Origin: Thermococcus siculi
GTDB lineage: Archaea; Methanobacteriota_B; Thermococci; Thermococcales; Thermococcaceae
Length of the DNA: 64,000 nucleotides
Assembly (NCBI RefSeq): GCF_002214505.1
Contig: NZ_CP015103.1
Span: forward strand, 1,674,001 to 1,738,000
Direction: 5' to 3'
This document shows positions 1-64,000 of the stretch, piece after piece (positions within the stretch are counted from its first letter, which is position 1; each line of letters opens with the position of its first letter). Under the pieces are notes generated by a model. The model was not told where the DNA came from and did no database searches. It saw nothing but the letters and a program-made list of their open reading frames with translations. Both the position numbers and the translations under genes were made by a program.

Positions 1-690
1 GTATGGCTCGAAGAACTTGCGGAACTGGCTGAGGGAGAGGGTAACGGTCATCAGGTAGGCGAGCAGCCAGAAAACCTCGGGTTTAAGAAGCTCACGGAAG
101 GAATGGAGGACGTGGCGCGTGTAGGAGGTTTCGAGCTTTGAGAAGCCCACCTCGGGAATGCTCCAGGCAAGGGGTATCATTGCCAGGTGGAGGAGGAGCG
201 TCAGCAGTATAGGTATTTCAAAGCCCCAGAGCTGGGCCATGAAAGCGCCCGCGATAGTGGTGGAGGAACCCGCGAGAACCGTCGCCTTCTGAATCGAGCG
301 CCACATCTCCTTAAACTCGCCCTCTCTCCCCTCGGCCTTGAGGTTGTCGAAGAACCAGGCCTGAATGCTCCCACTAACGAAAGAAGCCCCAAGGACGCTT
401 ATTAACTCCGATGCCAGCAGCATCCAGAAGTTTCGAAGGAACAGGAGGAGCAGAATGCCGATGGGATAGATCGAGAGGCCTATCAAAACGCTGGTCTTTC
501 TGCTTGCCCTGTCGCCGACGACGCCCGTGGGAACCTCGAAGAGGAAGAACCCGAGGGCGGAAAAGGCGGTAGCGAGGCCTATCTCCGAGTAGGTTAAGCC
601 CCTCGACAGGTAGTAGATCACCGCAATGTTGCCCAGAAAGCCGGTATAAGTAAGAACGAAGAGCGCCTTAAACCGCGTCAGCCACTCCAT
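1..690 (-). CDS. MFS transporter, N-terminal part (3' end outside window)
   Basis: The gene reads leftward off the window edge, and 230 codons are visible. The protein starts MEWLTRFKAL and is a chain of hydrophobic helices with the MFS motif-A loop (GVVGDRASRKTS) near residue 60, between helices 2 and 3. This suggests a proton-coupled drug or solute efflux permease of the cytoplasmic membrane. A TATA-like TTTAAATT lies on the minus strand about 40 bases upstream. It is divergent from the MFS gene at 824. The substrate cannot be told. Confidence 0.8.
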   Translation of the reverse strand, partial: MEWLTRFKALFVLTYTGFLGNIAVIYYLSRGLTYSEIGLATAFSALGFFLFEVPTGVVGDRASRKTSVLIGLSIYPIGILLLLFLRNFWMLLASELISVLGASFVSGSIQAWFFDNLKAEGREGEFKEMWRSIQKATVLAGSSTTIAGAFMAQLWGFEIPILLTLLLHLAMIPLAWSIPEVGFSKLETSYTRHVLHSFRELLKPEVFWLLAYLMTVTLSLSQFRKFFEPY

Positions 691-762
691 CGGACCACCG
701 GCGGGGAGATACCTCTCTCCGAAGGAATTTAAACGTTTTGGTGGGGCGGAACCGCTTCCTGC

Positions 763-770
763 GTATAAAG
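763..770 (+). promoter_or_regulatory. TATA element of MFS gene 824
   Basis: GTATAAAG lies about 55 bases before the ATG at 824, inside the 133-base divergent intergenic region. A second AT-rich stretch (GCTTAAAACTT) follows closer to the start, so the exact promoter is uncertain. Confidence 0.4.
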
Positions 771-823
771 GTACGAAAAACGCTTAAAACTTCCTTCACA
801 TTTACAAAGAAGGGGGTGGGAAA

Positions 824-2104
824 ATGGAGGCCATAGAAAACTCCCGCTTGAATAAGTTCCACTACAGGCTCCTTGCCGTCCTTGGAACTGTGTGGGCGTT
901 CATAGCGGTCAACACGATAGCGGCGAGCTTCGTCATAGCACTCCTCAAGAAAGAACCCGACTTCCAGGGAAGCCTGGCAAAGCTCGGTTCCCTCGGTTCA
1001 GCGGCGCTGTTTGGCATGCTCTTCGGGGCGTGGCTCTTCGGCTACCTCGCCGACAGGATCGGGAGAAAGAGGACGCTAATTCTGGCGGTTTCGACCTTCT
1101 CGCTCGGTTCAATAGTCAGCGCTTTTGCGGGCAACCTCGACCAGCTCATAGTCCTCCGCTTCATCGTTGGCCTCGGTCTGGGCGGCTCCCTGCCCGTTGC
1201 TAGCTCCTACTTCGCCGAGTTCATGCCCCGCTCGGTGAGGGGGGCGATGATTTCAATCCTCGAGAGCTTCTGGGCGATAGGTACGATAATAATCGGCGTC
1301 GTGGCCCTTCTGGTGAAAGCCGACTGGAGGAGCATACTGCTCTTCGGCGGGGCGATAATCCTGATTCTTCCCATACTGCTAACGCTGCCCGAATCGCCGC
1401 GCTTCCTCCTGGCCAAGGGGCGCGTTAAAGAGGCGGAGGAGACCATCAAGAGAATCTTCGGCATCAAAGTGAAGCTTGAGAAGGTCAAAGAGGATAGAAA
1501 AGCTTCCGTGGGAGACCTCTGGAGGAAGTACGGAAGGATGACCCTCATGCTGACCATCGCCTGGTTCAGCATAGCCTTCGCCTACTACGGGTTCTTCATA
1601 TGGCTCCCAAAGTTTCTTTCGGCTACCCTTGGAATAACCGTCTTCAGGAGCTTCCAGTACTTCATAGTAACGGCCATAGCCCAGCTGCCCGGCTACTGGA
1701 GCGCAGCCTACCTGCTTGAAAGGGTCGGCAGGAAGAAGACGCTCTCCTACTACCTCCTGCTTTCCGGCCTCGCGGGACTCGGCTTCTACTTTGCCGCCAG
1801 CTCCGGAAACGAGGGGGCGATAATAGCGAGCGCGATAGCCTTCAGCTTCTTCAACCTTGGAGCCTGGGGAGCGATATACGCCTACACACCGGAGCTGTAC
1901 CCCACCGCCGTCAGGGGGACCGGCACGGGCTGGGCCGGGGCGATGGCGAGGATAGGCGGCGGCATAGCCCCGATACTGGCGGGGAGGATAATGGAGGTGG
2001 GCAGCGCGGCCGTGGCTGTGCTGGTCATTGCAGTGGTCGCGATAATCGGTGCGCTGGACGTGCTTGCCCTGGGGGAGGAAACGATGGGGAGGGAGCTGGC
2101 CTAA
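824..2104 (+). CDS. MFS transporter (sugar/metabolite permease type)
   Basis: 426 residues, a usual length for 12-helix MFS carriers. Two halves are visible: motif A with GYLADRIGRKR follows helix 2 (about residues 72-82), and a related loop LERVGRKKT occurs in the second half. PESPRFLLAKGR, typical of the sugar/metabolite:proton symporter branch, follows helix 6, and a central cytoplasmic loop separates the halves. The ATG is preceded by a strong GGGGGTGG ribosome site. The gene stands alone, divergent from the other MFS gene. The substrate is not identifiable. Confidence 0.85.
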   Translation: MEAIENSRLNKFHYRLLAVLGTVWAFIAVNTIAASFVIALLKKEPDFQGSLAKLGSLGSAALFGMLFGAWLFGYLADRIGRKRTLILAVSTFSLGSIVSAFAGNLDQLIVLRFIVGLGLGGSLPVASSYFAEFMPRSVRGAMISILESFWAIGTIIIGVVALLVKADWRSILLFGGAIILILPILLTLPESPRFLLAKGRVKEAEETIKRIFGIKVKLEKVKEDRKASVGDLWRKYGRMTLMLTIAWFSIAFAYYGFFIWLPKFLSATLGITVFRSFQYFIVTAIAQLPGYWSAAYLLERVGRKKTLSYYLLLSGLAGLGFYFAASSGNEGAIIASAIAFSFFNLGAWGAIYAYTPELYPTAVRGTGTGWAGAMARIGGGIAPILAGRIMEVGSAAVAVLVIAVVAIIGALDVLALGEETMGRELA

Positions 2105-2149
2105 GTTCCACTCGCACTCGACCAGAATTTTCTATTTTTCTGGGTAACC

Positions 2150-2157
2150 TTTATAAG
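2150..2157 (+). promoter_or_regulatory. TATA box of cassette 1 (gene 2181)
   Basis: TTTATAAG lies 24 to 31 bases before the GTG at 2181. This spacing would place transcription start almost at the start codon, suggesting a leaderless or very short leader mRNA for the 2181-6731 gene group. Confidence 0.55.
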
Positions 2158-2180
2158 ACGGCGTCGCGTTATTCTTTCGG

Positions 2181-3212
2181 GTGGGCGCTATCATAGGGGG
2201 TCTCAGAAGACTGGCTGCTGCAGTTCTGCTTGGCATGCTACTCGCTTATGCCGGTATGGGGTACGCAGATGCTCACACCGAGTTGCAGTGGCTAAAAGAA
2301 GGCTCTTACGCTACTTACGCACTCCTAGAGCCGGAAGGAGGTCCAAGGGAGGTAAAGGATCTGTACATGTTCACCCTCTACCCGGAACGTCTTCCCCGGG
2401 AGGTCATGAACCGTCTCATGGGCTACCTGAGCTCCGATTCCCCGTGGATAAAAGACGGGTTCCCCTTCATTATAGGGGACTGCACCGAGGTTTTCCTGCG
2501 GTTTGATGTACTCGAGGTTAGGGGGGAAACCGCACTGATCAACGTCAGCGTAACTTTCGTTAACGCCACGCTGGAGGGCGACTACAGGAAGATAATACCC
2601 AACCTGACGATCTGGAAAGTGCTGAATCTGAACCTCTCTGACATGACCTACTACGATAACGGAACACCCGTCGGAAAGGCCACCCTCTTCATCGATCCCT
2701 CCGATCCACCGAAACCCGGGGAGATTCTGTTCAGTCTGGAGGGGCTTTCAAGGGGGATCAACGTCTCCGTTGGAAACGTCACCTACAGTGCCTACGGAAA
2801 CAGCACGGTTCTGACATACTACAGACCCTTCAGACCGCCCCGCATCGGAATAACGACCCGGAGGTTCGACTTCAGCGATGCGGGGAAGAACTGGTCAATC
2901 TCCGGAGGGGGAAGGGAGGAGTACACCTACGACTTCCTGACCGGCGTCATGATAGCCGGAACATTCAGCCACTCCACCGAGCTGATGGCGCTGGGAGTTT
3001 TCAGCATCGACAGCATGGACAGAAGGATCCGCGGAAAATCGGAAGAGGGAGTGTGGCCGGATGGCATCAAACTGTACGACACCAACATCGCCTTCCCCGA
3101 CGAAGGAAACTCTTCCTCCCCGGACAGTCCCTGGAGGTACTACATGTACTCCGGAATTCTGACACTGACGGCTTCACTCCTGGCGAGGTGGTGGAAGGAT
3201 GGGCACCGTTAA
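2181..3212 (+). CDS. Secreted membrane-anchored protein of ABC cassette 1, unknown function
   Basis: 343 residues starting at GTG. An N-terminal hydrophobic segment (about residues 10-30, ending near YADA) looks like a signal peptide. The body is rich in N-x-S/T sites, typical of extracellular Thermococcales proteins. Near the C-terminus, SGILTLTASLLARWW is a possible short membrane anchor. It overlaps the permease gene by 14 bases and is the first gene of the cassette. The gene at 49272-50339 occupies the same place in the second cassette and has a similar layout (signal, glycosylation-rich body with NGTPVGK, C-terminal segment). No known family was recognised. It could be a ligand-binding or assembly partner of the ABC exporter. 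Confidence 0.75.
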   Translation: MGAIIGGLRRLAAAVLLGMLLAYAGMGYADAHTELQWLKEGSYATYALLEPEGGPREVKDLYMFTLYPERLPREVMNRLMGYLSSDSPWIKDGFPFIIGDCTEVFLRFDVLEVRGETALINVSVTFVNATLEGDYRKIIPNLTIWKVLNLNLSDMTYYDNGTPVGKATLFIDPSDPPKPGEILFSLEGLSRGINVSVGNVTYSAYGNSTVLTYYRPFRPPRIGITTRRFDFSDAGKNWSISGGGREEYTYDFLTGVMIAGTFSHSTELMALGVFSIDSMDRRIRGKSEEGVWPDGIKLYDTNIAFPDEGNSSSPDSPWRYYMYSGILTLTASLLARWWKDGHR

Positions 3213-3978
3213 AACCCAGCTGGAATGGGAGCTGAACGATCCTCTGAAGCTCGGGGTTTTCCTCTTCGGGTTCCTGCTGACGGGGCTGGCGTTCTTTAAG
3301 GCCGCCCTCGGCATGGGGGCAACCGGCATGCTCGATCCCTTTGACCAGGAATCCGCCGTCCACTACGCCGGAATCATTCCGAGGCTTGCCCTCCCCATCC
3401 TGTCGCAGGAAGCCTACAGCGTTCTCGTCTTCGTTGCGGTTATGCTCTCCAGCCTTTCAATAAGGGGTGAGATGGACTCGCTGGCGGCCCTCACGGTTTA
3501 CTCCCTCCCGATCAGGAAGTGGAAGCTGTTCCTGACCAAATTTGTCTCAGTATTCGCTTTGACAGCTCTATCGTTTGTGGTTCCATATTTCCTGGCCGTC
3601 GGATACGTCCTCTCCGGCTCCCCTTCCCTCCTCAGAGGGATTCTAGGGAACGGGGTCTGGGCCAATATTCTGGCGTTTTTCCTGATTGCGGTTTTCTATA
3701 CGGTCTCGGTTTCCCTCTTCATGGCAATACTGTCGCCAAATTCCTTTGCCTCTATTCTGGGGGGACTCGCCCTTCTGTACGCCCCCGTTATTCTCGGAAT
3801 ATCAACCCTGCCACCGTTCAACATCTCAGCCGCCATGTCCTCTTATCTAACCTCGGTGGCCTACGGAGTGGGAGGCGCGGATGTTGCATACGGGAGCGTA
3901 GTCGGCGTGGGGTTCTTCATCCCCTCCGCCCTGCTGGCGGCATCGGTGGTTCTCAGCGAGAGGAGGGATGCCCGGTGA
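3199..3978 (+). CDS. ABC-2 type transporter permease (cassette 1)
   Basis: 259 residues with about six hydrophobic helices. After a short cytoplasmic start, helix 1 is at about residues 19-40; a large loop follows, then four to five closely packed helices to the C-terminus. The RGEMDSLAALTVYSLPIRKWKLFLTKF-type cytoplasmic segment, with a coupling loop 'SLP.RK', is typical of ABC-2 exporters. The start overlaps the previous gene and the TGA overlaps the next GTG. It would form the membrane channel driven by the ATPase at 4421. It is paralogous to 48532-49284, which has the matching VYSLPVSRVRILLAKF segment. Confidence 0.85.
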   Translation: MGTVKTQLEWELNDPLKLGVFLFGFLLTGLAFFKAALGMGATGMLDPFDQESAVHYAGIIPRLALPILSQEAYSVLVFVAVMLSSLSIRGEMDSLAALTVYSLPIRKWKLFLTKFVSVFALTALSFVVPYFLAVGYVLSGSPSLLRGILGNGVWANILAFFLIAVFYTVSVSLFMAILSPNSFASILGGLALLYAPVILGISTLPPFNISAAMSSYLTSVAYGVGGADVAYGSVVGVGFFIPSALLAASVVLSERRDAR

Positions 3979-4424
3979 GGAGGTTTGCAGCGTTCTTTCT
4001 GCTCGCCCTCTTTCTGTTAACCATCGGCTCACTGCTCCTGCCGAAATATGGCCGGGAGACTCCAACGACCTACGGGTTCCTCAGCGGCGACGGTTCCTCC
4101 GTTTCGGTGTTTGTCCCGACCGCTAGGAGGGTCTCCATCAGCATCGTAACGGAGGATCAAGAGAGGTACGAGGTGCAGGTGTTCGATGGTGTGCGGGGCG
4201 GTTTCATCGCAAACTTAACTGCAGTGGGGAACATGTATCGCGAGCTGGAGCTTCCGGACTCCGGGACGTACTATTTTGTCTACCATGGAAACGGTAGCGC
4301 GAGGATAGCCGTTGGGACCCTCTCAATGTACCCCTCGGAGCGCGTGCTGAGGACTGAATACATCGCCGGCGGAACGGCAGCGTTTGTCCTCGCCGCGCTG
4401 GTTTGGACGGGGGTGAGACGATGA
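3975..4424 (+). CDS. Small secreted/anchored protein of ABC cassette 1
   Basis: 149 residues. The GTG start overlaps the TGA of the permease gene (GTGA). It has an N-terminal hydrophobic segment (about residues 3-20), an external beta-rich domain of about 100 residues with NLT and NGS sites ('SGTYYFVYHGNGSARI'), and a C-terminal hydrophobic helix ending VRR. The same layout, including a 'PGYYEFSGNSSQGITI' stretch, is found in 48098-48535, at the same position of the second cassette. It is likely an extracytoplasmic accessory of the exporter. The function is not known. Confidence 0.75.
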   Translation: MRRFAAFFLLALFLLTIGSLLLPKYGRETPTTYGFLSGDGSSVSVFVPTARRVSISIVTEDQERYEVQVFDGVRGGFIANLTAVGNMYRELELPDSGTYYFVYHGNGSARIAVGTLSMYPSERVLRTEYIAGGTAAFVLAALVWTGVRR

Positions 4425-5095
4425 TAGTGAAGGCAGAGCGACTCACCAAACGCTTCGGAAGCGTCATTGCCCTCGACTCCATAGACGTTGAGGTTCCGAA
4501 GGGTCTGACCGTCATAGTGGGTCCCAACGGGGGCGGCAAGTCCACCTTCTTAAAAATCGCCGCCGGGGCTTACCGGCCAACTAAGGGGAGAGTGAAAGTC
4601 CTTGGAAGAGATCCCTGGAGGGACGAGGGGGTAAAGAAAAGGATAGGAGTTTCCTTCGACCCGCCCGCTCTCCCGCAGCTGAGAACCGGAAGGGAGTGGC
4701 TTGAGTACCTGCTGAGCGCCAAAGGCGGTAACGGCAGAAGCGTCATGGAAGCCGCGGAAATGTTCGGGGCGGGGAGCTTCATTGAAAAGAAGGTCAGGGA
4801 TTACTCGGCGGGTATGAGGAAGAGGGTGAGCCTTGCCCAGGCTTTTCTCGGCAGCCCCGAACTGGTGTTCCTCGACGAGCCGCTGGCCAACCTCGACCTG
4901 AACGGCATGAAGGACGTCCTGGAGGTTATAAGGAAAGAGCACGAGGAGGGCCTGAATCTCGTGGTGATCTCCCACATCTGGCGTCCCTTCATGGAAATCG
5001 CAGACTACGCCGTTTTAATAGCCGCTGGAAAGGTGCAGACCGCGGGTTCCCCCGAGGAGATTATGCCGCTGCTGGAAAGGACGTTTCCCCTGTGA
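4421..5095 (+). CDS. ABC transporter ATP-binding protein (cassette 1)
   Basis: 224 residues. I chose the ATG at 4421 because it overlaps the preceding stop as ATGA and has GGGGGTGAG just upstream; an in-frame TTG at 4403 is possible. Walker A is GPNGGGKST (about residue 36), the signature is YSAGMRKRVSLAQAF, Walker B is LVFLDEPLANLD, and the switch His is in VISHIW. It energises the permease at 3199. It is closely similar throughout to the ATPase at 47409-48101, including the unusual GGGKST Walker A and SHIW.PF. Confidence 0.92.
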   Translation: MIVKAERLTKRFGSVIALDSIDVEVPKGLTVIVGPNGGGKSTFLKIAAGAYRPTKGRVKVLGRDPWRDEGVKKRIGVSFDPPALPQLRTGREWLEYLLSAKGGNGRSVMEAAEMFGAGSFIEKKVRDYSAGMRKRVSLAQAFLGSPELVFLDEPLANLDLNGMKDVLEVIRKEHEEGLNLVVISHIWRPFMEIADYAVLIAAGKVQTAGSPEEIMPLLERTFPL

Positions 5096-5105
5096 GGTGT
5101 GGGCA

Positions 5106-6731
5106 ATGAGGAAAACCGCGATCCTGATCTGGACGATGTTCCTGCTCTCAACGGTGGCCGGGGCCGTTAACGCGTCCCCGGAGAGCGGTTACGGCATACT
5201 GGTAGTCGATTCCAGTGCCAGGGTTCTCATCGTGGAAGAGGGAGTGAACTTCACCGGACCGGCATGGGTGGAGCTCCCCGCATCGAAGGAGGGCGAGAAC
5301 TACACCGTGGTGGTGGACGTAAACGGGCTGAGCGTGAGGATACCCGTCCTGGTCAAGGGGGGACTGACGACGATAGTGAAGGTGAGGGGCGAGAAAATCG
5401 AAGAATCCATAAGAACCAGTGGCGCCACACCCGTCGAAGTGTGGTTTGGCCCGCCCATTAACCTCCCTCCTAAACTCAAGGGGTCGGAACCGGAACTCGA
5501 GTGCATGGTGACAACCTACGGCCCGATGAAGGGCAGGGGACTGGTCTTTGAACTCATGAAGAACCCCAACGGGGATGGCTACTTCCTCCTGCCCAATGGA
5601 ACCCCCGTTGAAGTCTGTACCGGTGAGTACTACCTCTCGGAGATGTACGGGATCGAGGACGGGTGGACATCGATCGGGCATTACCTCAACTGGACGACCT
5701 ACGTTCCGGAGTACAGGGAGATTGAAATAAACTCCTACCCCACAGACTCGGCCGTTCTCGTCTTCGGCGCCAGCTACAACGTACTTAGAACCCCCATAAA
5801 GCTGTTCGTGCCGGTAATAAACAACGTTACCCGGGGATACGGCATTGATATGACCGGCAGACGCGTGGACTTCAGGCTCGACCCGATTCAGGAGTACAAC
5901 ATAACCCTCGCCTCCAACCTGACCGTGGCTGGAGGGCTGGCCCCCTACGTTGACTTCACAGTGAATCCCCCAGCAGAAGGCGCCGAAATCTACGTGGACT
6001 TCACGGCGCTGGTTCAGGCCGTATCGCTGAAGATCGTTTACGGCCTGCCCCCTGAGTATCAGGGCCTTCCCAACGGGCTGGAAACCCAGTCAGTGGCAGG
6101 GCAGGAAAGCCCTACAAACCCAGGGAATCAGGAGAACGGCAGCCTGCAGAACTCAACCCTCGTCATAACAACGTACCCCGAAGATGTTAGGGTGGAGCTG
6201 GACGGTAAAACCGTGTGCACCGGAGAATGCGTCCTGAACGTGACCCCCGGTGAGCACGAAGTTACAGGAACCGCGGAGGGCTTTGCGGCGGAGAGCAGAA
6301 AAGTAGTGCTGGCACCGGGTGAGCGTTTGACCCTAAACCTCACGCTCTCACCATACCCCCGCTTCCAGGTTGTCTCCGTACCCGAGGGGGCGAGGCTGTA
6401 CATTGACGGAAAGCCCTCGAACTGCACAACGCCCTGCAACGTAACCCTCACCCCCGGAACACACAGGCTGGTGTTCAGGAAGGAGGGCTTCAGAGACTAC
6501 GAGACCGTGATCCGGGCCAGTGCCGGGGACAGCGGCGTCATCTCGGTATCGCTAACGGACCTCAGCGGCAGGAAGTATTCGCTCGATCCAAGATTGAAAA
6601 GCGGGAACAGCGCGGGGGAGTCCTCTGAAGAGAAAGCCAGAGGCGGGCTCCCCATCCCCCCGACGACTGTCTATGTGCTCGCGGGCGTCCTGGCAATTGG
6701 GGCGGGCATCTTAATCGCAAGAAAACTTTGA
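5106..6731 (+). CDS. Secreted PEGA-domain surface protein
   Basis: 541 residues from the ATG at 5106; an in-frame GTG at 5097 lacks a ribosome site of its own. It has an N-terminal signal peptide (about residues 5-22) and a large glycosylation-rich domain. Two consecutive PEGA-type repeats of about 70 residues follow ('TYPEDVRVELDGKTVCTGEC...TPGEHEV' and 'VPEGARLYIDGKPSNCTTPC...TPGTHRLVFRKEGF'), then a linker and a C-terminal membrane helix ending ARKL. PEGA domains occur in archaeal surface-layer-associated proteins. It directly follows cassette 1 and is probably co-transcribed, but has no counterpart next to cassette 2. Confidence 0.85.
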   Translation: MRKTAILIWTMFLLSTVAGAVNASPESGYGILVVDSSARVLIVEEGVNFTGPAWVELPASKEGENYTVVVDVNGLSVRIPVLVKGGLTTIVKVRGEKIEESIRTSGATPVEVWFGPPINLPPKLKGSEPELECMVTTYGPMKGRGLVFELMKNPNGDGYFLLPNGTPVEVCTGEYYLSEMYGIEDGWTSIGHYLNWTTYVPEYREIEINSYPTDSAVLVFGASYNVLRTPIKLFVPVINNVTRGYGIDMTGRRVDFRLDPIQEYNITLASNLTVAGGLAPYVDFTVNPPAEGAEIYVDFTALVQAVSLKIVYGLPPEYQGLPNGLETQSVAGQESPTNPGNQENGSLQNSTLVITTYPEDVRVELDGKTVCTGECVLNVTPGEHEVTGTAEGFAAESRKVVLAPGERLTLNLTLSPYPRFQVVSVPEGARLYIDGKPSNCTTPCNVTLTPGTHRLVFRKEGFRDYETVIRASAGDSGVISVSLTDLSGRKYSLDPRLKSGNSAGESSEEKARGGLPIPPTTVYVLAGVLAIGAGILIARKL

Positions 6732-6745
6732 AATTTTTCCTTTCT

Positions 6746-7207
6746 TCACCCGAACAGCCCCAGCGCCGGTCCGAGCGTTATCGCCATGCTGAGCAGTCCG
6801 CCGAGGATTAAAGCGGGAACGGTCTGCCTCTTCTCGACGGCAAAGAGGTAGGCCGCTAAAGCCCCCGTCCAGATGCCCGTTCCCGGGAGGGGAATGGCCA
6901 CGAATATCGTCAGCCCGATGAACCCCCACTTCTCGACGTAGGGGTGGGCCTTCTTCCTCACGCGCTCGATGTAGTAGAGGTAGAGGTGGGCCACCTTTCT
7001 GAGGGGCGTTTTTTCAAGCCAGAGCATGAGCCGGTCTATGTAGGGCAGAACCGCTGGGAGAACGAGCGAGAGGGTTAAAACGCCGAGGGAAGCTGCCAAA
7101 AGCGTCTCCCACAGGGGGTAGCCCATCCCGATGCCGTAGACGATGGCGTAGCGCCCCTCGAAGGTTGGAATCAGCGAGAGCAGAAAGACCTCGAGGAAAC
7201 TGTTCAT
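6746..7207 (-). CDS. Small multidrug export family membrane protein (COG2426-like)
   Basis: 153 residues with four to five hydrophobic helices. It begins with a glutamate/arginine-bearing motif, LIPTFEGRYAIVYGIGMG, that marks the COG2426 'small multi-drug export' family, which is related to the DedA/SNARE-associated fold. A charged cytoplasmic loop (residues about 70-100) and a glycine/proline-rich segment 'AIPLPGTGIWTGAL' follow. The start overlaps the stop of the PAP2 gene by four bases (ATGA), so the two are co-transcribed. Transport of drugs is a family label only. Confidence 0.75.
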   Translation of the reverse strand: MNSFLEVFLLSLIPTFEGRYAIVYGIGMGYPLWETLLAASLGVLTLSLVLPAVLPYIDRLMLWLEKTPLRKVAHLYLYYIERVRKKAHPYVEKWGFIGLTIFVAIPLPGTGIWTGALAAYLFAVEKRQTVPALILGGLLSMAITLGPALGLFG

Positions 7208-7770
7208 TCAGGCTTCACCCCGAGGAGTGATTTCAGCAGCAGGTAGAGCCAGGGGGCGAAGAACAGGCTGAACAGGACATCGGAAAACCAGTGGTAGTGC
7301 AGGAGAAGCCGGGTGAGGGCCACCGTGACGGCGTAGATCCATGCGATAAAGGCGTACTTCCTCCAGCGGTCGGAGGCGTAGGCCGCTATTACCGCCGCCC
7401 TGAAGGCGTGGCCGGAGGGGAAGGCGTACGTCCCGTACTCTGGCCGGGGTCTCGGCTCCGCGAAGAGGAGCTTGAGGCCACCAACAGTCACGAGTCCAAC
7501 GATAGTAGCCAGCAGGAACGCCAGAGTCTTTCTGGAGATGGTCCCCTTCCCACGCCAGTCAAGGTAGACCACGAGGGCGGCGAAGGGGATCAAAAAGAGG
7601 TCGCCACCGAGGGCGGTTAGAAAGTTAACCAGCGGCGTATCGACTAGGGGGAGCGTCGAGTTCACCCGCTCGTTTAGCCCATCGAAGGCCCCCGTCGCTT
7701 GGAGGAGCAGGATTCCGGCGACGATGACCGTGAGGATAAGGAAGTTCCTATCGAGCTTAACCCGGGTCAT
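7204..7770 (-). CDS. PAP2-family membrane phosphatase
   Basis: 188 residues, multi-helix. The three phosphatidate phosphatase motifs are present: K-x6-RP in KLLFAEPRPRP, PSGH in AFPSGHAFRA, and R-x5-H-x3-D in RLLLHYHWFSD. It probably removes phosphate from isoprenoid pyrophosphate or lipid phosphate at the outer membrane face, for instance recycling of the dolichol-type glycan carrier. It is co-transcribed with the export protein downstream. Confidence 0.88.
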   Translation of the reverse strand: MTRVKLDRNFLILTVIVAGILLLQATGAFDGLNERVNSTLPLVDTPLVNFLTALGGDLFLIPFAALVVYLDWRGKGTISRKTLAFLLATIVGLVTVGGLKLLFAEPRPRPEYGTYAFPSGHAFRAAVIAAYASDRWRKYAFIAWIYAVTVALTRLLLHYHWFSDVLFSLFFAPWLYLLLKSLLGVKPE

Positions 7771-7823
7771 TGCAGGTTAAGAAGGGAAGAACCGCTAAAA
7801 AGCTTTTTCATGGAGAAGTTGGG

Positions 7824-8408
7824 TCAGATAACCCCCGCCGCGTACAGCGCGTGGTACGTCTTCAGCAGGGCCTGCTGGACTTTCTTCGGCCCGAAGGTTC
7901 GAACCGCCCTTCCGAGGCCCTCGTTGTAGACCCTCCGCAGGATGAAGTCCGTCTCGCGGTTGAGGTTGAGCTTCTCCCGATTTTCCAGGTAGAGGCGCGC
8001 TATCTCAGCCGGCTCGCGGTAGTTGAGGCCCTTGAGCCACTTGAGCGGGATTCCGTCGTCGAAGTGCTTCGTTATCTCGAAGCCGATTATCGTGACCTCG
8101 TCGTCGCCGTACAGCTCGCCGTATATCCTGTTCAATTCTCTCAGGAGTTCTTTAACGTCCGAGAAGCCGTCCAGTCTGGCGTCCTCGTTGGTGAGTTCCC
8201 TCGCCTTCTTTCTCTCGACTTTCGTTATCCTGGCCTTCGCTATGGCCGTGTCGCTCGGCCTGATAACCAGATAGACCTCGCTCCCCGGCTTCGCCTCGTA
8301 GTCCCCGTAGCGTACCGTGGTGACCTTGTCTCCCCGAAGAATCCTCGACTTGTAGGCCGAGTCAATCAGCATGAACTTCCGTATCTGAACGCTCTTGCTC
8401 CTCCTCAC
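7824..8408 (-). CDS. ASCH-domain protein
   Basis: 194 residues from a GTG at 8408 with GGGGGTTGAGG just before it; an ATG at 8372 (MLIDSAYKS) is an alternative that would shorten the overlap with the HAD gene. The N-terminal part has the ASCH pattern ([15 protein letters not shown], then GSEVYLVI, then [15 protein letters not shown]), a PUA-like beta-barrel thought to bind RNA. The C-terminal half is helical and basic. The gene overlaps the HAD gene by up to 47 bases and is co-oriented with it. A role in RNA binding is inferred from the fold only. Confidence 0.75.
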
Positions 8409-9093
8409 CCCTCAACCCCCTCAGTATCGCAGGCAGCTCTTCCAGAGAGCGTATCGTGAAGTCCGCGTAATCCCTGTACTCCGTCTCTCTGTTGGCGTAC
8501 TTTCCGTATTTAAACCACACGGTCACCATTCCCACGTTTTTAGCGCCGTAGACGTCGGAGTAGAGCCTGTCCCCGACCATCATGGCCTCCTCCGGCTCGA
8601 CCCCCATCTTCCTCAGTGCCTTCCTGAATATCTTTGGGTGGGGCTTCTTGACGCCGAGGTAGTCCGAGATGAAGACATCATCGAAGTAGGCGTCGAGTTC
8701 GAGGCGGAGTATCTTCTCCCACTGCTTTATCGGGTCGCCGTCGGTGATTATCCCGAGCCTGTAACCCTCCCTCTGGAGGTCGAGCAGGACCCTCCTGACC
8801 CCCTTCACGGTCCTCAGATAGGCGAACTTGGTGTTGTGGTAGGAGATAACGCCGGCTGCGATCCACTTGGGGTTGCTGGGAAGGTCAAGCCTCCGCAGAA
8901 GGTAGTCGAAGTGCTTCCCGAAGTTGCTCCCGTACTCGTTTATCAGCTCAAGAAGTTCGTGGTAGGCGGTATCAAAGTCAACGGGAAGACCGTGTCTCAC
9001 CATGTTCTCTATCGCGTTCCGCCTCGCCATCTCTGCCAGTCTCGTTGTATCGACTATCGTATCGTCCAGGTCAAAGAACACGACCCTGATCAT
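8362..9093 (-). CDS. HAD-superfamily hydrolase (TIGR02253-like)
   Basis: 243 residues from the ATG at 9093, chosen because GGTGAGG lies just upstream; a longer reading to 9123 is less likely. HAD motifs: [12 protein letters not shown] (nucleophile Asp, residue about 7), ITDGD (motif II), KKPHPKIF (motif III Lys) and MVGDRLYSD (motif IV). A helical cap of about 80 residues sits between motifs I and II. It is probably a small-molecule phosphatase. Substrate unknown. Confidence 0.88.
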
Positions 9094-9130
9094 CCACGTC
9101 CTCACCGGAGACTTTTCGTTCAAACCGTAT

Positions 9131-9541
9131 TTAACCCTTCCCGATGTCGAGGAAAGGCCCTTTCCTCTGGGACGCTTCCTTTCTGGCCCAGCGCATGGCC
9201 TGGAAGTACTCGTCCTCCGCCATCAGCTCCTCCAGATAATCCTCCAGCTTCCACGTGAGCGCCGTCTCCGTGGTCGTGGCGAAGATGACCCTGCCGGGGT
9301 TCAGCATTTTAACGGCCTTTATGACGCCCTTCAAAGTCTCGTTGTCGAGGCCGTGCATTATCACGAACTTCCTGAGGTGCCACTGGGATGAGCCGCTCAG
9401 CTCCTCCGCCCTTTCAACGACCTCACTGACCACCCAGTCCCTGCAGTACTCCGGAACCTCAAAAACGTCCAGCCCTCCGAGGGAGTCCCTTATGGCCTCC
9501 ACCTCCGCGGGACCGAACCCTATGAGCAGAACCTTTCCCAT
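9131..9541 (-). CDS. DUF3783-like protein
   Basis: 136 residues. It opens like a Rossmann-type strand ([17 protein letters not shown]), then has [13 protein letters not shown], the line [19 protein letters not shown] and the acidic [15 protein letters not shown]. The last three match the DUF3783 pattern (hydrophobic strand, 'IFA..T..S..W.L..L..EL..E'). Its ATG ends at 9541, touching the sirtuin stop region, so the two are probably one operon. Function unknown. Confidence 0.65.
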
Positions 9542-10293
9542 TATACCAGCCCCCTAACCCTTTCCATCAGCTTCTCCATCGCCTCTCCGGCCGGACAGCG
9601 CAGGAAGACGTCCGCTATGGGCGTTATCCCGCTCTCCTCGGGGTTCACCTCGATGACTTTTCCCCCGGTCTCTTTGACTATCTGCGGTATGTATGCGGCG
9701 GGATAGACGACCCCGCTCGTGCCTATGACGAGGACGAGGTCAGCCCTCTCGGCCAGCTTGAAAGCCTCCTCAAGGGCCTTCCTCGGCAGTGGTTCCCCGA
9801 ACCACACCACGTCCGGCCTCAGAAGGGAGCCGCACTCCGGGCACTTGGGAAGGTCTTTCTCCGCCAGAAATTCCTCCAGCCTTCCGCTCTCCTTGAGGTT
9901 CTCCCTGTATGAACAGGAGGTGCATCTAACGCGGAAGATGTTGCCGTGAAGCTCGATGACCTTCCTGCTTCCCGCTTCCCTGTGCAGGTCGTCGACGTTC
10001 TGGGTTATGACCGCCTTCAGAATCCCCATCTCCTCCAGCTCGGCCAGCGCGTAGTGCGCCCTGTTCGGCCTTGCCTTTCTTATAAGGTCCATTCTCCACC
10101 TGTAGAAGCTCCAGACGAGGTGAGGGTCCTTCCTGAAGGCCTCCGGTGTCGCCAGCTCCTCGGGCCTGTGCTTCCTCCACAGCCCGTTGAAGCCCCTGAA
10201 CGTTGGAACACCACTCTCGGCGCTTATTCCCGCGCCCGTAAAAGCAATCGCAAACCTCGAGCGCGCCAGCATTTTAGCGGCTTCCTCTATCAT
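9541..10293 (-). CDS. cobB: NAD-dependent protein deacylase, sirtuin (Sir2)
   Basis: 250 residues starting MIEEAAKML. The open frame extends further upstream, but a TTTTTAAGG TATA element about 25 bases before this ATG supports a leaderless start here. Signatures: [15 protein letters not shown] (NAD binding), TQNVDDLH, the catalytic His in ELHGN, four zinc cysteines (CTSC and CPEC), and [12 protein letters not shown]. The FYRWRMD stretch has the Tyr-x2-Arg pair that marks class III (SIRT5-like) sirtuins preferring acidic acyl groups. It may act on archaeal chromatin proteins or metabolic enzymes. Confidence 0.92.
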
Positions 10294-10416
10294 GATTTCA
10301 GGTACCCGGCATACCTTAAAAATCCTGCCCGGCCACTCGCCAAGTTTCGAGTGGCTAACCCACCACTTTCCACATGTTGGTGCACATTTCTGCACACGTG
10401 CACATATGAGGTAAGA

Positions 10417-10424
10417 TTTATATT
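10417..10424 (+). promoter_or_regulatory. TATA box of glyA
   Basis: TTTATATT lies 34 to 41 bases before the glyA ATG at 10458, giving a short leader that contains the GAGGTG ribosome site. A cluster of GTGCA/TGCAC half-sites lies just upstream (10380-10402). Confidence 0.6.
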
Positions 10425-10457
10425 CCTCCCGTTCAAATCCCCCTCGAGGTGTTTCCC

Positions 10458-11747
10458 ATGGCTGAAGGATACAGAGAATACCGGGACAGGGTTATGGACT
10501 TTCTGGAGGACCACGAGAAGTGGAGGAGCCACACTATAAACCTCATAGCGAGTGAAAACGTGACATCCCCGAGCGTTACCAGGGCAGTCGCTTCTGGCTT
10601 CATGCACAAGTACGCCGAGGGCTGGCCGAGGGCCCGTTACTACCAGGGATGCAAGTACGTTGATGAGGTCGAGTTGATTGGAGTGGAACTCTTCACCAAG
10701 CTCTTCAAGAGCGATTTCGCCGACCTCAGGCCCATTTCGGGAACCAACGCCAATCAGGCGGTCTTCTTCGGCCTCACCCAGCCAGGAGACAGGGCCATAG
10801 TTCTCCACACCAGCCACGGCGGCCACATAAGCCACATGCCCTTCGGTGCCGCCGGAATGAGGGGCCTTGAAGTCCACACCTGGCCCTTCGACAACGAGGA
10901 GTTCAACATCGACGTCGACAAGGCCGAGAAGCTCATCAGGGAGCTTGAGCCAAAGATAGTCGTCTTCGGCGGATCACTCTTCCCGTTCCCGCACCCGGTC
11001 AAGGAGCTGGCTCCCGTCGCCAAGGAGGTCGGCGCTTACGTCATGTTCGACGCCGCTCACGTGCTCGGTCTCATCGCCGGCGGTCAGTTCCAGGACCCGC
11101 TCCGCGAGGGCGCCGACATAATCACCGCCTCGACCCACAAGACATTCCCGGGACCGCAGGGCGGTGTCATAATCTACAAGAGGTTTGGAGAGACCGAGGA
11201 GATAGCCAAGCTCCAGTGGGCCATCTTCCCGGGCGTTCTCAGCAACCACCACCTCCATCACATGGCCGGAAAGACCATCACAGCCGCCGAGATGCTCGAG
11301 TACGGTGAGAAGTACGCCGCCCAGATCGTCAAGAACGCCAAGGCCCTCGCCGAGGCTCTTGCTGAAGAGGGCTTCAAGGTCATCGGTGAGGACAAGGGCT
11401 ACACCGAGAGCCACCAGGTCATCGTCGACGTCTCGGACCTCCACGAGGCCGCTGGAGGATGGGCCGCTCCCCTCCTCGAAGAGGCCGGCATAATCCTCAA
11501 CAAGAACCTCCTCCCGTGGGACCCGCTCGAGAAGGTCGAGAAGCCGAGCGGCCTCAGGATAGGCGTCCAGGAGATGACCCGCGTTGGAATGATGGAGGAC
11601 GACATGAAGGAGATCGCCCACTTCATCAAGCGCGTCCTCATCGACAGGGAGGACCCGAAGAAGGTCGAGCGCGACGTCTTCTACTTCAGGATGAACTTCC
11701 AGAGGGTCTACTACTCCTTCGACCACGGCCTCCCGATGAGGGAGTGA
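10458..11747 (+). CDS. glyA: Serine hydroxymethyltransferase
   Basis: 429 residues from the ATG at 10458, with GAGGTG eight bases upstream; an in-frame start nine bases earlier is not favoured. This PLP enzyme interconverts serine and glycine with a C1 carrier; in Thermococcales the carrier is a modified pterin. Seen: substrate loop [34 protein letters not shown], and the PLP lysine in [12 protein letters not shown]. Length matches the family. It stands alone, divergent from the sirtuin. Confidence 0.96.
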
Positions 11748-11835
11748 TTTCTTTTCTTATCTTCACTCCAACTCCCATTGAAGCGTTGGGAACCGTTAAA
11801 AGGACTTTCTCCATACTTCTTTCAGGTGGTGGCCT

Positions 11836-12345
11836 GTGAGAAAGATAATCCCCGTTCTGCTGATAATCCTGCTGATTCCCGTAGGGTATTACCTCGCTTC
11901 TTACTGGGGAAGCGCAGCCGATGGCTCCCCCAATGGGAGAGACATCGACCACCCTCCAACTGACGGTCCAATAATTGGGAACTCCACCCCAGAGCGTCCG
12001 CCGGCTAATGACTTCCTGAAACTCGACAAGACTACCTACTCACCAACCGATACGATGACAATCACTGTAACCAACAACGGAAACCTCAACGCCACGACCA
12101 GCTACCACTTCAAACTCTACCGGCTGGAAGGCGGCGAATGGAAAGAGGTGCCCGTAAACCTCGTCGTCATCGAGATCGCCGTTATAATCGAACCCGGAAA
12201 GAGCTGGCAGCAGAGGGTGAACCTTGCCCAGCTGAACCTCGAGCCTGGCCACTACGCGATAGTGAAGACCCTCGTGTTCACCGACCCCGTGAACCAGCAT
12301 GCGATGGGAGTTGAGGGATGGGCGGAGTTCGACGTTGAAGGGTGA
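11836..12345 (+). CDS. Secreted Ig-like domain protein (Big_14-like), copy 1
   Basis: 169 residues from GTG. A signal/anchor helix (residues 3-24) is followed by a Pro/Asn-rich linker and one immunoglobulin-like domain. The domain shows LKLDKTTYSPTDTMTITVTN, a Trp in GGEWKEVPV, PGKSWQQRVNL and LEPGHYAIVKTL, the pattern of bacterial Ig-like Big_14 domains. It is followed five bases later by a related gene, so a tandem duplication is likely. Role unknown; probably cell-surface. Confidence 0.7.
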   Translation: MRKIIPVLLIILLIPVGYYLASYWGSAADGSPNGRDIDHPPTDGPIIGNSTPERPPANDFLKLDKTTYSPTDTMTITVTNNGNLNATTSYHFKLYRLEGGEWKEVPVNLVVIEIAVIIEPGKSWQQRVNLAQLNLEPGHYAIVKTLVFTDPVNQHAMGVEGWAEFDVEG

Positions 12346-12349
12346 TCCC

Positions 12350-12778
12350 ATGAGGTGGAAGAGCGGGGCGGCCATTGCCCTCATAATCCTCCTCGTCTGG
12401 GGTCTCACCGGGCCGCACTTCTACATAGAGCTTGATAAGAGTGTCTACCATCGCGGAGAAGAGCCGGTTTTAAGGATACTCAACACAGGATTGGCGCCAA
12501 TCTCATTTGGGGAGGTTTACTTGCTCTATCGCTATGAAAACGGCACGTGGACCCAGGTTAGGACTGGCCTCATCTTCATCGCAATACTCCACTGGCTCAT
12601 GCCCTTTCAGTCATGGGAGCAGAAGGTCAGCTTGAAATACCTGCCAGAAAATGAATCTGTCAAAGGGATCCCTTCACTCCACGACCTGCCGCCGGGCAGA
12701 TACAGAGTCGTCAAAGAGGTCTGCGGCTGGCCTAGGGGCTGTGTGAACGCGAGCGTTGAGTTTGAAGTGAAGGATTAG
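12350..12778 (+). CDS. Secreted Ig-like domain protein (Big_14-like), copy 2
   Basis: 142 residues from the ATG at 12350 (GGTGATCC upstream). An N-terminal signal or anchor helix (about residues 7-20) is followed by one domain matching copy 1: FYIELDKSVYHRGEEPVLRI, ENGTWTQV, PFQSWEQKVSL and LPPGRYRVVKEV. Two cysteines in VCGWPRGC could form a disulfide. It is probably co-transcribed with copy 1. Function unknown. Confidence 0.7.
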   Translation: MRWKSGAAIALIILLVWGLTGPHFYIELDKSVYHRGEEPVLRILNTGLAPISFGEVYLLYRYENGTWTQVRTGLIFIAILHWLMPFQSWEQKVSLKYLPENESVKGIPSLHDLPPGRYRVVKEVCGWPRGCVNASVEFEVKD

Positions 12779-12840
12779 ACTTGGCAAAACTTTTTATTCC
12801 CCTGCCACATACCCAACCTCCGGCTGAAGGGGGTGAGAAA

Positions 12841-13173
12841 ATGAAGTTCTGTCCAAAGTGCGGTAACCTCATGCTTCCTGACAGGAAAAGGAAGGTCTGG
12901 GTCTGCCGCTCATGCGGTTATGAGGAACCCTTCGACGAGGAGAAGGACAGGGAGAAGACGAAGATTACCCAGAAGGTCGAGCACAAGCCCGACGAGGGCA
13001 TCATCATCGTCGAGCAGGACGTCAAGACCCTGCCGACAACCCACGTGATATGCCCCAAGTGCGGCAACGACACCGCATACTGGTGGGAGATGCAGACCCG
13101 CGCTGGAGACGAGCCGAGCACGATATTCTACAAGTGCACCAAATGCGGCTACGTCTGGAGGGCCTACGAGTGA
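12841..13173 (+). CDS. tfs: Transcription elongation/cleavage factor TFS
   Basis: 110 residues from the ATG at 12841 after GGGGGTGAG; a TATA-like ACTTTTTATT lies at 12789-12797. The N-terminal zinc ribbon is CPKCGN...CRSCGYE. The C-terminal zinc ribbon is CPKCGNDTAYWW...CTKCGYVWR, and the acidic hairpin RAGDEPST stimulates RNA cleavage by RNA polymerase. This is the archaeal TFIIS/RpoM-like factor that rescues stalled polymerase. It is followed without gap by the 58-residue ORF and pcn. Confidence 0.93.
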   Translation: MKFCPKCGNLMLPDRKRKVWVCRSCGYEEPFDEEKDREKTKITQKVEHKPDEGIIIVEQDVKTLPTTHVICPKCGNDTAYWWEMQTRAGDEPSTIFYKCTKCGYVWRAYE

Positions 13174-13346
13174 CCCGCGAGCTGACTGAACTTGAGAGGG
13201 AGACCCTCAGGAAGCTGGCGGAGAAGGCCCTCAAGGAGCTGGAAGAGGCCTACCTCAGGATACCCGACACCGACAACGGAAAAGCTTATTTATTCCGCGG
13301 GAAAGAAAGGGTTAGGCTGATGCTCGATATACTAAAGGAGGGGTAA
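13170..13346 (+). CDS. Small helical protein between tfs and pcn
   Basis: 58 residues from GTG overlapping the tfs stop (GTGA), ending two bases before the pcn start. The sequence is highly charged and helical (ELTELERETLRKLAEKALKE), then a short tail with GKERVRLMLDIL. No family was recognised. Its tight packing between two information-processing genes argues that it is real and co-expressed. Confidence 0.65.
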   Translation: MTRELTELERETLRKLAEKALKELEEAYLRIPDTDNGKAYLFRGKERVRLMLDILKEG

Positions 13347-13348
13347 AG

Positions 13349-14098
13349 ATGCCGTTCGAGATAGTTTTTGATGGTGCCAAGGATTTCGCCGATCTTATTG
13401 CGACAGCAAGCAACCTCATTGATGAGGCCGCCTTCAAGGTAACCGAGGAAGGAATAAGCATGCGCGCCATGGATCCGAGCAGGGTCGTCCTCATCGACCT
13501 CAACCTGCCCGAGAGCATCTTCTCCAAGTACGAGGTCGAGGAAGAGGAGACCGTTGGGGTCAACATGGACCACTTTAAGAAGATACTCAAGCGCGGAAAG
13601 AACAAGGACACCCTCATCCTCAGGAAGGGCGACGAGAACTTCCTTGAGATAACCTTCGAGGGAACCGCAAAGAGAACCTTCAGGCTTCCACTCATAGAGG
13701 TTGAAGAGCTTGAGCTGGACCTCCCTGAGCTTCCGTTCACCGCCAAAGTCGTCATCCTCGGCGAGGTTCTCAAGGAGGCCGTTAAAGATGCCTCCCTCGT
13801 CAGCGACGCGATCAAGTTCATAGCCGGGGAGAACGAGTTCGTCATGAAGGCCGAGGGCGAGACCAACGAGGTCGAGATAAAGCTCACCCTCGAGGACGAG
13901 GGCCTGCTCGACCTCGAAGTCGAGGAGGAGACCAAGAGCGCCTACGGAATAAGCTACCTGGCGGACATGATAAAAGGCATCGGTAAGGCCGACGAGGTCA
14001 TAATAAAGTTCGGCAACGAAATGCCCCTCCAGATGGAGTACCCGATCAGGGACGAGGGCAGGCTGATATTCCTCCTGGCTCCTCGCGTCGAGGACTGA
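13349..14098 (+). CDS. pcn: DNA polymerase sliding clamp (PCNA)
   Basis: 249 residues, the normal archaeal PCNA length. It begins MPFEIVFDGAKDFADLI and contains EEGISMRAMDPSRVVLIDLNLP, the acidic interdomain connector (VEELELDLPELPF), and the C-terminal MPLQMEYPIRDEGRLIFLLAPRVED. The homotrimeric ring tethers DNA polymerases, Fen1 and ligase. An AT-rich CTTATTTATT inside the preceding small ORF (about 13283-13292) may give pcn its own promoter. Confidence 0.97.
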   Translation: MPFEIVFDGAKDFADLIATASNLIDEAAFKVTEEGISMRAMDPSRVVLIDLNLPESIFSKYEVEEEETVGVNMDHFKKILKRGKNKDTLILRKGDENFLEITFEGTAKRTFRLPLIEVEELELDLPELPFTAKVVILGEVLKEAVKDASLVSDAIKFIAGENEFVMKAEGETNEVEIKLTLEDEGLLDLEVEEETKSAYGISYLADMIKGIGKADEVIIKFGNEMPLQMEYPIRDEGRLIFLLAPRVED

Positions 14099-14130
14099 TT
14101 TCTTTCTTCTCCCTTTGGGCTGGTGGTAGT

Positions 14131-14718
14131 GTGGACATCGTCAAGCTCAGGGAACTGCTGGAACAGGAGCTTTCCTCACAGGATCTCGCGGAGGTTGGGG
14201 AAGAGTTCTACAGGGAGTTCGACAGTCTCATAAAGGCACTAAAGCTGAGCGCCGAAAGCTCCCGCGAGAGGGGCGAGGACATAGAAGAGCGCCTCTACCT
14301 CGCCCAGCTTGAGATAGCGGAGAGGCTCGCGCGCGAGATAATAAAAATCAGGCTCCATAAAATCGTCGACCTCGCCGTCGAGGGAATCCCCGGCGAGATG
14401 ACCGAGGAGGAGAGGAGGATATTCACGGTTCTGAGGGCGTTCATAGAGCGCGAGGAGCTCGCTGATCTGAACGTCCCCGTTTCTGAAGAAGTATCGTTCA
14501 AAACTGCGGCAGAGGCACCCGCCCAGCGTACAGAGGTCTCGAAGAAGGCAGTTCCAACCGAAGCCTACATAATCAAGATCGACCTCCCCAAGATACTCGA
14601 CCCGGAGCTGAGGGAGTACGGACCTTTCAGGGCCGGTGACCTCGTCATAATCCCGAGGAGCATAGGAAAGGTCCTCCTCGAGCGGGACGCGGCAGAGAGG
14701 GTTAAAATCTCCCCGTGA
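14131..14718 (+). CDS. gins51: GINS complex subunit Gins51
   Basis: 195 residues from GTG. The N-terminal helical A-domain (residues 1-115) is followed by a linker and a C-terminal small beta B-domain (PKILDPELREYGPFRAGDLVIIPRSIGKVLLERDAAERV), the domain order of the Sld5/Psf1 (51) type. It is part of the archaeal replicative helicase complex with MCM and GAN/Cdc45. Position right after pcn is as in other Thermococcales. Confidence 0.88.
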   Translation: MDIVKLRELLEQELSSQDLAEVGEEFYREFDSLIKALKLSAESSRERGEDIEERLYLAQLEIAERLAREIIKIRLHKIVDLAVEGIPGEMTEEERRIFTVLRAFIEREELADLNVPVSEEVSFKTAAEAPAQRTEVSKKAVPTEAYIIKIDLPKILDPELREYGPFRAGDLVIIPRSIGKVLLERDAAERVKISP

Positions 14719-14724
14719 TGCCCC

Positions 14725-16635
14725 ATGCCTTTCTCGGTCTGCATGCGCGACTGCTACGACACCTGCTCGATGATAAGTGAACTCAAAAACGGAAGGCTTG
14801 CTGTCAGAGGAAACCCGAACCACCCGGTAACGGCCGGCTTTCTCTGCCCAAAGGGCGCCCTTCTGCCGAAGTGGTTTCACTCCCCGGAGAGGCTGAAGGC
14901 CCCGCTAATAAGAACCGGCGAGAGGGGAAGCGGGGAGTTCAGGGAGGCCAACTGGAGCGAGGCCATAAGGCTCGTGGCCGGCAAACTGCGGGAAACGATA
15001 GAGAAGCACGGAAGCGAGAGCGTTCTGGTCTATCAGTACGCCGGTGACCGCGGTGTTGTTAACTACGCCTTCCCGCTGAGGCTCTTCCACTACCTGAACA
15101 CGGCGATGCTAGACCACGGAATATGCGACCGGGCCGGCCAGGAGGCGTTGAAAGACGTCTACGGCACGGCAATTGGTATTGATCCTGAAGAACTGAAGAG
15201 CCAGAGGCTGATCGTTTACTGGGGCATCAACGCCTTCTGGACGAACCTCCACGGCTTCATGTTGGCTAAGAGGAATGACCTGGAAACCTGGACGGTCGAT
15301 GTGGTGAGAACCGAGACGGCGAAGCGCTCCGACAGGTTCTTCCAGATTAGGCCGGACACGGATGTTCTCTTTGCCCTGGGGGTTGCGAAGGTTATAATCG
15401 AGGAGAACCTCTATGATGAAAACTTCGTCCGAGAGAACGTCTACGGTTTTGAAGAATTCAGGAATTATGTAAAAACGTTATCGCTTGATTATGTAAGCAA
15501 TGAGACGGGGATAAGCGTTGGTGAGATAGAGGGGTTTGCGAAGGGGTACGCAGAGAAAAAGGGGATTATCCACATCGGCTACGGCTTCCAGCGGTCTTTG
15601 GCAGGCGGGGAAGCGGTCAGAGCGATAGCGATTCTCCCAGCACTGGTGGGCCACCGTTTCGGCTTCATCTACGACATGAAGACCATCGATAAGTCCTACG
15701 CGGAGGGGGCCTTTCTGAGGACTAAACCCGCCAAAAGAATTCCCCAGATGAAGCTGGCCGAGTACATCGAGAAAGGAGAGATAAAGTTCCTCTACGTCTA
15801 CAACTCCAACCCGCTCGCCAGCCTGCCGAACCAGAAGAGGCTCAGGAGGGCGTTGATTGAAAACGACGTCTTCGTCGTCACCCACGACATCTTCCTGACC
15901 GACACCGCCCTCTATTCCGACATAGTGCTGCCTGCGAACACCTTCTTCGAGCGCCTCGATATAGCGGATTCCTATTACCACCGCTACGTGGCCCTAAACG
16001 AACCCGTAACGAGGCTCTACGGCAAGAGCAACAGCGAGGTGACGAGGCTCCTCGCGAAGGCCCTGGGGATAGAGAACCCCTACCTCCACGAGAGCGATGA
16101 GGAGGTAATTAGGAAAATCCTCGAACTCAACGGCCTGAGCTGGGAGGAACTGAGGAAGAAGGGCTTCATTAAAATCCCGGAAAAGCCGAGAACGTGGGAT
16201 ACTCCGAGCGGGAAGATAGAGTTCTACTCCCAGAGGGCCGTTGAAATGGGTCTATCCCCCTTCCCAGAGTACCAGGGGTTCAAAGGGAGGTATCCCCTGA
16301 GGCTCCTCACCCCAACCCACAGGATGACGATAACGAGCCAGTACCACAACACCTACAGGATGATCGATCCAAACCTCTACATCAACCCCGCCGACGCCGG
16401 GGAGAGGGGCATAGCGGACGGTGACACCGTCGAGGCATTCAACGAGTACGGGAAGATTAGAACGACCACGAAACTCAGCGAGGATCTTCCGAGGGGTGTT
16501 GTCCTCCTATACAAGGCATTCTGGCCAAAGCTCCTCGGCTGGAACGCGAACTTTCTAACGACCGATGAGACCGTTCAAAACTACGGCAACGGCTCCGCCT
16601 ATCATTCAACCTGGGTCGATGTGAGGAAAGTTTAA
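14725..16635 (+). CDS. Molybdopterin-dependent oxidoreductase (Mo/W bis-MGD, DMSO-reductase family)
   Basis: 636 residues. The N-terminal [4Fe-4S] site is C6-x3-C10-x3-C14-x26-C41. The pterin domains follow, with GHRFGFIYDM, YVYNSNPLASLPN and the VTHDIFLTDTALYSDIVLPA motif. A C-terminal cofactor-binding barrel follows, ending near NYGNGSAYHSTWVDVRKV. Cys134 in GICDRAGQ is a candidate metal ligand. No twin-arginine signal is seen, so it is probably cytoplasmic. It starts six bases after gins51. The redox partner and substrate are unknown; formate, thiosulfate or similar are possible for the family. Confidence 0.85.
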   Translation: MPFSVCMRDCYDTCSMISELKNGRLAVRGNPNHPVTAGFLCPKGALLPKWFHSPERLKAPLIRTGERGSGEFREANWSEAIRLVAGKLRETIEKHGSESVLVYQYAGDRGVVNYAFPLRLFHYLNTAMLDHGICDRAGQEALKDVYGTAIGIDPEELKSQRLIVYWGINAFWTNLHGFMLAKRNDLETWTVDVVRTETAKRSDRFFQIRPDTDVLFALGVAKVIIEENLYDENFVRENVYGFEEFRNYVKTLSLDYVSNETGISVGEIEGFAKGYAEKKGIIHIGYGFQRSLAGGEAVRAIAILPALVGHRFGFIYDMKTIDKSYAEGAFLRTKPAKRIPQMKLAEYIEKGEIKFLYVYNSNPLASLPNQKRLRRALIENDVFVVTHDIFLTDTALYSDIVLPANTFFERLDIADSYYHRYVALNEPVTRLYGKSNSEVTRLLAKALGIENPYLHESDEEVIRKILELNGLSWEELRKKGFIKIPEKPRTWDTPSGKIEFYSQRAVEMGLSPFPEYQGFKGRYPLRLLTPTHRMTITSQYHNTYRMIDPNLYINPADAGERGIADGDTVEAFNEYGKIRTTTKLSEDLPRGVVLLYKAFWPKLLGWNANFLTTDETVQNYGNGSAYHSTWVDVRKV

Positions 16636-16794
16636 GGCAAAATCCGGAATCGTGGAATTTATTTCTGACAATCGTGCTCTGGCCCATTTTTCACAATGAC
16701 GACCACTGAAGTGCATTCTTTGCATGGCTAACCGACTGGCTCTTAAATCTCTTGGATATTCGACAAGATTAATGCCGTTAGGCGAACCGAAAAG

Positions 16795-16804
16795 TTTATA
16801 TATT
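16795..16804 (+). promoter_or_regulatory. TATA box of the peroxiredoxin gene
   Basis: TTTATATATT sits 56 to 65 bases before the ATG at 16860, with a purine-rich BRE (CGAAAAG) in front. This leaves a leader of roughly 35 bases carrying GAGGTGATG. It is a strong-looking promoter, as expected for an abundant antioxidant enzyme. Confidence 0.6.
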
Positions 16805-16859
16805 CGAACCTTCATGGTTTATAGTGAAGACGACACAGAAAAAGAAGAGGTGATGAAAG

Positions 16860-17507
16860 ATGGTCGTCATAGGAGAAAAGTTCCCTGAGGTTGAGGTCAA
16901 CACCACCCACGGCAGGATAAAGCTGCCGGACTACTTCACAGAGAAGGGCAAGTGGTTCGTCCTCTTCAGCCACCCGGCTGACTTCACGCCGGTCTGTACG
17001 ACCGAGTTCTACGGCATGCAGAAGCGCGTCGAGGAGTTCAGGAAGCTCGGCGTCGAGCCGATCGGGCTGAGCGTTGACCAGGTGTTCAGCCACCTCAAGT
17101 GGATGGAGTGGATAAAGGAGAACCTCGGCGAGGAGATAACCTTCCCGGTCATAGCGGATGACCGCGGCGACCTCGCAGAGGCGCTCGGCATGATCCCGAG
17201 CGGCGCCACCATAACCGCCAGGGCGGTCTTCATCGTCGACGACAAGGGTGTCATAAGGGCCATCGTCTACTACCCGGCCGAGGTCGGCAGGGACTGGGAT
17301 GAGATACTCAGGCTCGTCAAGGCCCTCAAGACCAGCGATGAGAAGGGAGTTGCCCTGCCGCACAAGTGGCCGAACAACGAACTCATCGGCGACCGCGCCA
17401 TAGTCCCGCCGGCCGGAACCGTCGATGCTATCAAGGAGCGCGAGGAAGCGAAGGCCAAGGGCGAGATCGAGTGCTACGACTGGTGGTTCTGCCACAAGAA
17501 GATCTGA
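16860..17507 (+). CDS. Peroxiredoxin (AhpC/Prx6 type)
   Basis: 215 residues. The peroxidatic cysteine is in [13 protein letters not shown] (Cys46), with the conserved upstream Pro/Thr. [16 protein letters not shown] follows, and the C-terminal arm has more cysteines ([14 protein letters not shown]) typical of archaeal thermophilic 2-Cys Prx of the Prx6 group. It reduces hydrogen and alkyl peroxides in the cytoplasm. Single-gene unit with its own promoter; a T-rich stop region follows (about 17510-17540). Confidence 0.93.
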
Positions 17508-17546
17508 AGGATTTTTCCTTCAATTGGCTTTTATACCTCTTTATTA

Positions 17547-17969
17547 TCACCTATGGAACCAAGCCACGAAGAACGACCCTATGACAGCGATTATGTATGC
17601 CAAGGGTTTAAAGGCCAAACAGCTCCCCTCTGGTACTTTGGAGAGCTCTGAAGCTATTATCACGCTTATGAAAGCTAGATACACCCCAACTCTGAAAAGC
17701 ACAGATTCGATTGTAAGTTGACCTTTTGACCTAAGGGCTGCAAAGTAGGCGATTAATACTATCAAGCTTAATGAAACCCATTTGTTGATGCTTCCCACTA
17801 CCTCATAGCAGTTGGGAACGTTGCATATTGCTGTAACCCCATGTGGATCTATCCACGTGCCGTTAGAAGGACATCGCTTTGGTTCCTGAGAATACGCAAA
17901 CGTGATCAAACTCACAAAAAAGACAATAAGGAGGAGGAACTCCGCAATCTTCTTTTTGAGGGTACTCAT
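17547..17969 (-). CDS. Small membrane protein, partner of the AT-rich secreted protein
   Basis: 140 residues from the ATG at 17969, with GGAGGTAAT directly upstream. An N-terminal hydrophobic helix (residues about 8-26) is followed by a short extracytoplasmic stretch with four cysteines or fewer (KRCPSNG, AICNVPNCYE) and three further hydrophobic helices to the C-terminus. It starts one base after the stop of 17971-18918 on the same strand, so the two are one operon. Codon use and base composition are AT-richer than the flanking genes. No family recognised; an immunity-type or membrane partner role is only a guess. Confidence 0.7.
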   Translation of the reverse strand: MSTLKKKIAEFLLLIVFFVSLITFAYSQEPKRCPSNGTWIDPHGVTAICNVPNCYEVVGSINKWVSLSLIVLIAYFAALRSKGQLTIESVLFRVGVYLAFISVIIASELSKVPEGSCLAFKPLAYIIAVIGSFFVAWFHR

Positions 17970-17970
17970 A

Positions 17971-18918
17971 TTACCTCCTCCAGTTCCTGATCGATAATGC
18001 CCCCGGTGGGAGATCCCCTGTTCCATCCATTAGCAGTATTTCAGTTGTGTATTCCTTGGACCATCCCCCTTTTAAGTACTTATCTATCACATACTGGTTT
18101 ACTGCATAGGCGATTGCCCCATAAGCTATTGTTCCAGTTGGGGAGCTAATTAAAAGACCGCCTAATTCAAGAGGGTATTCAACCACGGGACCAGAGTCCC
18201 AAGTGTGAACGTACACAAATCCTGTTTTTATCCAGTAATCATAGTATTCCGGATTTATTCTGTTAAACCCAATTGTTATAAAACCTACGTTATAGTGGTC
18301 GTATACTTCTGCATAAATCCTACAAATGTGGAGAAGCTTATTGCTGTTCTCAGCCAAGTCATCGTATCCACTTTCACAGTGGACCTCGTAACTCTTTACC
18401 CCCACGGTAGAAATGAAGTATGGACGATCACTGACTTCTAAAAGCCAATAATATGGATATGAGTTTGTTGGTCCATCCCAGTACCCCACAGGTATTGCTA
18501 TTGAGACCTTATCTGGAGAGCCCTCGAATTCCTCTATATGATCCCATGTCCATTGATAAGTTACAAACAGCTTTGCAACACCGTTATCATTGTATACGTT
18601 CCAATCAATTGACAAGTGCAAGTCATCCTGATCGCCCCCCATTGGCTGAACTGGAGTTCCTGGAACAGTTTTTACGGGGAACTCTTCGTGAGCAAGATGC
18701 TTGAATCCATAACTCTCTAATAGCTGTCGGGCCTGAGACTCATTTCCACGTACCTTGAGTTCATAATACTCTTTGAACACTTGATCCAAGTATTTTTCGG
18801 TTCCTTTAGTGGGTTCGTCTATGGGAGATTTGGTTGCCAGGGCAATCTCAGAGTTCATGCATATGACAAAGAATACCAATAACACCGCCCCAATCTTCAG
18901 GCTACGTGAATGCCTCAT
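17971..18918 (-). CDS. Secreted protein of unknown function in AT-richer island
   Basis: 315 residues. A clear signal peptide (residues 7-28, cleavage plausible after EIALA) precedes a helical propeptide-like region (KYLDQVFKEYYELKVRGNES) and then a beta-rich Trp/Tyr-rich domain (LHLSIDWNVYNDNG, TYQWTWDHIEEF, PYYWLLEVSDRPYF). A small hydrophobic segment with alternating Gly/Ala (PTGTIAYGAIAYAVNQYV) follows near residue 265. A GGAGGTG ribosome site and a TATA (GTTATAAG, minus strand, about 18962-18969) support expression. The AT-rich composition suggests horizontal acquisition. I do not recognise the family. A secreted antagonistic protein with the next gene as immunity is possible, but unproven. 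Confidence 0.7.
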   Translation of the reverse strand: MRHSRSLKIGAVLLVFFVICMNSEIALATKSPIDEPTKGTEKYLDQVFKEYYELKVRGNESQARQLLESYGFKHLAHEEFPVKTVPGTPVQPMGGDQDDLHLSIDWNVYNDNGVAKLFVTYQWTWDHIEEFEGSPDKVSIAIPVGYWDGPTNSYPYYWLLEVSDRPYFISTVGVKSYEVHCESGYDDLAENSNKLLHICRIYAEVYDHYNVGFITIGFNRINPEYYDYWIKTGFVYVHTWDSGPVVEYPLELGGLLISSPTGTIAYGAIAYAVNQYVIDKYLKGGWSKEYTTEILLMDGTGDLPPGALSIRNWRR

Positions 18919-19102
18919 GGCTGCACCTCCAAGATTTTCATAACATATTGCTATAGTCCATCTTATAACTTTTTCCTTTTACTATGCGTAATCATTTCTG
19001 CTTTTTTTTCGTAGGTTTATGTAATTCCAACGGTAGTTTTGCTAACTGTCCGGGTGAAAATAAGGAAGAGTAAATGAATGAACATAAATGTCCACCAATA
19101 TA

Positions 19103-19807
19103 TCAAAGCACCCTTCTCCTGAACAGCACCACGAGTGGGACGAGCCACACCAGATGCACGGCGACCGCTATCGGAAAGTCGGTGTAGTCATTGGCGGGGA
19201 TCCCCTCGAAGACCCTATAGAGCCAGTAGGTCGGGAGGAAAGCTGTGAATTTGCTCCAGTCCGTTGAGAGGTCTCTCCACACGACGACGAGCTTTATCAG
19301 AGGCGGAAGGATGAGGAACCAGCCAAGGACTTTGCTTACCGTCAGGGCCTGCATCCTCGACTCTGAAAACACCGTTATGAGCAGCCCGTAGATCCACACC
19401 TCGAAGAGGAAGAGCACAATCAAGGCCAGAACGCCCTTTTGAGGTATTTCTATGTCGAGGATGTAAGGGGAAACTAAAGTAAATGCAACCACCACTATCG
19501 AGGCCCAGGTCAGCCTGTAGGCCAGGAATGCCTCGCTCGATATTGGAATCACCTTCAGGGCCTGTATCGTCTTATCCTCCTTCTCGTCGGCTATCATGAA
19601 ACCCGGAATCATGCCGAATATCATAGGTATGAACATCAGGCCCAGGAGGGCCAGGAGTGGATAATAGACCCCGATGTGGTCTTTGAAGTAGCGGATGATG
19701 AGGAGAATCACGAGCGTCATCGCCACACTGTACAGGAGCATCGGGTCCCTCCTCAGGAGCTTGAGGTCTGTCCTGTAAATTGCTCCAAACTTCCTCACGA
19801 AGCTCAT
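19103..19807 (-). CDS. ABC-2 type permease, exporter operon (subunit B)
   Basis: 234 residues from the ATG at 19807, which overlaps the upstream stop as ATGA; an upstream extension of the frame is a shadow. Six hydrophobic helices are seen, with a large loop ADEKEDKTIQALKVIPISSEAFLAYR, the coupling segment typical of ABC-2 exporters. Last gene of a three-gene minus-strand operon. Confidence 0.85.
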   Translation of the reverse strand: MSFVRKFGAIYRTDLKLLRRDPMLLYSVAMTLVILLIIRYFKDHIGVYYPLLALLGLMFIPMIFGMIPGFMIADEKEDKTIQALKVIPISSEAFLAYRLTWASIVVVAFTLVSPYILDIEIPQKGVLALIVLFLFEVWIYGLLITVFSESRMQALTVSKVLGWFLILPPLIKLVVVWRDLSTDWSKFTAFLPTYWLYRVFEGIPANDYTDFPIAVAVHLVWLVPLVVLFRRRVL

Positions 19808-20505
19808 CTCAACCCCTCCACGGCGTACCTGTAGAACCGGACTTTGGCTATGTAGTAGGCCATAACCGACCAGAGGAGTAGAGCTACCGCCGACAGAGTC
19901 AGAGTATCCCTTGAGACGTCGACGAACGGGGCCTTGAAGAAGTAGAGCGCCGGGTAGCTGGGGATGAGGTAGAGAACCTTCCATATCTCTCCTGAAAGGT
20001 AGCCGTGGTAGTGGGCGAAGGGGAGCAGGGAAACCACCAGGACAGCCATTATCGGGACGAAGTAGTCGTCCAAGTCACGGTACTTTGCCGATACCCCAAT
20101 TCCAAGGAGGGTGTAAACCACCGAGCACAGGAGGACCCCAGCTACAACATAGGAAAGCCCGTTGAGGGAGCGGGTGCCGATTACCATTATGAGCACGGCA
20201 CCAACCGCTGAAAGAACGCCCATTATGACAGTCTTGGCCAGGATGTAGCTCCTCCACTCCATCGGCGTTACCGCCAGAGCCCCTATCGCGCCGTCCTTCT
20301 TTTCCGCGAATATCTCAGTTCCAACGAACATGAAGCCCACGAGACCCGGCTCGAAGAGGAGAAAGATTGGCACCACAGTGGGGAGGTACTGCTCCGGGAA
20401 GAGCATGAGCATCAAGCCGTAGGCAAGACCTATCAGCACGTGTATCGGGTAAACGTAGCCCCTGAACCCGACGATAAGGTTCGTCTTCAGCAGGTTTCCC
20501 ATCAT
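19804..20505 (-). CDS. ABC-2 type permease, exporter operon (subunit A)
   Basis: 233 residues, with about six hydrophobic helices and a cytoplasmic segment AEKKDGAIGALAVTPMEWRSYILAK that mirrors the one in subunit B. It overlaps the ATPase stop upstream (ATGA) and the subunit B start downstream. The two different half-size permeases probably form a heterodimeric channel. Substrate unknown. Confidence 0.85.
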   Translation of the reverse strand: MMGNLLKTNLIVGFRGYVYPIHVLIGLAYGLMLMLFPEQYLPTVVPIFLLFEPGLVGFMFVGTEIFAEKKDGAIGALAVTPMEWRSYILAKTVIMGVLSAVGAVLIMVIGTRSLNGLSYVVAGVLLCSVVYTLLGIGVSAKYRDLDDYFVPIMAVLVVSLLPFAHYHGYLSGEIWKVLYLIPSYPALYFFKAPFVDVSRDTLTLSAVALLLWSVMAYYIAKVRFYRYAVEGLR

Positions 20506-21353
20506 ACGAGCCGCCTCCCCGTCACCTTGAGGAATATCTCCTCCAGGGTCGGCTCCTCCGTGTTTATCCTCCTAACCTCGTGCCCCCTAATGATCTTGAG
20601 GAACTCCTCGTTACGGCCTATGCCCTCGAGCGGGAACTCCGCTTTTCTTACCTCGCTGCCCGCCACGTACTCGACCTTTACAAGTCTCTTCCCCATCTTG
20701 ACCTTGAGCTCGCCCGGGTTGTCCACGAGCCTAACGGAGCCGTCAACGATGAAGGCAACCCTGTCACAGAGTTCATCGGCCACGTACATGTTGTGCGTGG
20801 TGAGAAAAATCGTCTTTCCACCCTCTTTCATCTCAAGGAACAGATCTTTGAACTTTCTGGCACTTGCCGGGTCAAGGCCTTCCAGGGGTTCATCAAGGAA
20901 AAGGATATCCGGATCGGGGAGCAAAGCCCTCGCCAGATCGAGTTTTTTCTTCATGCCCTTGGAGAAGCCTGAAACGAGCTGATCAGCTTCTTTGTCGAGA
21001 CCCACCATCTTGAGGGCTTCCATCGGGTCGAGATGCCTCTTGTAAAAGCTCGCGAAGAACTCGAGGTTTTCGAGGGCAGTTAGGCGGGAGTAAACGGCAG
21101 GAAACTCGAAGGAGACACCGATTCTGTTGTAGTAGTCCTTACCCCACTCCCGGAGGTCTTTCCCGAGAACCCTGACGTCCCCGGTGTAGTCCTTGATGAT
21201 CTTTACGAGGATCTTGACGGTTGTCGTCTTTCCGGCACCGTTCGGTCCCAAAAAGCCGTAGATCTCGCCCTCTTCGACGGAGAAGCTCAAGTTCTCAACG
21301 CCCCTAACGTCGCCGTAATACTTCTTAACACCGCTGACCTCGATCACGGGCAT
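20502..21353 (-). CDS. ABC transporter ATP-binding protein, exporter operon
   Basis: 283 residues. Walker A GPNGAGKTT (about residue 36), signature SGFSKGMKKKLDLARALL, Walker B PDILFLDEPLEGLDP, switch His in TTHNMY. The extra C-terminal domain of about 70 residues (from about residue 215, ending TGRRLV) is usual for the drug/antibiotic exporter (CcmA/DrrA) branch. First gene of the operon with the two ABC-2 permeases. Confidence 0.92.
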   Translation of the reverse strand: MPVIEVSGVKKYYGDVRGVENLSFSVEEGEIYGFLGPNGAGKTTTVKILVKIIKDYTGDVRVLGKDLREWGKDYYNRIGVSFEFPAVYSRLTALENLEFFASFYKRHLDPMEALKMVGLDKEADQLVSGFSKGMKKKLDLARALLPDPDILFLDEPLEGLDPASARKFKDLFLEMKEGGKTIFLTTHNMYVADELCDRVAFIVDGSVRLVDNPGELKVKMGKRLVKVEYVAGSEVRKAEFPLEGIGRNEEFLKIIRGHEVRRINTEEPTLEEIFLKVTGRRLV

Positions 21354-21431
21354 GTTTCCACCGGTTTAAAATAGGAACTCAAAGTAGTTATAGTTAGCCC
21401 CGCACATGTGCGGGATAAGCAAAAGGACAAT

Positions 21432-21440
21432 TTTTAAATA
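21432..21440 (+). promoter_or_regulatory. TATA box of the toxin-antitoxin operon
   Basis: TTTTAAATA lies 33 to 41 bases before the antitoxin ATG at 21473. The stretch just upstream of it (21401-21411, GCACATGTGCG) holds a short palindrome, GCACATGTGC, that could be an autoregulatory site for the ribbon-helix-helix protein. Confidence 0.45.
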
Positions 21441-21472
21441 CTTTTGTATTCTATTTGTAGCTGGTGAAGAAA

Positions 21473-21799
21473 ATGGGAGAAACCGGGACAGACCACCCTA
21501 TCTCCGTGAGGCTCCCGGGATACGTTGTCGAGAAGATTGACGAACTGGTAAAGGAGAAAGAGTTCAGAAGCCGCTCTGACTTCATAAAGTTCGCCGTCAC
21601 GATGGCACTGGGCCAGATAATGATGGAAAAAGCGCGGGAACGGGCAAAGAGGCTCACCGAGGAAGAGTTCAAGGAGGAAGCAGAAGAGGCATGGGAGAAG
21701 CTTAAGACTGGAGAGTTCGAGGAAGAAGGGCCCGAAGTCCTGGACGTTCTCAAGGAGATACGCGAAGAGTCAAAGAGACTCACGGGTGCAGGGGAATGA
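21473..21799 (+). CDS. Ribbon-helix-helix antitoxin (CopG/VapB type)
   Basis: 108 residues from the ATG at 21473 (GGTGAAGAAA upstream); an in-frame GTG at 21464 overlaps that ribosome site. The N-terminal 45 residues form an RHH fold (HPISVRLPGYVVEKIDELVKEKEFRSRSDFIKFAV). The rest is a long charged helix, the usual toxin-neutralising tail. It overlaps the PIN gene start by four bases (ATGA). It probably represses its own promoter. Confidence 0.85.
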   Translation: MGETGTDHPISVRLPGYVVEKIDELVKEKEFRSRSDFIKFAVTMALGQIMMEKARERAKRLTEEEFKEEAEEAWEKLKTGEFEEEGPEVLDVLKEIREESKRLTGAGE

Positions 21800-22237
21800 A
21801 AGTCGTCCTCGACACGAACGTCGTACTGGCAGCCCTGATAAAGCCCGGGGGTTTATCCGCCCTCTTGATTAAGGCACTGGATAGAGAGCGGCTCCTCAAC
21901 TTCACGAGTGAGGATGCCCTCGACGAGCTTACTCTAAAAATTGGAATGTTGGCTGAAAAAGGGAAGATTTCGCCCGGCTGGGAAGATATTTTAGCCCACT
22001 TCTTGAAGGGTTCTGAAATAATATCCCCCCTCTACTAACTTTGACCTCTGCAGAGACCCTGACGACAACAAGTGGCTGGAGATAGCTTATGAAGCGGGAG
22101 CAGGTTACATACTTACATGGGATAATGACCTCCTGAGCCTTCGAAATGAACAAAAGGCCGTGAAACTTGGGAATCATACGATCAAGGTTTTCAGTCCTGT
22201 GGAGTTCTATAAGGAGATCCTGATGTCAAAATGCTGA
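21796..22237 (+). pseudogene. PIN-domain toxin (VapC type), broken by a +1 frameshift
   Basis: The first frame gives 80 residues (MKVVLDTNVVLAALI, the first catalytic Asp of PIN nucleases) and stops at 22038. From 22031 the +1 frame continues without a stop to TGA at 22235 with the missing PIN half (STNFDLCRDPDDNKWLEIAY, then ILTWDNDLLSL and VFSPVEFYKEIL), including the other acidic residues. The shift falls at a run of six C (22025-22030); one base fewer would restore a normal-length protein of about 146 residues. Either the toxin is inactivated, or the homopolymer is a sequencing error. Confidence 0.8.
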
Positions 22238-22318
22238 ATAAACGGGCGAATTATATCCCTCTATGCAACCTCCATGACCTCAACGCCATTGAATACTCGC
22301 TTTTTCATGAGCCCCCGT

Positions 22319-22981
22319 CTACTCAATAACCCCCTCAAGAACCTTCTTCACGCCCTTCCTAAGGTGCTCTTTCACCGTTGAGGGGCTCAGGCCCAGCATC
22401 TGGGAAAGGTCCCTCAGCGTCACGCGCCTCGGATTCTCAAAGTAGCCGCTCTTGTAGGCCAAAAGGAGCACCTCAAACTGCCTCCCTGTCAGCTTTAAGA
22501 GGGGGTTCTCCTCCGGGGTGTAGTCCTCGACGCTCACAACCTTTCCCCCGTAGACTTCCTTCACCGTCGAGATGACGTCCGCAACGAGTTCGTCCTCGCA
22601 GACGATGTAGAGGTAAACCCCATCCTTACTGAAGATCCCCTTCTCGAAGACCACCATCCCCCTCTTCTGCACCTCAAAGAGCCGGAAGACGTTCTCGGGA
22701 ATGGGCGCACTGAGGAGGTCCGCCCTCACGTAGAGGAGGTAGTGGTCGTTCTTCGGGATGAGCTTCGCGTCCTTCACGTGGGGGATTTCGAGCAGGCTCC
22801 TAAGGAGTTCCTCGGGGTTCACGCCTTCCTTGAACTTGACCTCAACCAGCTTCACCACATCGTTCCCGATGAGGAAGTACGTGTCCCCATACCCCCACTC
22901 CACAGCCTCCAGAAAGTCCCTGAAGGAGTTGAAGTACTCGAGGCTCAGCGGGATGGAGAACTTTACCCTCCTCATGGGCAT
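22319..22981 (-). CDS. HTH transcriptional regulator, Bat type (HTH_10)
   Basis: 220 residues. The N-terminal 150 residues are a mixed alpha/beta sensor-like domain. The C-terminal 50 residues carry the bacterio-opsin-activator HTH: LTGRQFEVLLLAYKSGYFENPRRVTLRDLSQMLGLSPSTVKEHLRKG. Such proteins are abundant archaeal regulators. No clear ribosome site, so a start at 22981 or 22975 is possible. The target is unknown; a standalone gene. Confidence 0.85.
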   Translation of the reverse strand: MPMRRVKFSIPLSLEYFNSFRDFLEAVEWGYGDTYFLIGNDVVKLVEVKFKEGVNPEELLRSLLEIPHVKDAKLIPKNDHYLLYVRADLLSAPIPENVFRLFEVQKRGMVVFEKGIFSKDGVYLYIVCEDELVADVISTVKEVYGGKVVSVEDYTPEENPLLKLTGRQFEVLLLAYKSGYFENPRRVTLRDLSQMLGLSPSTVKEHLRKGVKKVLEGVIE

Positions 22982-23046
22982 CAGAGAGAATAGAGGCAGA
23001 TGGTTATTAGGGTTTCCTCGGGGGATAAACGGAAGCCCCCATGACT

Positions 23047-23171
23047 CAGAGCACCTTCAGCTCCTCGAACTTTACCAGTACCTCGGCCTTGCTCCTTATC
23101 AGGTTCTGCCTTGCGACCTCCTCCCCATCATTAAGATAGACCAGCGTCGGGACGTTGAGGACATCAAACAT
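23047..23171 (-). pseudogene. Thioredoxin-like C-terminal remnant
   Basis: On the minus strand a 41-codon piece ends at TGA (23047). It reads MFDVLNVPTLVYLNDGEEV and then RQNLIRSKAEVLVKFEELKVL. This is the end of a thioredoxin or glutaredoxin fold, with the cis-proline strand (VPTLVY) and the last helix. The CxxC active-site half is absent, and the homology stops abruptly around 23171, where a different gene remnant begins on the other strand. Confidence 0.6.
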
Positions 23172-23274
23172 CCCCCAAGACGACCGCCTGGAGATGTTCA
23201 AGCGCCTTGAGGAGAGGGGACTCGTGGGGGTCTACAAGAAGAGGCGCGAGAACTGGGTCGAACTCGTGTTTTGA
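23172..23274 (+). pseudogene. C-terminal remnant of an unknown protein
   Basis: A plus-strand frame without a plausible start, abutting the thioredoxin remnant, ends at TGA 23272-23274. It encodes PQDDRLEMFKRLEERGLVG and then VYKKRRENWVELVF. It looks like the last helix and strand of a winged-helix or related protein. Together with the remnant before it, this marks a deletion or rearrangement junction. Confidence 0.45.
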
Positions 23275-23319
23275 CCCTTCTTTTTCCCTTTAGTGACTCC
23301 GGCTATGGACAGTTAACCC

Positions 23320-23327
23320 TAATATAC
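23320..23327 (+). promoter_or_regulatory. TATA box of acetyltransferase 23349
   Basis: TAATATAC lies 22 to 29 bases before the ATG, implying a leaderless mRNA and supporting the start at 23349 rather than the longer open frame. Confidence 0.5.
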
Positions 23328-23348
23328 TTCCTTGCCCCATTACATACT

Positions 23349-23963
23349 ATGTCCGAAGTTGTTATCGAACCTGCAAAAGGAACCGAGGAAGAGGCGGAAC
23401 ATTTTGCCGAACTCATGCGCCTCTCAGCCCCGGAGTACTTCCCGAGCCTTCTAGGGGAGAAGTTCAGGGAGTTCTTCAAGATTGCATTTATGGAAAAGGG
23501 CAACCTCTTCAGCCACGAGCACGTGGTCTTCGCGATGTACGAAGGGAAGATAGCCGGGATGCTCCTCGGCTACTCCTGGAAATCCAAGTCCGACGAGGAG
23601 GGAAAAACCGGCTGGCTCATGATGAAGGTTCTCGGCTTCGACTTCCTCAAGCGGCTTCCGGCTTTCATAAGCGCCAGATCTGGAAGCGGAAAGCTTGATG
23701 AGAACGACTACTACGTCAGCAACGTGGCGGTTTATCCCGAGTTCAGGGGAAAGAAGATAGGGAAAGCCCTTATGCTCAAGGCCGAGGGGCTGGCGAGGGA
23801 GAGCGGGGCGAAGCGGATAACTCTGGACGTTGAGAGGGACAACGAGATAGCGATAGCGGTTTACAAAAAGCTCGGCTACACCATCGAGAGGGAGCACGAG
23901 GTGGAGCTTGAGGGGAGAAAGTACGGGTTCTACCGGATGGTGAAACCATTAAAAGGTTCCTAA
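23349..23963 (+). CDS. GNAT-family N-acetyltransferase
   Basis: 204 residues starting MSEVVIEPAKG. The acetyl-CoA binding motif A is VSNVAVYPEFRGKKIGKALM (about residues 130-149), followed by ITLDVERDNEIAIAVYKKLGY and a C-terminal strand with YGFYRMVK. Probably cytoplasmic; it may modify a protein N-terminus, an amine or a metabolite. Single gene. Confidence 0.88.
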   Translation: MSEVVIEPAKGTEEEAEHFAELMRLSAPEYFPSLLGEKFREFFKIAFMEKGNLFSHEHVVFAMYEGKIAGMLLGYSWKSKSDEEGKTGWLMMKVLGFDFLKRLPAFISARSGSGKLDENDYYVSNVAVYPEFRGKKIGKALMLKAEGLARESGAKRITLDVERDNEIAIAVYKKLGYTIEREHEVELEGRKYGFYRMVKPLKGS

Positions 23964-23981
23964 AAGAAAGGGCGTTAAGGT

Positions 23982-26579
23982 TCACCTTTTCAGGCTGAGG
24001 AGCAGTGTTTTCACCCCATACGGCCCGAGGAAGACCTTCACAGAACCTCCATCCGCCGGAAGCTCCGTAACGGGCCTCTCGTCGTGGGTGGCCTCAGCAA
24101 CACCCTCAAGCGGGAGGTTTGGCATCAGAGCCGCTTCGATAGGCGCAGCCGTGGTATTGAAGAGCCTCAGGACGAGGCAGTCCCCTCTCTCGCAGGGTTT
24201 TACTGCCACCACCTGAACCTTTTCGGCTGGCTCCACGCTCACGAGGTTCCAAAGGGAGGAGCTTCCTCCAGGCCCTCTCTGGATGATGTAGAGCGTGTTC
24301 AGCTCCGCGGCGAGCATTGGAACGTTGCCCTTCGTGTATTCTCCTTCGTGCGGATAGATCCACAGCGTGGCGACGTGGTAGCCCCGGTCTATTGGGGTGA
24401 CCTTCTTCCTGTTCCTGAACTCGTTGAAGAGCACCATGAACCAGATAGCCGTGTTTATGAAGCCCTTCTTCAACCTGCCGGCCTTTCGGAGTTCAACGTC
24501 CTGGAACTTCTCCTGGGCGCTCTTGTTCATTCCGATGAACCTCATAATGAAATCGGCCAGCGGCTGGGAAGGAGACCTCAGCAGGCTCACCCCGAGGGTT
24601 CCATCGCACCAGCTGAAGCCGTACTTGGAGTCATTTATCACCGCCACGCCGTAGTTTCCGTCGGAGATATCAACCCACCTGTGCCCGAAGACTTCGTACT
24701 TCGCCCTCCCCTGCGGATTCTCAGCATTACAGGCGTCGGTCCTCTCGATGGCCCCGTAGGGGACTTCAAACACCGCCTTATCCGACTCAACCTCCACCGG
24801 GACCAAGAGCTTAAGGAAGCGGTGGTGGGCGTTCCAGTGGGCCCTGAACTTAACCTCAAGGTAGGGCTTGTCGGCGTAAAGGCCAAGCTCAAGCTCTATC
24901 ACTGAGGCCTTTCCCCTAAACTGTCTGTAATTGAACCTGGCCCTAACCGAGGAATAGAGCGGCCCCCTCTCGGAAAGCGAGACCTTTTCCGCCCTGAGGT
25001 CGCGGTGGAAGTGTTTGTTTATGCCCTCGCTGTAGTAGACCTCCCACGCGTCGAACATCGAAGCTGGAACAAAGCGCCCCCTGAAGGGCATCGGGTAGTC
25101 CCACATAATCCTGGGCCGCATTGGTTCCCGAAGGACTTCCCTATCGCTTCTCTTGTCATAGATGCTCGTCACCCAGCCGGTTTTCCTGGAGACGGTCACC
25201 CTAAGGTGGGAGTTCTCAAGGGTGAAGGCATCTTCAGTCTCCGTCACTTCGGCCGAGTCCCCGGGCCTCTCCCCCACCTCCCCGCAGCCCCTGAAACCGA
25301 GTGGGGGGAGCTCGCGAAGGTAGATCAGCCTGCTACCATCCCCAAGCCTCTGATGGAAGCCGCCAACGTTTTCCCACGTCCTTATGTAGGGAGAAACCGG
25401 CCATGAGTTGGGATTGAAGACGATGTAACCGGCACCTTCCCTCTCGGCTATAATCTTCAGCCCCTTTCTGAAGAGGGAAAGGAGGTCTCTGTAAACGTCA
25501 AAGTTCCTCCGCATCACGTCCCCGTAAACTTCCCCCGTTATGGATGCGGGCAGGGCGTCGTGCCCCTGGGTGAGTAGGATCGCCTTCCAGGCACGAAGGA
25601 GGGTCTCTCCCGGATATTCAACGCCGTAGAGAACCCCCAGAATGGAGTACAGCTTCTCAACCTGGAGTATCAGCCACTCGTTCAGCCTGTTGAGCCTCTT
25701 CACCCACGCCCCAGTCGTGAAGACACCGCGGTGGAACTCAAGGTATATCTCGTCTTCAAAGACAGGAAGCTCTTCGAGGTGATTCTCCCTGACGTAGTCG
25801 AAGAACTCGTCCATTCCGGTCGGAATAAGCTCCAGCTCACCTCTGTGTTCCTCCATCCACCTCGCGATGTTCTGAACCTCAACCTCCTCGGGCCCGCCGC
25901 CGTGGTCGCCCCTGCCGAAGACCTGCATCAGAACCGGAATGTCCTGCTTTTCCCTCTGCTGCTCAATGTTCCAGAGTATCCTCTTAATGTCCGAGAGATA
26001 GTCGCTGTAGCTCCCGGGCGTGCTGTAGGCCAGAACCTCGTCCCCGCTCCGGCTTCTCCACCTGAAGATGTGGTAGGGAAAGGTGTTCGTGTCGTTCCAG
26101 TCGAGCTTGCTCGTTGCGAAGTTCTCGATTCCCATTCCCTTCAGTATCTTGGGCAGGGTAGCGGAAAAGCCGAAGGAGTCTGGCAGATAGAGGGTTCTGG
26201 GCCTGACTCCGAACTTCCCCTCAAGGTAGCTGATGCCATACAGAAACTGCCTGATAAGGGACTCTCCGGAGGGCATGTTGGCGTCGAACTCAATGTAGGC
26301 ACCGTCTATGACCCTCCACTGGACCCTCTCCACCATCTCCCTTATATCCCGGAAAATCTCGGGGTGATGCTCCTCTGTAAGCTCGTAGTAGAAACCCGGC
26401 CCCTGGGCGAAGGTGAGGAAGTCGTACTTCTTCATCAGCTGGAGGGCGTTTCCGAAGGTGAACCTACAGACATCTATAGTCTCGTCCACCTTCCATAGCC
26501 ACTCACTGTCTATGTGAGCGTAACCCACCAGGAAGACCTTCCAGGGCCTTTCAGGCTGGGGATTATCCTTGTCAGGCAT
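23982..26579 (-). CDS. Glycoside hydrolase family 38 alpha-mannosidase
   Basis: 865 residues from the ATG at 26579 with GAGGGTG upstream; a GTG two codons earlier overlaps the previous stop. GH38 features: zinc-binding GYAHIDSEWLW near residue 20, the nucleophile Asp in TLYLPDSFGFSATLPKIL (about residue 135), QVFGRGDHGGGP, and a long C-terminal beta-rich part. No signal peptide, so it likely trims mannosides or glycoconjugates inside the cell. It is co-transcribed with the AttH-like gene upstream, whose TGA overlaps this start region. Confidence 0.92.
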   Translation of the reverse strand: MPDKDNPQPERPWKVFLVGYAHIDSEWLWKVDETIDVCRFTFGNALQLMKKYDFLTFAQGPGFYYELTEEHHPEIFRDIREMVERVQWRVIDGAYIEFDANMPSGESLIRQFLYGISYLEGKFGVRPRTLYLPDSFGFSATLPKILKGMGIENFATSKLDWNDTNTFPYHIFRWRSRSGDEVLAYSTPGSYSDYLSDIKRILWNIEQQREKQDIPVLMQVFGRGDHGGGPEEVEVQNIARWMEEHRGELELIPTGMDEFFDYVRENHLEELPVFEDEIYLEFHRGVFTTGAWVKRLNRLNEWLILQVEKLYSILGVLYGVEYPGETLLRAWKAILLTQGHDALPASITGEVYGDVMRRNFDVYRDLLSLFRKGLKIIAEREGAGYIVFNPNSWPVSPYIRTWENVGGFHQRLGDGSRLIYLRELPPLGFRGCGEVGERPGDSAEVTETEDAFTLENSHLRVTVSRKTGWVTSIYDKRSDREVLREPMRPRIMWDYPMPFRGRFVPASMFDAWEVYYSEGINKHFHRDLRAEKVSLSERGPLYSSVRARFNYRQFRGKASVIELELGLYADKPYLEVKFRAHWNAHHRFLKLLVPVEVESDKAVFEVPYGAIERTDACNAENPQGRAKYEVFGHRWVDISDGNYGVAVINDSKYGFSWCDGTLGVSLLRSPSQPLADFIMRFIGMNKSAQEKFQDVELRKAGRLKKGFINTAIWFMVLFNEFRNRKKVTPIDRGYHVATLWIYPHEGEYTKGNVPMLAAELNTLYIIQRGPGGSSSLWNLVSVEPAEKVQVVAVKPCERGDCLVLRLFNTTAAPIEAALMPNLPLEGVAEATHDERPVTELPADGGSVKVFLGPYGVKTLLLSLKR

Positions 26580-26581
26580 CT

Positions 26582-27592
26582 TCACACCCTCTTCAGGAGG
26601 TTAAACGGGCTTATCCTCTTGTTGGGGTTCCTCACCCCGGGGAGGAGCTCAACGAAGCAGTAGCCAACTCTCTCGCCCTTTGGGTTCAGTATCTCGGCCA
26701 GCAGCTCGAAGTACGCGAGGTTCATCTGGCCGTCCATCAACGCTCTGATGTGGTAGCGTTCTTCCTTAACCCCCGGAAGATAGACGTCCCACCCCATCGA
26801 GAACTTGAAGCCGTTGACCTCCACCACACCCCTGGGAGTGTAGCTGTAGTCCTTCAGCCTGTGAGCGTTGCCGTCTCTATCCACATAGGTTCCGTCGTAA
26901 TAGGAATCCTGGGGAAAGGCGAAGAGCATAACCTCCTCATCGTCGAAGAAGCGGAGCGAGAACCACTCCCAGTGGGTTCTGGGGCCGGTTAGACTGTAAG
27001 GTCCCCACTGCCTGTCGAGCCAGGATTTTCCAGTGACCTCCAGGGTTCTCTCCTCCCCGTCCTCGCGGAGAGTAACCTTCCCCCCAGTGGGCATGTTGGT
27101 GTACGAGTAGTAAACCGTCCTCTGCTTCGGATCTTCGGGAATGCCCATAACGAGAACGCCGTTGTCACCGTGCCAGACCGCGCCCTTTCCATAGTCCAGG
27201 CTCAGGTCGAGTGCAAACTCATCGGCGTTGGTCCTCAACCCCACGCCGTCCTTTCCCTTATGGAGGTACGCCAGGGGAGGGAACTGAAGGTTGGGAAGGT
27301 TTTCAAAGACCTTCTTCTCCCTCAGTGTGAACTTCTGCTTGAAGTAGTGCCTTCCAGTTTGAAAGTCGGTGAAGGCGAGCTGAAGGACGGTGAGCGTTAT
27401 GCCGTAGAGCCTCGCCCTCAGAAGGGTGTACTGGTAGGAGTAGAGCCGCTCGGGATTGTTTTTATCGTTCAGGTAGCCCGTTATGTACCACCAGCCAGAA
27501 ACGCCCTCGTGGGGCGGCCATTCCTCATCAAAATCGCCGTGGTCCTTCTCCCGGTAGGGTATAGTGTATCGCCTTCCCATACAGTTCGCCAT
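26582..27592 (-). CDS. AttH / hydroxyneurosporene-synthase-like (lipocalin-fold) protein
   Basis: 336 residues from the ATG at 27592 (MANCMGRRYT). The TATA TTTTTATC about 25 bases upstream suggests a leaderless start; 27580 is an alternative. It contains the CrtC/AttH-type pattern: GVSGWWYITGYL, AVWHGDNGVLV, EVTGKSWLDRQWG and THWEWFSLRFFDDEEVMLF. These beta-barrel proteins include carotenoid hydratase, but here the partner is a mannosidase, so it may act on a glycan or lipid. Actual substrate unknown. Confidence 0.75.
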   Translation of the reverse strand: MANCMGRRYTIPYREKDHGDFDEEWPPHEGVSGWWYITGYLNDKNNPERLYSYQYTLLRARLYGITLTVLQLAFTDFQTGRHYFKQKFTLREKKVFENLPNLQFPPLAYLHKGKDGVGLRTNADEFALDLSLDYGKGAVWHGDNGVLVMGIPEDPKQRTVYYSYTNMPTGGKVTLREDGEERTLEVTGKSWLDRQWGPYSLTGPRTHWEWFSLRFFDDEEVMLFAFPQDSYYDGTYVDRDGNAHRLKDYSYTPRGVVEVNGFKFSMGWDVYLPGVKEERYHIRALMDGQMNLAYFELLAEILNPKGERVGYCFVELLPGVRNPNKRISPFNLLKRV

Positions 27593-27861
27593 TCTAATAA
27601 TGGCTCTGGATGATAAAAATCTTGGGCTGAACTTCGCTGAGGTTTTGTATGGTTGTGGAGCCAACGGAAAAGTGTCATCTCTCGCGAACCTGACCTCTGT
27701 AACAAAACCTTAGGCCTAGAAGATTCCACCGAGCATTGGCCTATGAGGGTTAAAGAAAAAAACTAAACGCTTCTCTAGAATGCGGGATGTTTGAAAACCT
27801 GGCAAGCATTTGAGGGAAAACTCTCAAAGGGAATGAAAAAGACACAATGAACAAAAAAAGC

Positions 27862-28938
27862 TCACGTAACCCTGTCCAGGCCACTCTTCCTGATGGTATA
27901 GGTGTCCTCGTGCTTTATCGCTCCCTCAGGAATCATCAGCGGGGCATGGATTATGCTGAGCACCATGTTCTCGGCAACTTTGGTGGCCCTCGTTGGAACC
28001 ACTATCGTTGGCATCGGGAGTTCCTCGATGAGAAGGCCGACGCCGTGGGTGTATCCCGCTATGTATGAATCGCCAAAGCCGTTCTCCATGAAAAAGTCCG
28101 AGAGTTTCTTTTCTACGGAGTTCAGGGTTGCCCCAACGCGGGTCTCCTCAAGGGCAATCTGGAGGGCCTTCTCCTTGACCTCGATTGCTCTCTTGACTCT
28201 CTTCCCTGGCTCTCCGACCACGAAGGTTCTCGCTGTGTTTGCGTAGTAGTGGTTCCAGTCGGTTCCGATGACAACGGTTACAACGCCGTTCTCCTTAACC
28301 TTCAAATCCCTGAAGGGCTCGGCGTGTGCCCTTGGAGTTGTTGAAACGTAAACCTTCGGCTCCTCACTCCCGCTGCTCATCAGCTCGCGGTAAACCTCGG
28401 CGGCTATTTCAGTCTCGCTCGCCCCGGGCCTTATGACCTCCTCAGCAACCTTCATGCCCCTCTGGGCTATCTTTCCTGCCTTCATGATGTTCTTTATCTC
28501 CCAAGGCTCTTTTATCATCCTGAGGCTCATTGTAAGATCGAGAATGTCAACGACTTCCACCATCGGATTGAGCCTTTCAAAGAGCTTCAGGAAGAGCAGA
28601 TAGGCGTCCCTCTCGACGCTGAACTCGTGCCCGACCCTCGAAAAGCCGTTGCCGTTCACCCAGGTTACAACGCCGGCCATCAGGTCCTCAACGCGCTGGA
28701 ACTCGCGGACATCCTCAATCCAGCTCCTCCTCTTGAACTCCTCGGCTTCGCCCTTAACGACGTAGACGGTAGGTTCCCCCTCCGCTGGGATGAGAAGGCT
28801 CGGGCGGAGCCACTTGGTTCCGGTGAAATAGATGAAGGTAGAGAGCGTTCTAATGACCGCTCCATCGATGTCGTTCTCCCTCATCAGTTCCTGAAAGCGC
28901 TCGACCCTTTTCCTGAAGATCCTCTCGTCGCCCCTCAA
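27862..28938 (-). CDS. M24-family (Xaa-Pro dipeptidase-like) protein with altered metal ligands
   Basis: 358 residues from TTG at 28938, with GGAGGGATTGAG directly upstream. It has the N-terminal creatinase/prolidase domain and the C-terminal pita-bread fold (EPWEIKNIMKAGKIAQRGM, THGVGLLIEELPMP, IKHEDTYTI). The usual five metal ligands (D, D, H, E, E) are mostly not conserved: the DxG position reads VIG, the second Asp is Asn (YYANTARTF), and the EPG Glu aligns with His (IIHAPL). Only the His and the last Glu remain. A non-peptidase or non-metal function is likely. Overlaps the end of the DUF438 gene operon. Confidence 0.8.
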   Translation of the reverse strand: MRGDERIFRKRVERFQELMRENDIDGAVIRTLSTFIYFTGTKWLRPSLLIPAEGEPTVYVVKGEAEEFKRRSWIEDVREFQRVEDLMAGVVTWVNGNGFSRVGHEFSVERDAYLLFLKLFERLNPMVEVVDILDLTMSLRMIKEPWEIKNIMKAGKIAQRGMKVAEEVIRPGASETEIAAEVYRELMSSGSEEPKVYVSTTPRAHAEPFRDLKVKENGVVTVVIGTDWNHYYANTARTFVVGEPGKRVKRAIEVKEKALQIALEETRVGATLNSVEKKLSDFFMENGFGDSYIAGYTHGVGLLIEELPMPTIVVPTRATKVAENMVLSIIHAPLMIPEGAIKHEDTYTIRKSGLDRVT

Positions 28939-28939
28939 C

Positions 28940-30280
28940 TCAATCCCTCCAGTCGAGAAGGCGCTTCTCGCCCTCTATCTCTTTGTACGGCGCTATGTCC
29001 ATCGTCATCTCGAGCGTTCCAATGTACTCACCGTTTTTGTCAAAGAGCGGCACGTACTTGATGTAGACGTACTTCGGACCGAGCCTGAGCCAGAAGGTCG
29101 CCTCCTTCTTTCTGCCCTCCTTGAATGCCTTGAGTATCTTGTTGACGATGTGGACGCTCTTCGGCGGGTGGCAGAGCTGGACGGGCCTTCCGAGGACGCT
29201 GAGGGAGCGGCCGAATACCCTCTCGCCGGGGGAGAAGAACCTCACCCTGTCGTCCTTGTCTATGAAGGTGACATCAACCGGTAGAGCTTCAAAGATGATC
29301 TTCAGCTCCTCAACGCTCACGTAGCCGGTTCCAAGGTCTATGTCCCCCTCCCTCTCAAGCTCACTCTTGTCGAACTCCAGAGGCTGGCCCTTGAGGGCTT
29401 CCTGAACTTCCTTTGGCAGACCGAGGAGCTGTTCAACGCTCAGCTCGGGATCTATCTCCCATGGGTGAAGGGGCTTAACGTCCTCTCCCGGGTCCCATTC
29501 GGGCGGGTTCACCTTGTAGTAGCCGTACTCATCTTCCTGCATCCTTATGGCCTTCCATTCTCCATCGCTGAGGAGAGCCTTAAGGGTTGGATAGTAGATG
29601 TTGTTTTCCCTGAAGACCATGTCGCTGAGGGCGAAAGATGCCTCGCCGGCCTTGTTCTTGAGGCGCTCGACGAACTCTTCCCAAGGCATATCATCCCTCT
29701 TTCTCAAGAGTTCAGCGAGGTACTTGACCATGAACCTTATCTCGTCGTGCTTCGTCCAGAGAACTGTAGCTATCGCGGTTAAACCCCTCCGCTCGATGTA
29801 CGGGAATGTCAGCATCTCCTCGCGGTTGTAGTGGGTGAAGCCGACCTTCCTTAGGTTGCCCACTATCTCCTCGAGCACCCCTAAAATTTCCTTCCTCATG
29901 CGCTCGTCCTTGGTCGTTGCCAAGGTCCTCACGTAGAGGTTGAGCATCTCGGCGTCTTTCATTATCTCCTTGTTCTCCTGGTAGAGGGTTTTGAGCGGGT
30001 GGCCGTCAGGCAGATCCCTCTCCTCAAGCTCGTCTGTGCCCTTGACGGCCTCCCTGAAGAGTTCGACGTGGAGGTCACACATCTTGGCTATGTCCTTCGC
30101 GGAAATACCTTCCTTAACCAGCTCCTGCTCGATGAGCGGTATCTCCAGGGGAGATATGCCACTGAGGACTGTTCTGAACTCTTCCTTCAGGTCTTCAACC
30201 TTCTCTCCCTCGTGGATTCTAAGGAGCAGCTTCTTCAGCTGTTCCTTCTTGTATTCGCGATTGTTCAGTAACTCGGTCAT
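28940..30280 (-). CDS. DUF438 / hemerythrin-like / PAS domain protein
   Basis: 446 residues. The N-terminal DUF438 domain (residues 1-85) is helical. The middle part (about 90-240) is hemerythrin-like, with His and Glu in KVGFTHYNREEMLTFPYIER, LWTKHDEIRFMVKYL and FRENNIYYPTL. The C-terminal PAS domain (about 325-440) has LPVDVTFIDKDDRVRFFSPGERVFGR. This architecture is linked to oxygen or nitric oxide sensing and Fe-S repair in anaerobes. It is divergent from the TusA-like gene and co-transcribed with the M24 gene downstream. Confidence 0.88.
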   Translation of the reverse strand: MTELLNNREYKKEQLKKLLLRIHEGEKVEDLKEEFRTVLSGISPLEIPLIEQELVKEGISAKDIAKMCDLHVELFREAVKGTDELEERDLPDGHPLKTLYQENKEIMKDAEMLNLYVRTLATTKDERMRKEILGVLEEIVGNLRKVGFTHYNREEMLTFPYIERRGLTAIATVLWTKHDEIRFMVKYLAELLRKRDDMPWEEFVERLKNKAGEASFALSDMVFRENNIYYPTLKALLSDGEWKAIRMQEDEYGYYKVNPPEWDPGEDVKPLHPWEIDPELSVEQLLGLPKEVQEALKGQPLEFDKSELEREGDIDLGTGYVSVEELKIIFEALPVDVTFIDKDDRVRFFSPGERVFGRSLSVLGRPVQLCHPPKSVHIVNKILKAFKEGRKKEATFWLRLGPKYVYIKYVPLFDKNGEYIGTLEMTMDIAPYKEIEGEKRLLDWRD

Positions 30281-30294
30281 CTTTAATCACCTTC

Positions 30295-30308
30295 ATGACG
30301 AGTGTCAT
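30295..30308. promoter_or_regulatory. Inverted repeat ATGAC-n4-GTCAT upstream of DUF438 gene
   Basis: A perfect 5-4-5 palindrome (ATGACGAGTGTCAT) lies 15-28 bases before the DUF438 start, just downstream of its TATA. GTCATA half-sites recur after the TATA of the 30393 gene (30367-30374) and before the HTH gene (30889-30902, GTCA-n6-TGAC). A shared repressor site is plausible. Confidence 0.4.
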
Positions 30309-30315
30309 ATCAGCA

Positions 30316-30324
30316 GTTTATAAG
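30316..30324 (-). promoter_or_regulatory. TATA box of DUF438 gene
   Basis: On the minus strand CTTATAAAC lies about 36-44 bases upstream of the ATG at 30280. The palindromic site 30295-30308 lies between it and the start codon. Confidence 0.5.
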
Positions 30325-30350
30325 CATTGTTGGTCAAATTTGCCCAGAAA

Positions 30351-30360
30351 CGTTTATATG
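30351..30360 (+). promoter_or_regulatory. TATA box of TusA-like gene 30393
   Basis: CGTTTATATG lies 33-42 bases upstream of the ATG at 30393. It is followed by GTCATATC and the ribosome site AGGTGAAG. Confidence 0.55.
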
Positions 30361-30392
30361 CCAGGCGTCATATCGAGGATAGGTGAAGAAAC

Positions 30393-30869
30393 ATGATGCT
30401 CGACGTTCGTGGATTGAAGGCGCCTCAACCGGCGGTTATGATAATAGAGGCCCTTGGAAAGCTCAAAACCGGGGAAACGCTCGAAGTTATAGGAGACAAG
30501 CCCTTCGTTGACCTGCTTCCAAAGCTTGAGGAAGCTGGCTACGGGATCGAGGTCAAAGAGGTTGCCGGCTTCTTCGTGCTTAGGGTTACTAAAACGGAGA
30601 ACTCGCAGGAACTCAACATGGAGGTCAAGGAATGCGACGATAAGCTGGAAGAGATAACCGAGGACACCAACGTGGCGAAGCTCCTCAAGGCCTATCCCGA
30701 ATCGCTGAAGATACTCGTAAAGTACGGCTTCTCACCCCTTGAGAACCCGGTCATGAGAAAGACCCTCGCGAGAACGATAACTCTAAAGGGAGCCAAGAAG
30801 CTCCTCGGGATGAGCGATGAGAAGTTCAAGGCCATGATGGAAGAGTTGAAGGCCCTGGAGAGGGCCTGA
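30393..30869 (+). CDS. TusA-like (DUF2249) + DUF1858 protein without the sulfur-relay cysteine
   Basis: 158 residues. The N-terminal 70 residues are a TusA-like fold: LDVRGLKAPQPAVMIIEALGKLKTGETLEVIGD. The catalytic Cys of TusA (C-P-x-P) is replaced by Ala (KAPQP), so sulfur transfer of the classic type is unlikely, which fits DUF2249. The C-terminal 60 residues are DUF1858 (NVAKLLKAYPESLKILVKYGFSPLENPVMRKT), seen next to hemerythrin and DUF438 proteins. The gene is divergent from the DUF438 protein, pointing to one pathway, probably redox or NO stress. Confidence 0.8.
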   Translation: MMLDVRGLKAPQPAVMIIEALGKLKTGETLEVIGDKPFVDLLPKLEEAGYGIEVKEVAGFFVLRVTKTENSQELNMEVKECDDKLEEITEDTNVAKLLKAYPESLKILVKYGFSPLENPVMRKTLARTITLKGAKKLLGMSDEKFKAMMEELKALERA

Positions 30870-30903
30870 ACCCTTAAATATTTCAGCCGTCATAGTGGTG
30901 ACC

Positions 30904-31290
30904 ATGAAGACCAACGCCTTTGAAGTGGCCTCACGCTACGTTTATCCTTCTTTGAGGAGGCGGCTCGTTGAAGTGCTCCGCGAGAGGGGCTTAAAGCAGA
31001 CAGAAATAGCGGAACTGCTCCACATCACCCAGTCGGCGGTTTCGCGCTACCTCAGGATGGACAGGGGGGCGCTGATAGACATCTCGGCCTTTCCAGACGT
31101 GGACGGGGAGATCAAGGCCCTCGCGGACAGAATAATCGAGGAAAAACCCGGAGAGTACGAGATTCACTCGGAGCTGGTGAAGCTCTCGCTCGAGTTCCTC
31201 GGGAAGGGCTACGCATGCTCCTTCCACTTCCAGATCGACCCCGAGATAAATCCTGCCGAATGCCGCATCTGCATCGAGCTTTTTGGATGA
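30904..31290 (+). CDS. HTH transcriptional regulator with C-terminal cysteines
   Basis: 128 residues from the ATG at 30904 with GGTGACC upstream; an in-frame GTG at 30895 is not favoured. The Xre-like HTH is LKQTEIAELLHITQSAVSRYL (residues about 32-52). The C-terminal part carries cysteines in GYACSFHFQI and AECRICIELFG that could bind metal or an Fe-S cluster. Its promoter and those of the two genes upstream share GTCAT half-sites, so it may regulate them. Confidence 0.8.
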   Translation: MKTNAFEVASRYVYPSLRRRLVEVLRERGLKQTEIAELLHITQSAVSRYLRMDRGALIDISAFPDVDGEIKALADRIIEEKPGEYEIHSELVKLSLEFLGKGYACSFHFQIDPEINPAECRICIELFG

Positions 31291-31423
31291 TCGAAGATTG
31301 CTACCGTCGGATGTATCCCAAAACTATTCTCCTTTCCCTATCTCCTGAACGGAACGGTAAGAAACGTTCGTTTCAGGGAATCCCTAATTAACCCCCGGCA
31401 CTTACCATTCGACGGTGGGGCCA

Positions 31424-32218
31424 ATGAAGTTCAAGTGGTTCGCCGTGGTGGTGCTTGTTATAGACGTCATCGCAATAGCCATGTTGGTCGGGGCGTACAT
31501 GGGTGGCGACGATAGGGCGGGAGTACATTCCACCGCAGAGACCGCCGTGCCCGCCTTGGCGCTCTACACGACACCCACTGGACCAGTAAAGCTGATCGAC
31601 GGAGAAATCGTTGGGGACGTTGAAGCAAGGAATGCAAGCGTTAGGGTGTTCCACTTCAACGGTTCCGGATACATAGACCTTAGCAACGCCCTCGATGGGA
31701 TTGGGGAACTCAGAGAGGGTTCAATTTCGATGGTCTTTCGCTACGAGGAGACGGGTCAGAACGTGCTGCCGATACTCTACATCGGCGATAAAGAGGGGAA
31801 AAGTCTCTTCGTAATCGAAATTGGGCACCGGGGAGAGCACAACAGAAAACTCTATGTCACGTGGATTCCGGAGGGAGACAAACCGGCACTCTGCTTCGAC
31901 AGCGGCTTCAACCTGAAGCCCGGACGGTGGTACCACCTCGTCGTTGTGAGCGAAGACGGCAACACGGCATACCTGAACGGCCGTGAGATGACGTGGAGGC
32001 ACTACAACTTCGGGAACGAGAGCATGAGGCTCTTCTTCGGCGATATTCCCGGGAAGGAGCTTTTTGCCCTCGGCTACGGGAAGACGGCCGACTCGATAAC
32101 GCCGGACTTCCTCTACTTCCACGGGGATATAGCGGATCTGAGGGTTTACCCATGGCCCCTCAGCACGGGAGAGGTTAGGGAACTCCTGGAGGAGATCAGG
32201 GCATCGGCCCGAAGTTGA
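31424..32218 (+). CDS. Secreted LamG/concanavalin-like domain protein
   Basis: 264 residues from the ATG at 31424 (GGTGGGG upstream). The N-terminal membrane helix (about residues 5-24) is followed by a LamG-type jelly roll: FNGSGYIDLSNALDGI, GSISMVFRYE, LKPGRWYHLVVVSEDGNTAYLNGREM and GDIADLRVYPWPLSTGEVREL. Such domains bind glycans. Anchored at the outer cell face. No operon partner. Confidence 0.82.
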   Translation: MKFKWFAVVVLVIDVIAIAMLVGAYMGGDDRAGVHSTAETAVPALALYTTPTGPVKLIDGEIVGDVEARNASVRVFHFNGSGYIDLSNALDGIGELREGSISMVFRYEETGQNVLPILYIGDKEGKSLFVIEIGHRGEHNRKLYVTWIPEGDKPALCFDSGFNLKPGRWYHLVVVSEDGNTAYLNGREMTWRHYNFGNESMRLFFGDIPGKELFALGYGKTADSITPDFLYFHGDIADLRVYPWPLSTGEVRELLEEIRASARS

Positions 32219-32233
32219 ACCATTTCCCTTTAT

Positions 32234-33250
32234 TCACCCAAACAGCTCCTCGTAGGCGATGTAGCCGTATCTCTTTAGTTCTTCCCTTGGTATAAAGCGA
32301 AGTGCGGCAGAGTTTATGCAGTAGCGCTTTCCCGTTGGGGTCGGCTCGTCGAAGACGTGGCCCAGGTGGGAATCGGCGAATCTGCTCCTGACTTCCCTTC
32401 CGCAGAGGAAGCCCTCGCACTCCTCAGCCTCAATAATTGCCCACTCCTCGAGGGGTTTTGTAAAGCTTGGCCAGCCAGTTCCAGAGTCGTATTTGTCAAG
32501 GGAGCTGAAGAGCGGCTCTCCTGAAACCACGTCAACGTATATGCCTTCCTCGTGGTTGTCCCAGTACTCGTTGCGGAAAGGTGGCTCAGTATCGCCGAGC
32601 TGCGTAACCCTGTACTGGATGGGCGTTAGCAGGTTTCTAAGCTCGGAATCGCCCGGCTTCACGTAGCCGAGCCAGTAGCGTTCCCTCTCCGGAAAGAGTC
32701 GGAAGTACCTGTTTTTCTCCCAGACGGACTTTATGAAGCCCATCCTCCCAGAGTAGAGTTTGTAGTGTTTGTAGTTCGTCTCAAAGCGGAAGTAGTAGCC
32801 CTGGTGGTAGTCTTCGGCCGGATAGAACTCCCCAGCGGGGAGAATCTCCGTGACTATCGGCCCGTCGAATATTCCCGAAAGCTCAAGCCGTCTCCTTGAT
32901 TCCTCCGCGAGTTCCCTCTGACTCTCGTTGAGATAGAATATAGCCGTCCTGTACTGCTCTCCCCTGTCCGCGAACTGGCCGTAGGGATCCGTGGGGTCTA
33001 TGTTCCGCCAGAAGACCTCCAGCAATCTTTCGTAGGAAATCCTTGAGGGGTCGTAGATTACCTTCACCGCCTCGCGGTGACCGGTTTCTCCCGTTGAGAC
33101 GAGTTCGTAGGTCGGGTTCTCGACCCATCCCCCTGTGTAGCCGGAAATAGCTTCAATCACTCCCGGAAGTCTCTCAAAGGCCTCCTCCATGCACCAGAAG
33201 CAGCCTCCGGCGAAGATGGCAGTTCGAGGTTCGTTCTCGATGGTTTTCAT
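32234..33250 (-). CDS. msrAB: Bifunctional peptide methionine sulfoxide reductase MsrA-MsrB
   Basis: 338 residues. The MsrA part (residues about 10-170) has catalytic Cys17 in [11 protein letters not shown] and the [10 protein letters not shown] segment. The MsrB part (about 200-330) has [36 protein letters not shown] with the catalytic Cys, and no Zn-binding CxxC pairs. It repairs oxidised methionine in both S and R forms. A single gene, divergent from the ferredoxin oxidoreductase; fits the antioxidant content of the window. Confidence 0.95.
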
Positions 33251-33323
33251 TTCTCATCTCCAACCCCAATACGCCGGAAATCTTTATATAGTTTTGCGCA
33301 CTACTACATATCGGTGGTTAAAG

Positions 33324-33464
33324 ATGGTCAAAATTGTCCCAAAATCTGCCCGAAAGGGTTTTCGATTTGTACTCGAGAGGATAGCGAGGCTGGTTGATAT
33401 GAAGCCTATCGAAAAGAGCCATGAGAAACCGGCCCCGGAAGTGGTGCCCCATGACAGAGTTTAA
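33324..33464 (+). CDS. Small basic protein before the 2-oxoacid oxidoreductase
   Basis: 46 residues (MVKIVPKSARKGFRFVLERI, then basic residues, ending VVPHDRV). The end overlaps the next gene by 14 bases in another frame, suggesting translational coupling. A TTTATATAG TATA lies about 40 bases upstream (33283-33291). It could be an accessory subunit or leader peptide. No family recognised. Confidence 0.5.
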   Translation: MVKIVPKSARKGFRFVLERIARLVDMKPIEKSHEKPAPEVVPHDRV

Positions 33465-35163
33465 GGGGGACGTTTCGATAGTCCTGGGCGGAGCGGCCGG
33501 TCAGGGGATCCAGACGGTCGAGGGAATCCTCACCTACGCCCTCAAGAAGTCCGGCTACCACGTCTATGCAAACAAGGAGTACATGTCCCGCGTCAGGGGC
33601 GGAATCAACACGACGGAGATACGCGTTTCTTCAAGACGCGTCAGGGCCTTCGTTAAGAGGATAGACATTCTCGTACCCTTCAAGCAGGGTGTCCTGAGCT
33701 GGGTTGAGGACAGACTGGACGAGAACACAGTGGTCCTCGGGGAGAGGGAGAACGTCGAGGAGAGCTTTCTCGGAAAGGTAAACCTCGTAGAAGTGCCTCT
33801 CACGAGAATGGCCCTGGAAACGGGGAGTCAGCTCTACCTCAACACGACGGCAGCAGGCTTAATAGTCGGCCTCTTCCACGGGGACTTCTCTGCCATTGAA
33901 GAGTACATAAGAAAGCGCTTCGGCTCAAAAGGCGAGAACGTGGTGAGGAAGAACATTGAAGCGGCGAAAAAGGGCTACGACCTTGGAGTTAGGCTCTGCG
34001 AAGAGGGAACGATAAGGGTAGAGGTGGAGCGCGATGAGAGTGTCAGGGACGAGGTCCTCCTCACGGGGACGGAGGCGGTTGGCATAGGTGCCCTGGCGGG
34101 GGGCATGAACTTCCTCAGCTTCTACCCCATGAGTCCGTCAACTGGAGTCTCTACCTTTGCCGCCCAGCACGCGGAGGAGTTTGAGATAGTCGTCGAGCAG
34201 GTCGAGGACGAGATTTCGGCGATAAACATGGCCTTAGGGGCGTGGTACGCTGGAGCGAGGGCGATGGTGAGCACCTCGGGAGGCGGCTTCGCCCTCATGA
34301 GCGAGGCGATAAGCTTAGCCGGAATGGCCGAGAACCCCGTTGTGGTTCACCTCGCCCAGAGACCGGGGCCGGCAACGGGCCTTCCGACGAGGACTATGCA
34401 GGGCGACCTGAACCTCGTCCTCTACGCCGGCCACGGCGACTTCCCGAGGATAATCCTCGCCCCGGGAAGCCTTAAGGAGGCGTTCTATCTCACGGCGGAG
34501 GCATTCAACCTGGCCGACAAATACCAGGTGCCGGTCATAATCCTGACCGATCAGTACTTCGTTGACACCTACTACAACCTCCCTGCCCCGGACGTTGAGA
34601 AGGTCAAGTTCGAGCGCCACATAGTTGAGGCGAAGCCCGGTTACAGGAGGTACGAACTGACTGAGGACGGAATCTCGCCGAGGGCCGTTCCGGGCTACGG
34701 CGAGGACGTCGTGATAGCCAACGGCAACGAGCACGACGAGTGGGGCGACGTTACTGAGGACGCCGAACTGACAATAAAGATGCAGGAGAAGAGAGCTATA
34801 AAGAAGCTCGAAACCATAAAGAGGAACGCACCGCTGCCGAAGCTGATAGGGAGTGAGAACGCCGAGTACCTCGTCATAGCCTGGGGTTCAACGCTCCACG
34901 TGGTTGAGGAAGCACTCCAAAAGCTCGGGAGGGAAGACGTTGCCCTGCTCCACTTCAGCTGGCTCTACCCGCTCAACCCCGAGACCAAGAAGTTCTTCGA
35001 GGGCAAAACCGTAATCGCCGTGGAGAACAACATCACCGGCCAGTTCGCGGAGCTTCTGAAGAAGGAGTTCGGCGTTGAGGTTCAGCATAAGGTTCTGAAG
35101 TACGACGGGAGGCCGTTCTCGGTTGAAGAGGTTCTTGAGACCCTCAAGGGGGTGATAGAATGA
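33451..35163 (+). CDS. 2-oxoacid:ferredoxin oxidoreductase, fused gamma-alpha subunit
   Basis: 570 residues from the ATG at 33451 (GGTG upstream). The N-terminal gamma domain (residues 1-180) has [39 protein letters not shown]. The alpha domain follows ([64 protein letters not shown]). With the beta subunit it oxidatively decarboxylates 2-oxoacids (KorA or OorA-like), passing electrons to ferredoxin and forming acyl-CoA. Start of beta overlaps the stop (ATGA). Confidence 0.93.
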
Positions 35164-36044
35164 ACGTTCAACTTCCAACGGGCAGGGAGCTATTCGAGCC
35201 GAAGAGGCCGGGAAGCCAGGACATAGCCTGGTGCCCAGGATGTGGGAACTTCGGCATAAGGAACATCCTTATCTCGGCCTTGGCGGAACTTGAGCTGAAG
35301 CCCACTGAGGTGGCGATCATCAGCGGTATCGGCCAGGCCGCCAAGATGCCCCACTACATCAACGCCAACGGTTACCACACGCTCCACGGCAGGGCCATCC
35401 CGATAGCGACCGGCGTCAAGGCGGCGAATCCCCAACTGACAGTCATCGCCGAGGGCGGAGACGGAGATATGTACGCCGAGGGCGGAAACCACCTGCTCCA
35501 CGCCATAAGGAGGAACCCCGACATAACCGTCCTCATCCACGACAACCAAATATATGGCCTCACGAAGGGGCAGGCCTCCCCCACCACGATGCCGGGCATG
35601 AAAACCCCCACGCAACCGTGGGGGGTCTTTGAGGAACCCTTCAACCCGGTCGCTCTGGCCATAGCCCTCGACGCCTCCTTCGTCGCGAGAACCTTCATGG
35701 GCTACTTCAAGGAGAGCGTGGAGATAATCAAGAAGGCGATCCAGCACAGGGGCCTCGCGATAGTGGACATCCTCCATCCGTGCGTTAGCTTCAACAAGGT
35801 GAACACCTACGCCTGGTACAGGGAGCACACCTACTGGATGGAGGACCACGATCCCTACGACAGGGAGGCGGCGTTTAGACGAGCAATAGAGCGCGACCCG
35901 CTCCCGCTTGGAATATTCTACATCAACGAGAAGCCGACCTTCGAGGATCAGGTTCCCGCGTACAGAAACGACAGGACGCCGCTCTGGAAGAGGGAGCCGA
36001 AGCTTGAGCTGGTGAAGCGGTTCTTCGAGGAGAAAAAGCTCTGA
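35160..36044 (+). CDS. 2-oxoacid:ferredoxin oxidoreductase, beta subunit
   Basis: 294 residues. TPP-binding features: [35 protein letters not shown], and [18 protein letters not shown]. The Cys pair in WCPGCGNFG could bind a [4Fe-4S] cluster with later cysteines ([18 protein letters not shown]). It completes the alpha-gamma fusion at 33451. The substrate (2-oxoglutarate, pyruvate or another) cannot be fixed from sequence. Confidence 0.93.
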
Positions 36045-36112
36045 AGTACCCTGAGAGGCTCTCTTTTTTATCCTGCTTTCGGATAATAGAAAATGGATTC
36101 GATGTGTGCGTT

Positions 36113-36235
36113 ATGAAAGTTGGTGAAAAAGCACCGGATTTTGCCCTTAAGGACCAGAACGGCGAGGAGTTCAGGCTGAGCGACTTCAAGGGGGAGAAGG
36201 TTCTTCTCCCGTTCCACCCTCTCGCGTGGACTTGA
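36113..36235 (+). pseudogene. Peroxiredoxin N-terminal fragment (Bcp type), truncated
   Basis: 40 codons: MKVGEKAPDFALKDQNGEEF, then LSDFKGEKVLLPFHPLAWT and TGA. Full-length archaeal homologues continue here with the peroxidatic Cys (pattern FHPLAWT.VC). The frame ends just before that Cys, so the remainder of the gene is missing. The following bases begin the ferritin gene on the other strand. Probably a remnant. Confidence 0.7.
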
Positions 36236-36276
36236 GGCCCAAACAGGGGTGGCCCAAAGGGGGTAAAAAAGCAGGC

Positions 36277-36801
36277 TCACTCCTTGGCCGGAATGAGTAG
36301 AGTCCTGAGCTTCGGCGTCCTGGCTCCCAGCTCCCTGTCGAGCATAAAGAGGCCCTGCGGGTTGTCGCCGATGATCTTGAGCTTGTCCACTATGGACTTG
36401 GCGGTCGCTTCTTCCTCCACCTGCTCCTCAACGAACCACTGGAGGAACTGGTAGGTGGCGTGGTCCTTCTCCTCCTGGGCTATCTCGACGAGCCTGTATA
36501 TCGATTCCGTGACGCCGACCTCGTGGAGGTAGACTGCCTCAAAGGCCTTGAGCGGGCTTTCAAAGTTCTGTTTGGGCTTCTCCACCTTCTCAAGCTCGAC
36601 CTTCCCGCCCCTCTCAAAGACGTAGTCGTATATCCTTATGGCGTGGCCCAGCTCCTCCTCGGCCTGGGCCTCCATCCATGCGGCAAAGCCATCGAAGCCC
36701 TTGTCCTTGAAGTAGGCGGCGATTCCGAGGTAGAAGTACGCGGAGAAAAGCTCCTTGGTTATCTGCTCGTTGAGGGCCTTCAACATTCTTTCACCAAGCA
36801 T
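36277..36801 (-). CDS. ftnA: Ferritin
   Basis: 174 residues from the ATG at 36801 (GGTGATGCAG upstream); up to four extra codons are possible. The four-helix ferritin pattern is clear: [81 protein letters not shown]. Diiron ferroxidase Glu and His residues are conserved. It oxidises and stores iron in a 24-mer. First of eight ferritin-superfamily genes up to 51070. Confidence 0.95.
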
Positions 36802-36993
36802 CTGCATCACCATTCATATTTGGTAGTCAAACCTCTTAAGTTTATCCTCGAAACTTAAATTTTTAGAAGCCGTTCAAAATTCCAATTTTTAGGGACATGA
36901 AATTAAATTAGGGAAACCGAAAAGGTTATATTGGCGAACCACATTACCCATCACTGGAAACAAATCCCCATAAATGGGCAGGTGGTGGTGTCA

Positions 36994-37605
36994 ATGGCGA
37001 AGACGACCTTTGAGGAGGAGATCTACCTGAGGGCACTTACTGGAAGGCTGGTCGGAAAGGCCCTCGCGGACCTTGGACTCAACAAGGTTGCCGTCGTTGC
37101 CAGCAGGAACATAATCTGCTCCAGCATAGCCACTGCAACGGAGGCAACTTTCATAACCCTCAGCGGTGGAGTGACCTACCACTTCTTGGCGGAGGCAGGT
37201 AAGGAGGCGGACATCGCCAAGCGCGTCAAGGAGTTCGCCCCACAGGTTACAGTTCTCCAATTTGGCGGTGAGACACCGATAGGGGAGACCAAGAAGATAT
37301 TCGTCGAGACCCTCAGGCAGTTCGCCGAGGGGGACGTTCCGGGAGCCTTCGTCGTCCACGTCAGGATATTCGCCGCCGGAGGCCTAGCGAAGGCCCTCGA
37401 AGACGAGAAGATCAGGGAGTACCTCGGCAGGAAGGATCTCTTCGTCTACACCGTTGGCTTCGACGAGGGCAAGGTCTACGTCAACAAGATAGTCCTCAAC
37501 GGTGAGGAGATCAAGCTGGAGAAGCTCGCGGAGTACCCGGTCACCCTCGAGCACGCCGACCTGCTTAACCGCTCCCTCAAGGACAGGAGCGTTACCTTTG
37601 CCTGA
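36994..37605 (+). CDS. Conserved archaeal protein of unknown function
   Basis: 203 residues from the ATG at 36994 after GGTGGTG; upstream in-frame starts lack a ribosome site. Soluble, mixed alpha/beta (LTGRLVGKALADLGLNKVAVVASRNIICSSIATATEATFI, then AFVVHVRIFAAGGLAKALED). One conserved-looking Cys in NIICSS. It precedes the flavodiiron protein gene and has its own TATA (GGTTATATT, about 36924). No family recognised. Redox-stress neighbourhood suggests an accessory role. Confidence 0.7.
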   Translation: MAKTTFEEEIYLRALTGRLVGKALADLGLNKVAVVASRNIICSSIATATEATFITLSGGVTYHFLAEAGKEADIAKRVKEFAPQVTVLQFGGETPIGETKKIFVETLRQFAEGDVPGAFVVHVRIFAAGGLAKALEDEKIREYLGRKDLFVYTVGFDEGKVYVNKIVLNGEEIKLEKLAEYPVTLEHADLLNRSLKDRSVTFA

Positions 37606-37699
37606 TCGGGCGGGTTTATTCCATACCCAATTTTGTCCTTAACTTTTTGGTCAAGAAAGCTTTTTTATGTTCTCACACCAACTAGGTTCGGTGATTAAA

Positions 37700-38929
37700 A
37701 TGCCGAATTTGAAGGTTGAAAAGATCCTGGACGATCCGGAGCTATACATAATCCGGGTCGACGATGACAGGATAAAGTACTTTGAGGCCACCTGGGACAT
37801 CCCCGAGGGGATAACCTATAACTCATACCTTCTGAAGCTCGATGGGGCGGTTGTTCTCTTCGATGTCAGCAAGGAGGAGTACACGGAGCTTTTCATGGAG
37901 GGCCTCAGGAAGGTCGTTGACCCGAGGGAGATAACCCACATCGTGACCCACCACACCGAGCCGGACCACACCGGCGCGCTTCCGGCGGTTCTCGAGGCCA
38001 ACGGATACAGGGCGCAGCTCATAGGCACCACCTTCGCCAAACGCTTCCTCGAGGGGTTCTACGGGGAGAAGGTCGTGGAGAACTTCCACACCATAAACGA
38101 CGGCGAAGAGATGAAGATAGGCGGAAAGACCTTCCGCTTCATAACGGTCCCCTGGCTCCACTGGCCCGATACAATGATAACCTACGTCGTCGAGGATAAA
38201 CTCCTCTTCAGCTGCGACGCCGGCGGCGGCTACGGGATTCCCAGAAGCATAGACGACAGCGACGAGGAGATAGTTGAGGAGTACCTGCCCCACGTGACCA
38301 AATACATAGTCACCGTCATCGGGCACTACCACAAGTACATCGTCCAGAACATCAAGAAGCTCAAGAGCCTGGGCGTGGTGGAGGAGGCGAGAATGATCCT
38401 CCCGGGACACGGGCTGATATGGAAGAAGGACCCCATGCGGATATTCGAGCACTACGAGCGCGTTGGGGCCGGGACGCCCACAAAGGACAAGGTTCTGGTT
38501 ATATACGACTCCATGTACGGCTTCGTCGAGAGGAGGATGAAGATCATCATAGACGAGCTCAGGAAGCACGGAAAGAAGCCGGTAATTTACCGCTTCACCG
38601 ACAAGGAGACCCCGGCAGTCAGCGACATCCTCGGGGACGTGCCGGACAGCGAGGCCATAATAATAGGCGCCTCCACGTACGAGGCCGAGATACACCCGCG
38701 CATAAGGTACACCCTCTACGAGATAGTTGACAAAGCCAACTACGAGAAGCCCGTCCTCATCGTGGGCGCCTTTGGCTGGGCGGGGGTTGCTGGCAAAAAG
38801 ATCGAGACCCTCATAACGCGCAGCAAGTTCGATCACGTCGACACCGTCGAGAGCCGCGGCATGCCCAGACCCGAGGACGAGGAAAAACTGCGTGAGGGCG
38901 TCAGGAAGCTCATAACCTGGCTCTCCTGA
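37700..38929 (+). CDS. fprA: A-type flavodiiron protein (FprA)
   Basis: 409 residues from the ATG at 37700 (GGTGATTAAAA upstream). The N-terminal metallo-beta-lactamase domain carries the diiron ligands: HxExDH in [13 protein letters not shown], His in LHWPDTMIT, Asp in SCDAGGGYG, His in LPGHGLIW. The C-terminal flavodoxin domain (from about residue 258) has [15 protein letters not shown] and [13 protein letters not shown]. It reduces oxygen to water or NO to N2O with electrons from rubredoxin. Part of the superoxide-reduction pathway. Confidence 0.94.
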
Positions 38930-38963
38930 GCTTTATTTTTATCGATTTTTGGCGGTGAGGAGA

Positions 38964-40064
38964 TTGTCAGATACCCGAAAAAGGGTTGTTGTGGTTGGCA
39001 ATGGACCGGGCGGTGTGGAGCTGGCAAAGAGGCTCTCGGGGGAGTTTGAGGTAACCGTCATCGACCGCGAAACCCTTCCCCACTACTCAAAGCCCCTGCT
39101 GAGCCATTACATAGCGGGCTTCCTGACGGAGGAGAAGCTTTTTCCGTACACCCCCGACTGGTATGAGAGAAAGGGAATCGACCCGCGCCTCGGCGTCGAG
39201 GCGAGGGCCATCGACAGGGCCAGAAAGGTTCTGGTGACCTCCGAGGGGGAGATTCCCTACGACGTCCTTGTTCTCGCAACGGGTGCGCGGGCCAGACCCC
39301 CGACCGCGGAGGGAAGTGAGCACATACTAACGATAAGGACTCTGGAGGATGCCAGGCTCATAAAGGAGCGCCTCGAGGAGGAAGGTGAGATAACGGTCCT
39401 CGGCGGGGGCTTCATAGGCCTTGAACTGGCCGGGAACCTTGCCAAGGCGGGCTACGGGGTCAGGCTCGTCCACAGGAGGGAGACGCTGCTTGGCCTGGAC
39501 GGAGAGCTGAGCCAGAGAATAATGGAGAAACTGGGGGAAGCCGGCGTCGAGTTCCATCTCGGGGCAAACGTCCTGAGCGCCGACGAGGAAGGCCTGAACA
39601 CCGACAGGGGCTACATCCCCGGGGGACTGAAGGTCTGTGCCTTCGGGATAATTCCGAACAAGGAGCTTGCCGTCAGGAGCGGAATCCACGCCGGACGGGG
39701 AATCCTCATAGACGAGCGCTTCAGAACCTCCGCGAGGGACGTCTACGCGATAGGTGACTGCGCGGAGTACAGTGGAATGATCAGCGGGACTGCAAAGGCC
39801 GCCACTGAGCACGCGAGGGTTCTGGCGAACCTGCTGCTCGGCAATGAGGACAGCTACGACTTCGCCTTCCGCTCCGCCGTCTTCAAGTTCGCTGACTTCA
39901 ACGTGGCCCTCATCGGGAGAACGCGGGGCGAGGGAGAGTGGCTCGACGATGGAGTGAAAGTCTTCCGCGAGAACGGGAAGATAGTTGGGGCCGTTGTTCT
40001 GGGCAACGTCAAAAAAGCCTTCAGGCTCGAAAAGGCCATCAGAGAGGGACTGCCTATCGACTGA
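38964..40064 (+). CDS. NAD(P)H:rubredoxin oxidoreductase-like FAD enzyme
   Basis: 366 residues from TTG at 38964, chosen for GGTGAGGAGA seven bases upstream. Rossmann FAD motif [17 protein letters not shown], second NAD motif [18 protein letters not shown], and FAD Asp in [11 protein letters not shown]. It passes electrons from NAD(P)H to rubredoxin, feeding superoxide reductase, rubrerythrin and flavodiiron protein. Length matches Pyrococcus NROR. Confidence 0.88.
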
Positions 40065-40100
40065 AGTTAGAAGCCCTCCAAACCTTTGGTTTGGAAAATC

Positions 40101-40108
40101 GTTATATA
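40101..40108 (+). promoter_or_regulatory. TATA box of rubrerythrin
   Basis: GTTATATA lies 48-55 bases before the ATG at 40156, with BRE-like GGAAAATC just upstream. Confidence 0.5.
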
Positions 40109-40155
40109 GCGTTTCGTTGAATTTATCAGTGCAGTAATGCGCTGGGTGGTATGGT

Positions 40156-40671
40156 ATGGTAGTGAAAAGAAAAATGACAAGGAAGTTTTTGGAGGACGCC
40201 TTCGCCGGCGAGAGCATGGCCCATATGAGATATCTCATCTTTGCCGAGCAGGCCGAGAAGGAGGGCTATCCAAACATAGCCAAGCTCTTCAGGGCTATAG
40301 CTCACGCCGAGTTCGTCCACGCGAAGAACCACTTCATCGCCCTCGGCAACCTGGGCAAGACCCCCGAGAACCTTCAGGCCGGAATAGACGGCGAGACCTA
40401 CGAGGTAGAGGAGATGTACCCCGTATTCAAGAACGCCGCCGAGTTCCAGGGCGAGAAGGACGCCGTGAGGACAACCCACTACGCCCTCGAGGCCGAGAAG
40501 ATACACGCCGAGCTATACAAGAAGGCCAAGGAGAGCGCCGAGAGCGGAAAGGACGTTGAGATAAAGAGGGTCTACATCTGCCCGGTCTGCGGATACACGG
40601 CTATCGATGAGGCTCCGGAGTACTGCCCCGTCTGCGGCGCCCCCAGAGACAAGTTCGTGGTGTTTGAGTGA
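40156..40671 (+). CDS. rbr: Rubrerythrin
   Basis: 171 residues. The N-terminal diiron four-helix part has FAGESMAHMRYLIFAEQAEKEGY, AIAHAEFVHAKNHF and ALEAEKIHAELY (Glu/His ligands). The C-terminal rubredoxin-like FeS4 domain has CPVCGYTAIDEAPEYCPVCGAP. A peroxidase that uses rubredoxin electrons. The open-frame start also fits an alternative ATG in another register; the GGTGGTATGGT just upstream is a good ribosome site. Confidence 0.96.
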   Translation: MVVKRKMTRKFLEDAFAGESMAHMRYLIFAEQAEKEGYPNIAKLFRAIAHAEFVHAKNHFIALGNLGKTPENLQAGIDGETYEVEEMYPVFKNAAEFQGEKDAVRTTHYALEAEKIHAELYKKAKESAESGKDVEIKRVYICPVCGYTAIDEAPEYCPVCGAPRDKFVVFE

Positions 40672-40710
40672 CCCTTTCTTTTTCCTGCTTCGAGAGTTTG
40701 AGGCGCAAAC

Positions 40711-40718
40711 CTTATAAG
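40711..40718 (+). promoter_or_regulatory. TATA box of rubredoxin-superoxide reductase operon
   Basis: CTTATAAG lies about 35-42 bases before the rubredoxin ATG at 40753. Confidence 0.6.
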
Positions 40719-40752
40719 GACGACCTAACAACATTAGGGTGGTGAAAGAAAA

Positions 40753-40914
40753 ATGGCGAAATGGAAGTGCATAGTTTGTGGATACATCTACGATGAGGAC
40801 GAGGGCGACCCCGACACGGGGGTGGAGCCAGGAACCAAGTTTGAGGACCTCCCGGACGACTGGGTCTGCCCGCTCTGCGGTGCGCCGAAGGACATGTTTG
40901 AAAAAATTGAGTGA
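40753..40914 (+). CDS. rub: Rubredoxin
   Basis: 53 residues ([19 protein letters not shown]...[17 protein letters not shown]). The FeS4 site is two CxxC motifs (CIVC and CPLC). Electron carrier to superoxide reductase, rubrerythrin and flavodiiron protein. GGTGAAAG ribosome site; 11 bases before the superoxide reductase start. Confidence 0.97.
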
Positions 40915-40925
40915 GGTGGTTGGAG

Positions 40926-41273
40926 ATGCTTAGCGGAACCATAAAGAGTGGAGACTGGAAGGGGGAGAAGCACGTCCCCGTTATAGAGTACGAGACGGAG
41001 GGCGACCTCGTCAAGGTCGAGGTCTCCGTTGGAAAGGAGATACCGCACCCGAACACCCCCGAGCACCACATAGCCTGGATCGAACTTTACTTCCACCCCG
41101 AGGACGGAAACTTCCCGATACTCGTCGGCAGGGTCGCCTTCACCAACCACAGCGACCCGCTCACCGAGCCGAGGGCGGTCTTCTTCTTCAGGACCGAGAA
41201 GAAGGGCAAGCTCTACGCGCTCAGCTACTGCAACATCCACGGCCTCTGGGAGAACGAGGTCGCGCTTGAGTGA
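40926..41273 (+). CDS. sor: Superoxide reductase (neelaredoxin type)
   Basis: 115 residues from the ATG at 40926 (GGTGGTTGGAG upstream). Fe-centre ligands: Glu and His in KGEKHVPV, two His in HPNTPEHHIAW, and the C-x2-H pair in CNIHGLW near the C-terminus. It reduces superoxide to peroxide without making oxygen, using rubredoxin. Same operon as rubredoxin. Characteristic of Thermococcales. Confidence 0.96.
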   Translation: MLSGTIKSGDWKGEKHVPVIEYETEGDLVKVEVSVGKEIPHPNTPEHHIAWIELYFHPEDGNFPILVGRVAFTNHSDPLTEPRAVFFFRTEKKGKLYALSYCNIHGLWENEVALE

Positions 41274-41372
41274 CTTCCCGCCCCAACCCCCTCTCTTTGA
41301 CATTTTTCCCAAATGTGCGGAAGGTTTATCTACAAAGAGCCACAATTTCTTCTGATATGGTAAAAGAGTCTG

Positions 41373-42023
41373 ATGGATATGGCGGAACCCTGGTACAGCA
41401 GCATGATGGGATTTAGCGGAATTTTGATCCTCACCGGTATCTTTCTAACCTGGATGGTCCGAAGAAAGATAGAGAGGGTAACCGGTGAAGGGGGACGCTA
41501 CTCCGTTCTCCTCCTCGCGGGAGGGGTGGTAACTGCCGTAGGCTTTGCCTGGAGCCTTCTCGGAGACGAAGGCCCCAACGGCTGGATGCTCTTTCTCATC
41601 CTCACCGGGCCGGCGCTGATAGGATACGCCCTCTTTGAGTTTGGTTTCACGGGTATCAGCGGCAGACTCCTGATCCAGAGCGCCCTCATGCTGCTTAGCC
41701 TCTTTGGGGCCGGCCACTACTCAAGCGTGCCCATCGACGTTGCCTACACCGGACCATTCCTGGCGGTCCTTCTCCTGATGAACTCCCAGATAATCGTGAC
41801 GGAAGGAACCCGGAGGGACCTGCTGGTTCTGGCCTCGTGGCTCATGGTCATCTTTTCTTGGACGCGCTATCTGCTGGACGACACCGCCGGCGTTGCCAAG
41901 GCCGCAATAGTGCTGCTCTACTTCTTCGCGGCGGTCATATGGGTCGCGGTTCTCGTTTCGCTCTACCTCTCCGTCTCGGCGGACTACCTTCCCTTACCCA
42001 AAGGTGGCCAGGAAGGCTTATAA
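41373..42023 (+). CDS. Multi-pass membrane protein, unknown
   Basis: 216 residues with about seven hydrophobic helices spread over the whole length (GILILTGIFLTWMV, LLLAGGVVTAVGFAWSLL, LLVLASWLMVIFSW and others), few charged loops. No motif recognised. Alternative start two codons downstream (41379). Sits between the superoxide reductase and the two DUF59-like genes. Confidence 0.7.
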   Translation: MDMAEPWYSSMMGFSGILILTGIFLTWMVRRKIERVTGEGGRYSVLLLAGGVVTAVGFAWSLLGDEGPNGWMLFLILTGPALIGYALFEFGFTGISGRLLIQSALMLLSLFGAGHYSSVPIDVAYTGPFLAVLLLMNSQIIVTEGTRRDLLVLASWLMVIFSWTRYLLDDTAGVAKAAIVLLYFFAAVIWVAVLVSLYLSVSADYLPLPKGGQEGL

Positions 42024-42056
42024 CCGTGCACCCGGAACCCCGTAACGGTGAGAAAG

Positions 42057-42416
42057 ATGAAAGTTTACATGCCCAACAGAGAGTGGCCAGAGCATTACAA
42101 GCCAGTCCTCGAGGAGCTGGCAAAGATAACCGACCCCATCACGGGCGGGGACATACTGGACTCAGGTGTCATAGCGGGCCTGGAAGTCAGCGGGGACACG
42201 CTTAAGGTGTGGCTCAACTTCGAGAGCCACGCGGAGTACAACATAACCGGCGAGAGCGCGATAGCCTACTCCAAGATAATCGGGGACATAATGGAGCGCT
42301 TCGCCCTCGTGAGGTTCCAGAACGTCTACGTCTACGACCTCAAGAACAACACGGTCGGGGTATTCGAGAACAAGAAGGGGTATAAAATCGAGGACATAAG
42401 CCCGGAGAGGGCCTGA
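42057..42416 (+). CDS. DUF59 / MIP18-like protein (Fe-S assembly type)
   Basis: 119 residues from the ATG at 42057 (GGTGAGAAAG upstream). The DUF59-like fold is suggested by ITDPITGGDILDSGVIAGLEVSGDTLKVWLNF; this family helps load Fe-S clusters onto target proteins. It abuts the next DUF59-like gene without a gap, so they may act together. The signature is weaker than in the following gene. Confidence 0.6.
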   Translation: MKVYMPNREWPEHYKPVLEELAKITDPITGGDILDSGVIAGLEVSGDTLKVWLNFESHAEYNITGESAIAYSKIIGDIMERFALVRFQNVYVYDLKNNTVGVFENKKGYKIEDISPERA

Positions 42417-42917
42417 ATGGGGCTCCTTGGAATCTTCAAGTCTCCAAAGAAAAAAACGCCCCGGAAGGGGCCGAGGGAGGATCTCCCGCCAGAGGTCAGG
42501 AGGGTAGTGGAGGTCCTCAGATCCGTTATCGACCCGGAGACGGAGCTAAACATCGTCGACGAGGGCCTGCTCTACGGCCTGACCGTCGAGGGGGAAAGGG
42601 TCCAGGTCTTTCTCCTCCTTGCGAGATCAACCCCCGAGTGCCACTTCTGCCAGAGCATAGCTGTGAACGTTCAGGGGAGAATACTCAGGGACGTAATTGA
42701 GGTTCTGAGGAAGGAAGGGTTTAAGAGGATTGAAGCGTATAACGAAATCGGGCTTTTGCTCGCGGAATGGGGTGATAAGAATGGTTCCGCCGGAACTCGA
42801 AGAGGGGCTTCCCCTCGAAAAGATGAAGGACTTCTCCCTGGAGGAACTTCTGGGAATGGCCATAAAGGCCGAGATCGGCGCGAGGAGGTTCTACGAGAGC
42901 CTCGCCGAGAGGATTGA
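42417..42917 (+). CDS. DUF59/MIP18-family protein with out-of-frame C-terminal extension
   Basis: 166 residues. The first about 118 residues are a DUF59/MIP18 domain (VVEVLRSVIDPETELNIVDEGLLYGLTVEGERVQVFLLL and a Cys pair in TPECHFCQSI), a putative Fe-S carrier. The normal end would be near LLLAEWGDK (about 42772). Here the frame reads on for about 48 residues of low-complexity, Arg/Gly-rich sequence that overlaps the next gene by 137 bases in another frame. The stop was probably lost by mutation or a one-base indel. Confidence 0.75.
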   Translation: MGLLGIFKSPKKKTPRKGPREDLPPEVRRVVEVLRSVIDPETELNIVDEGLLYGLTVEGERVQVFLLLARSTPECHFCQSIAVNVQGRILRDVIEVLRKEGFKRIEAYNEIGLLLAEWGDKNGSAGTRRGASPRKDEGLLPGGTSGNGHKGRDRREEVLREPRRED

Positions 42918-43305
42918 GATACAAGAACTGAAAGGGAAGATAGAGTGGCTGGCCGGGGAGGAGAAAAAGCACGAGGAGCTTTTGAGGAAGATATACGCCA
43001 ACATGTTCCCCGGAAAGGAGGTCGTATTTCCGAAGGAACACATAGGGCCGGAGCTTCAGCCGGTCGCCAGGAAGCTCCACGGCGCCGAGGACATAATCGA
43101 ACTCATCCGCTGGGCCATGAAGGCCGAGGAGATAGCGGCGAAGTTCTACGCCGAACTGGAGGGCATGGTGGACACCGAGGAGAAGAAGAGGCTCATGAGG
43201 TACCTCAGCGACATGGAGTGGGGCCACTACTACAACCTGAAAGCTGAATACGAGCTGCTCCTTGACTGGGCCATGTACAGCCAGATGATGAACGTCGGGC
43301 CGTGA
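42781..43305 (+). CDS. Ferritin-fold diiron protein (rubrerythrin-like, no rubredoxin domain)
   Basis: 174 residues from the ATG at 42781 with GGGGTGATAAG upstream. Diiron pattern: LLGMAIKAEIGARRFYESLAERI, GEEKKHEELLRKI, RWAMKAEEIAAKFYAEL and DMEWGHYYNLKAEYELL. It is of the same family as 45326-45802 and 50546-51070, with the same length and a C-terminal tail. Probable peroxide or iron handling role. Confidence 0.85.
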   Translation: MVPPELEEGLPLEKMKDFSLEELLGMAIKAEIGARRFYESLAERIEIQELKGKIEWLAGEEKKHEELLRKIYANMFPGKEVVFPKEHIGPELQPVARKLHGAEDIIELIRWAMKAEEIAAKFYAELEGMVDTEEKKRLMRYLSDMEWGHYYNLKAEYELLLDWAMYSQMMNVGP

Positions 43306-43371
43306 GTTTTCGTTTTCCTTTCCAGCTTTCAGAAAAGCCAGGCAAACAAATAAAAAGGACTTGGGAGTCCT

Positions 43372-43815
43372 TCACTCTTTGTACTTCGCTATGAGTTCCG
43401 CCAGCAGTCTGTGGTGCTCCTGCTCGTTCTTAACGAGCGCTTCCGCCAATCCCTTGAAGAGCGGGTGGGTCATCTTCTCGGCCATCTTCCCGTAGGTCTC
43501 TATCATGTCCTTCTCGATCTCAAGGTGCATCTCCGCGAAGCGCTTGACGAGGGCCTTCTGCTCCGGGGAGAGTTCAACGTCCTTGATCTCTTCAATCGGC
43601 CCCCCACTGGAGAGCTTCTCAATCTCCTTCTGGGCATCCATTATGGCCTTCATCAGGTGCTTGTGGATGATTGTGTCAACGGCGATCCTCCCGACTATCT
43701 CCTCGACCTTGGTGTACTTCAACCCGCCCCCCTGTATACGCTTCAAGCCGTCAGTGTAGCTGGAGGCGGCCTTCTTCTCGGTCTCGTAGGCATGTTTAAC
43801 AAGTGGCTCAGCCAT
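43372..43815 (-). CDS. Ferritin-like protein
   Basis: 147 residues from the ATG at 43815 with GGTGATGTCC upstream (two nearby upstream starts are possible). Helical, with His and Glu in IAVDTIIHKHLMKAIMDAQKEIEKL, KRFAEMHLEIEKDMIETYGKM and KNEQEHHRLLAELIAKYKE. The His-Glu spacing fits a ferritin-like fold but no exact family is recognised. The palindrome at 43844-43858 overlaps its promoter. Confidence 0.75.
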   Translation of the reverse strand: MAEPLVKHAYETEKKAASSYTDGLKRIQGGGLKYTKVEEIVGRIAVDTIIHKHLMKAIMDAQKEIEKLSSGGPIEEIKDVELSPEQKALVKRFAEMHLEIEKDMIETYGKMAEKMTHPLFKGLAEALVKNEQEHHRLLAELIAKYKE

Positions 43816-43843
43816 GGACATCACCGGAATAATATGGACATCG

Positions 43844-43858
43844 AACGTTAATAACGTT
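43844..43858. promoter_or_regulatory. 7-1-7 palindrome upstream of ferritin-like gene 43372-43815
   Basis: AACGTTA-A-TAACGTT is a perfect inverted repeat of the 7-1-7 geometry used by Fur/PerR proteins. It lies 29-43 bases before the ATG (minus strand), over the presumed TATA region (AACGTTATTAACGTT on the minus strand). Candidate site for the regulator at 44941. Confidence 0.45.
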
Positions 43859-43941
43859 TTTCATTGAACTCATTAGAACCGTAGTGTTCCCAATCCCCGC
43901 GGGAATTCAAAAGGAAAATGCAGAAAATCAAAGCCAGAAGC

Positions 43942-44244
43942 TCATAACTCGACCTTTATACCGGTCTCCTCTTCCACCTCTTTGAAACCATTCTTGAGGT
44001 ATCTGGCCAGCTCCTCGTCAACCTCGAAGAGGGCCGCTAGGAACTCCCCGAAGTGCTCCTTCTCCTCGTTGGCAACGTCGAGGAAGATGTGCCTTATCCT
44101 CTCGTCCTCTATTCCCGCTGCCAGCTGTTCGTAGATGTTTATGGCGTCGAGTTCGGCCTCTATCGCCCAGCGGAGGGCCTGCGCTATCTCGGTCTTGGTA
44201 AGGGGCCTGTCCTTCGGCAGCTCAAAGGGATACTTCGCGAGCAT
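43942..44244 (-). CDS. Encapsulated-ferritin-type (EncFtn) short protein
   Basis: 100 residues. It matches the short, two-helix ferritin-like domain seen fused to the encapsulin of Pyrococcus: TKTEIAQALRWAIEAELDAINIYEQL, DVANEEKEHFGEFLAAL, and a C-terminal targeting-like tail (FKEVEEETGIKVEL). In that fold the diiron site forms only in a dimer. No encapsulin shell gene is seen in the window. The gene is directly downstream of the Dps-like gene with its own TATA (AAGGTTATTAG, about 44276). Confidence 0.8.
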   Translation of the reverse strand: MLAKYPFELPKDRPLTKTEIAQALRWAIEAELDAINIYEQLAAGIEDERIRHIFLDVANEEKEHFGEFLAALFEVDEELARYLKNGFKEVEEETGIKVEL

Positions 44245-44283
44245 GGTATCACCGTTTCAGATTTGTGGACTTTCCTAATAACC

Positions 44284-44835
44284 TTACCTCAGGAACTTCG
44301 AGACGAAGGGGCTTTCCCCGGGCCTTCCGCGCCTGAAGTGACCGCTCGGCTTTCCGGTGAGGAGTTCCTCGAACCATGCCTCGTGCTCTATCTCCTCGTG
44401 GAGTATTGCCAGGGCAAGATCGTAGGTTCTCGGGTCTTTACCCATCGTGTAGTTGCATATCTCCGTATAGACGCCTACCGCACAGCGCTCCGCCTCAAGG
44501 AGAACCTTCAGGATGTTCTCGACGGTGGGTTCCTCGGGGAGGTATGCGTCGCGGCACCAGGCCATGTTCGCGAAGTCCCTTATATCCCTGGGGAGGTCTC
44601 CACCGAGTTCATAAATTCTCGGCACGAGGGCCTCGAAGTGGTTCCTGTCCTCGAGGCGGGCGTCCTCAACGATTTCCTTTATGGTCTCCCCTTCGAGACC
44701 CGCGGAGTGGTTCCTCAGAACGGTGTAGTAGTAATAGGTCGTAAACTCCGCTGCCGCTGCCCTCAAAAGCATGTCCAAAAGTTTCTCAACATCGATTCCG
44801 GCCCGTTCAACGAGCCGTCTGTTGTGTTCCGACAT
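44284..44835 (-). CDS. Dps-like thioferritin (DPSL)
   Basis: 183 residues from the ATG at 44835 (GGTGAAACCT upstream). Pattern: [51 protein letters not shown], cysteines in [10 protein letters not shown] and [14 protein letters not shown], and a final [13 protein letters not shown]. The conserved Cys pair in the third-fourth helix region is that of archaeal thioferritins, which oxidise iron with peroxide and protect DNA. Divergent from the Fur-like gene. Confidence 0.88.
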
Positions 44836-44884
44836 AGGTTTCACCAGGTTTTAGTTATGGCCTCTACTTAATAAACCTTTCTAT

Positions 44885-44901
44885 TTAGAAGTTATTTCTA
44901 A
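44885..44901. promoter_or_regulatory. Operator-like palindrome between Dps-like and Fur-like genes
   Basis: TTAGAA-GTTAT-TTCTAA is a perfect 6-5-6 inverted repeat in the 105-base divergent region. It lies just before the TATA of the Fur-like gene (GCTTATAAAT, 44910-44919) and close to the TATA of the Dps-like gene on the other strand (GGTTTATTAAG), so one bound protein could control both. Confidence 0.45.
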
Positions 44902-44940
44902 TTAGGAAGGCTTATAAATCAGAGAGTTCCACATCTAAAC

Positions 44941-45321
44941 ATGTGGAAGGAAAAAGCCGTTGGATTGCTCAAGGAAAAGGGATACAAGCTGACGCCCCAG
45001 AGGCTGAAGCTGATAGAAGTTTTGGAGGAAATGGGAAGCGACCACCCCTCGATGAGCAGCCTCCTTGACAGGGTTAGGGAGGACTTCCCGACGGTTAGCT
45101 TCTCGACGCTTTACTCCAACCTGCTCACGCTTAAGGAACTCGGTCTCGTTGAGTTGTTCTCAATTGAGGGAGAAACAAGGGTCGAGATCAACACGAAGCC
45201 CCACATAAATCTAATCAGCGGTGAAAGAATCGTTGATGTGGATGACCCGGAGATCATTGAGGCGCTAAAAAAGAGGCTGGGGAGAGAGGTAAAACTCGTC
45301 AACGTTGTTGTCGATGGATGA
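44941..45321 (+). CDS. Fur/PerR-like metalloregulator
   Basis: 126 residues. The winged helix is LKEKGYKLTPQRLKLIEVL and PTVSFSTLYSNLLTLKELGLV. The dimer/metal domain is short; the usual HHH motif is reduced (KPHINLISGE) and the structural CxxC zinc site is missing, so metal sensing may be different. Divergent from the Dps-like gene, in a place where Pyrococcus has a PerR-like gene. Likely controls iron/peroxide genes here. Confidence 0.85.
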   Translation: MWKEKAVGLLKEKGYKLTPQRLKLIEVLEEMGSDHPSMSSLLDRVREDFPTVSFSTLYSNLLTLKELGLVELFSIEGETRVEINTKPHINLISGERIVDVDDPEIIEALKKRLGREVKLVNVVVDG

Positions 45322-45325
45322 AAAA

Positions 45326-45802
45326 TCAGTCCACCTCAAGGCTGAAGTCCTGGTAGTCCATCCATATCCCGGTCTTCATGACCGAATCGTACTGGGCCTT
45401 GAGCAGCTCGTAGTGGGACTTCTCCACCTTCGCCAGCTCTTCAAAGGTTCTCCTAACGCCCTCGTGCTCGGCTTCCTTTGCCGCCCTCTCGTAGAACTCC
45501 CACGTGCGCTTCTCCTGCTCCATCCCTATCCTGACGGCATCCACCTCGCTCAGCTCGCCCTCGTACTTGGGGGACAACTCCTCGAGCATCTCCGTGTTTA
45601 CCGCGGGGAGTTCACAGCGCTCTATGAGGGCCTCAACGAACTTCTCCTCAAAAACGCTCCAGTGTCCGGCCTCCTCCCCCGCCAGGAAGAGGAACATCTT
45701 CTTTGCCCTCTCGTCCCCGGTTCTCCGGGCAAGCTCCAGATAGAACTTCAGTTCGGCCTTCTCAACCTCCAGGGCCAGGGCAAGGGCTTCAAGTTCGTTC
45801 AT
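45326..45802 (-). CDS. Ferritin-fold diiron protein (rubrerythrin-like, no rubredoxin domain)
   Basis: 158 residues from the ATG at 45802 (GGTGATATC upstream). Features: ALALALEVEKAELKFYLELARRTGDE, AGEEAGHWSVFEEKFVEAL, RIGMEQEKRTWEFYERAA and KVEKSHYELLKAQYDSVM. Same family as 42781-43305 and 50546-51070. Its stop faces the Fur-like gene. Divergent from the acetyltransferase at 45857. Confidence 0.85.
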   Translation of the reverse strand: MNELEALALALEVEKAELKFYLELARRTGDERAKKMFLFLAGEEAGHWSVFEEKFVEALIERCELPAVNTEMLEELSPKYEGELSEVDAVRIGMEQEKRTWEFYERAAKEAEHEGVRRTFEELAKVEKSHYELLKAQYDSVMKTGIWMDYQDFSLEVD

Positions 45803-45856
45803 GATATCACCAAAAGACTTTAGGGCTACATGCATAATAACCTTTGGTGGACAGGG

Positions 45857-46384
45857 ATGAGGATTGAAAGGGTGGATAAACCGCCCGAGCTGAAGGATGA
45901 ACTTACGGGATTCGTCTTCCGCGTTTATCGAGGCACGGGAGGGGCCTATCCGGCACTCGAGTGGGTGGAGGAGAAGCCCTCAACGGGCGACTTCGAAGGC
46001 TTTAAGCGGGTTTACGAGCCGTTTCTTGAGTTCCGCCTCGGGAAGGAGTTCGACGAGCTTTACGTTCTGAGGGACGAGGAAGGAAGGATCACCGGGACGG
46101 TGGCGCTCGTCTACAACCTCGAAGGCAAGGACGTCTGGTGGGTGCCGGAGGAGATAAAGGACGAGGGGACCGGCCTCATCGAGTTCTTCATGGTCGATCC
46201 AGAGTACAAGGGGAGGGGCTACGGCTCCATGCTCCTGGAGTTCGCGGTGGAGAGATTGAGGAAGATTGGGAAGATTCCCTACGTGATAACCTTCCCGGAG
46301 CTTGAGGCTTATTCATATTATATGAGAAAGGGCTTCGTCAAGGTCATGGATTACAGGGAATTCGTGGTGCTGAAGAAGGCCTGA
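45857..46384 (+). CDS. GNAT-family N-acetyltransferase
   Basis: 175 residues from the ATG at 45857 (GGTGGACAGGG upstream). Motif A is LIEFFMVDPEYKGRGYGSMLLEFAVERLR, followed by a tyrosine-rich C-terminal helix (LEAYSYYMRKGF). The bulk before it holds a beta-rich half with two acidic loops. Substrate unknown. Confidence 0.87.
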   Translation: MRIERVDKPPELKDELTGFVFRVYRGTGGAYPALEWVEEKPSTGDFEGFKRVYEPFLEFRLGKEFDELYVLRDEEGRITGTVALVYNLEGKDVWWVPEEIKDEGTGLIEFFMVDPEYKGRGYGSMLLEFAVERLRKIGKIPYVITFPELEAYSYYMRKGFVKVMDYREFVVLKKA

Positions 46385-46466
46385 TTTCTTTTTACCCACA
46401 TCTGCCCACGAACCCTTATATTCCCCCGGGAGGAACCTACACCAAAGAGTTCTTGGTTGTGATGTC

Positions 46467-47039
46467 ATGAGAAAGGGCATTTTTGCACTCATTGTAATCA
46501 TTCTCCTCGTGGGCGGGACGTACTTCATCAGAAGGGACGGGGAGAGCACCGCGAGCCGGGAGTTCTCCACGGAGCAGGGCGTAATCCAGGTTAGGGGACT
46601 GGTTGAGAGGCCTTACAACATCACGTACGACGACCTCGCGAGCCTCCCGTCGAGGAACGTCACGGCGGTTCTCTACTGCGTGGACAGCCCGAACAGGTAG
46701 AGGAAGAACGGCACGTGGACGGGCGTTCCGCTGAGGGTTCTCCTTGAGAGGGCAGGAATCAGGGGGGACGCCTACAAGGTGGCCCTCTACGCGATCGACG
46801 GCTACACAACCGACCTGTACCTCGCGACGGTGATGAAAGACGAGGACATCATAGTTGCCTACGAGTTCAACGGGGAGCCGATAACGCCGAGGCTCGTCGT
46901 CCCGGGCAGGTGGGGCTACAAGTGGATAAAGTACATAACCGCCATAGAACCCGTCGGCTACGACTTCAAGGGCACCTGGGAGAGCGCCGGCTACCCGGAC
47001 GACGCCATAATCCCTGACGAATCCACCCCGGGGAGGTGA
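46467..47039 (+). pseudogene. Sulfite-oxidase-like molybdopterin protein, interrupted by in-frame TAG
   Basis: The frame runs from ATG 46467 (signal/membrane helix at residues 4-22) and reads VIQVRGLVERPYNITYDDLASLPSR, then VLYCVDSPNR, and a TAG at 46698-46700 (codon 78). The same frame continues: KNGTWTGVPLRVLLERAGIRGD, GYTTDLYLATVMKDEDIIVAYEFNGEPI, RWGYKWIKYITAIEP and the stop at 47037. The Cys in YCVD is the molybdenum ligand of the sulfite-oxidase fold. One nonsense mutation in an otherwise intact gene. It is followed by the membrane protein at 47044. Confidence 0.8.
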
Positions 47040-47043
47040 GCCG

Positions 47044-47391
47044 GTGAGGCCGAAGACTGCCCTGGCGATAGTGGAGTGGACCTCCCTTCCGCTCCTCCTT
47101 CTCGCTGGACTGATGGTCATAAGCGGCTACGGGCTGACGAGCGAGGCGGCGAGAGCGGCCTCCCTGGGTCTGCTGACATTTTCCCGCTCCCAGGCGATAC
47201 ACCTGAGCAGATTCGTTAAACTTGGCTTCGTCTTCCTCCTGCTCCTCCACACCTACGCCGGGACGGAGGTTCTGACGGAGAAGCTCAGGGCCGGGGGCCG
47301 GAGAGGGGCAGCGGCATTGATCGAGTACGGCGTGATTGCCTTTCTAATCTACGTTGGCTGGATAGCGGTGAACGGGGAGTTTGGAGGATAA
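47044..47391 (+). CDS. Membrane subunit, cytochrome-b-like partner of the molybdopterin protein
   Basis: 115 residues, three to four hydrophobic helices, with His in LTFSRSQAIHLSRFVKLGF and in LLLLHTYAGTE that could bind haem. Starts GTG four bases after the stop of the molybdopterin gene (GGAGGTGAGCC just upstream). This looks like a YedZ-type or sulfite-oxidase membrane partner, but no subfamily is certain. If the molybdoprotein is dead, this gene may be decaying too. Confidence 0.65.
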   Translation: MRPKTALAIVEWTSLPLLLLAGLMVISGYGLTSEAARAASLGLLTFSRSQAIHLSRFVKLGFVFLLLLHTYAGTEVLTEKLRAGGRRGAAALIEYGVIAFLIYVGWIAVNGEFGG

Positions 47392-47408
47392 AAAAAAGCC
47401 AAACCCAC

Positions 47409-48101
47409 TCATTCGTTATCCAATGCTGGGGGGCGGAACATGGCTTCAACTTCCCCCTTAATCTCCGCAAAAGGCCCCGCCAGGTAGACCTTCCCGCCGC
47501 TTATGACGACCCCGAAATCGGCGATGTTCTCGAAAGGCTCCCATATGTGGCTTATGATGATGAAGCTCCTGCCCCCGGCCTTCCACTTCTTGATTATTCC
47601 CACTATTTCTGCAACGCTCTCGAAGTCCACGTTGGCCAGCGGTTCATCGAGGAAGATCACCTCAGGCTCACCCACGAATGCCTGTGCGAGGGAAAGCCTC
47701 TTCAGCATCCCGGAGGAGTAGCCCTCTATTCTCCTGTCGAGGGCGTCCTCGATGCCGAACAGCCCGGCGGCTTTCTCAACGTCTTCGCCCCCGGCTCCTC
47801 TCCCTCTGGCTATGAACTCCAGCCATTCCCTCCCGGTTGTCAGTTTTGGAAACCTCCCGGGGTCGAAGGCAACGCCAACGCTCTTCCTCGCCTCGGGACT
47901 TTTCCAGGGGTCTTTTCCGAGGAGCCTCACGCTTCCTTTGGTGGGTTTGTAGAGGCCGAGGGAGACCTTCATGAAGGTGCTCTTTCCGCCGCCGTTGGGG
48001 CCGAGGACGAGGGTTAAGCCTTCGGGAACCTCAACCGTAACTCCCTGCAGGGCCTTTATCGGCCCGAAGTACTTGTGGAGGTTCTCCGCTTTGATTATCA
48101 T
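47409..48101 (-). CDS. ABC transporter ATP-binding protein (cassette 2)
   Basis: 230 residues from the ATG at 48101 with GGGGGTGGCAGGAG upstream; an upstream extension is a shadow. Walker A GPNGGGKST, signature YSSGMLKRLSLAQAF, Walker B VIFLDEPLANVD, switch IISHIWEPF. Very similar throughout to the cassette 1 ATPase at 4421-5095. Last gene of the minus-strand operon starting at 50339. Confidence 0.92.
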   Translation of the reverse strand: MIIKAENLHKYFGPIKALQGVTVEVPEGLTLVLGPNGGGKSTFMKVSLGLYKPTKGSVRLLGKDPWKSPEARKSVGVAFDPGRFPKLTTGREWLEFIARGRGAGGEDVEKAAGLFGIEDALDRRIEGYSSGMLKRLSLAQAFVGEPEVIFLDEPLANVDFESVAEIVGIIKKWKAGGRSFIIISHIWEPFENIADFGVVISGGKVYLAGPFAEIKGEVEAMFRPPALDNE

Positions 48102-48535
48102 CTCCTGCCACCCCCGATGAGAGTTACTGCCAGGAAGACACCAAAGAGCGCCGTCGCCCACAGGTGGGCCGTCTTCTGCTCCCCGGGGAATCCGACGTCA
48201 ACGGGCGTAACGGTTATCGTTATTCCCTGGCTGGAGTTCCCGCTGAACTCGTAGTAGCCGGGGTGGGGGAAGATGAGGGAAAAGGCCCCGTTGCCGTTAA
48301 CCCTTCCGGAGAATATTACCTCGCCCGTCTGGAGGTCCTTCACCCTGAAATCCCCGATGCCAACGGCGTAGAGCTTTGCGGATGATGCCGAAGAAATGTA
48401 AATCGCCGTTGTCCCCCTATCGGCCACGAACGCGCTGTGGTAGTGGACGTCGCTCGGCTCGAGGCCCGACTGCAGGCCGAGGCTCAGGAGCGAGACGAGC
48501 ATGAGGGTGAGGAGGAGAACCCGGAGGAGCCTCAT
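48098..48535 (-). CDS. Small secreted/anchored protein of ABC cassette 2
   Basis: 145 residues from the ATG at 48535, overlapping the permease stop (ATGA). Signal or anchor helix at residues 4-22, an external beta-rich domain (FSGRVNGNGAFSLIFPHPGYYEF) and a C-terminal hydrophobic helix ending GGGRR. Counterpart of 3975-4424. Function unknown. Confidence 0.75.
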   Translation of the reverse strand: MRLLRVLLLTLMLVSLLSLGLQSGLEPSDVHYHSAFVADRGTTAIYISSASSAKLYAVGIGDFRVKDLQTGEVIFSGRVNGNGAFSLIFPHPGYYEFSGNSSQGITITVTPVDVGFPGEQKTAHLWATALFGVFLAVTLIGGGRR

Positions 48536-49284
48536 CTCACGTCCCTCCAGTTGCCGATGATGAGGTAGATGGCCACAAGAATCAGCGCCGGAAGGAGGGT
48601 CACCCTGAGGAACTCCCGGCCAAAGACGGGATCCATGCTCAGGGATATCGTGGCCCACTTGTAGTTGGTCAGTGCATCCCTCCACTTCAGGAGCCAGAAC
48701 CAGTCCGCCCCCACGAACTCGGGGAGGTAGAGGAGCACGAAGCCGCCGAATATGGAGATGTAAGTGTTGGGTGAGGCTATGGCAACCACCGCCGCGACGG
48801 AGACCATGAAGAGGAGGGCAGAGAGGTAGAAGAAAGCCATTGGTATTGTCTGAACCTTCAGGACTTCGGCGACTGCCTCCGGAGTCGCCGCGAAGTGGAG
48901 GGTGAACACGAGAAGGTGGACGGAAAAGACGAAGATGAGGAGAAGGAGGAACGCCGCCAGGAACTTGGCGAGGAGAATTCTAACCCTCGAAACCGGGAGG
49001 GAGTAGACGGAGAGCGCGACCCCCTCGTCCCTTTCGAGCCTCACTGCCAGCGTGACGAGGAAGGGCACGAGGAGGGCCAGGAGGAGGTAGACGTCGCCGG
49101 TGAAGGCGTCGCGAAAAACGGAACCCAGCATCTCAACCCCCGAGGGGGCACCGTGAGAGCTGGTACTCCAGGTCATGTAGTACCGCTTCATGACCAGCCC
49201 CACCAGAACCGCACCCCCCGAGGTCATGGCAAGGTTCAGGGGGGAGCGGAGCTCCCAGCGGAGGACTTCCTTCAACGCCTCCAC
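48532..49284 (-). CDS. ABC-2 type transporter permease (cassette 2)
   Basis: 250 residues. Starts ME ALKEVLRWELRSPLNL, then six hydrophobic helices and the coupling segment RDEGVALSVYSLPVSRVRILLAKF. Overlaps the next gene start by four bases. Counterpart of 3199-3978 in cassette 1. Confidence 0.85.
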   Translation of the reverse strand: MEALKEVLRWELRSPLNLAMTSGGAVLVGLVMKRYYMTWSTSSHGAPSGVEMLGSVFRDAFTGDVYLLLALLVPFLVTLAVRLERDEGVALSVYSLPVSRVRILLAKFLAAFLLLLIFVFSVHLLVFTLHFAATPEAVAEVLKVQTIPMAFFYLSALLFMVSVAAVVAIASPNTYISIFGGFVLLYLPEFVGADWFWLLKWRDALTNYKWATISLSMDPVFGREFLRVTLLPALILVAIYLIIGNWRDVR

Positions 49285-50339
49285 CTCCAGAGGACGAGAA
49301 CCGCGAGGATTGCTGCAACCCCAACCGCCGCCGCTATGGCGGTCTTTGACGGCCCCTCCTCCGGAAGCTCCTCGGGCTTCGTGAAGTCTATGTTTGTCTC
49401 TGCCAGGACGAGACCGAAGGGAGGCATCTTACCCCCGTTCTTGATCTCCTCCTCGTGCTCCTTTGCAAAGGCCGTGTCCTGAATCATTGCCTCACTTATC
49501 CCAAGGACCTTCCACAGCGGGCTGAAGGGCGTGAAGAAAGATATCGCCAGGCCGCTTGAGCCGTCGTAGAGCAGGACGTCCATGCCCTTACTGCTCGACC
49601 CTGCGATCATATTCGTGCGGGCCATGTAAACCGGCGCGTTGAAGTCCCCGTAGTAGGTCATCACCGTGGAGTTTATCATCTCAACCTCCTCGACTTTCAG
49701 GCCGGGCATCAACTCAAGCCCCGTGATGTTGGCCGGGTTCTCGCTCCAGAGGAAGTTCTTCCCTACCGGGGTACCATTGACGTAGAACTCGCCGGTTTTG
49801 AGGTCCAGCTCGATGACACCGCTCCGCGTGAAGTTCTCAGGCACGGATAACTCGTTGAAGAGGTGACCTTTCCCCTCGGCTATTGTCAGAGCCACCGTAT
49901 ATTGCTCAGTCTGCTCCGCGTACCTGTCTTCACAGATGGTCACGTTCCTGGTTTCGGACTCAATCGTCAGGCAGTTCCCTCCGGTGAAGTTGTAGCGCTC
50001 CTGATACTCCTCAAGCATCTGACGGGCGGCTTCTTCGTCAAGCTCTTTCCACACCCTTTTCTTGCAGTTGTATCCCTGGAGCAGAAGGGCCACCTGGGCT
50101 TTATCCCCCGAGACCCTGAGGACGCGCCACGTGAACTCGACGTGGGGACAGTAGTAGGTAACCTCCTCGTTTGGGGTCGCATTGAAAGATATGGTGTCCC
50201 CTTTCCAGGGGTGCTCATCATCCTCCACCGAGCGGGAAACGTACTTAGCGTATATCCCTGCCTTGAACCAGTAGGGTGTTGCCGAGGCAGTTGAAGCAGT
50301 TAGAAGTAGCAAAACAAGAATCAGAGCTGCTCTTCTCAT
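49272..50339 (-). CDS. Secreted membrane-anchored protein of ABC cassette 2
   Basis: 355 residues from the ATG at 50339 (GGGGGCGATGGG upstream). Signal peptide (residues 4-20, cleavage near ASATP), a glycosylation-rich external body (NATPNEE, NFTGGN, NVTICED, NGTPVGKNF) and a C-terminal transmembrane helix (KTAIAAAVGVAAILAVLVLWRWRR region). Four or so cysteines in the body could form disulfides. Counterpart of 2181-3212. Overlaps the permease by 13 bases. Function unknown; likely the extracytoplasmic part of the exporter. Confidence 0.75.
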   Translation of the reverse strand: MRRAALILVLLLLTASTASATPYWFKAGIYAKYVSRSVEDDEHPWKGDTISFNATPNEEVTYYCPHVEFTWRVLRVSGDKAQVALLLQGYNCKKRVWKELDEEAARQMLEEYQERYNFTGGNCLTIESETRNVTICEDRYAEQTEQYTVALTIAEGKGHLFNELSVPENFTRSGVIELDLKTGEFYVNGTPVGKNFLWSENPANITGLELMPGLKVEEVEMINSTVMTYYGDFNAPVYMARTNMIAGSSSKGMDVLLYDGSSGLAISFFTPFSPLWKVLGISEAMIQDTAFAKEHEEEIKNGGKMPPFGLVLAETNIDFTKPEELPEEGPSKTAIAAAVGVAAILAVLVLWRWRR

Positions 50340-50545
50340 CCCATCGCCCCCGAAAGAGCGCAGGTCTGTGAAAACGCTTCCTTTCTTCAATCGCCCCCCC
50401 CCAACGGGGTTTTGCACTTAATGTTACGTTATGGCCATTTATTAGTCTTTCGGTGTTCTAAAGTTCTCAGCGAACAACTTATGAGAACAACGATGGACAC
50501 CCCGGAATCCGGATAATCCAAAATACAGAAAAGAGTAAAAAGCCC

Positions 50546-51070
50546 TCAGAAGTTGAAGTTTATGTCCTTCATGAGCTGGTCGTATAACTCCTCCTTGTAG
50601 ATGTCCGGGTAGCGCATGATGTAGTCGTACTGCTTCCTCAGAATGTTGTAGTGGTTCCGCTCCATGTCGGCGAGCATCTCGAGGATGAGGCGTGTGTTGT
50701 CGGTGGCGGCGTAGCCGGCCAGCTCCTTGTAGAGCTTTTCGCTCACCAGCTCGGCCTGCATGGCTATCTCATAGACCTCGTCGATGTTGATGTCCGGCTT
50801 CTTTATCGCCTCCGCCATCTTCTCGGCGATGACCTTGAACTCGCCCATGACGTCTATCTCTATCTTCTTCGGCTCCGTCCTTCCTCCCTCGAACTTCTCG
50901 GCCATCTTCTCGATTATCTCGCGGTGCTTGTCCTCCTCCCCCGCCAGAAAGAGCAGCTCGTCCCTTATGATATCGCTCCTCGTTATAGAAGCGAGCTTCT
51001 CATAGGCCTCCCTAGCCCTAATCTCCGCGTTTATGGCAATCTCAAAAACCTCTTTGTCGGTTATCTCCAT
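50546..51070 (-). CDS. Ferritin-fold diiron protein (rubrerythrin-like, no rubredoxin domain)
   Basis: 174 residues from the ATG at 51070 (GGTGAGTTCT upstream). Features: FEIAINAEIRAREAYEKLASITRSDIIRDELLFL, GEEDKHREIIEKMAEKF, EIAMQAELVSEKLYKELAGYA and DMERNHYNILRKQYDYIM. Third member of the family with 42781 and 45326. Its promoter (minus strand AAAGGTTAATATACG) resembles those of the other ferritin-like genes. Confidence 0.85.
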   Translation of the reverse strand: MEITDKEVFEIAINAEIRAREAYEKLASITRSDIIRDELLFLAGEEDKHREIIEKMAEKFEGGRTEPKKIEIDVMGEFKVIAEKMAEAIKKPDINIDEVYEIAMQAELVSEKLYKELAGYAATDNTRLILEMLADMERNHYNILRKQYDYIMRYPDIYKEELYDQLMKDINFNF

Positions 51071-51170
51071 AGAACTCACCAACAATGGTTACGCTTGAAC
51101 GTATATTAACCTTTCTGGACAGTGCTGTATAGCGGGCAAGGCTTAAAAACCCGCCCGGGAAGGTGGAACC

Positions 51171-52166
51171 ATGCTCTACCTGGAAATCCTCGGAAACCTC
51201 CCGGAGATGGCAAGGGATGAGGCAAAGGCGATGCTCGAGCTGGCCGGAGGAGAGATAGCTGGCCAGGACTACCTTTTCCTCAAGCTCGATGCGGGGGAGG
51301 AGGCCTTCCCCTGCCTCGACCGGCTCAGCCTTGCCCACGAGTACGGGGAACTGGTGGTCGAGGCGGATTCCATCGAGGAGCTTTTGGAAAAGGCCAGGGA
51401 AGTTGAGTGGCCCATAAGGGGAACCTTCAAGGTGGACACCGAGACGATGGCAAACTGCAGGCACGATACCCTCGACCTTCCGAGGAAGCTTGGTGCCGTC
51501 ATACACGCCCGGGGCTTCAGGGTGAACCTCTCAAGGCCCGACACGCTGGTTAGGGTTTACTGCGGCGAGAGGGTCTACGCCGGGATAAGGTTGAGATTCT
51601 TCGACCCCAAGGACTTTGAGGGGAGAAAAGCCCACCACAGGCCATTCTTCAGGCCGATTTCACTCCACCCGAGGGTCTCGAGGGCGCTGGTGAACCTCAC
51701 GAAAGCAAGGAAGGAAATCCTCGATCCCTTCATGGGGGCCGGCGGGATTCTGATGGAGGCAGGCCTTCTCGGTCTGAAGGTCTACGGCGTCGACATAAAG
51801 CCGGAGATGGTCGAGGGGGCGGAGACCAACCTTCGGCATTACGGGATCAAGGACTACACCTTAAAGCTCGGCGACGCGACGAAGCTTGAGGAACTGTTTC
51901 CAAACAAGGAGTTCGAGGCGATAGCGACCGACCCTCCCTACGGCACCTCCGCGACCCTCGCCGGAAGGAGGCGGGACGAACTCTACAGGAAGGCGCTTGA
52001 GAGCATGTACCGCGTTCTGAAGAAAGGAGGAAGGTTGGCCATAGCTTTCCCCGCAGACTTCGACGGCAAAGCAGAGGCTGAAAAGCTCGGCTTCAGGCTC
52101 GTCGGGAGGTACTACCAGAGGGTTCACAAGAGCCTTGACAGGTACTTCTACGTGTTCGAGAAGTAG
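51171..52166 (+). CDS. tRNA (guanine(10)-N2)-dimethyltransferase, Trm-G10 type
   Basis: 331 residues. The N-terminal THUMP-type RNA-binding region (residues 1-155) is followed by a Rossmann methyltransferase domain: [31 protein letters not shown] for SAM and [14 protein letters not shown], the N2-guanine motif IV. It methylates G10 in tRNA. Single gene with its own start context (GGAAGGTGGAACC). Confidence 0.93.
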
Positions 52167-52563
52167 CACCGGCAGGGCCGGAAGATGTCTCACAGTTGTT
52201 TTTATGGTTTTGAAGTCTGCTCTTTTAGGGATTTTTTATTACGGGTCTTAAACTCGCATTTCCTTTATTGGGGGGGATAAGAGTGGACGCTACTTTCCGT
52301 TTAACACATTAGTGGTAATTTTTAACAAAATGTGTCCACCTGAAAAACGAGAGTCAGCAAGCCCTGAGAGATTAATCGGAGGACTGTAAGGGGATTTTAA
52401 ATAGTCAATCTATCACGAATAAACAGGGTTTTTGTTTTTGCTGGCGTTCACGGGTTTAATTCTTCAGATCCAAATTTCGATTTTAGTATTTGCCACCAAA
52501 GCCAAATCCTGGAGTGCAATAATCCATAAAAGGCCTGGAAAAGCTTCTTTATTTCTGTGCCAG
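52167..52563. other. Intergenic AT-rich stretch before CRISPR leader 1
   Basis: No gene seen in this stretch of about 400 bases between the tRNA methyltransferase and the leader. It is AT-rich with several short open frames that lack ribosome sites. The conserved leader elements begin at 52564. Confidence 0.7.
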
Positions 52564-52661
52564 ATTTATAAATCGGATACAGTGTTACAAGTCTCCGGAA
52601 AAAGTCTTAAATAGGAGTTCGGAGATCACTTTACTATCCCATTAGGGGGATAAAGTCAAGG
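52564..52661 (+). promoter_or_regulatory. CRISPR leader 1
   Basis: The 98 bases before the first repeat carry ATTTATAAAT at 52564-52573 and GTCTTAAATA at 52604-52613. Leader 2 has the same two sequences at the same distances (98 and 58 bases) from its first repeat. The first element looks like a TATA box for the pre-crRNA. Transcription is to the right; the distal end of the array has a degenerate last repeat, consistent with new spacers added here. Confidence 0.8.
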
Positions 52662-54763
52662 GTTTCCGTAGGACATAGTTGTGTGGAAAGGCACAATCCT
52701 GTTGTAGAGCTTCCTTCCAAGTTCAAGGTTTCCGTAGGACATAGTTGTGTGGAAAGTGCTTATCACAAAAACAACGCCGGGAGGTGGTGAGGTGTTTCCG
52801 TAGGACATAGTTGTGTGGAAAGAGCGTTAGCGTCGCGGTGGGCGGCTCGGAGGTCTTTAGTTTCCGTAGGACATAGTTGTGTGGAAAGCGTGGGACGTGT
52901 GCCGTTTTTAGGTCACGTTACCAAGTTTCCGTAGGACATAGTTGTGTGGAAAGCGTGGAAGACTACCCCATCACAGCCGAGCAAGCGTACGAGGTTTCCG
53001 TAGGACATAGTTGTGTGGAAAGGAGCAAAAAAATTATTGCTACCCCTGCAAATAGGCGGTTTCCGTAGGACATAGTTGTGTGGAAAGAGGCCCTTCAGCT
53101 TGAACTCGGCCTCGTAGAGGTTCCAGTTTCCGTAGGACATAGTTGTGTGGAAAGTCTAATTTCCATGGTCAACTGAACACAACCAATGAAGTTTCCGTAG
53201 GACATAGTTGTGTGGAAAGAGACTGACCAGGAAACCGAGGACCCTGGCCCTGTCCAGTTTCCGTAGGACATAGTTGTGTGGAAAGCGAACTCGGATATCC
53301 AGAGAGTGGCTACATCTTCACCGTTTCCGTAGGACATAGTTGTGTGGAAAGCCGGAATGAAGGTTGAAGAACTGGGATTGAAGTTTGTGTTTCCGTAGGA
53401 CATAGTTGTGTGGAAAGCCCTGCTTCCGACCGGAGGCGCTTTCGCAGCGGGTTTCATTGTTTCCGTAGGACATAGTTGTGTGGAAAGTTGAGCAACCCCC
53501 CCAACACATCAACAGCCTTATCCGGGTGAGTTTCCGTAGGACATAGTTGTGTGGAAAGATGCTGGAGAGAAGAGACAAAAGAATCGGAGAATTCGGTTTC
53601 CGTAGGACATAGTTGTGTGGAAAGCGACCTCCCTTATGTGGACTCTCCAGGCCGTGGATGGTTTCCGTAGGACATAGTTGTGTGGAAAGGCGGAGTACTT
53701 ATCTGCGGCCCTGTACGAAAAAACTCCCCTGTTTCCGTAGGACATAGTTGTGTGGAAAGAGGATTGGGGCTGGCAGAACTACGCGGAGCTCATCGAGTGT
53801 TTCCGTAGGACATAGTTGTGTGGAAAGACAGGGTACGCAACGAAAGCAAGCAGGTGCCTGTTGGTTTCCGTAGGACATAGTTGTGTGGAAAGAACAACCG
53901 TTCATTTTGTCCCGGTGGACTGAACGCGTTTCCGTAGGACATAGTTGTGTGGAAAGCACCCCTCACCTTCCGCAGCTGGATTTTTAGGGGTTCTTGTTTC
54001 CGTAGGACATAGTTGTGTGGAAAGAAGAAGATGCAGGTGGTAGCCAATGAGGTTCCAAAGAGAGTTTCCGTAGGACATAGTTGTGTGGAAAGTCGTGCCT
54101 AGCGTGTCCTGGCTGGTCAGGGTCAGGGGTTTCCGTAGGACATAGTTGTGTGGAAAGCAGCGTCAGGATCAGCAGTATATTTAGCTGAAAGCTGTTTCCG
54201 TAGGACATAGTTGTGTGGAAAGAAGTAACTGTCAGACACTAGGCACACAATAGGCACACAAGTTTCCGTAGGACATAGTTGTGTGGAAAGCCCCCAGTTT
54301 CCACAATAATGGCCAAAAGGGCCCACGTTTCCGTAGGACATAGTTGTGTGGAAAGGTGCCCTGGCAGTAGGGGCGGGCACGGGTCGGGCTACAGATGGTT
54401 TCCGTAGGACATAGTTGTGTGGAAAGATAGGCCGAGACGACTTCCGAATTCTGGACACGCGAGTTTCCGTAGGACATAGTTGTGTGGAAAGCCAGCATCA
54501 GTACAATGTACATCGCCAGGACAAAGCCGTTTCCGTAGGACATAGTTGTGTGGAAAGAGGCGCTTGACGACGCCTTAACGCCCGATGAGGAGAAGATAAA
54601 GGTTTCCGTAGGACATAGTTGTGTGGAAAGTTTAACACGCTTTTGCCGGGGATTTGTCAACACCGGGGGGTTTCCGTAGGACATAGTTGTGTGGAAAGTC
54701 AGCTCGTCCACCAAAACGTTGAGATTGTCCTGCAGTTTCCGTAGGACATAGTTGTGTGGAAAA
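52662..54763 (+). CRISPR. CRISPR array 1 (32 repeats, 31 spacers)
   Basis: 29-base repeats begin GTTTCCGTAGGACATAG and end TTGTGTGGAAAG, separated by 35 to 44-base spacers. I counted 32 repeats from 52662 to 54735. The last (54735-54763) ends GGAAAA instead of GGAAAG, marking the leader-distal end. The 5' tag of crRNAs would be the last eight bases (GTGGAAAG) if Cas6 cuts as in Pyrococcus. The many open frames with repeated Phe-His-Thr-Thr are translations of the repeat, not proteins. Confidence 0.98.
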
Positions 54764-54834
54764 TAGCACTTTATGTTTTCTGAAGAGCATATTGTGTGGA
54801 TTTTATGGGGTGTTCTCCGTTGTGATCTGAAAAC

Positions 54835-54844
54835 TTTATATATA
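54835..54844 (+). promoter_or_regulatory. TATA box of the cas6-cas8-cas7-cas5 operon
   Basis: TTTATATATA lies 46-55 bases before the cas6 ATG at 54890 and 72 bases after the last repeat of array 1, so cas genes have their own promoter. Confidence 0.6.
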
Positions 54845-54889
54845 ACCACGTTTTATTTATGTCGCAGTCTTCGCAGCATGGTGACAGAT

Positions 54890-55615
54890 ATGCGAATAAA
54901 GCTGTCCCTACAGCCAACAGATGGCGAATTCAATCAACCAAACAAACATGCAGTCCAGGGATTCATCTACAACATGCTCAGGGATACCCGATACGAGGAA
55001 AGACACGACGAACCCAGGTTCAAGTTCTTTACGTTCTCGGACTTCTTTAGAGACCGGAAAGGAAGACTCACGTTCATAATATCCTCCCCAGAGAGAGGCT
55101 TTATAAACGCACTCTACAGCAAACTCAAAAAAAGAGAGCACGTCTACATCGGTAAGCACCAGCTAAAACTCCTCGAGGTCACAAAGTTTGATGTCCCGCT
55201 GAGAAACAGGTTCCAGACGGGTTCGCCAATTGTAATCTACAAGAACTCCAGAGAGAACGAGTACTTCAAGCTCCACACCCACCTTGATCTCAGGTTCTTC
55301 CTTGAGAGGCTAAAAGACAACGCAGAAAGGAAGTACAATGCCTTCTACGACGATGACTTCATTCTTGAGGGACCGCTCTTCGACAGAATCATCCCAAAGG
55401 TGCGCAATAACAATAAACTCGACGTCTACGTTAAGGTCGTGAAAAACGGAAGGCCATTTCCCGTTATAGGTTCAAACTGGGAACTTCTGGAAAAGGAACG
55501 GATAGAACCCCACGAGAGGAGATTTTACAGGTTCATCATGGAGGCAGGGTTGGGAGAGAAAAACAGCCTCGGCTTTGGGTTCATCAATCCCATAAGGGGG
55601 GAAGGACGTGCTTGA
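54890..55615 (+). CDS. cas6: CRISPR RNA endonuclease Cas6
   Basis: 241 residues from the ATG at 54890 (GGTGACAGAT upstream); an in-frame ATG at 54878 is less likely. N-terminal ferredoxin-like fold (MRIKLSLQPTDGEFNQPNKHAVQGFIYNML) and the C-terminal glycine-rich loop (GLGEKNSLGFGFI) of Cas6. It cuts repeats in the pre-crRNA of both arrays. The stop overlaps the cas8 start by eight bases. Confidence 0.92.
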   Translation: MRIKLSLQPTDGEFNQPNKHAVQGFIYNMLRDTRYEERHDEPRFKFFTFSDFFRDRKGRLTFIISSPERGFINALYSKLKKREHVYIGKHQLKLLEVTKFDVPLRNRFQTGSPIVIYKNSRENEYFKLHTHLDLRFFLERLKDNAERKYNAFYDDDFILEGPLFDRIIPKVRNNNKLDVYVKVVKNGRPFPVIGSNWELLEKERIEPHERRFYRFIMEAGLGEKNSLGFGFINPIRGEGRA

Positions 55616-56963
55616 CGCATATCTCAAAAACGGAGAGCTGTTTTTGAAGGAGATAGGTGTGACCGAAATCACGCCTGAAGCAATCTCTGGGGCGTATCTC
55701 AAGCCCATCAACGAGATGACAAATGGCTACGTCTACGTGGAGTCTGATACTGAAGCGATAGCAATCCTGAGGAGATTTGGGTTTGAATTATCTGGGAAGA
55801 CCAAGGATATTCTTTCAGGACTAACAAAGGGCAAAAAAGGCACGTGTTCCATCTGCGGAAAGAAAACAGAGGTAGTTCCCAACAGAGCTTTCATATTCCC
55901 ATTTGAGAGAAAGATAGACTCCATTGTGGACGAAAGTAACAGACTGAGCCTGTGCTCGGAGCACGCCTTCAAGCTGTATTCAGCCATGGCGTACCTCTAC
56001 ACAGTCCCCACCGGGGCGGGGATGCTGAAGTTTTTCTTCGACGCTCCCGAAAGGGATCTCAAAGCGTTCAAACGAACCTTCAAGGACGACTTCTGGAGAA
56101 GGAAATTCAAAGTGGAAAAACACGAGAAAAACGGAAAGCAGCAGTATTCCATAAAACTCTCCCTGGCCCTAAGCAGGTATCACCCCAACGAGGCTTTCTT
56201 CGCCGTCCTCCACGAATTCGTCAAGTTCCTCAAAGATGTTGACGAGCTTGAAGAAACCATCGAGGCAGGACGAACTGTTAGAACCTACCTAATATACGGC
56301 TCCGGGCAGTTCTACAGGGAGCACGTGATAGAGGGAACAACCCTTGAAAAGCTCATTGGATTCCTAGACAAGATTCAAGAGGCTGGAAAGGAGATGAGCT
56401 GGGGAACGAGGCACCTTGACATTTGGGACTCAGCGGTGGTCACCTTCTACGAGAGCCTCGAAATCCCGCGCGGAAAGGACCGCTCCAAGAACTACCTGGA
56501 GCGCGAGGAGTTTGTGAGGAAACTGCTTGAAGGAAGGTTCGATTTCGTTCTTTTGAACACAATATTTATGGAGCGGCTCAAGCGCAAGCTAGCCCTCCCG
56601 CCCTACTACTACACTTGGGCACACTCCTACCTGGAGGTATTTGGAGGTGGTGTTGTGGACGTTAAGACGTTTGAGCAGGTGAACGGTCTCGGCTACAGCC
56701 TCGGGATGAAGATGAGGGGAACGAACCTCGAGCGCTACCAGTGGGAACTCTTCAGGGCTAGGGGCTTTGAGGAGTTCCTTAACAAGCTGGTCGAGCTTCA
56801 GGCCAAACTCGAGGAAAGCCTCGACCTGAGGCCCGTGTATGAGAACCAGGGGGAGTGGAAGGTCGTGAAGGCCGTCCTCCTTAACGGCATGCTCAACGCC
56901 CTTCACGGGCAGGGAAAGAAGGATAACTCCGACAGGAACAACCCAAAGGAGGGGTCTGAATGA
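55608..56963 (+). CDS. cas8: Cas8 (Cst1, CXXC-CXXC type) large subunit of the Cascade
   Basis: 451 residues. It starts MLDAYLKNGELFLKEIGVTEI. A zinc-ribbon-like part has CSICGKK at residue about 83 and LCSEHAF about 40 residues later, the pair that defines the Cst1 (CXXC-CXXC) family. The rest is helical. As the large subunit it recognises the PAM. Stop overlaps cas7 start by four bases. Thermococcales Cst systems are grouped with type I-B Tneap (formerly I-G). Confidence 0.88.
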   Translation: MLDAYLKNGELFLKEIGVTEITPEAISGAYLKPINEMTNGYVYVESDTEAIAILRRFGFELSGKTKDILSGLTKGKKGTCSICGKKTEVVPNRAFIFPFERKIDSIVDESNRLSLCSEHAFKLYSAMAYLYTVPTGAGMLKFFFDAPERDLKAFKRTFKDDFWRRKFKVEKHEKNGKQQYSIKLSLALSRYHPNEAFFAVLHEFVKFLKDVDELEETIEAGRTVRTYLIYGSGQFYREHVIEGTTLEKLIGFLDKIQEAGKEMSWGTRHLDIWDSAVVTFYESLEIPRGKDRSKNYLEREEFVRKLLEGRFDFVLLNTIFMERLKRKLALPPYYYTWAHSYLEVFGGGVVDVKTFEQVNGLGYSLGMKMRGTNLERYQWELFRARGFEEFLNKLVELQAKLEESLDLRPVYENQGEWKVVKAVLLNGMLNALHGQGKKDNSDRNNPKEGSE

Positions 56964-57943
56964 AGGCGATTGAGGTTGTTACCCTTACAAAAGTAGAGGG
57001 AGCAAATCTGAACTCAAACGGAACCGAAGGCGTTATAGCGGTCCTCAAAAAGGTCCGCGACCCGGTTGATGGGAAGGAGTACGTCCGCGTGAGCGGCCAG
57101 AGCACCAAATATCACCTCAGGATGCTTCTCAAGGAACTCGGCTGGGAGCTTAGCCAGGTCGTACCCAAGAGCGAGGGCGGCCAGAAGGTCATAGTCTCCC
57201 TCGGCGAGCCTCACAACTACATAGACGACGACCTCTTTGGGTACATGATAGCCAAGAAGGTCGATGGGAAGAACGCGACCCTCAGGAGAACGGCCGTCGT
57301 CAGGACGAACGGTATGATATCCCTCTTCCCCTACCAGGAGGACAGGGACTTCGGAGTCCGCTACGATCCAAGCGGCGACAACCACAACATATACGAGACG
57401 GAGATAACCACCAACGTCATGAGGGGCAACTTCTTCATTGAACTGGACAGACTTGGCGTCTTCAAAGAGGGCCTTGAGGTTCCAAAGCTCCAGGGGCTTG
57501 AGGCGAGGAAGGAGAAGGACGCCACAGGAAAGGAGGTCACCTTCTACGTCCTCCCGAAGAAGGAGAGGGAAAAGCGCCTGAAGGCCCTGCTTGAGGCGAT
57601 AATGCAGTACTACGGCGGCGCAAAGCTCAGCAACTTCTTCACCAAGGTCTATCCGGAGGTCATGGTCGTCTCCCTGCTGAAGCACAAGATCCCCGTCATC
57701 GGTGACGCACTTCGCGTGAAGCCCGGCTATGTTGATGGCAAGCTCGTCCTCGACGTTGAGCTATTGAAAGAAACCATCGAAACCTTCGAAGACAAGATAG
57801 AGAAGCTCTACATCGGCCTCTTCGAGAACCGCTTCGCCAACGTGGACGAGCTGAGAAAGGCCTTTGAAGGCTCCGAAAAGGTCGAGGTCCTCAGCATGAG
57901 GGAGCTGAAGGGAAGAATAGAAAACCTTAAGCTCGGTGAGTGA
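56960..57943 (+). CDS. cas7: Cas7 (Cst2/DevR) Cascade backbone subunit
   Basis: 327 residues. Typical start AIEVVTLTKVEGANLNSNG, then QSTKYHLRMLLKEL, LRRTAVVRTNGMISLFPYQEDRDFGVRY and YETEITTNVMRGNFFIELDRLGVF, the DevR/Cst2 pattern. Multiple copies bind the crRNA along the Cascade. Overlaps cas8 and nearly abuts cas5 (start at 57945 or 57936). Confidence 0.94.
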   Translation: MKAIEVVTLTKVEGANLNSNGTEGVIAVLKKVRDPVDGKEYVRVSGQSTKYHLRMLLKELGWELSQVVPKSEGGQKVIVSLGEPHNYIDDDLFGYMIAKKVDGKNATLRRTAVVRTNGMISLFPYQEDRDFGVRYDPSGDNHNIYETEITTNVMRGNFFIELDRLGVFKEGLEVPKLQGLEARKEKDATGKEVTFYVLPKKEREKRLKALLEAIMQYYGGAKLSNFFTKVYPEVMVVSLLKHKIPVIGDALRVKPGYVDGKLVLDVELLKETIETFEDKIEKLYIGLFENRFANVDELRKAFEGSEKVEVLSMRELKGRIENLKLGE

Positions 57944-57944
57944 C

Positions 57945-58628
57945 GTGCTGGGCCTCGTGGTTGAGGTCAGGCCCCTGCAGGCCCATTTCAGGGTGCCGTA
58001 TAACTCGCTCCTCCTCGACAGCTACCCATTTCCACCAAGGACCACCGCTATAGGAATGCTAGCTGGCGCGATGGGCCTCCCCGAAGAGGGATTCAAAAAG
58101 CTGCTCAAAGAGCTTCGTTACGGGGTTATCATTGAGGACCCTGGTTCAAGGGTCGAGGAAAAGGCCGCGATATTCAAGAGCGCAAACTCCCCACTGTACC
58201 CAATAACGAAGACCCTCTTCCACATGCCGAAGTACAGAATGTTCTTCGCGGGGGACGAGGGGACGATAGAGAAAGCCCATGACGCACTCTTAGACCCTGT
58301 TTTCACACCATATCTCGGGGACAGCGAAAGCGTGGTCTACCCCGCGAGGAAGGACTACGTCCGCATGGTCGATGTCGGAAAGGGGGAAGAATCAACGCTC
58401 AGGAGCGTCATCCCAGGGGAGGCATACGAGAGAGGCGCTAGGTTCATCCTAATGAGAAAGAACAACCTCTTTCCGAGGGAGTACAGGATGCCCGTGGACT
58501 TTGTTTACAGGGGAAAGGCAAGGAGGGCCATCTATAGAAAGGTGGTGGCCTTTGCAGGGGGCTTCGTGGAACTGGCCAATCCGGTGAAGGTGCTACTCTT
58601 CGAAGGAGAACCGGTTTTTGTCTTTTGA
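57945..58628 (+). CDS. cas5: Cas5 (Cas5t) Cascade subunit
   Basis: 227 residues from GTG at 57945, chosen for GGTGAG just upstream; GTG at 57936 is possible (230 residues). Start LGLVVEVRPLQAHFRVPYNSLLLDSYPFPPRTTAIGML is the Cas5 signature; the C-terminal half has VYPARKDYVRMVDVG and FVYRGKARRAIYRK. It caps the 5' handle of the crRNA. Last gene before CRISPR array 2. Confidence 0.94.
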   Translation: MLGLVVEVRPLQAHFRVPYNSLLLDSYPFPPRTTAIGMLAGAMGLPEEGFKKLLKELRYGVIIEDPGSRVEEKAAIFKSANSPLYPITKTLFHMPKYRMFFAGDEGTIEKAHDALLDPVFTPYLGDSESVVYPARKDYVRMVDVGKGEESTLRSVIPGEAYERGARFILMRKNNLFPREYRMPVDFVYRGKARRAIYRKVVAFAGGFVELANPVKVLLFEGEPVFVF

Positions 58629-58990
58629 TTATCTATTTTTACCATGTTCTAGCCCTCTTTCCAGATTCACAGCTTTAGAACCGGTTTTTAACCTTAATCC
58701 AAACGTAAGGGCATTTTCTTTTTTTGTCTACCCCGAGAGTGGTAACACCAGGGAGAATGTACCCATTTAACATTAACGGAAGGAAAGCAGCCCAAGGGAG
58801 GTGTACCCCCATTAGAAGCGAGCTTAGATGGTGACAAACGTCTTAAATGCCTTTAATTCATTTTTGAGGGTATTATACCAAACAGAATCCTGAGATCATG
58901 ATTTCGATATCTTAAAAAACCGAAACCGGGTAGATCCATTGTTAGTCAACAAAATAAACTGTCCAACGCCCCACTTGATTTTTGTTCCAC
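58629..58990. other. Intergenic region between cas5 and CRISPR leader 2
   Basis: About 360 bases without an open frame supported by a ribosome site or motif. AT-rich, with T-runs after cas5 that could end transcription (TATTTTTACC and TTTTCTTTTTTTG). No cas3 gene here, unlike the common Cst order. Confidence 0.7.
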
Positions 58991-59088
58991 ATTTATAAAT
59001 AACTTGCAGTGCTACGGGTTCCCGGGAAAAGTCTTAAATATAAGCTCAAACAGTACTTTATGTGTAAATCAAAGGAAAAAGAGTGAGA
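58991..59088 (+). promoter_or_regulatory. CRISPR leader 2
   Basis: 98 bases before array 2, with ATTTATAAAT at 58991-59000 and GTCTTAAATA at 59031-59040, at the same distances to the first repeat as in leader 1. The rest of the two leaders differs, so the shared parts mark functional elements (TATA and probable Cas1-Cas2 anchoring or promoter sites). Confidence 0.8.
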
Positions 59089-61977
59089 GTTTCCGTAGAA
59101 CATGGTTGTGTGGAAAGTACTTTTTTTGCCACTTATCATTTTGGATTTAGTGGCGACATGTTTCCGTAGAACATGGTTGTGTGGAAAGACAGAGAATGCA
59201 ATCTTCATTCGCCTGCTGGATAAGGTTTCCGTAGAACATGGTTGTGTGGAAAGAAATGCCCTCCAGCCCCAGTGCGAGGATTGAATACTCGTTTCCGTAG
59301 AACATGGTTGTGTGGAAAGGACCGAACGGCTGGCTGGGGGGAAGTTTTCTGAACTATGTTTCCGTAGAACATGGTTGTGTGGAAAGGCATTTCCAGCACT
59401 GCCTCTCCGTCTTGGCTCCTAAACGTTTCCGTAGAACATGGTTGTGTGGAAAGTATATGTTGTTGTCGTTGTTCTTTTCTGGGGTGGTATGTTTCCGTAG
59501 AACATGGTTGTGTGGAAAGCTCAATACAATACAATACAATACAATAATGATAATGGTTTCCGTAGAACATGGTTGTGTGGAAAGTCAGCACTACCACTAT
59601 CCGCCGCAAGCCAAGTCGTGCGTTTCCGTAGAACATGGTTGTGTGGAAAGACAAAATATTCGGGAATGGCGGGGCACATTATACCGGGGTTTCCGTAGAA
59701 CATGGTTGTGTGGAAAGAGAGCCTGCAAAATCATAGCTTCCGTATAGTCCTGAACGTTTCCGTAGAACATGGTTGTGTGGAAAGAGAGTCATTGGCATCA
59801 CCCTCGCAGGAATCTTCTAAGTTTCCGTAGAACATGGTTGTGTGGAAAGGCGTGAAACTTCGCCAGTGGCTCGATCACTCGCGCCTCGTTTCCGTAGAAC
59901 ATGGTTGTGTGGAAAGAACTCATCGAGGAGCGCATCTTCCACCGCCTCCTTTATGTTTCCGTAGAACATGGTTGTGTGGAAAGATTCTCAATGGTTCTGA
60001 GCTGATTCTCCCTGACGGTTTCCGTAGAACATGGTTGTGTGGAAAGGGGCTCTCCCTTGGTGAAATCATAGAAGTTGCACTAGGTTTCCGTAGAACATGG
60101 TTGTGTGGAAAGTTTTCAGAAACATCGGCTTCAAAAAAAACATTATATACGTTTCCGTAGAACATGGTTGTGTGGAAAGGACATGCTTGACCCTTACATG
60201 CCTCAAATGTAAGGTTTCCGTAGAACATGGTTGTGTGGAAAGTGAGAGCACTACTTGGATAGCGGCCGACAACGGGGACGTTTCCGTAGAACATGGTTGT
60301 GTGGAAAGGCTCATTCTGCCAGACCTCGCGGTAGGCATCAACTTGTTTCCGTAGAACATGGTTGTGTGGAAAGCACAGACCGACGCGGTTCAGGAGTACC
60401 TCAACTGGCGTTTCCGTAGAACATGGTTGTGTGGAAAGTAGCACTCATGCCAAAAGAGTTCGCCAACTACCTTTGTTTCCGTAGAACATGGTTGTGTGGA
60501 AAGACGACCTTAGACCCTGGAGGATCTCATCCCAGGATGATGTTTCCGTAGAACATGGTTGTGTGGAAAGCTGGATAATGGTTTCTGATTTCTAATCTTT
60601 TTTCGGTTTCCGTAGAACATGGTTGTGTGGAAAGAAGTGTCCACCTGCTCCAGTCCTCGGATTGAACACCTGGTTTCCGTAGAACATGGTTGTGTGGAAA
60701 GTGGTCATACACTATCAGAGAGTCCTTTAGGTCAGGTGTCTATGTCGGACACAACTATCCAAAGCATGGTTGTGTGGAAAGACTTATATAGTATGAATAT
60801 ATTGTTTCCGTAGAACATGGTTGTGTGGAAAGAACTGCACAAAAACCGGTATTCTGGGACGTGTTCTTTTGGTTTCCGTAGAACATGGTTGTGTGGAAAG
60901 TGGTCATACACTATCACTGGTATGCCCAGTTCACTGGTTTCCGTAGAACATGGTTGTGTGGAAAGCTGCTCACTCCTCCTCGGAGCGAGCATTATAATGG
61001 GTGTTTCCGTAGAACATGGTTGTGTGGAAAGACGTCCTGAACAAGTGTGAGCATTGATGTATAATTGTGCGTTTCCGTAGAACATGGTTGTGTGGAAAGT
61101 GTCTAAGGTCCTTCGTCATAATATGACGCCAGGACGTTTCCGTAGAACATGGTTGTGTGGAAAGCAGGTGATCTGGCTGTTTTTTGGGGCTGCCTTTGCT
61201 ATTTCGCGTTTCCGTAGAACATGGTTGTGTGGAAAGAAGAATAGCCTCCCGAATGCTCGTCCGCAACCAGCGTCCAGTTTCCGTAGAACATGGTTGTGTG
61301 GAAAGAAGATAGCCTTTGCATCACGTAATGCCTTTCTGAACTCGTTTCCGTAGAACATGGTTGTGTGGAAAGCTCAGAGAGTCCTTTGGAAATCCTGCTG
61401 CCCGAGGAGTTTCCGTAGAACATGGTTGTGTGGAAAGACTAGACCGTCGACGGTGGAAACTTTCAAAAAGCGCTGTTTCCGTAGAACATGGTTGTGTGGA
61501 AAGAAGAAGGTTGAGTTTTACGATGAGCAGGGACAGCTTTTGGGTTTCCGTAGAACATGGTTGTGTGGAAAGTTGATGTCCTCACCGATCGAAGTTGCGG
61601 GGGATCCTAGGAGTTTCCGTAGAACATGGTTGTGTGGAAAGAAGTCGCCGTCCCCGAAAACTGGGCGGTCTTCAAAGGAAAGTTTCCGTAGAACATGGTT
61701 GTGTGGAAAGTTGCCCCTGTATGCTGTCCTCCCAAGCCCCTACACACTGTGTTTCCGTAGAACATGGTTGTGTGGAAAGTACCTGCTTTCTGCCCTTTTA
61801 CCCAGCCAGACTACCAGTTTCCGTAGAACATGGTTGTGTGGAAAGGCATAAGCTAGATAGCCCATAGAGGAGTATTCCAACGGTTTCCGTAGAACATGGT
61901 TGTGTGGAAAGGCTGTGATAACTACCGTGTCCCCCGTCACGTTGTAACGTTTCCGTAGAACATGGTTGTGTGGAAAG
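59089..61977 (+). CRISPR. CRISPR array 2 (43 intact repeats plus one disrupted)
   Basis: 29-base repeats begin GTTTCCGTAGAACATGG and end TTGTGTGGAAAG, differing from array 1 at repeat positions 11 (A for G) and 16 (G for A). I counted 43 intact-looking copies and one disrupted copy (60738-60781). Spacers are mostly 34-43 bases. A further degenerate copy follows at 62014, at the start of cas1. Several spacers resemble each other (see findings). The array separates the Cascade genes from the adaptation and cas3 genes. Confidence 0.98.
60738..60781 (+). repeat. Disrupted repeat unit inside array 2
   Basis: Where repeat 26 is expected there is GTCTATGTCGGACACAAC and TATCCAAAG followed by only the last 17 bases of a normal repeat (CATGGTTGTGTGGAAAG, 60765-60781). 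ACACAACTAT at 60749-60758 is the reverse complement of ATAGTTGTGT from the array 1 repeat, and ACACAAC pairs with GTTGTGT (60769-60775) to give a hairpin. The next spacer (60782-60803) is only 22 bases. Confidence 0.75.
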
Positions 61978-62013
61978 CGAAAGTTTGAATTCCTCGCTTG
62001 GGGTATTATGTGG

Positions 62014-62042
62014 ATTTCCGTAGAACGCAGTCGTGCGGTGAT
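62014..62042 (+). repeat. Terminal degenerate repeat overlapping the cas1 ribosome site
   Basis: ATTTCCGTAGAACGCAG then TCGTGCGGTGAT keeps the first half of the array 2 repeat (TTTCCGTAGAAC) but diverges at the 3' half. The changed end GCGGTGATG supplies the GGTGATG ribosome site of cas1 (ATG at 62046). A spacer-length segment (61978-62013, 36 bases) separates it from the last intact repeat. Confidence 0.8.
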
Positions 62043-62045
62043 GCT

Positions 62046-62999
62046 ATGAAACGGCCCGTGTACATAACCCAGATGGGGGTGCTTGAGAGGAGGGGCAACA
62101 CCCTCTTCCTTGAGAACGAGAACGGAAAAAAGGCGATACCCATAAACTCGACCAGCGAAATCCATTGCTTTAAGCCGGTGAGTCTCACCAGCGGGGCCAT
62201 GAAGCTCCTGTCGGAGAAAAACGTGCCCGCCCACTTCTACAACAAGTACGGCTATTATAGAGGTTCCTACATGCCGATCGAGGGGCAAATAAGCGGGACC
62301 GTCGTTATAAAACAGGCCAAGCACTACCTCGACCCCGAAAAGAGGCTTTACATAGCGGAGCAGTTTCTGGAGGGCATAAAAGCCTCGATGGTGGCCCTTC
62401 TCAAATCTCAGAGGGCGGACTACAAAAGCATAGCAGAGATTGAAGTGGAGGGAACCACCCCGGTGGAGCTTATGGGGATTGAGAGCCAGCTCTGGAGGGA
62501 GTTCTACGGGATATACGCAACCCTCCTGAAGCACTTTGAGTTCAATGAGAGGAACCGCAGGCCACCGCGGGACGAGGTGAACGCCCTGATAAGCCTCGGA
62601 AACTCCGTTCTGTATACCGTAACACTCTCTGAGATTCGTAAGACTTACCTCCACCCTGCCGTCAGCTTCCTGCACGAGCCCCTCGAGAGGCGCTATTCAC
62701 TGGCCCTCGATATAGCGGACATCTTCAAGCCCATAACCGTCTTCAGGGTCATCCTCAGGCTCGTGAACAGGCGACAGATAAGGGAGGAACACTTTGAAAG
62801 GGACGTTGGAGTGATGCTCAACAGAGAGGGCCTCAAAACGTTCCTAAGCGAGCTAAACGGCGAGCTGGGCAAGAAGATTCTCCATCCAAGGCTCAAGAGA
62901 AAGACCTCAGTGCGCTATTTAATCCGGCTCGAGGGATATTCCCTCGTCAGGCACTTCCTCGGGGACAGGGAGTACAGATCCCTGCGGGCGTGGTGGTGA
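62046..62999 (+). CDS. cas1: CRISPR integrase Cas1
   Basis: 317 residues from the ATG at 62046. The N-terminal beta domain (KRPVYITQMGVLERRGNTLF) is followed by the helical catalytic domain with Glu in VEGTTPVELMGIESQLWREFY, His in VSFLHEPLERRYSLALDIADIFKP and the acidic partner residues after it. With Cas2 it inserts spacers next to the leaders. Stop overlaps the cas2 start (TGATG). Confidence 0.96.
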   Translation: MKRPVYITQMGVLERRGNTLFLENENGKKAIPINSTSEIHCFKPVSLTSGAMKLLSEKNVPAHFYNKYGYYRGSYMPIEGQISGTVVIKQAKHYLDPEKRLYIAEQFLEGIKASMVALLKSQRADYKSIAEIEVEGTTPVELMGIESQLWREFYGIYATLLKHFEFNERNRRPPRDEVNALISLGNSVLYTVTLSEIRKTYLHPAVSFLHEPLERRYSLALDIADIFKPITVFRVILRLVNRRQIREEHFERDVGVMLNREGLKTFLSELNGELGKKILHPRLKRKTSVRYLIRLEGYSLVRHFLGDREYRSLRAWW

Positions 63000-63256
63000 T
63001 GTACGTCATCGTGGTTTATGATGTGGACGTTAAGCGCGTTGCGAAGGTGCACCGCTTCCTGAGAACCCACCTCCACTGGCGTCAGAACAGCGTCTTCGAG
63101 GGAGAAGTCAGCAGAGCACAGCTTTACGAAATAAAAAGGACACTCGAGGGCCTCATCGATGGGGAGGACTCCGTACTGATTTACGAGCTTCCGAACGATA
63201 GCTTCAACCTCCACGTCATCGGCGTGGACAAAAGCCCGGTGGGGGATGTAATTTGA
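62999..63256 (+). CDS. cas2: CRISPR adaptation protein Cas2
   Basis: 85 residues from the ATG at 62999 that overlaps the cas1 stop. MYVIVVYDVDVKRVAKVHRFLRTHLHWRQNSVFEGEVS is the Cas2 ferredoxin-like fold with the conserved Asp in YDVD. Scaffold of the Cas1-Cas2 integrase. Stop overlaps the cas4 TTG start. Confidence 0.96.
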   Translation: MYVIVVYDVDVKRVAKVHRFLRTHLHWRQNSVFEGEVSRAQLYEIKRTLEGLIDGEDSVLIYELPNDSFNLHVIGVDKSPVGDVI

Positions 63257-63741
63257 GGATAACGGGCGTTATGATTCAATACTACTTCACATGCAAGAGG
63301 GAGCTGTGGTTCTTCTCAAGGGGACTTCAGTTTGACTTTGAGAACGAGGACATGCTGATCGGCAGGGTTATCCATCAAGAGTCCTACGACAGGGAGTGGA
63401 AGGAGGTCATGCTTGGAGATGTCAAGCTCGACGTCGTTGTCAAGCGAGGGGGCGTTGAGGTTGTTGAGGTCAAAAAGAGTTCAAAGCTGGAAAAACCCGC
63501 CAGGTGGCAGCTGAAGTACTACCTCTACCTCCTAAAGAAGGCCGGTACAGATGCGAAGGGCGTAATTGCATACCCTGAAGAGGGCAGGAGAGAGGAGGTG
63601 GTCCTTTCCGATGAGGACATAGTTGTCCTGGAGGAGGCTATTAAGGATATCGAAAGGGTTATATCCCTTGATGTCCCTCCAAAAGCTGAGAAGAAACCGT
63701 ACTGCAAAAAATGCGCCTACAGAGATTTCTGCTGGGTGTGA
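63253..63741 (+). CDS. cas4: CRISPR exonuclease Cas4
   Basis: 162 residues from TTG at 63253 overlapping the cas2 stop (TTGA); ATG at 63271 (MIQYYFTCKRELWFF) is an alternative. RecB-like nuclease pattern: GRVIHQESYDREWKEV, LDVVVKRGGVEVVEVKKSSK, and Fe-S cysteines in YFTCKRELW and YCKKCAYRDFCWV. It trims prespacers to the right PAM end before integration. Confidence 0.93.
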   Translation: MRITGVMIQYYFTCKRELWFFSRGLQFDFENEDMLIGRVIHQESYDREWKEVMLGDVKLDVVVKRGGVEVVEVKKSSKLEKPARWQLKYYLYLLKKAGTDAKGVIAYPEEGRREEVVLSDEDIVVLEEAIKDIERVISLDVPPKAEKKPYCKKCAYRDFCWV

Positions 63742-63744
63742 GGT

Positions 63745-64000
63745 ATGGAGTGGGGGGAACTGATAGAACTCATGAAGAGAAAGAAAGCGAAGCCGGATAG
63801 GAGCCTCTACGAGCACTCCAATGGTGTGAAAGCAACGGCATCTATGCTTCTTCGGCGGATACCCCACGATAAAAGGCTGGACGACTGCCTGGTTATGCAC
63901 GCTTTTCTCCATGACGTCGGGAAGCTCGACGACAGGTTCCAGGCAAAACTGGACGGCAAACTGAAACGGGCCCCACCCCACGCCTATCTCGGCCTGGAGC
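63745..64000 (+). CDS. cas3'': Cas3'' HD nuclease, N-terminal part (continues beyond window)
   Basis: 85 codons visible from the ATG at 63745 (GTGAGGT upstream). HD nuclease signature: EHSNGVKATASML, then MHAFLHDVGKLDDRFQAKL and PPHAYLGLE. In Thermococcales the HD and helicase (Cas3') parts may be separate or fused; the 3' end is outside the window. It degrades target DNA recruited by Cascade. Confidence 0.85.
   Translation, partial: MEWGELIELMKRKKAKPDRSLYEHSNGVKATASMLLRRIPHDKRLDDCLVMHAFLHDVGKLDDRFQAKLDGKLKRAPPHAYLGLE

Follow-up and report, generated by a model that had tools for sequence, protein, structure and literature searches.

A free-standing EncFtn-family protein in Thermococcus siculi and its relatives in the Thermococcales

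EncFtn is known as the enzymatic half of an iron store, and in the textbook cases it works only inside the other half, a virus-like protein shell. The stretch of the Thermococcus siculi genome analyzed here (64,000 nucleotides, hereafter the window) encodes a free-standing, 100-residue protein of this family at 43942–44244 on the minus strand. A sequence-only reading of the window had likened the protein to the domain that is fused to the encapsulin shell in Pyrococcus and had left two options: it is cargo for a shell encoded elsewhere in the genome, or it has become free-standing. The locus raises the question of whether this EncFtn is cargo at all and, if it is not, what it might do on its own.

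The EncFtn gene and its neighborhood

A phmmer search of the PDB with the EncFtn ORF returns 5n5e as the best match (E=4.1e-26) and 2e0z, which is the whole P. furiosus fusion, at E=1.8e-25. With a 32-row profile these two entries are still at the top, and M. xanthus EncC and EncB, N. europaea NE0167, and R. rubrum EncFtn are added. The ORF clears the cut-off of the Pfam EncFtn-like model PF22277 narrowly (28.1 bits vs 27; 27.5 in the genome search) and stays under the cut-offs of the main cargo models of NCBIfam, EncB_fam NF058679 and TIGR04535 (70.3 of 90 and 53.1 of 125 bits). The AlphaFold2 model (mean pLDDT 93.7) has helices at residues 17–43, 48–75, and 77–94, that is, two long helices and a short third one, as in 5n5e, and Foldseek places 5n5e chains as its top PDB matches (TM 0.84–0.88). 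The proposed resemblance to the fused P. furiosus domain is thus borne out both by sequence and by predicted fold. The ORF also scores above the cut-off of the rubrerythrin model PF02915 (31.1 bits vs 22.8), yet it covers only profile positions 3–73 of 137, and it has one ExxH motif and three helices, not a four-helix bundle with two ExxH motifs. Since only half of the profile is matched, the rubrerythrin name was dropped.

The iron ligands were numbered by transfer from E32, E62, and H65 of R. rubrum EncFtn, using the alignment offset to 5da5. They correspond to E31, a predicted di-iron ligand (codon at 44152–44154, minus strand), and to E61 and H64, the first and last residues of the ExxH motif (codons at 44062–44064 and 44053–44055, minus strand). 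In a set of 85 Thermococcales loci, consisting of the window and 84 loci of its relatives, these three residues and Y38 are invariant. R. rubrum EncFtn is described as a ferroxidase in which the three equivalent residues were probed by mutation (PMC5012862). A ribosome-binding-type site, GGTGAT, can be read directly 5' of the gene (44248–44253, minus strand), and an SD-like match precedes EncFtn in 69 of the 85 loci. The median dN/dS for EncFtn genes of the solo form is 0.077 (214 pairs with 0.1<dS<1.5, from 400 sampled). The ORF is a real gene under strong purifying selection.

As the earlier reading had stated, EncFtn adjoins a Dps-like gene. This archaeal DPSL gene (44284–44835, minus strand; NF040955 Arch_DPS, 304 bits vs a cut-off of 250) is the next gene 5' of EncFtn, in the same orientation and separated from it by 39 nt; its start was placed by inspection at the ATG at 44835 in preference to the GTG at 44844. 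Divergent from it is a regulator of the FUR/PerR family (44941–45321, plus strand; PF01475, 76.6 bits), an ORF that falls under the cut-offs of the NCBIfam PerR models. Beyond the regulator is a rubrerythrin-like di-iron protein (45326–45835, minus strand; PF02915, 54 bits) with both E-x6-Y and ExxH motifs, which is a candidate for the positional counterpart of the P. furiosus archaeoferritin PF1196. Four motifs and the place of the gene fit the archaeoferritin name; we leave it as a candidate, because the published primers imply protein ends that match no ORF of the loci. On the 3' side of EncFtn are a 150-residue rubrerythrin-family protein (43372–43824, minus strand; PF02915, 25.5 bits vs 22.8), for which the PDB holds no relative at E<=0.01, and an ortholog of P. 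furiosus PF1190 (42778–43305, plus strand; phmmer E=6e-83), whose product is PDB entry 2fzf (PMC3401498). A cage-type ferritin of 178 residues (36277–36813, minus strand; PF00210, 154 bits at G000:C1:1710376-1710780) lies ∼7 kb from EncFtn, outside the cluster.

The order in most loci is the 169-residue rubrerythrin-like gene, FUR (divergent), DPSL, EncFtn, the 150-residue rubrerythrin-like gene, and the 2fzf-type gene. Farther out come an FeS-assembly-type gene and genes that we take to be those of superoxide reductase, rubredoxin, and rubrerythrin, these last three names in the locus order being our own reading of ORFs and profile matches; many loci have lost genes. DPSL lies 39–60 nt 5' of EncFtn in all 30 solo loci in which both genes were measured. 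In three loci, L041 (G069), L121 (G080), and L122 (G077), the DPSL frame is interrupted or truncated and EncFtn, solo or fused, is intact; the broken frames could be sequencing errors. The distance from the fused gene to the 150-residue rubrerythrin-family gene is 586–590 bp in four of nine measured loci and 115–167 bp in the other five.

The region that separates FUR from the divergently oriented DPSL gene contains, at 44879–44907, the palindrome pair TTCTAAATAGAA / TCCTAATTAGAA, a candidate Fur/PerR operator. It has TATA-like stretches on both sides and is conserved in fused and solo loci. The pair occurs at one site genome-wide at <=3 mismatches (backward control, 0), and the window contains four palindrome strand-matches vs 0.33 expected. 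In solo loci that lack DPSL, some of them on short contigs, the 400 bp before the EncFtn start hold no copy of the operator (0/45); in loci with DPSL it likewise does not lie directly at EncFtn and is placed before DPSL. Because the operator is missing there, we make no claim that this regulator controls solo EncFtn outside DPSL operons. In the DPSL-less loci EncFtn either has its own TATA-like stretch or comes right after the rubrerythrin-like gene, and in three loci without FUR-DPSL (L043, L044, and L046) its ATG abuts the rubrerythrin-like stop codon (TGAATG), an arrangement that suggests translational coupling of the two genes.

Absence of a shell and distribution of solo and fused forms

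The window genome is closed, in one contig of 2,029,167 bases (2.03 Mb), and 99.94% complete. A search with the PF04454 profile for a Family 1 encapsulin gave no match across the whole of it, and tblastn with 10 shell domains (E<=0.01) found nothing in the full window, as the earlier reading had noted, or in the 75 solo loci. This blank does not reflect a blind model, because the same profile recovers 10 shells in 94 Thermococcales genomes (E 4.5e-22 to 1.9e-17, all over cut-off), all of which are EncFtn fusions. Nor does any of the 75 solo EncFtn proteins (92–114 residues) carry a targeting-peptide-like tail. With neither a Family 1 encapsulin nor a targeting tail, the window EncFtn is free-standing and not cargo; by the strict usage, in which encapsulin cargo is fused to or tailed for a genome-encoded Family 1 encapsulin, it falls outside the class. 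The genome-wide search for an encapsulin and a cargo tail had been set beforehand, and it turned up neither, nor an encapsulin with an EncFtn domain of its own that would have assigned the window protein to a different family. Service as cargo for a shell encoded at another site of this genome is therefore excluded at the sensitivity of PF04454.

The window genome is not alone in this respect. EncFtn matches at E<=1e-5 are present in 87 of the 94 Thermococcales genomes, including two incomplete ones (G051 and G053) with weak matches only that resemble rubrerythrin relatives. All 74 genomes of good quality (completeness >=90%, contamination <=5%) have a strong match, and nine of these 74, about one in eight, have a shell. 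There is one strong match per genome, any additional ones being weak or short, and the 85 genomes that match strongly all have either a solo EncFtn or an EncFtn-encapsulin: 75 of the loci are solo and 10 are shell-fused (345–346 residues). Most Thermococcales thus have the solo form, which is no oddity of the window genome, a pattern that the earlier reading could not see. Since nearly all relatives keep EncFtn and most of them have no shell, EncFtn must act in some way other than inside one.

The two forms also differ in sequence. Among loci with DPSL, the median EncFtn identity is 85% (72–100) between solos and 81% (69–99) between fusions vs 61% (52–69) from solo to fusion. For DPSL from the same loci the corresponding values are 92%, 90%, and 89%, with a range of 84–97% from solo to fused loci. 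Positions 59 and 63 of EncFtn are N and E in 70 of 75 solos and R/K/G and A in 10 of 10 fusions; four solos (G002, G079, G084, and G093) have the fused signature. Over residues 59/63/79/82 the solo type is mostly N,E,L,Y vs R/K/G,A,Q,E for the fused type. Judged by these residues and identities, EncFtn has diverged into a solo and a fused type that occupy one genomic place, and the identity gap and the signature at 59/63 put the window protein in the distinct solo type.

A direct trace of change is seen in G079, which is collinear with the fused locus of G075 at 88–91% DNA identity but for two gaps, one of ∼1.08 kb (FUR-DPSL) before EncFtn and one of ∼0.79 kb (the shell) after it. Between these two gaps EncFtn remains intact (94% protein identity; dN 0.026, dS 0.33). 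Its stop codon is followed by a 19-bp relic that is identical to a piece of the shell coding sequence and oriented as that sequence is (L118:3932-3950, minus strand), a length that none of 300 codon shuffles reaches (maximum, 12). In the other 74 of the 75 solos the longest exact match to any fused shell in the 250 bp downstream is <=12 bp, level with a codon-shuffled control (maximum, 13 bp), so that only L118 stands apart. Read from its sequence relic, shell excision is established in this one relative only. The description of the window protein as free-standing is thus supported; that it has become so is not shown for its own lineage. DPSL has been lost as well while EncFtn stayed, as evidenced by a 35-residue DPSL C-terminal relic before the solo EncFtn of G040 (L102:3843-3944, E=1.9e-7).

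The direction of change was addressed with an EncFtn tree of 78 rows and 101 columns, rooted by choice with shell-less outgroups. Thinning at 90% identity removed 51 Thermococcales solos from the tree; L199, a cut domain, and three loci that lack a good EncFtn match (L205, L221, and L188) were also left out. One clade (100/99) holds all Thermococcales fusions and the 18 fusions taken from the class to which a Thermodiscus genome belongs, and solos of Methanosarcina and of further families in the window's class also fall within it. The main Thermococcales solos, including the window type, lie outside this fusion-holding clade. A single clade of all fusions, as expected for one origin, is rejected on the same tree (AU p 0.00025). 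Of the 14 genomes that supplied outgroup solos, 13 were searched with PF04454, their completeness not being stated, and none has a match. These results weakly favor an old solo form, followed by shell gain and several losses; the preference is weak because the alignment has only 101 columns and the root was chosen. In the sample of the Thermodiscus class, PF04454 is found in 81 of 197 genomes, and EncFtn and shell share one frame in 19 of 20 loci, the exception (L205) being a short frame in a short locus. One genome of the window's class, G114, has a solo EncFtn (L188) and, on another contig (L215), a separate PF04454 gene whose 304-residue frame has no recognized EncFtn domain.

Function of EncFtn without a shell

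Taken together, the window protein is probably an EncFtn-family protein that is shell-free by nature, likely a soluble ferroxidase in an iron and oxidative-stress gene cluster. With the family assignment and the conserved ligands as the starting point, the protein would form a ring-shaped decamer with a di-iron ferroxidase center between paired subunits, by analogy with 5n5e and R. rubrum EncFtn; the excised P. furiosus EncFtn domain is reported to be a D5 decamer (PMC8346489). Like its studied relatives, it would oxidize Fe(II), here in the cytosol; no shell is detectable at the sensitivity of the PF04454 model. R. rubrum EncFtn is described as a ferroxidase that does not mineralize iron alone and requires housing in the shell for storage (PMC5012862), so a shell-free ferroxidase with no acceptor would be expected to yield precipitating Fe(III). 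DPSL and a cage ferritin are both encoded in the window genome, and gene order and presence suggest that Fe(III) could pass to DPSL first of all, or else to the ferritin at 36277–36813. Genomes of the fused minority instead carry, at this gene place, EncFtn together with its own shell.

A fixed EncFtn-DPSL partnership is not general, as 44 of the 75 solo genomes lack DPSL; it is present in 10 of 10 fused vs 31 of 75 solo genomes (Fisher p 3.6e-4, kinship ignored). Thirteen solo genomes at least 95% complete have no shell, DPSL, or full ferritin match, a count that keeps apart two further solo genomes with broken or partial ferritin frames and takes the weak PF00210 matches in some of the 13 as rubrerythrin relatives. 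The rubrerythrin-like neighbor is present in 10 of these 13. In such cage-less relatives another ferritin-like protein of the cluster might take the iron, or EncFtn might serve to remove Fe(II) or oxidant instead of feeding a store.

The persistence of EncFtn in these 13 genomes also speaks for a protein that has kept the fold and changed its work, acting as a peroxide- or oxygen-removing di-iron protein or as a metal buffer or chaperone for its neighbors, and not as a ferroxidase that feeds a store. The different residues at 59/63/79/82 in the solo type and the position of the EncFtn start right after the rubrerythrin-like stop in three loci fit this idea, but all ligands of the ferroxidase center are invariant, and R. 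rubrum EncFtn is described as having no peroxidase activity (PMC5012862). We regard such a change as possible, though rather doubtful. It is unlikely that EncFtn stores iron itself and makes a cage unnecessary through iron-driven assembly into larger bodies. Archaeoferritin, from a similar gene cluster, is reported as a monomer that assembles while oxidizing and storing iron (PMC3401498), and ring assembly of EncFtn relatives is described as iron-dependent (PMC11202242); against this, R. rubrum EncFtn alone precipitated at higher iron loading (PMC5012862), and we found no feature in the sequence that indicates higher assembly.

Very unlikely, in our judgment, is service as cargo for a missed shell, which would have to be a very divergent encapsulin or be made from the two Family 4 A-domain proteins (PF08967, ENCP4) of the window genome. 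Their genes are at G000:C1:420718-420954 and 132703-132975 (L222 and L223), and tail-less s-FLPs have been suggested as possibly encapsulated (PMC11202242). However, no PF04454 match exists in this one-contig genome, none of the solo proteins has a tail, and the A-domain genes are 1.3 and 1.6 Mb from EncFtn, one next to a DeoC-like and the other next to a MarC-like ORF (translations judged by eye). Both kinds of protein are among the components described for Family 4, which is reported from all sequenced Thermococcus and Pyrococcus (PMC8346489). That the gene is a degenerating remnant of an EncFtn-encapsulin fusion since lost, as the excision in G079 might suggest, is barely credible given the strong purifying selection, the presence of EncFtn in every good genome, its own ribosome-binding-type site, and its separate sequence type.

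Beyond the shell-free ferroxidase that we prefer, it is possible, though less likely than not, that EncFtn and EncFtn-encapsulin are interchangeable at one locus, the solo form being self-sufficient in iron oxidation, perhaps able to dock on other cages, and perhaps the older of the two, with the shell added later. If true, the encapsulin iron store would have been built onto a working cytosolic protein, and EncFtn would not be dependent cargo. An order with EncFtn in every good genome and a shell in so few is a natural experiment on EncFtn alone. Because close relatives have the solo or the fused form at one and the same site, and because some Thermococcus species are genetically tractable, the genes could realistically be deleted or exchanged. 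The pattern also cautions that not every EncFtn match is encapsulin cargo.

Relation to known systems

Tail-less proteins of the EncFtn fold are already known, and the Thermococcales pattern seems to be a variant that we have not found described. Our search for shell-less EncFtn in the Thermococcales returned no description in the open-access literature, as judged by titles and the openings of abstracts.

The known s-FLPs come from bacteria; they were first called non-encapsulated, and their encapsulation was later called unclear (PMC11202242). The window protein has the traits by which they are recognized, with a length of ∼95–100 residues, no long disordered C-terminus, and no targeting peptide. 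Like the s-FLP of N. europaea NE0167 (PDB 3k6c), it is short and tail-less with the EncFtn fold (Foldseek probability 1.00 to 3k6c). Unlike it, the window protein is archaeal, with only 23–24% identity to 3k6c. For the window protein, the absence of a Family 1 shell, the point called unclear for s-FLPs, has been checked genome-wide.

R. rubrum EncFtn (5da5) and M. xanthus EncB and EncC (7s5c and 7s8t) share the half-ferritin fold and the ExxH di-iron motif, but they are described as having C-terminal targeting peptides and a shell (PMC11202242), and the window protein has neither. The archaeoferritin of P. furiosus (PF1196) is likewise an iron-handling, ferritin-like protein with no permanent cage; it is reported from a similar cluster, with Dps and Fur, and stores iron by iron-driven assembly (PMC3401498). 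It differs in being a four-helix protein of ∼21 kDa, whereas the window EncFtn is a two-helix half-domain.

The closest known system is the P. furiosus EncFtn-encapsulin fusion (PFC_05175; 5n5e and 2e0z). The window protein is 53–54% identical to it over its full length (Foldseek) with the same predicted fold, and Dps, Fur, and the 2fzf gene are described in one cluster there (PMC3401498), as they are in the window. The P. furiosus protein carries a shell domain, whereas the window protein has none and is of the solo sequence type.

Follow-up and report, generated by a model that had tools for sequence, protein, structure and literature searches.

What does it mean for a single CRISPR array to hold two spacers that align in one register and differ mainly at every third base? 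Spacers 3 and 24 of array 2 in Thermococcus siculi raise this question. The window analysed here, a stretch of 64,000 nucleotides, covers positions 1674001-1738000 of the 2,029,167-bp single-contig genome and contains two CRISPR arrays together with cas genes identified by model matches (Table 1).

A type I-B locus with two related spacers

The locus belongs to type I-B, because the genes for Cas6b, Cas8b, Cas7 and Cas5 occupy the space between the two arrays, with those for Cas1 and Cas4 located after array 2. Array 2 combines regular 29-nt repeats, identical in all 43 copies, with unique spacers of similar length (34-43 nt, one 102-nt unit excepted), and it is adjoined by the genes for Cas8b, Cas5, Cas7 and Cas6 and by adaptation genes. 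Judging from the repeat ending GTGTGGAAAG and the AT-rich leader upstream, its crRNA sense is probably the plus strand. The 102-nt unit, A2_25, is abnormal and includes a truncated internal repeat, GCATGGTTGTGTGGAAAG. It shares its start with A2_27 (Table 1), and the 14-nt stretch that follows this shared segment, TCAGAGAGTCCTTT, is also found in A2_34; by its make-up, the unit appears chimeric, composed of parts of other spacers.

Table 1. Features of the CRISPR locus, with positions counted from the first base of the window
Feature	Position	Strand	Details
CRISPR array 1	52662..54763	+	32 copies of GTTTCCGTAGGACATAGTTGTGTGGAAAG
Spacers A1_5, A1_6, A1_10	52954-53322		targets in pT26-2-family elements
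Cas6b	54773..55615	+	model match
Cas8b (type I-B)	55608..56963	+	model match
Cas7	56960..57943	+	model match
Cas5	57936..58628	+	model match
CRISPR array 2	59089..61977	+	43 copies of GTTTCCGTAGAACATGGTTGTGTGGAAAG
Spacer A2_3	59254..59290	+	AAATGCCCTCCAGCCCCAGTGCGAGGATTGAATACTC; 37 nt, near the leader, presumably younger than A2_24
Preferred coding reading of A2_3	59256..59288	-	VFNPRTGAGGH; six-frame comparison and codon model
Spacer A2_8	59585..59621	+	candidate coding partner of A2_18; minus-strand TTWLAADSG
Spacer A2_12	59850-59887		core matches a repeated motif
Spacer A2_18	60243..60279	+	partner of A2_8; plus-strand TTWIAADNG
Spacer A2_19	60309-60344		targets t26-6p
Spacer A2_20	60374-60409		targets t26-6p
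Spacer A2_24	60635..60672	+	AAGTGTCCACCTGCTCCAGTCCTCGGATTGAACACCTG; 38 nt, leader-far, presumably the older of the pair
Preferred coding reading of A2_24	60637..60672	-	QVFNPRTGAGGH; six-frame comparison and codon model
Unit A2_25	60702-60803		abnormal 102-nt spacer unit
Spacer A2_27	60901..60936	+	first 16 nt identical to first 16 nt of A2_25, remainder unrelated
Cas1	61998..62999	+	model match
Cas4	63253..63741	+	model match

Codon-patterned divergence of spacers 3 and 24

The initial annotation had singled out this pair, and its numbering and coordinates proved correct on rechecking. Aligned without gaps in one register, the two spacers share 26 of 37 bases, and nine of the 11 mismatches (positions 3, 6, 9, 12, 15, 21, 23, 24, 33, 36 and 37) fall at positions divisible by three. 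At a match probability of 0.25 per base, the probability of at least 26 identities in 37 is 9.5e-9, corresponding to about 2.5e-5 over the 2,628 same-register pairs of both arrays, while the probability that at least nine of 11 mismatches fall into one codon class is 2.4e-4. Moreover, the codon-model fit of the pair was reached by none of 5000 column permutations, and an all-against-all ungapped comparison of the spacers of both arrays returned it as the strongest pair. A chance origin of the likeness is excluded. The shared register, the degree of identity and the codon-patterned mismatches bear out the earlier proposal that both spacers came from homologous protein-coding sequences of two diverged relatives, taken at exactly the same site.

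Spacer-repeat units are known to be duplicated in CRISPR arrays, and in principle one spacer could have arisen from the other by duplication followed by divergence within the array. However, such drift would not respect codons, because spacers are untranslated, whereas the observed changes keep to one codon class (9/11; 0/5000 permutations). In addition, a spacer divergence of 30% by mutation is not credible next to 43 identical repeats. The codon pattern already refutes this explanation, whose probability we consider negligible.

Reading frame and strand of the target gene

The initial annotation had translated both spacers in the plus frame, deriving the peptide KCPPAPV-x-GLNT. Its translations, KCPPAPVRGLNT and KCPPAPVLGLNT, were reproduced, and this frame is open in both spacers. 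However, minus frame -2 has the same wobble positions as the plus frame, so that third-position periodicity cannot choose the strand, and the minus frame yields VFNPRTGAGGH in both spacers, with 11 of 11 residues identical and all differences in the 11 full codons synonymous. This identity is complete because the change at positions 23 and 24, which gives CGA/CTC (Arg/Leu) on the plus strand, gives CGC/AGG (Arg in both cases) on the other. At the margins, the 5'-end codon of the minus frame must change its amino acid (xGA versus CAG), as must one end codon of the plus frame, the 13th, differ (Cxx versus TGx). In a six-frame comparison of all spacers, the VFNPRTGAGGH pair obtained the top score of 63, compared with 30-39 for the top-scoring pairs of 12 shuffled sets; the residue score of the plus frame, by our own count, is about 62 and thus near that of the minus frame.

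A codon substitution model that averages across levels of divergence and selection, run with element, host or flat codon usage, favoured the minus strand with posteriors of 0.956, 0.994 and 0.87, respectively, and assigned at most 0.001 to a non-coding origin. In control comparisons of array spacers with diverged protospacers located in known genes of pT26-2-family elements, the model identified the correct frame for A1_5 (four elements), A1_10 (three), A2_20, A2_19 (two) and A2_14. For five spacers lacking a clear coding signal, A1_6 and A2_28 included, it made no confident coding call.

It is unlikely that the same events involved a gene on the plus strand, encoding KCPPAPV[R/L]GLNT. Such a gene would account for the nine third-position mismatches and for the open frame, and it retains a posterior of 0.043 with element, 0.005 with host and 0.13 with flat codon usage. 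However, it requires an Arg-to-Leu exchange through two substitutions in a single codon as well as a changed 13th codon, involves the rare codons CGA and TTG, has the lower likelihood under all three codon usages, and its peptide is unmatched in 94 Thermococcales genomes and IMG/VR. The choice of strand is based on one double substitution and on codon usage, with 0.5-13% of the posterior staying with the plus strand. On this sequence basis, the minus strand of the spacers is the most probable coding strand of the target gene, whose peptide would be [Q/R]VFNPRTGAGGH and then Phe; should the PAM be YYA, the minus reading would go on with H-F.

PAM-anchored uptake and same-register pairs in Thermococcales

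In mobile elements, protospacers of spacers from arrays of this repeat type are directly preceded on their 5' side by TTA (six), TCA (four), CTA (two) or CCA (two), together 14 of 23 cases. The motif varies with the repeat type: among diverged protospacers, arrays with GTTTCCGTAG...GTGTGGAAAG repeats mostly show YYA (14/23), and those with ...GAATTGAAAG repeats show CCN. As a YYA-type motif lies 5' of most protospacers, acquisition is PAM-anchored; two related invaders therefore offer the same cut-out, and same-register pairs are to be expected. By extension from other spacers of this repeat type, a PAM probably also flanks the site sampled by spacers 3 and 24.

For a broader view, 1,817 spacers were extracted around cas1 from about 65 Thermococcales genomes. 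Arrays were located by the position of Cas1; a leader pattern was discarded as too weakly conserved to locate arrays in relatives. Within this set, the spacer 3/24 pair scores 15.0, a value exceeded once in one of two reversed-sequence decoy sets and never in the other; a score of 14 was exceeded twice and once. Codon-aware comparison also linked spacers of loci L212 and L220, from two other genomes, in the same register (32/37; MFLVGFQKFLE and MFLVGVQKFME), spacers of L175 and L179 on opposite strands (LVIGSIAMLAM in both), a KGVYAIK pair of L156 and L212, and a diverged pair within L219 that is offset by 1. A weaker same-register diverged pair lies in one array of L221 (9020-9059 and 9244-9281; AEDWEEW in the minus frame of both). 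Same-register pairs thus recur in Thermococcales, and spacers 3 and 24 are a good instance of this general pattern.

The between-genome pair in the same register, together with the probable intra-array pair of L221 (offset 0) and the L219 pair (offset 1), all from the same repeat type, might point to a true adaptation hot spot beyond PAM choice or to guidance of the newer uptake by the older spacer (priming). We consider this improbable. With a PAM at roughly one in 16 positions, about a quarter of overlapping diverged pairs should, by a rough estimate, share their register through PAM choice alone, and the few credible pairs fit this share. Furthermore, primed uptake normally draws on other parts of the same element.

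A second candidate homologous coding pair, A2_8 and A2_18, lies on opposite strands with a 5-nt shift; its codon fit was reached by 3 of 5000 column permutations.

Search for the source element

In 94 Thermococcales genomes, IMG/VR, GTDB genomes and pT26-2-family elements, no protospacer of spacers 3 and 24 stood out from noise. As degenerate DNA, KCPPAPV-x-GLNT had no match in the 94 genomes (at most two mismatches) or IMG/VR, and the minus-strand peptide had none in Thermococcales (three mismatches in 35 nt) or IMG/VR; across the 94 genomes, the degenerate patterns of both peptides retrieved only the two spacers or chance matches. A protein search of these genomes likewise returned only the two spacers, and it can detect a peptide of this kind, because they were recovered with E = 5e-6 and 2e-5. 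When retrieved elements and cas regions, translated in six frames into 3.9 million residues, were scanned, no homologue rose above noise, while the A1_5 control peptide was recovered in every pT26-2-family element listed. Searches with X-padded short peptides by tblastn and in Pfam, PHROGs and PDB produced nothing useful and carry no weight, since a control 13-mer of pT26-2-family elements was also missed by tblastn in a plasmid collection that contains pT26-2.

Several candidates were rejected. A match in the host's own genome at 502756 is a 17-nt chance match, and looser patterns of the minus-strand peptide gave chance hits only; these fell outside the reading frame, within short ORFs, or in GC-rich or unrelated phage sequences. 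The two GTDB-wide matches of this peptide are either misframed or confined to an ORF of 31 residues. In three Thermococcus genomes, FNPR[PN]G[LI]GGL candidates, one of them 11 kb from another protospacer, lie outside real genes.

The pT26-2 family, comprising here pT26-2, pGE2 and two integrated elements of a 2,088,737-bp genome, is matched with the same silent-site pattern by other spacers of the two arrays, A1_5 and A1_10 in t26-11p and A2_19 and A2_20 in t26-6p. In contrast, neither peptide of the A2_3/A2_24 pair occurs in it above noise, whereas the A1_5 control peptide is present unchanged, so no member of the family seen here is the source. The highest six-frame scores in it, 41 and 39, come from matches that the pattern search had already picked out and that lie out of frame or in short ORFs; shuffled peptides reach up to 37, and the control peptide scores 68. 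The targets of A1_5, A1_6 and A1_10 lie within about 220 bp at t26-11p and its start, and the t26-6p targets of A2_19 and A2_20 carry Pfam pT26-6p domains. The core of A2_12 corresponds to a motif that recurs across many Thermococcales genomes and that at one locus overlaps the start region of a MazE/AbrB-like gene; no self-targeting by A2_12 was seen, the host genome having no second copy at up to three mismatches.

We lean towards a source in a Thermococcales virus or plasmid family that has no member in the searched collections and is known by its spacers only, with the strongly conserved protein motif [QR]VFNPRTGAGGHF, in which synonymous drift at a constrained site would have forced the site to be stored twice.

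Proposed history of the spacer pair

It is highly probable that the type I-B system took the same PAM-anchored site of a conserved gene twice, the donors being two diverged representatives of a single family of viruses or plasmids. Provided that new spacers enter at the leader end, spacer 24 would be the older of the two memories, given its distance from the leader. As the invader drifted at synonymous sites, 11 mismatches to spacer 24 would then have built up, including one at seed position 3, so that spacer 24 probably no longer cut the newcomer, from which spacer 3 would have been added later. Every sixth position is known to go unread by type I effectors. Four of the 11 mismatches between the spacer-24 crRNA and the spacer-3 target occupy such positions (6, 12, 24 and 36), and one (3) lies in the seed. 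A loss of interference followed by re-immunisation is plausible, with the order of uptake and the mobile-element source forming part of the same presumed sequence of events.

Paralogues, or two copies within one element, could also have supplied the two spacers: gene duplicates occur in Thermococcales elements, and orthologues and paralogues are inseparable by spacers alone. Nevertheless, 11 fully kept residues combined with near-saturated silent sites would be more usual for orthologues of separate lineages, and no genome with two copies was found in the Thermococcales genome searches. We therefore regard this origin as quite improbable, slightly more so than a plus-strand gene, and favour two related elements.

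Viewed in this way, spacers 3 and 24 record host-invader evolution like a small fossil: the protein was kept while silent sites were nearly randomised, and a second immunisation of the host at the same place appears to have been needed. VFNPRTGAGGH and the corresponding degenerate DNA, GTNTTYAAYCCNMGNACNGGNGCNGGNGGNCAYTT, provide a probe for the element in vent metagenomes.

Comparison with known systems

A recent preprint describes 620 Thermococcales virus genomes of 19 families from vent metagenomes, reporting that most families have no isolate relative and that 33% of spacers were matched (Catchpole et al., 2026; PMC12934983). The study comprises 39,177 spacers. There, too, multiple spacers are directed against related virus genomes, and the source element of spacers 3 and 24 may be among these genomes. 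However, matching in that work requires at least 90% identity, which leaves spacers sharing 70% of their bases, as this pair does, unconnected, and its main text mentions neither PAMs nor frame-aware spacer pairs. Codon-aware comparison between spacers joins what such matching leaves apart and yields a reading frame without a reference genome.

The spacer pair is a well-supported case in which CRISPR sampled a diverging family of invaders more than once, and it points to no new system. In its repeat type, its Cas6b, Cas8b, Cas7, Cas5, Cas1 and Cas4 proteins, its spacers of about 37 nt and its PAM-anchored protospacers, the locus resembles the type I-B arrays of Thermococcales with GTTTCCGTAGAAC....GTGTGGAAAG repeats; the machinery shows no difference from theirs, and the special feature is the spacer pair itself.
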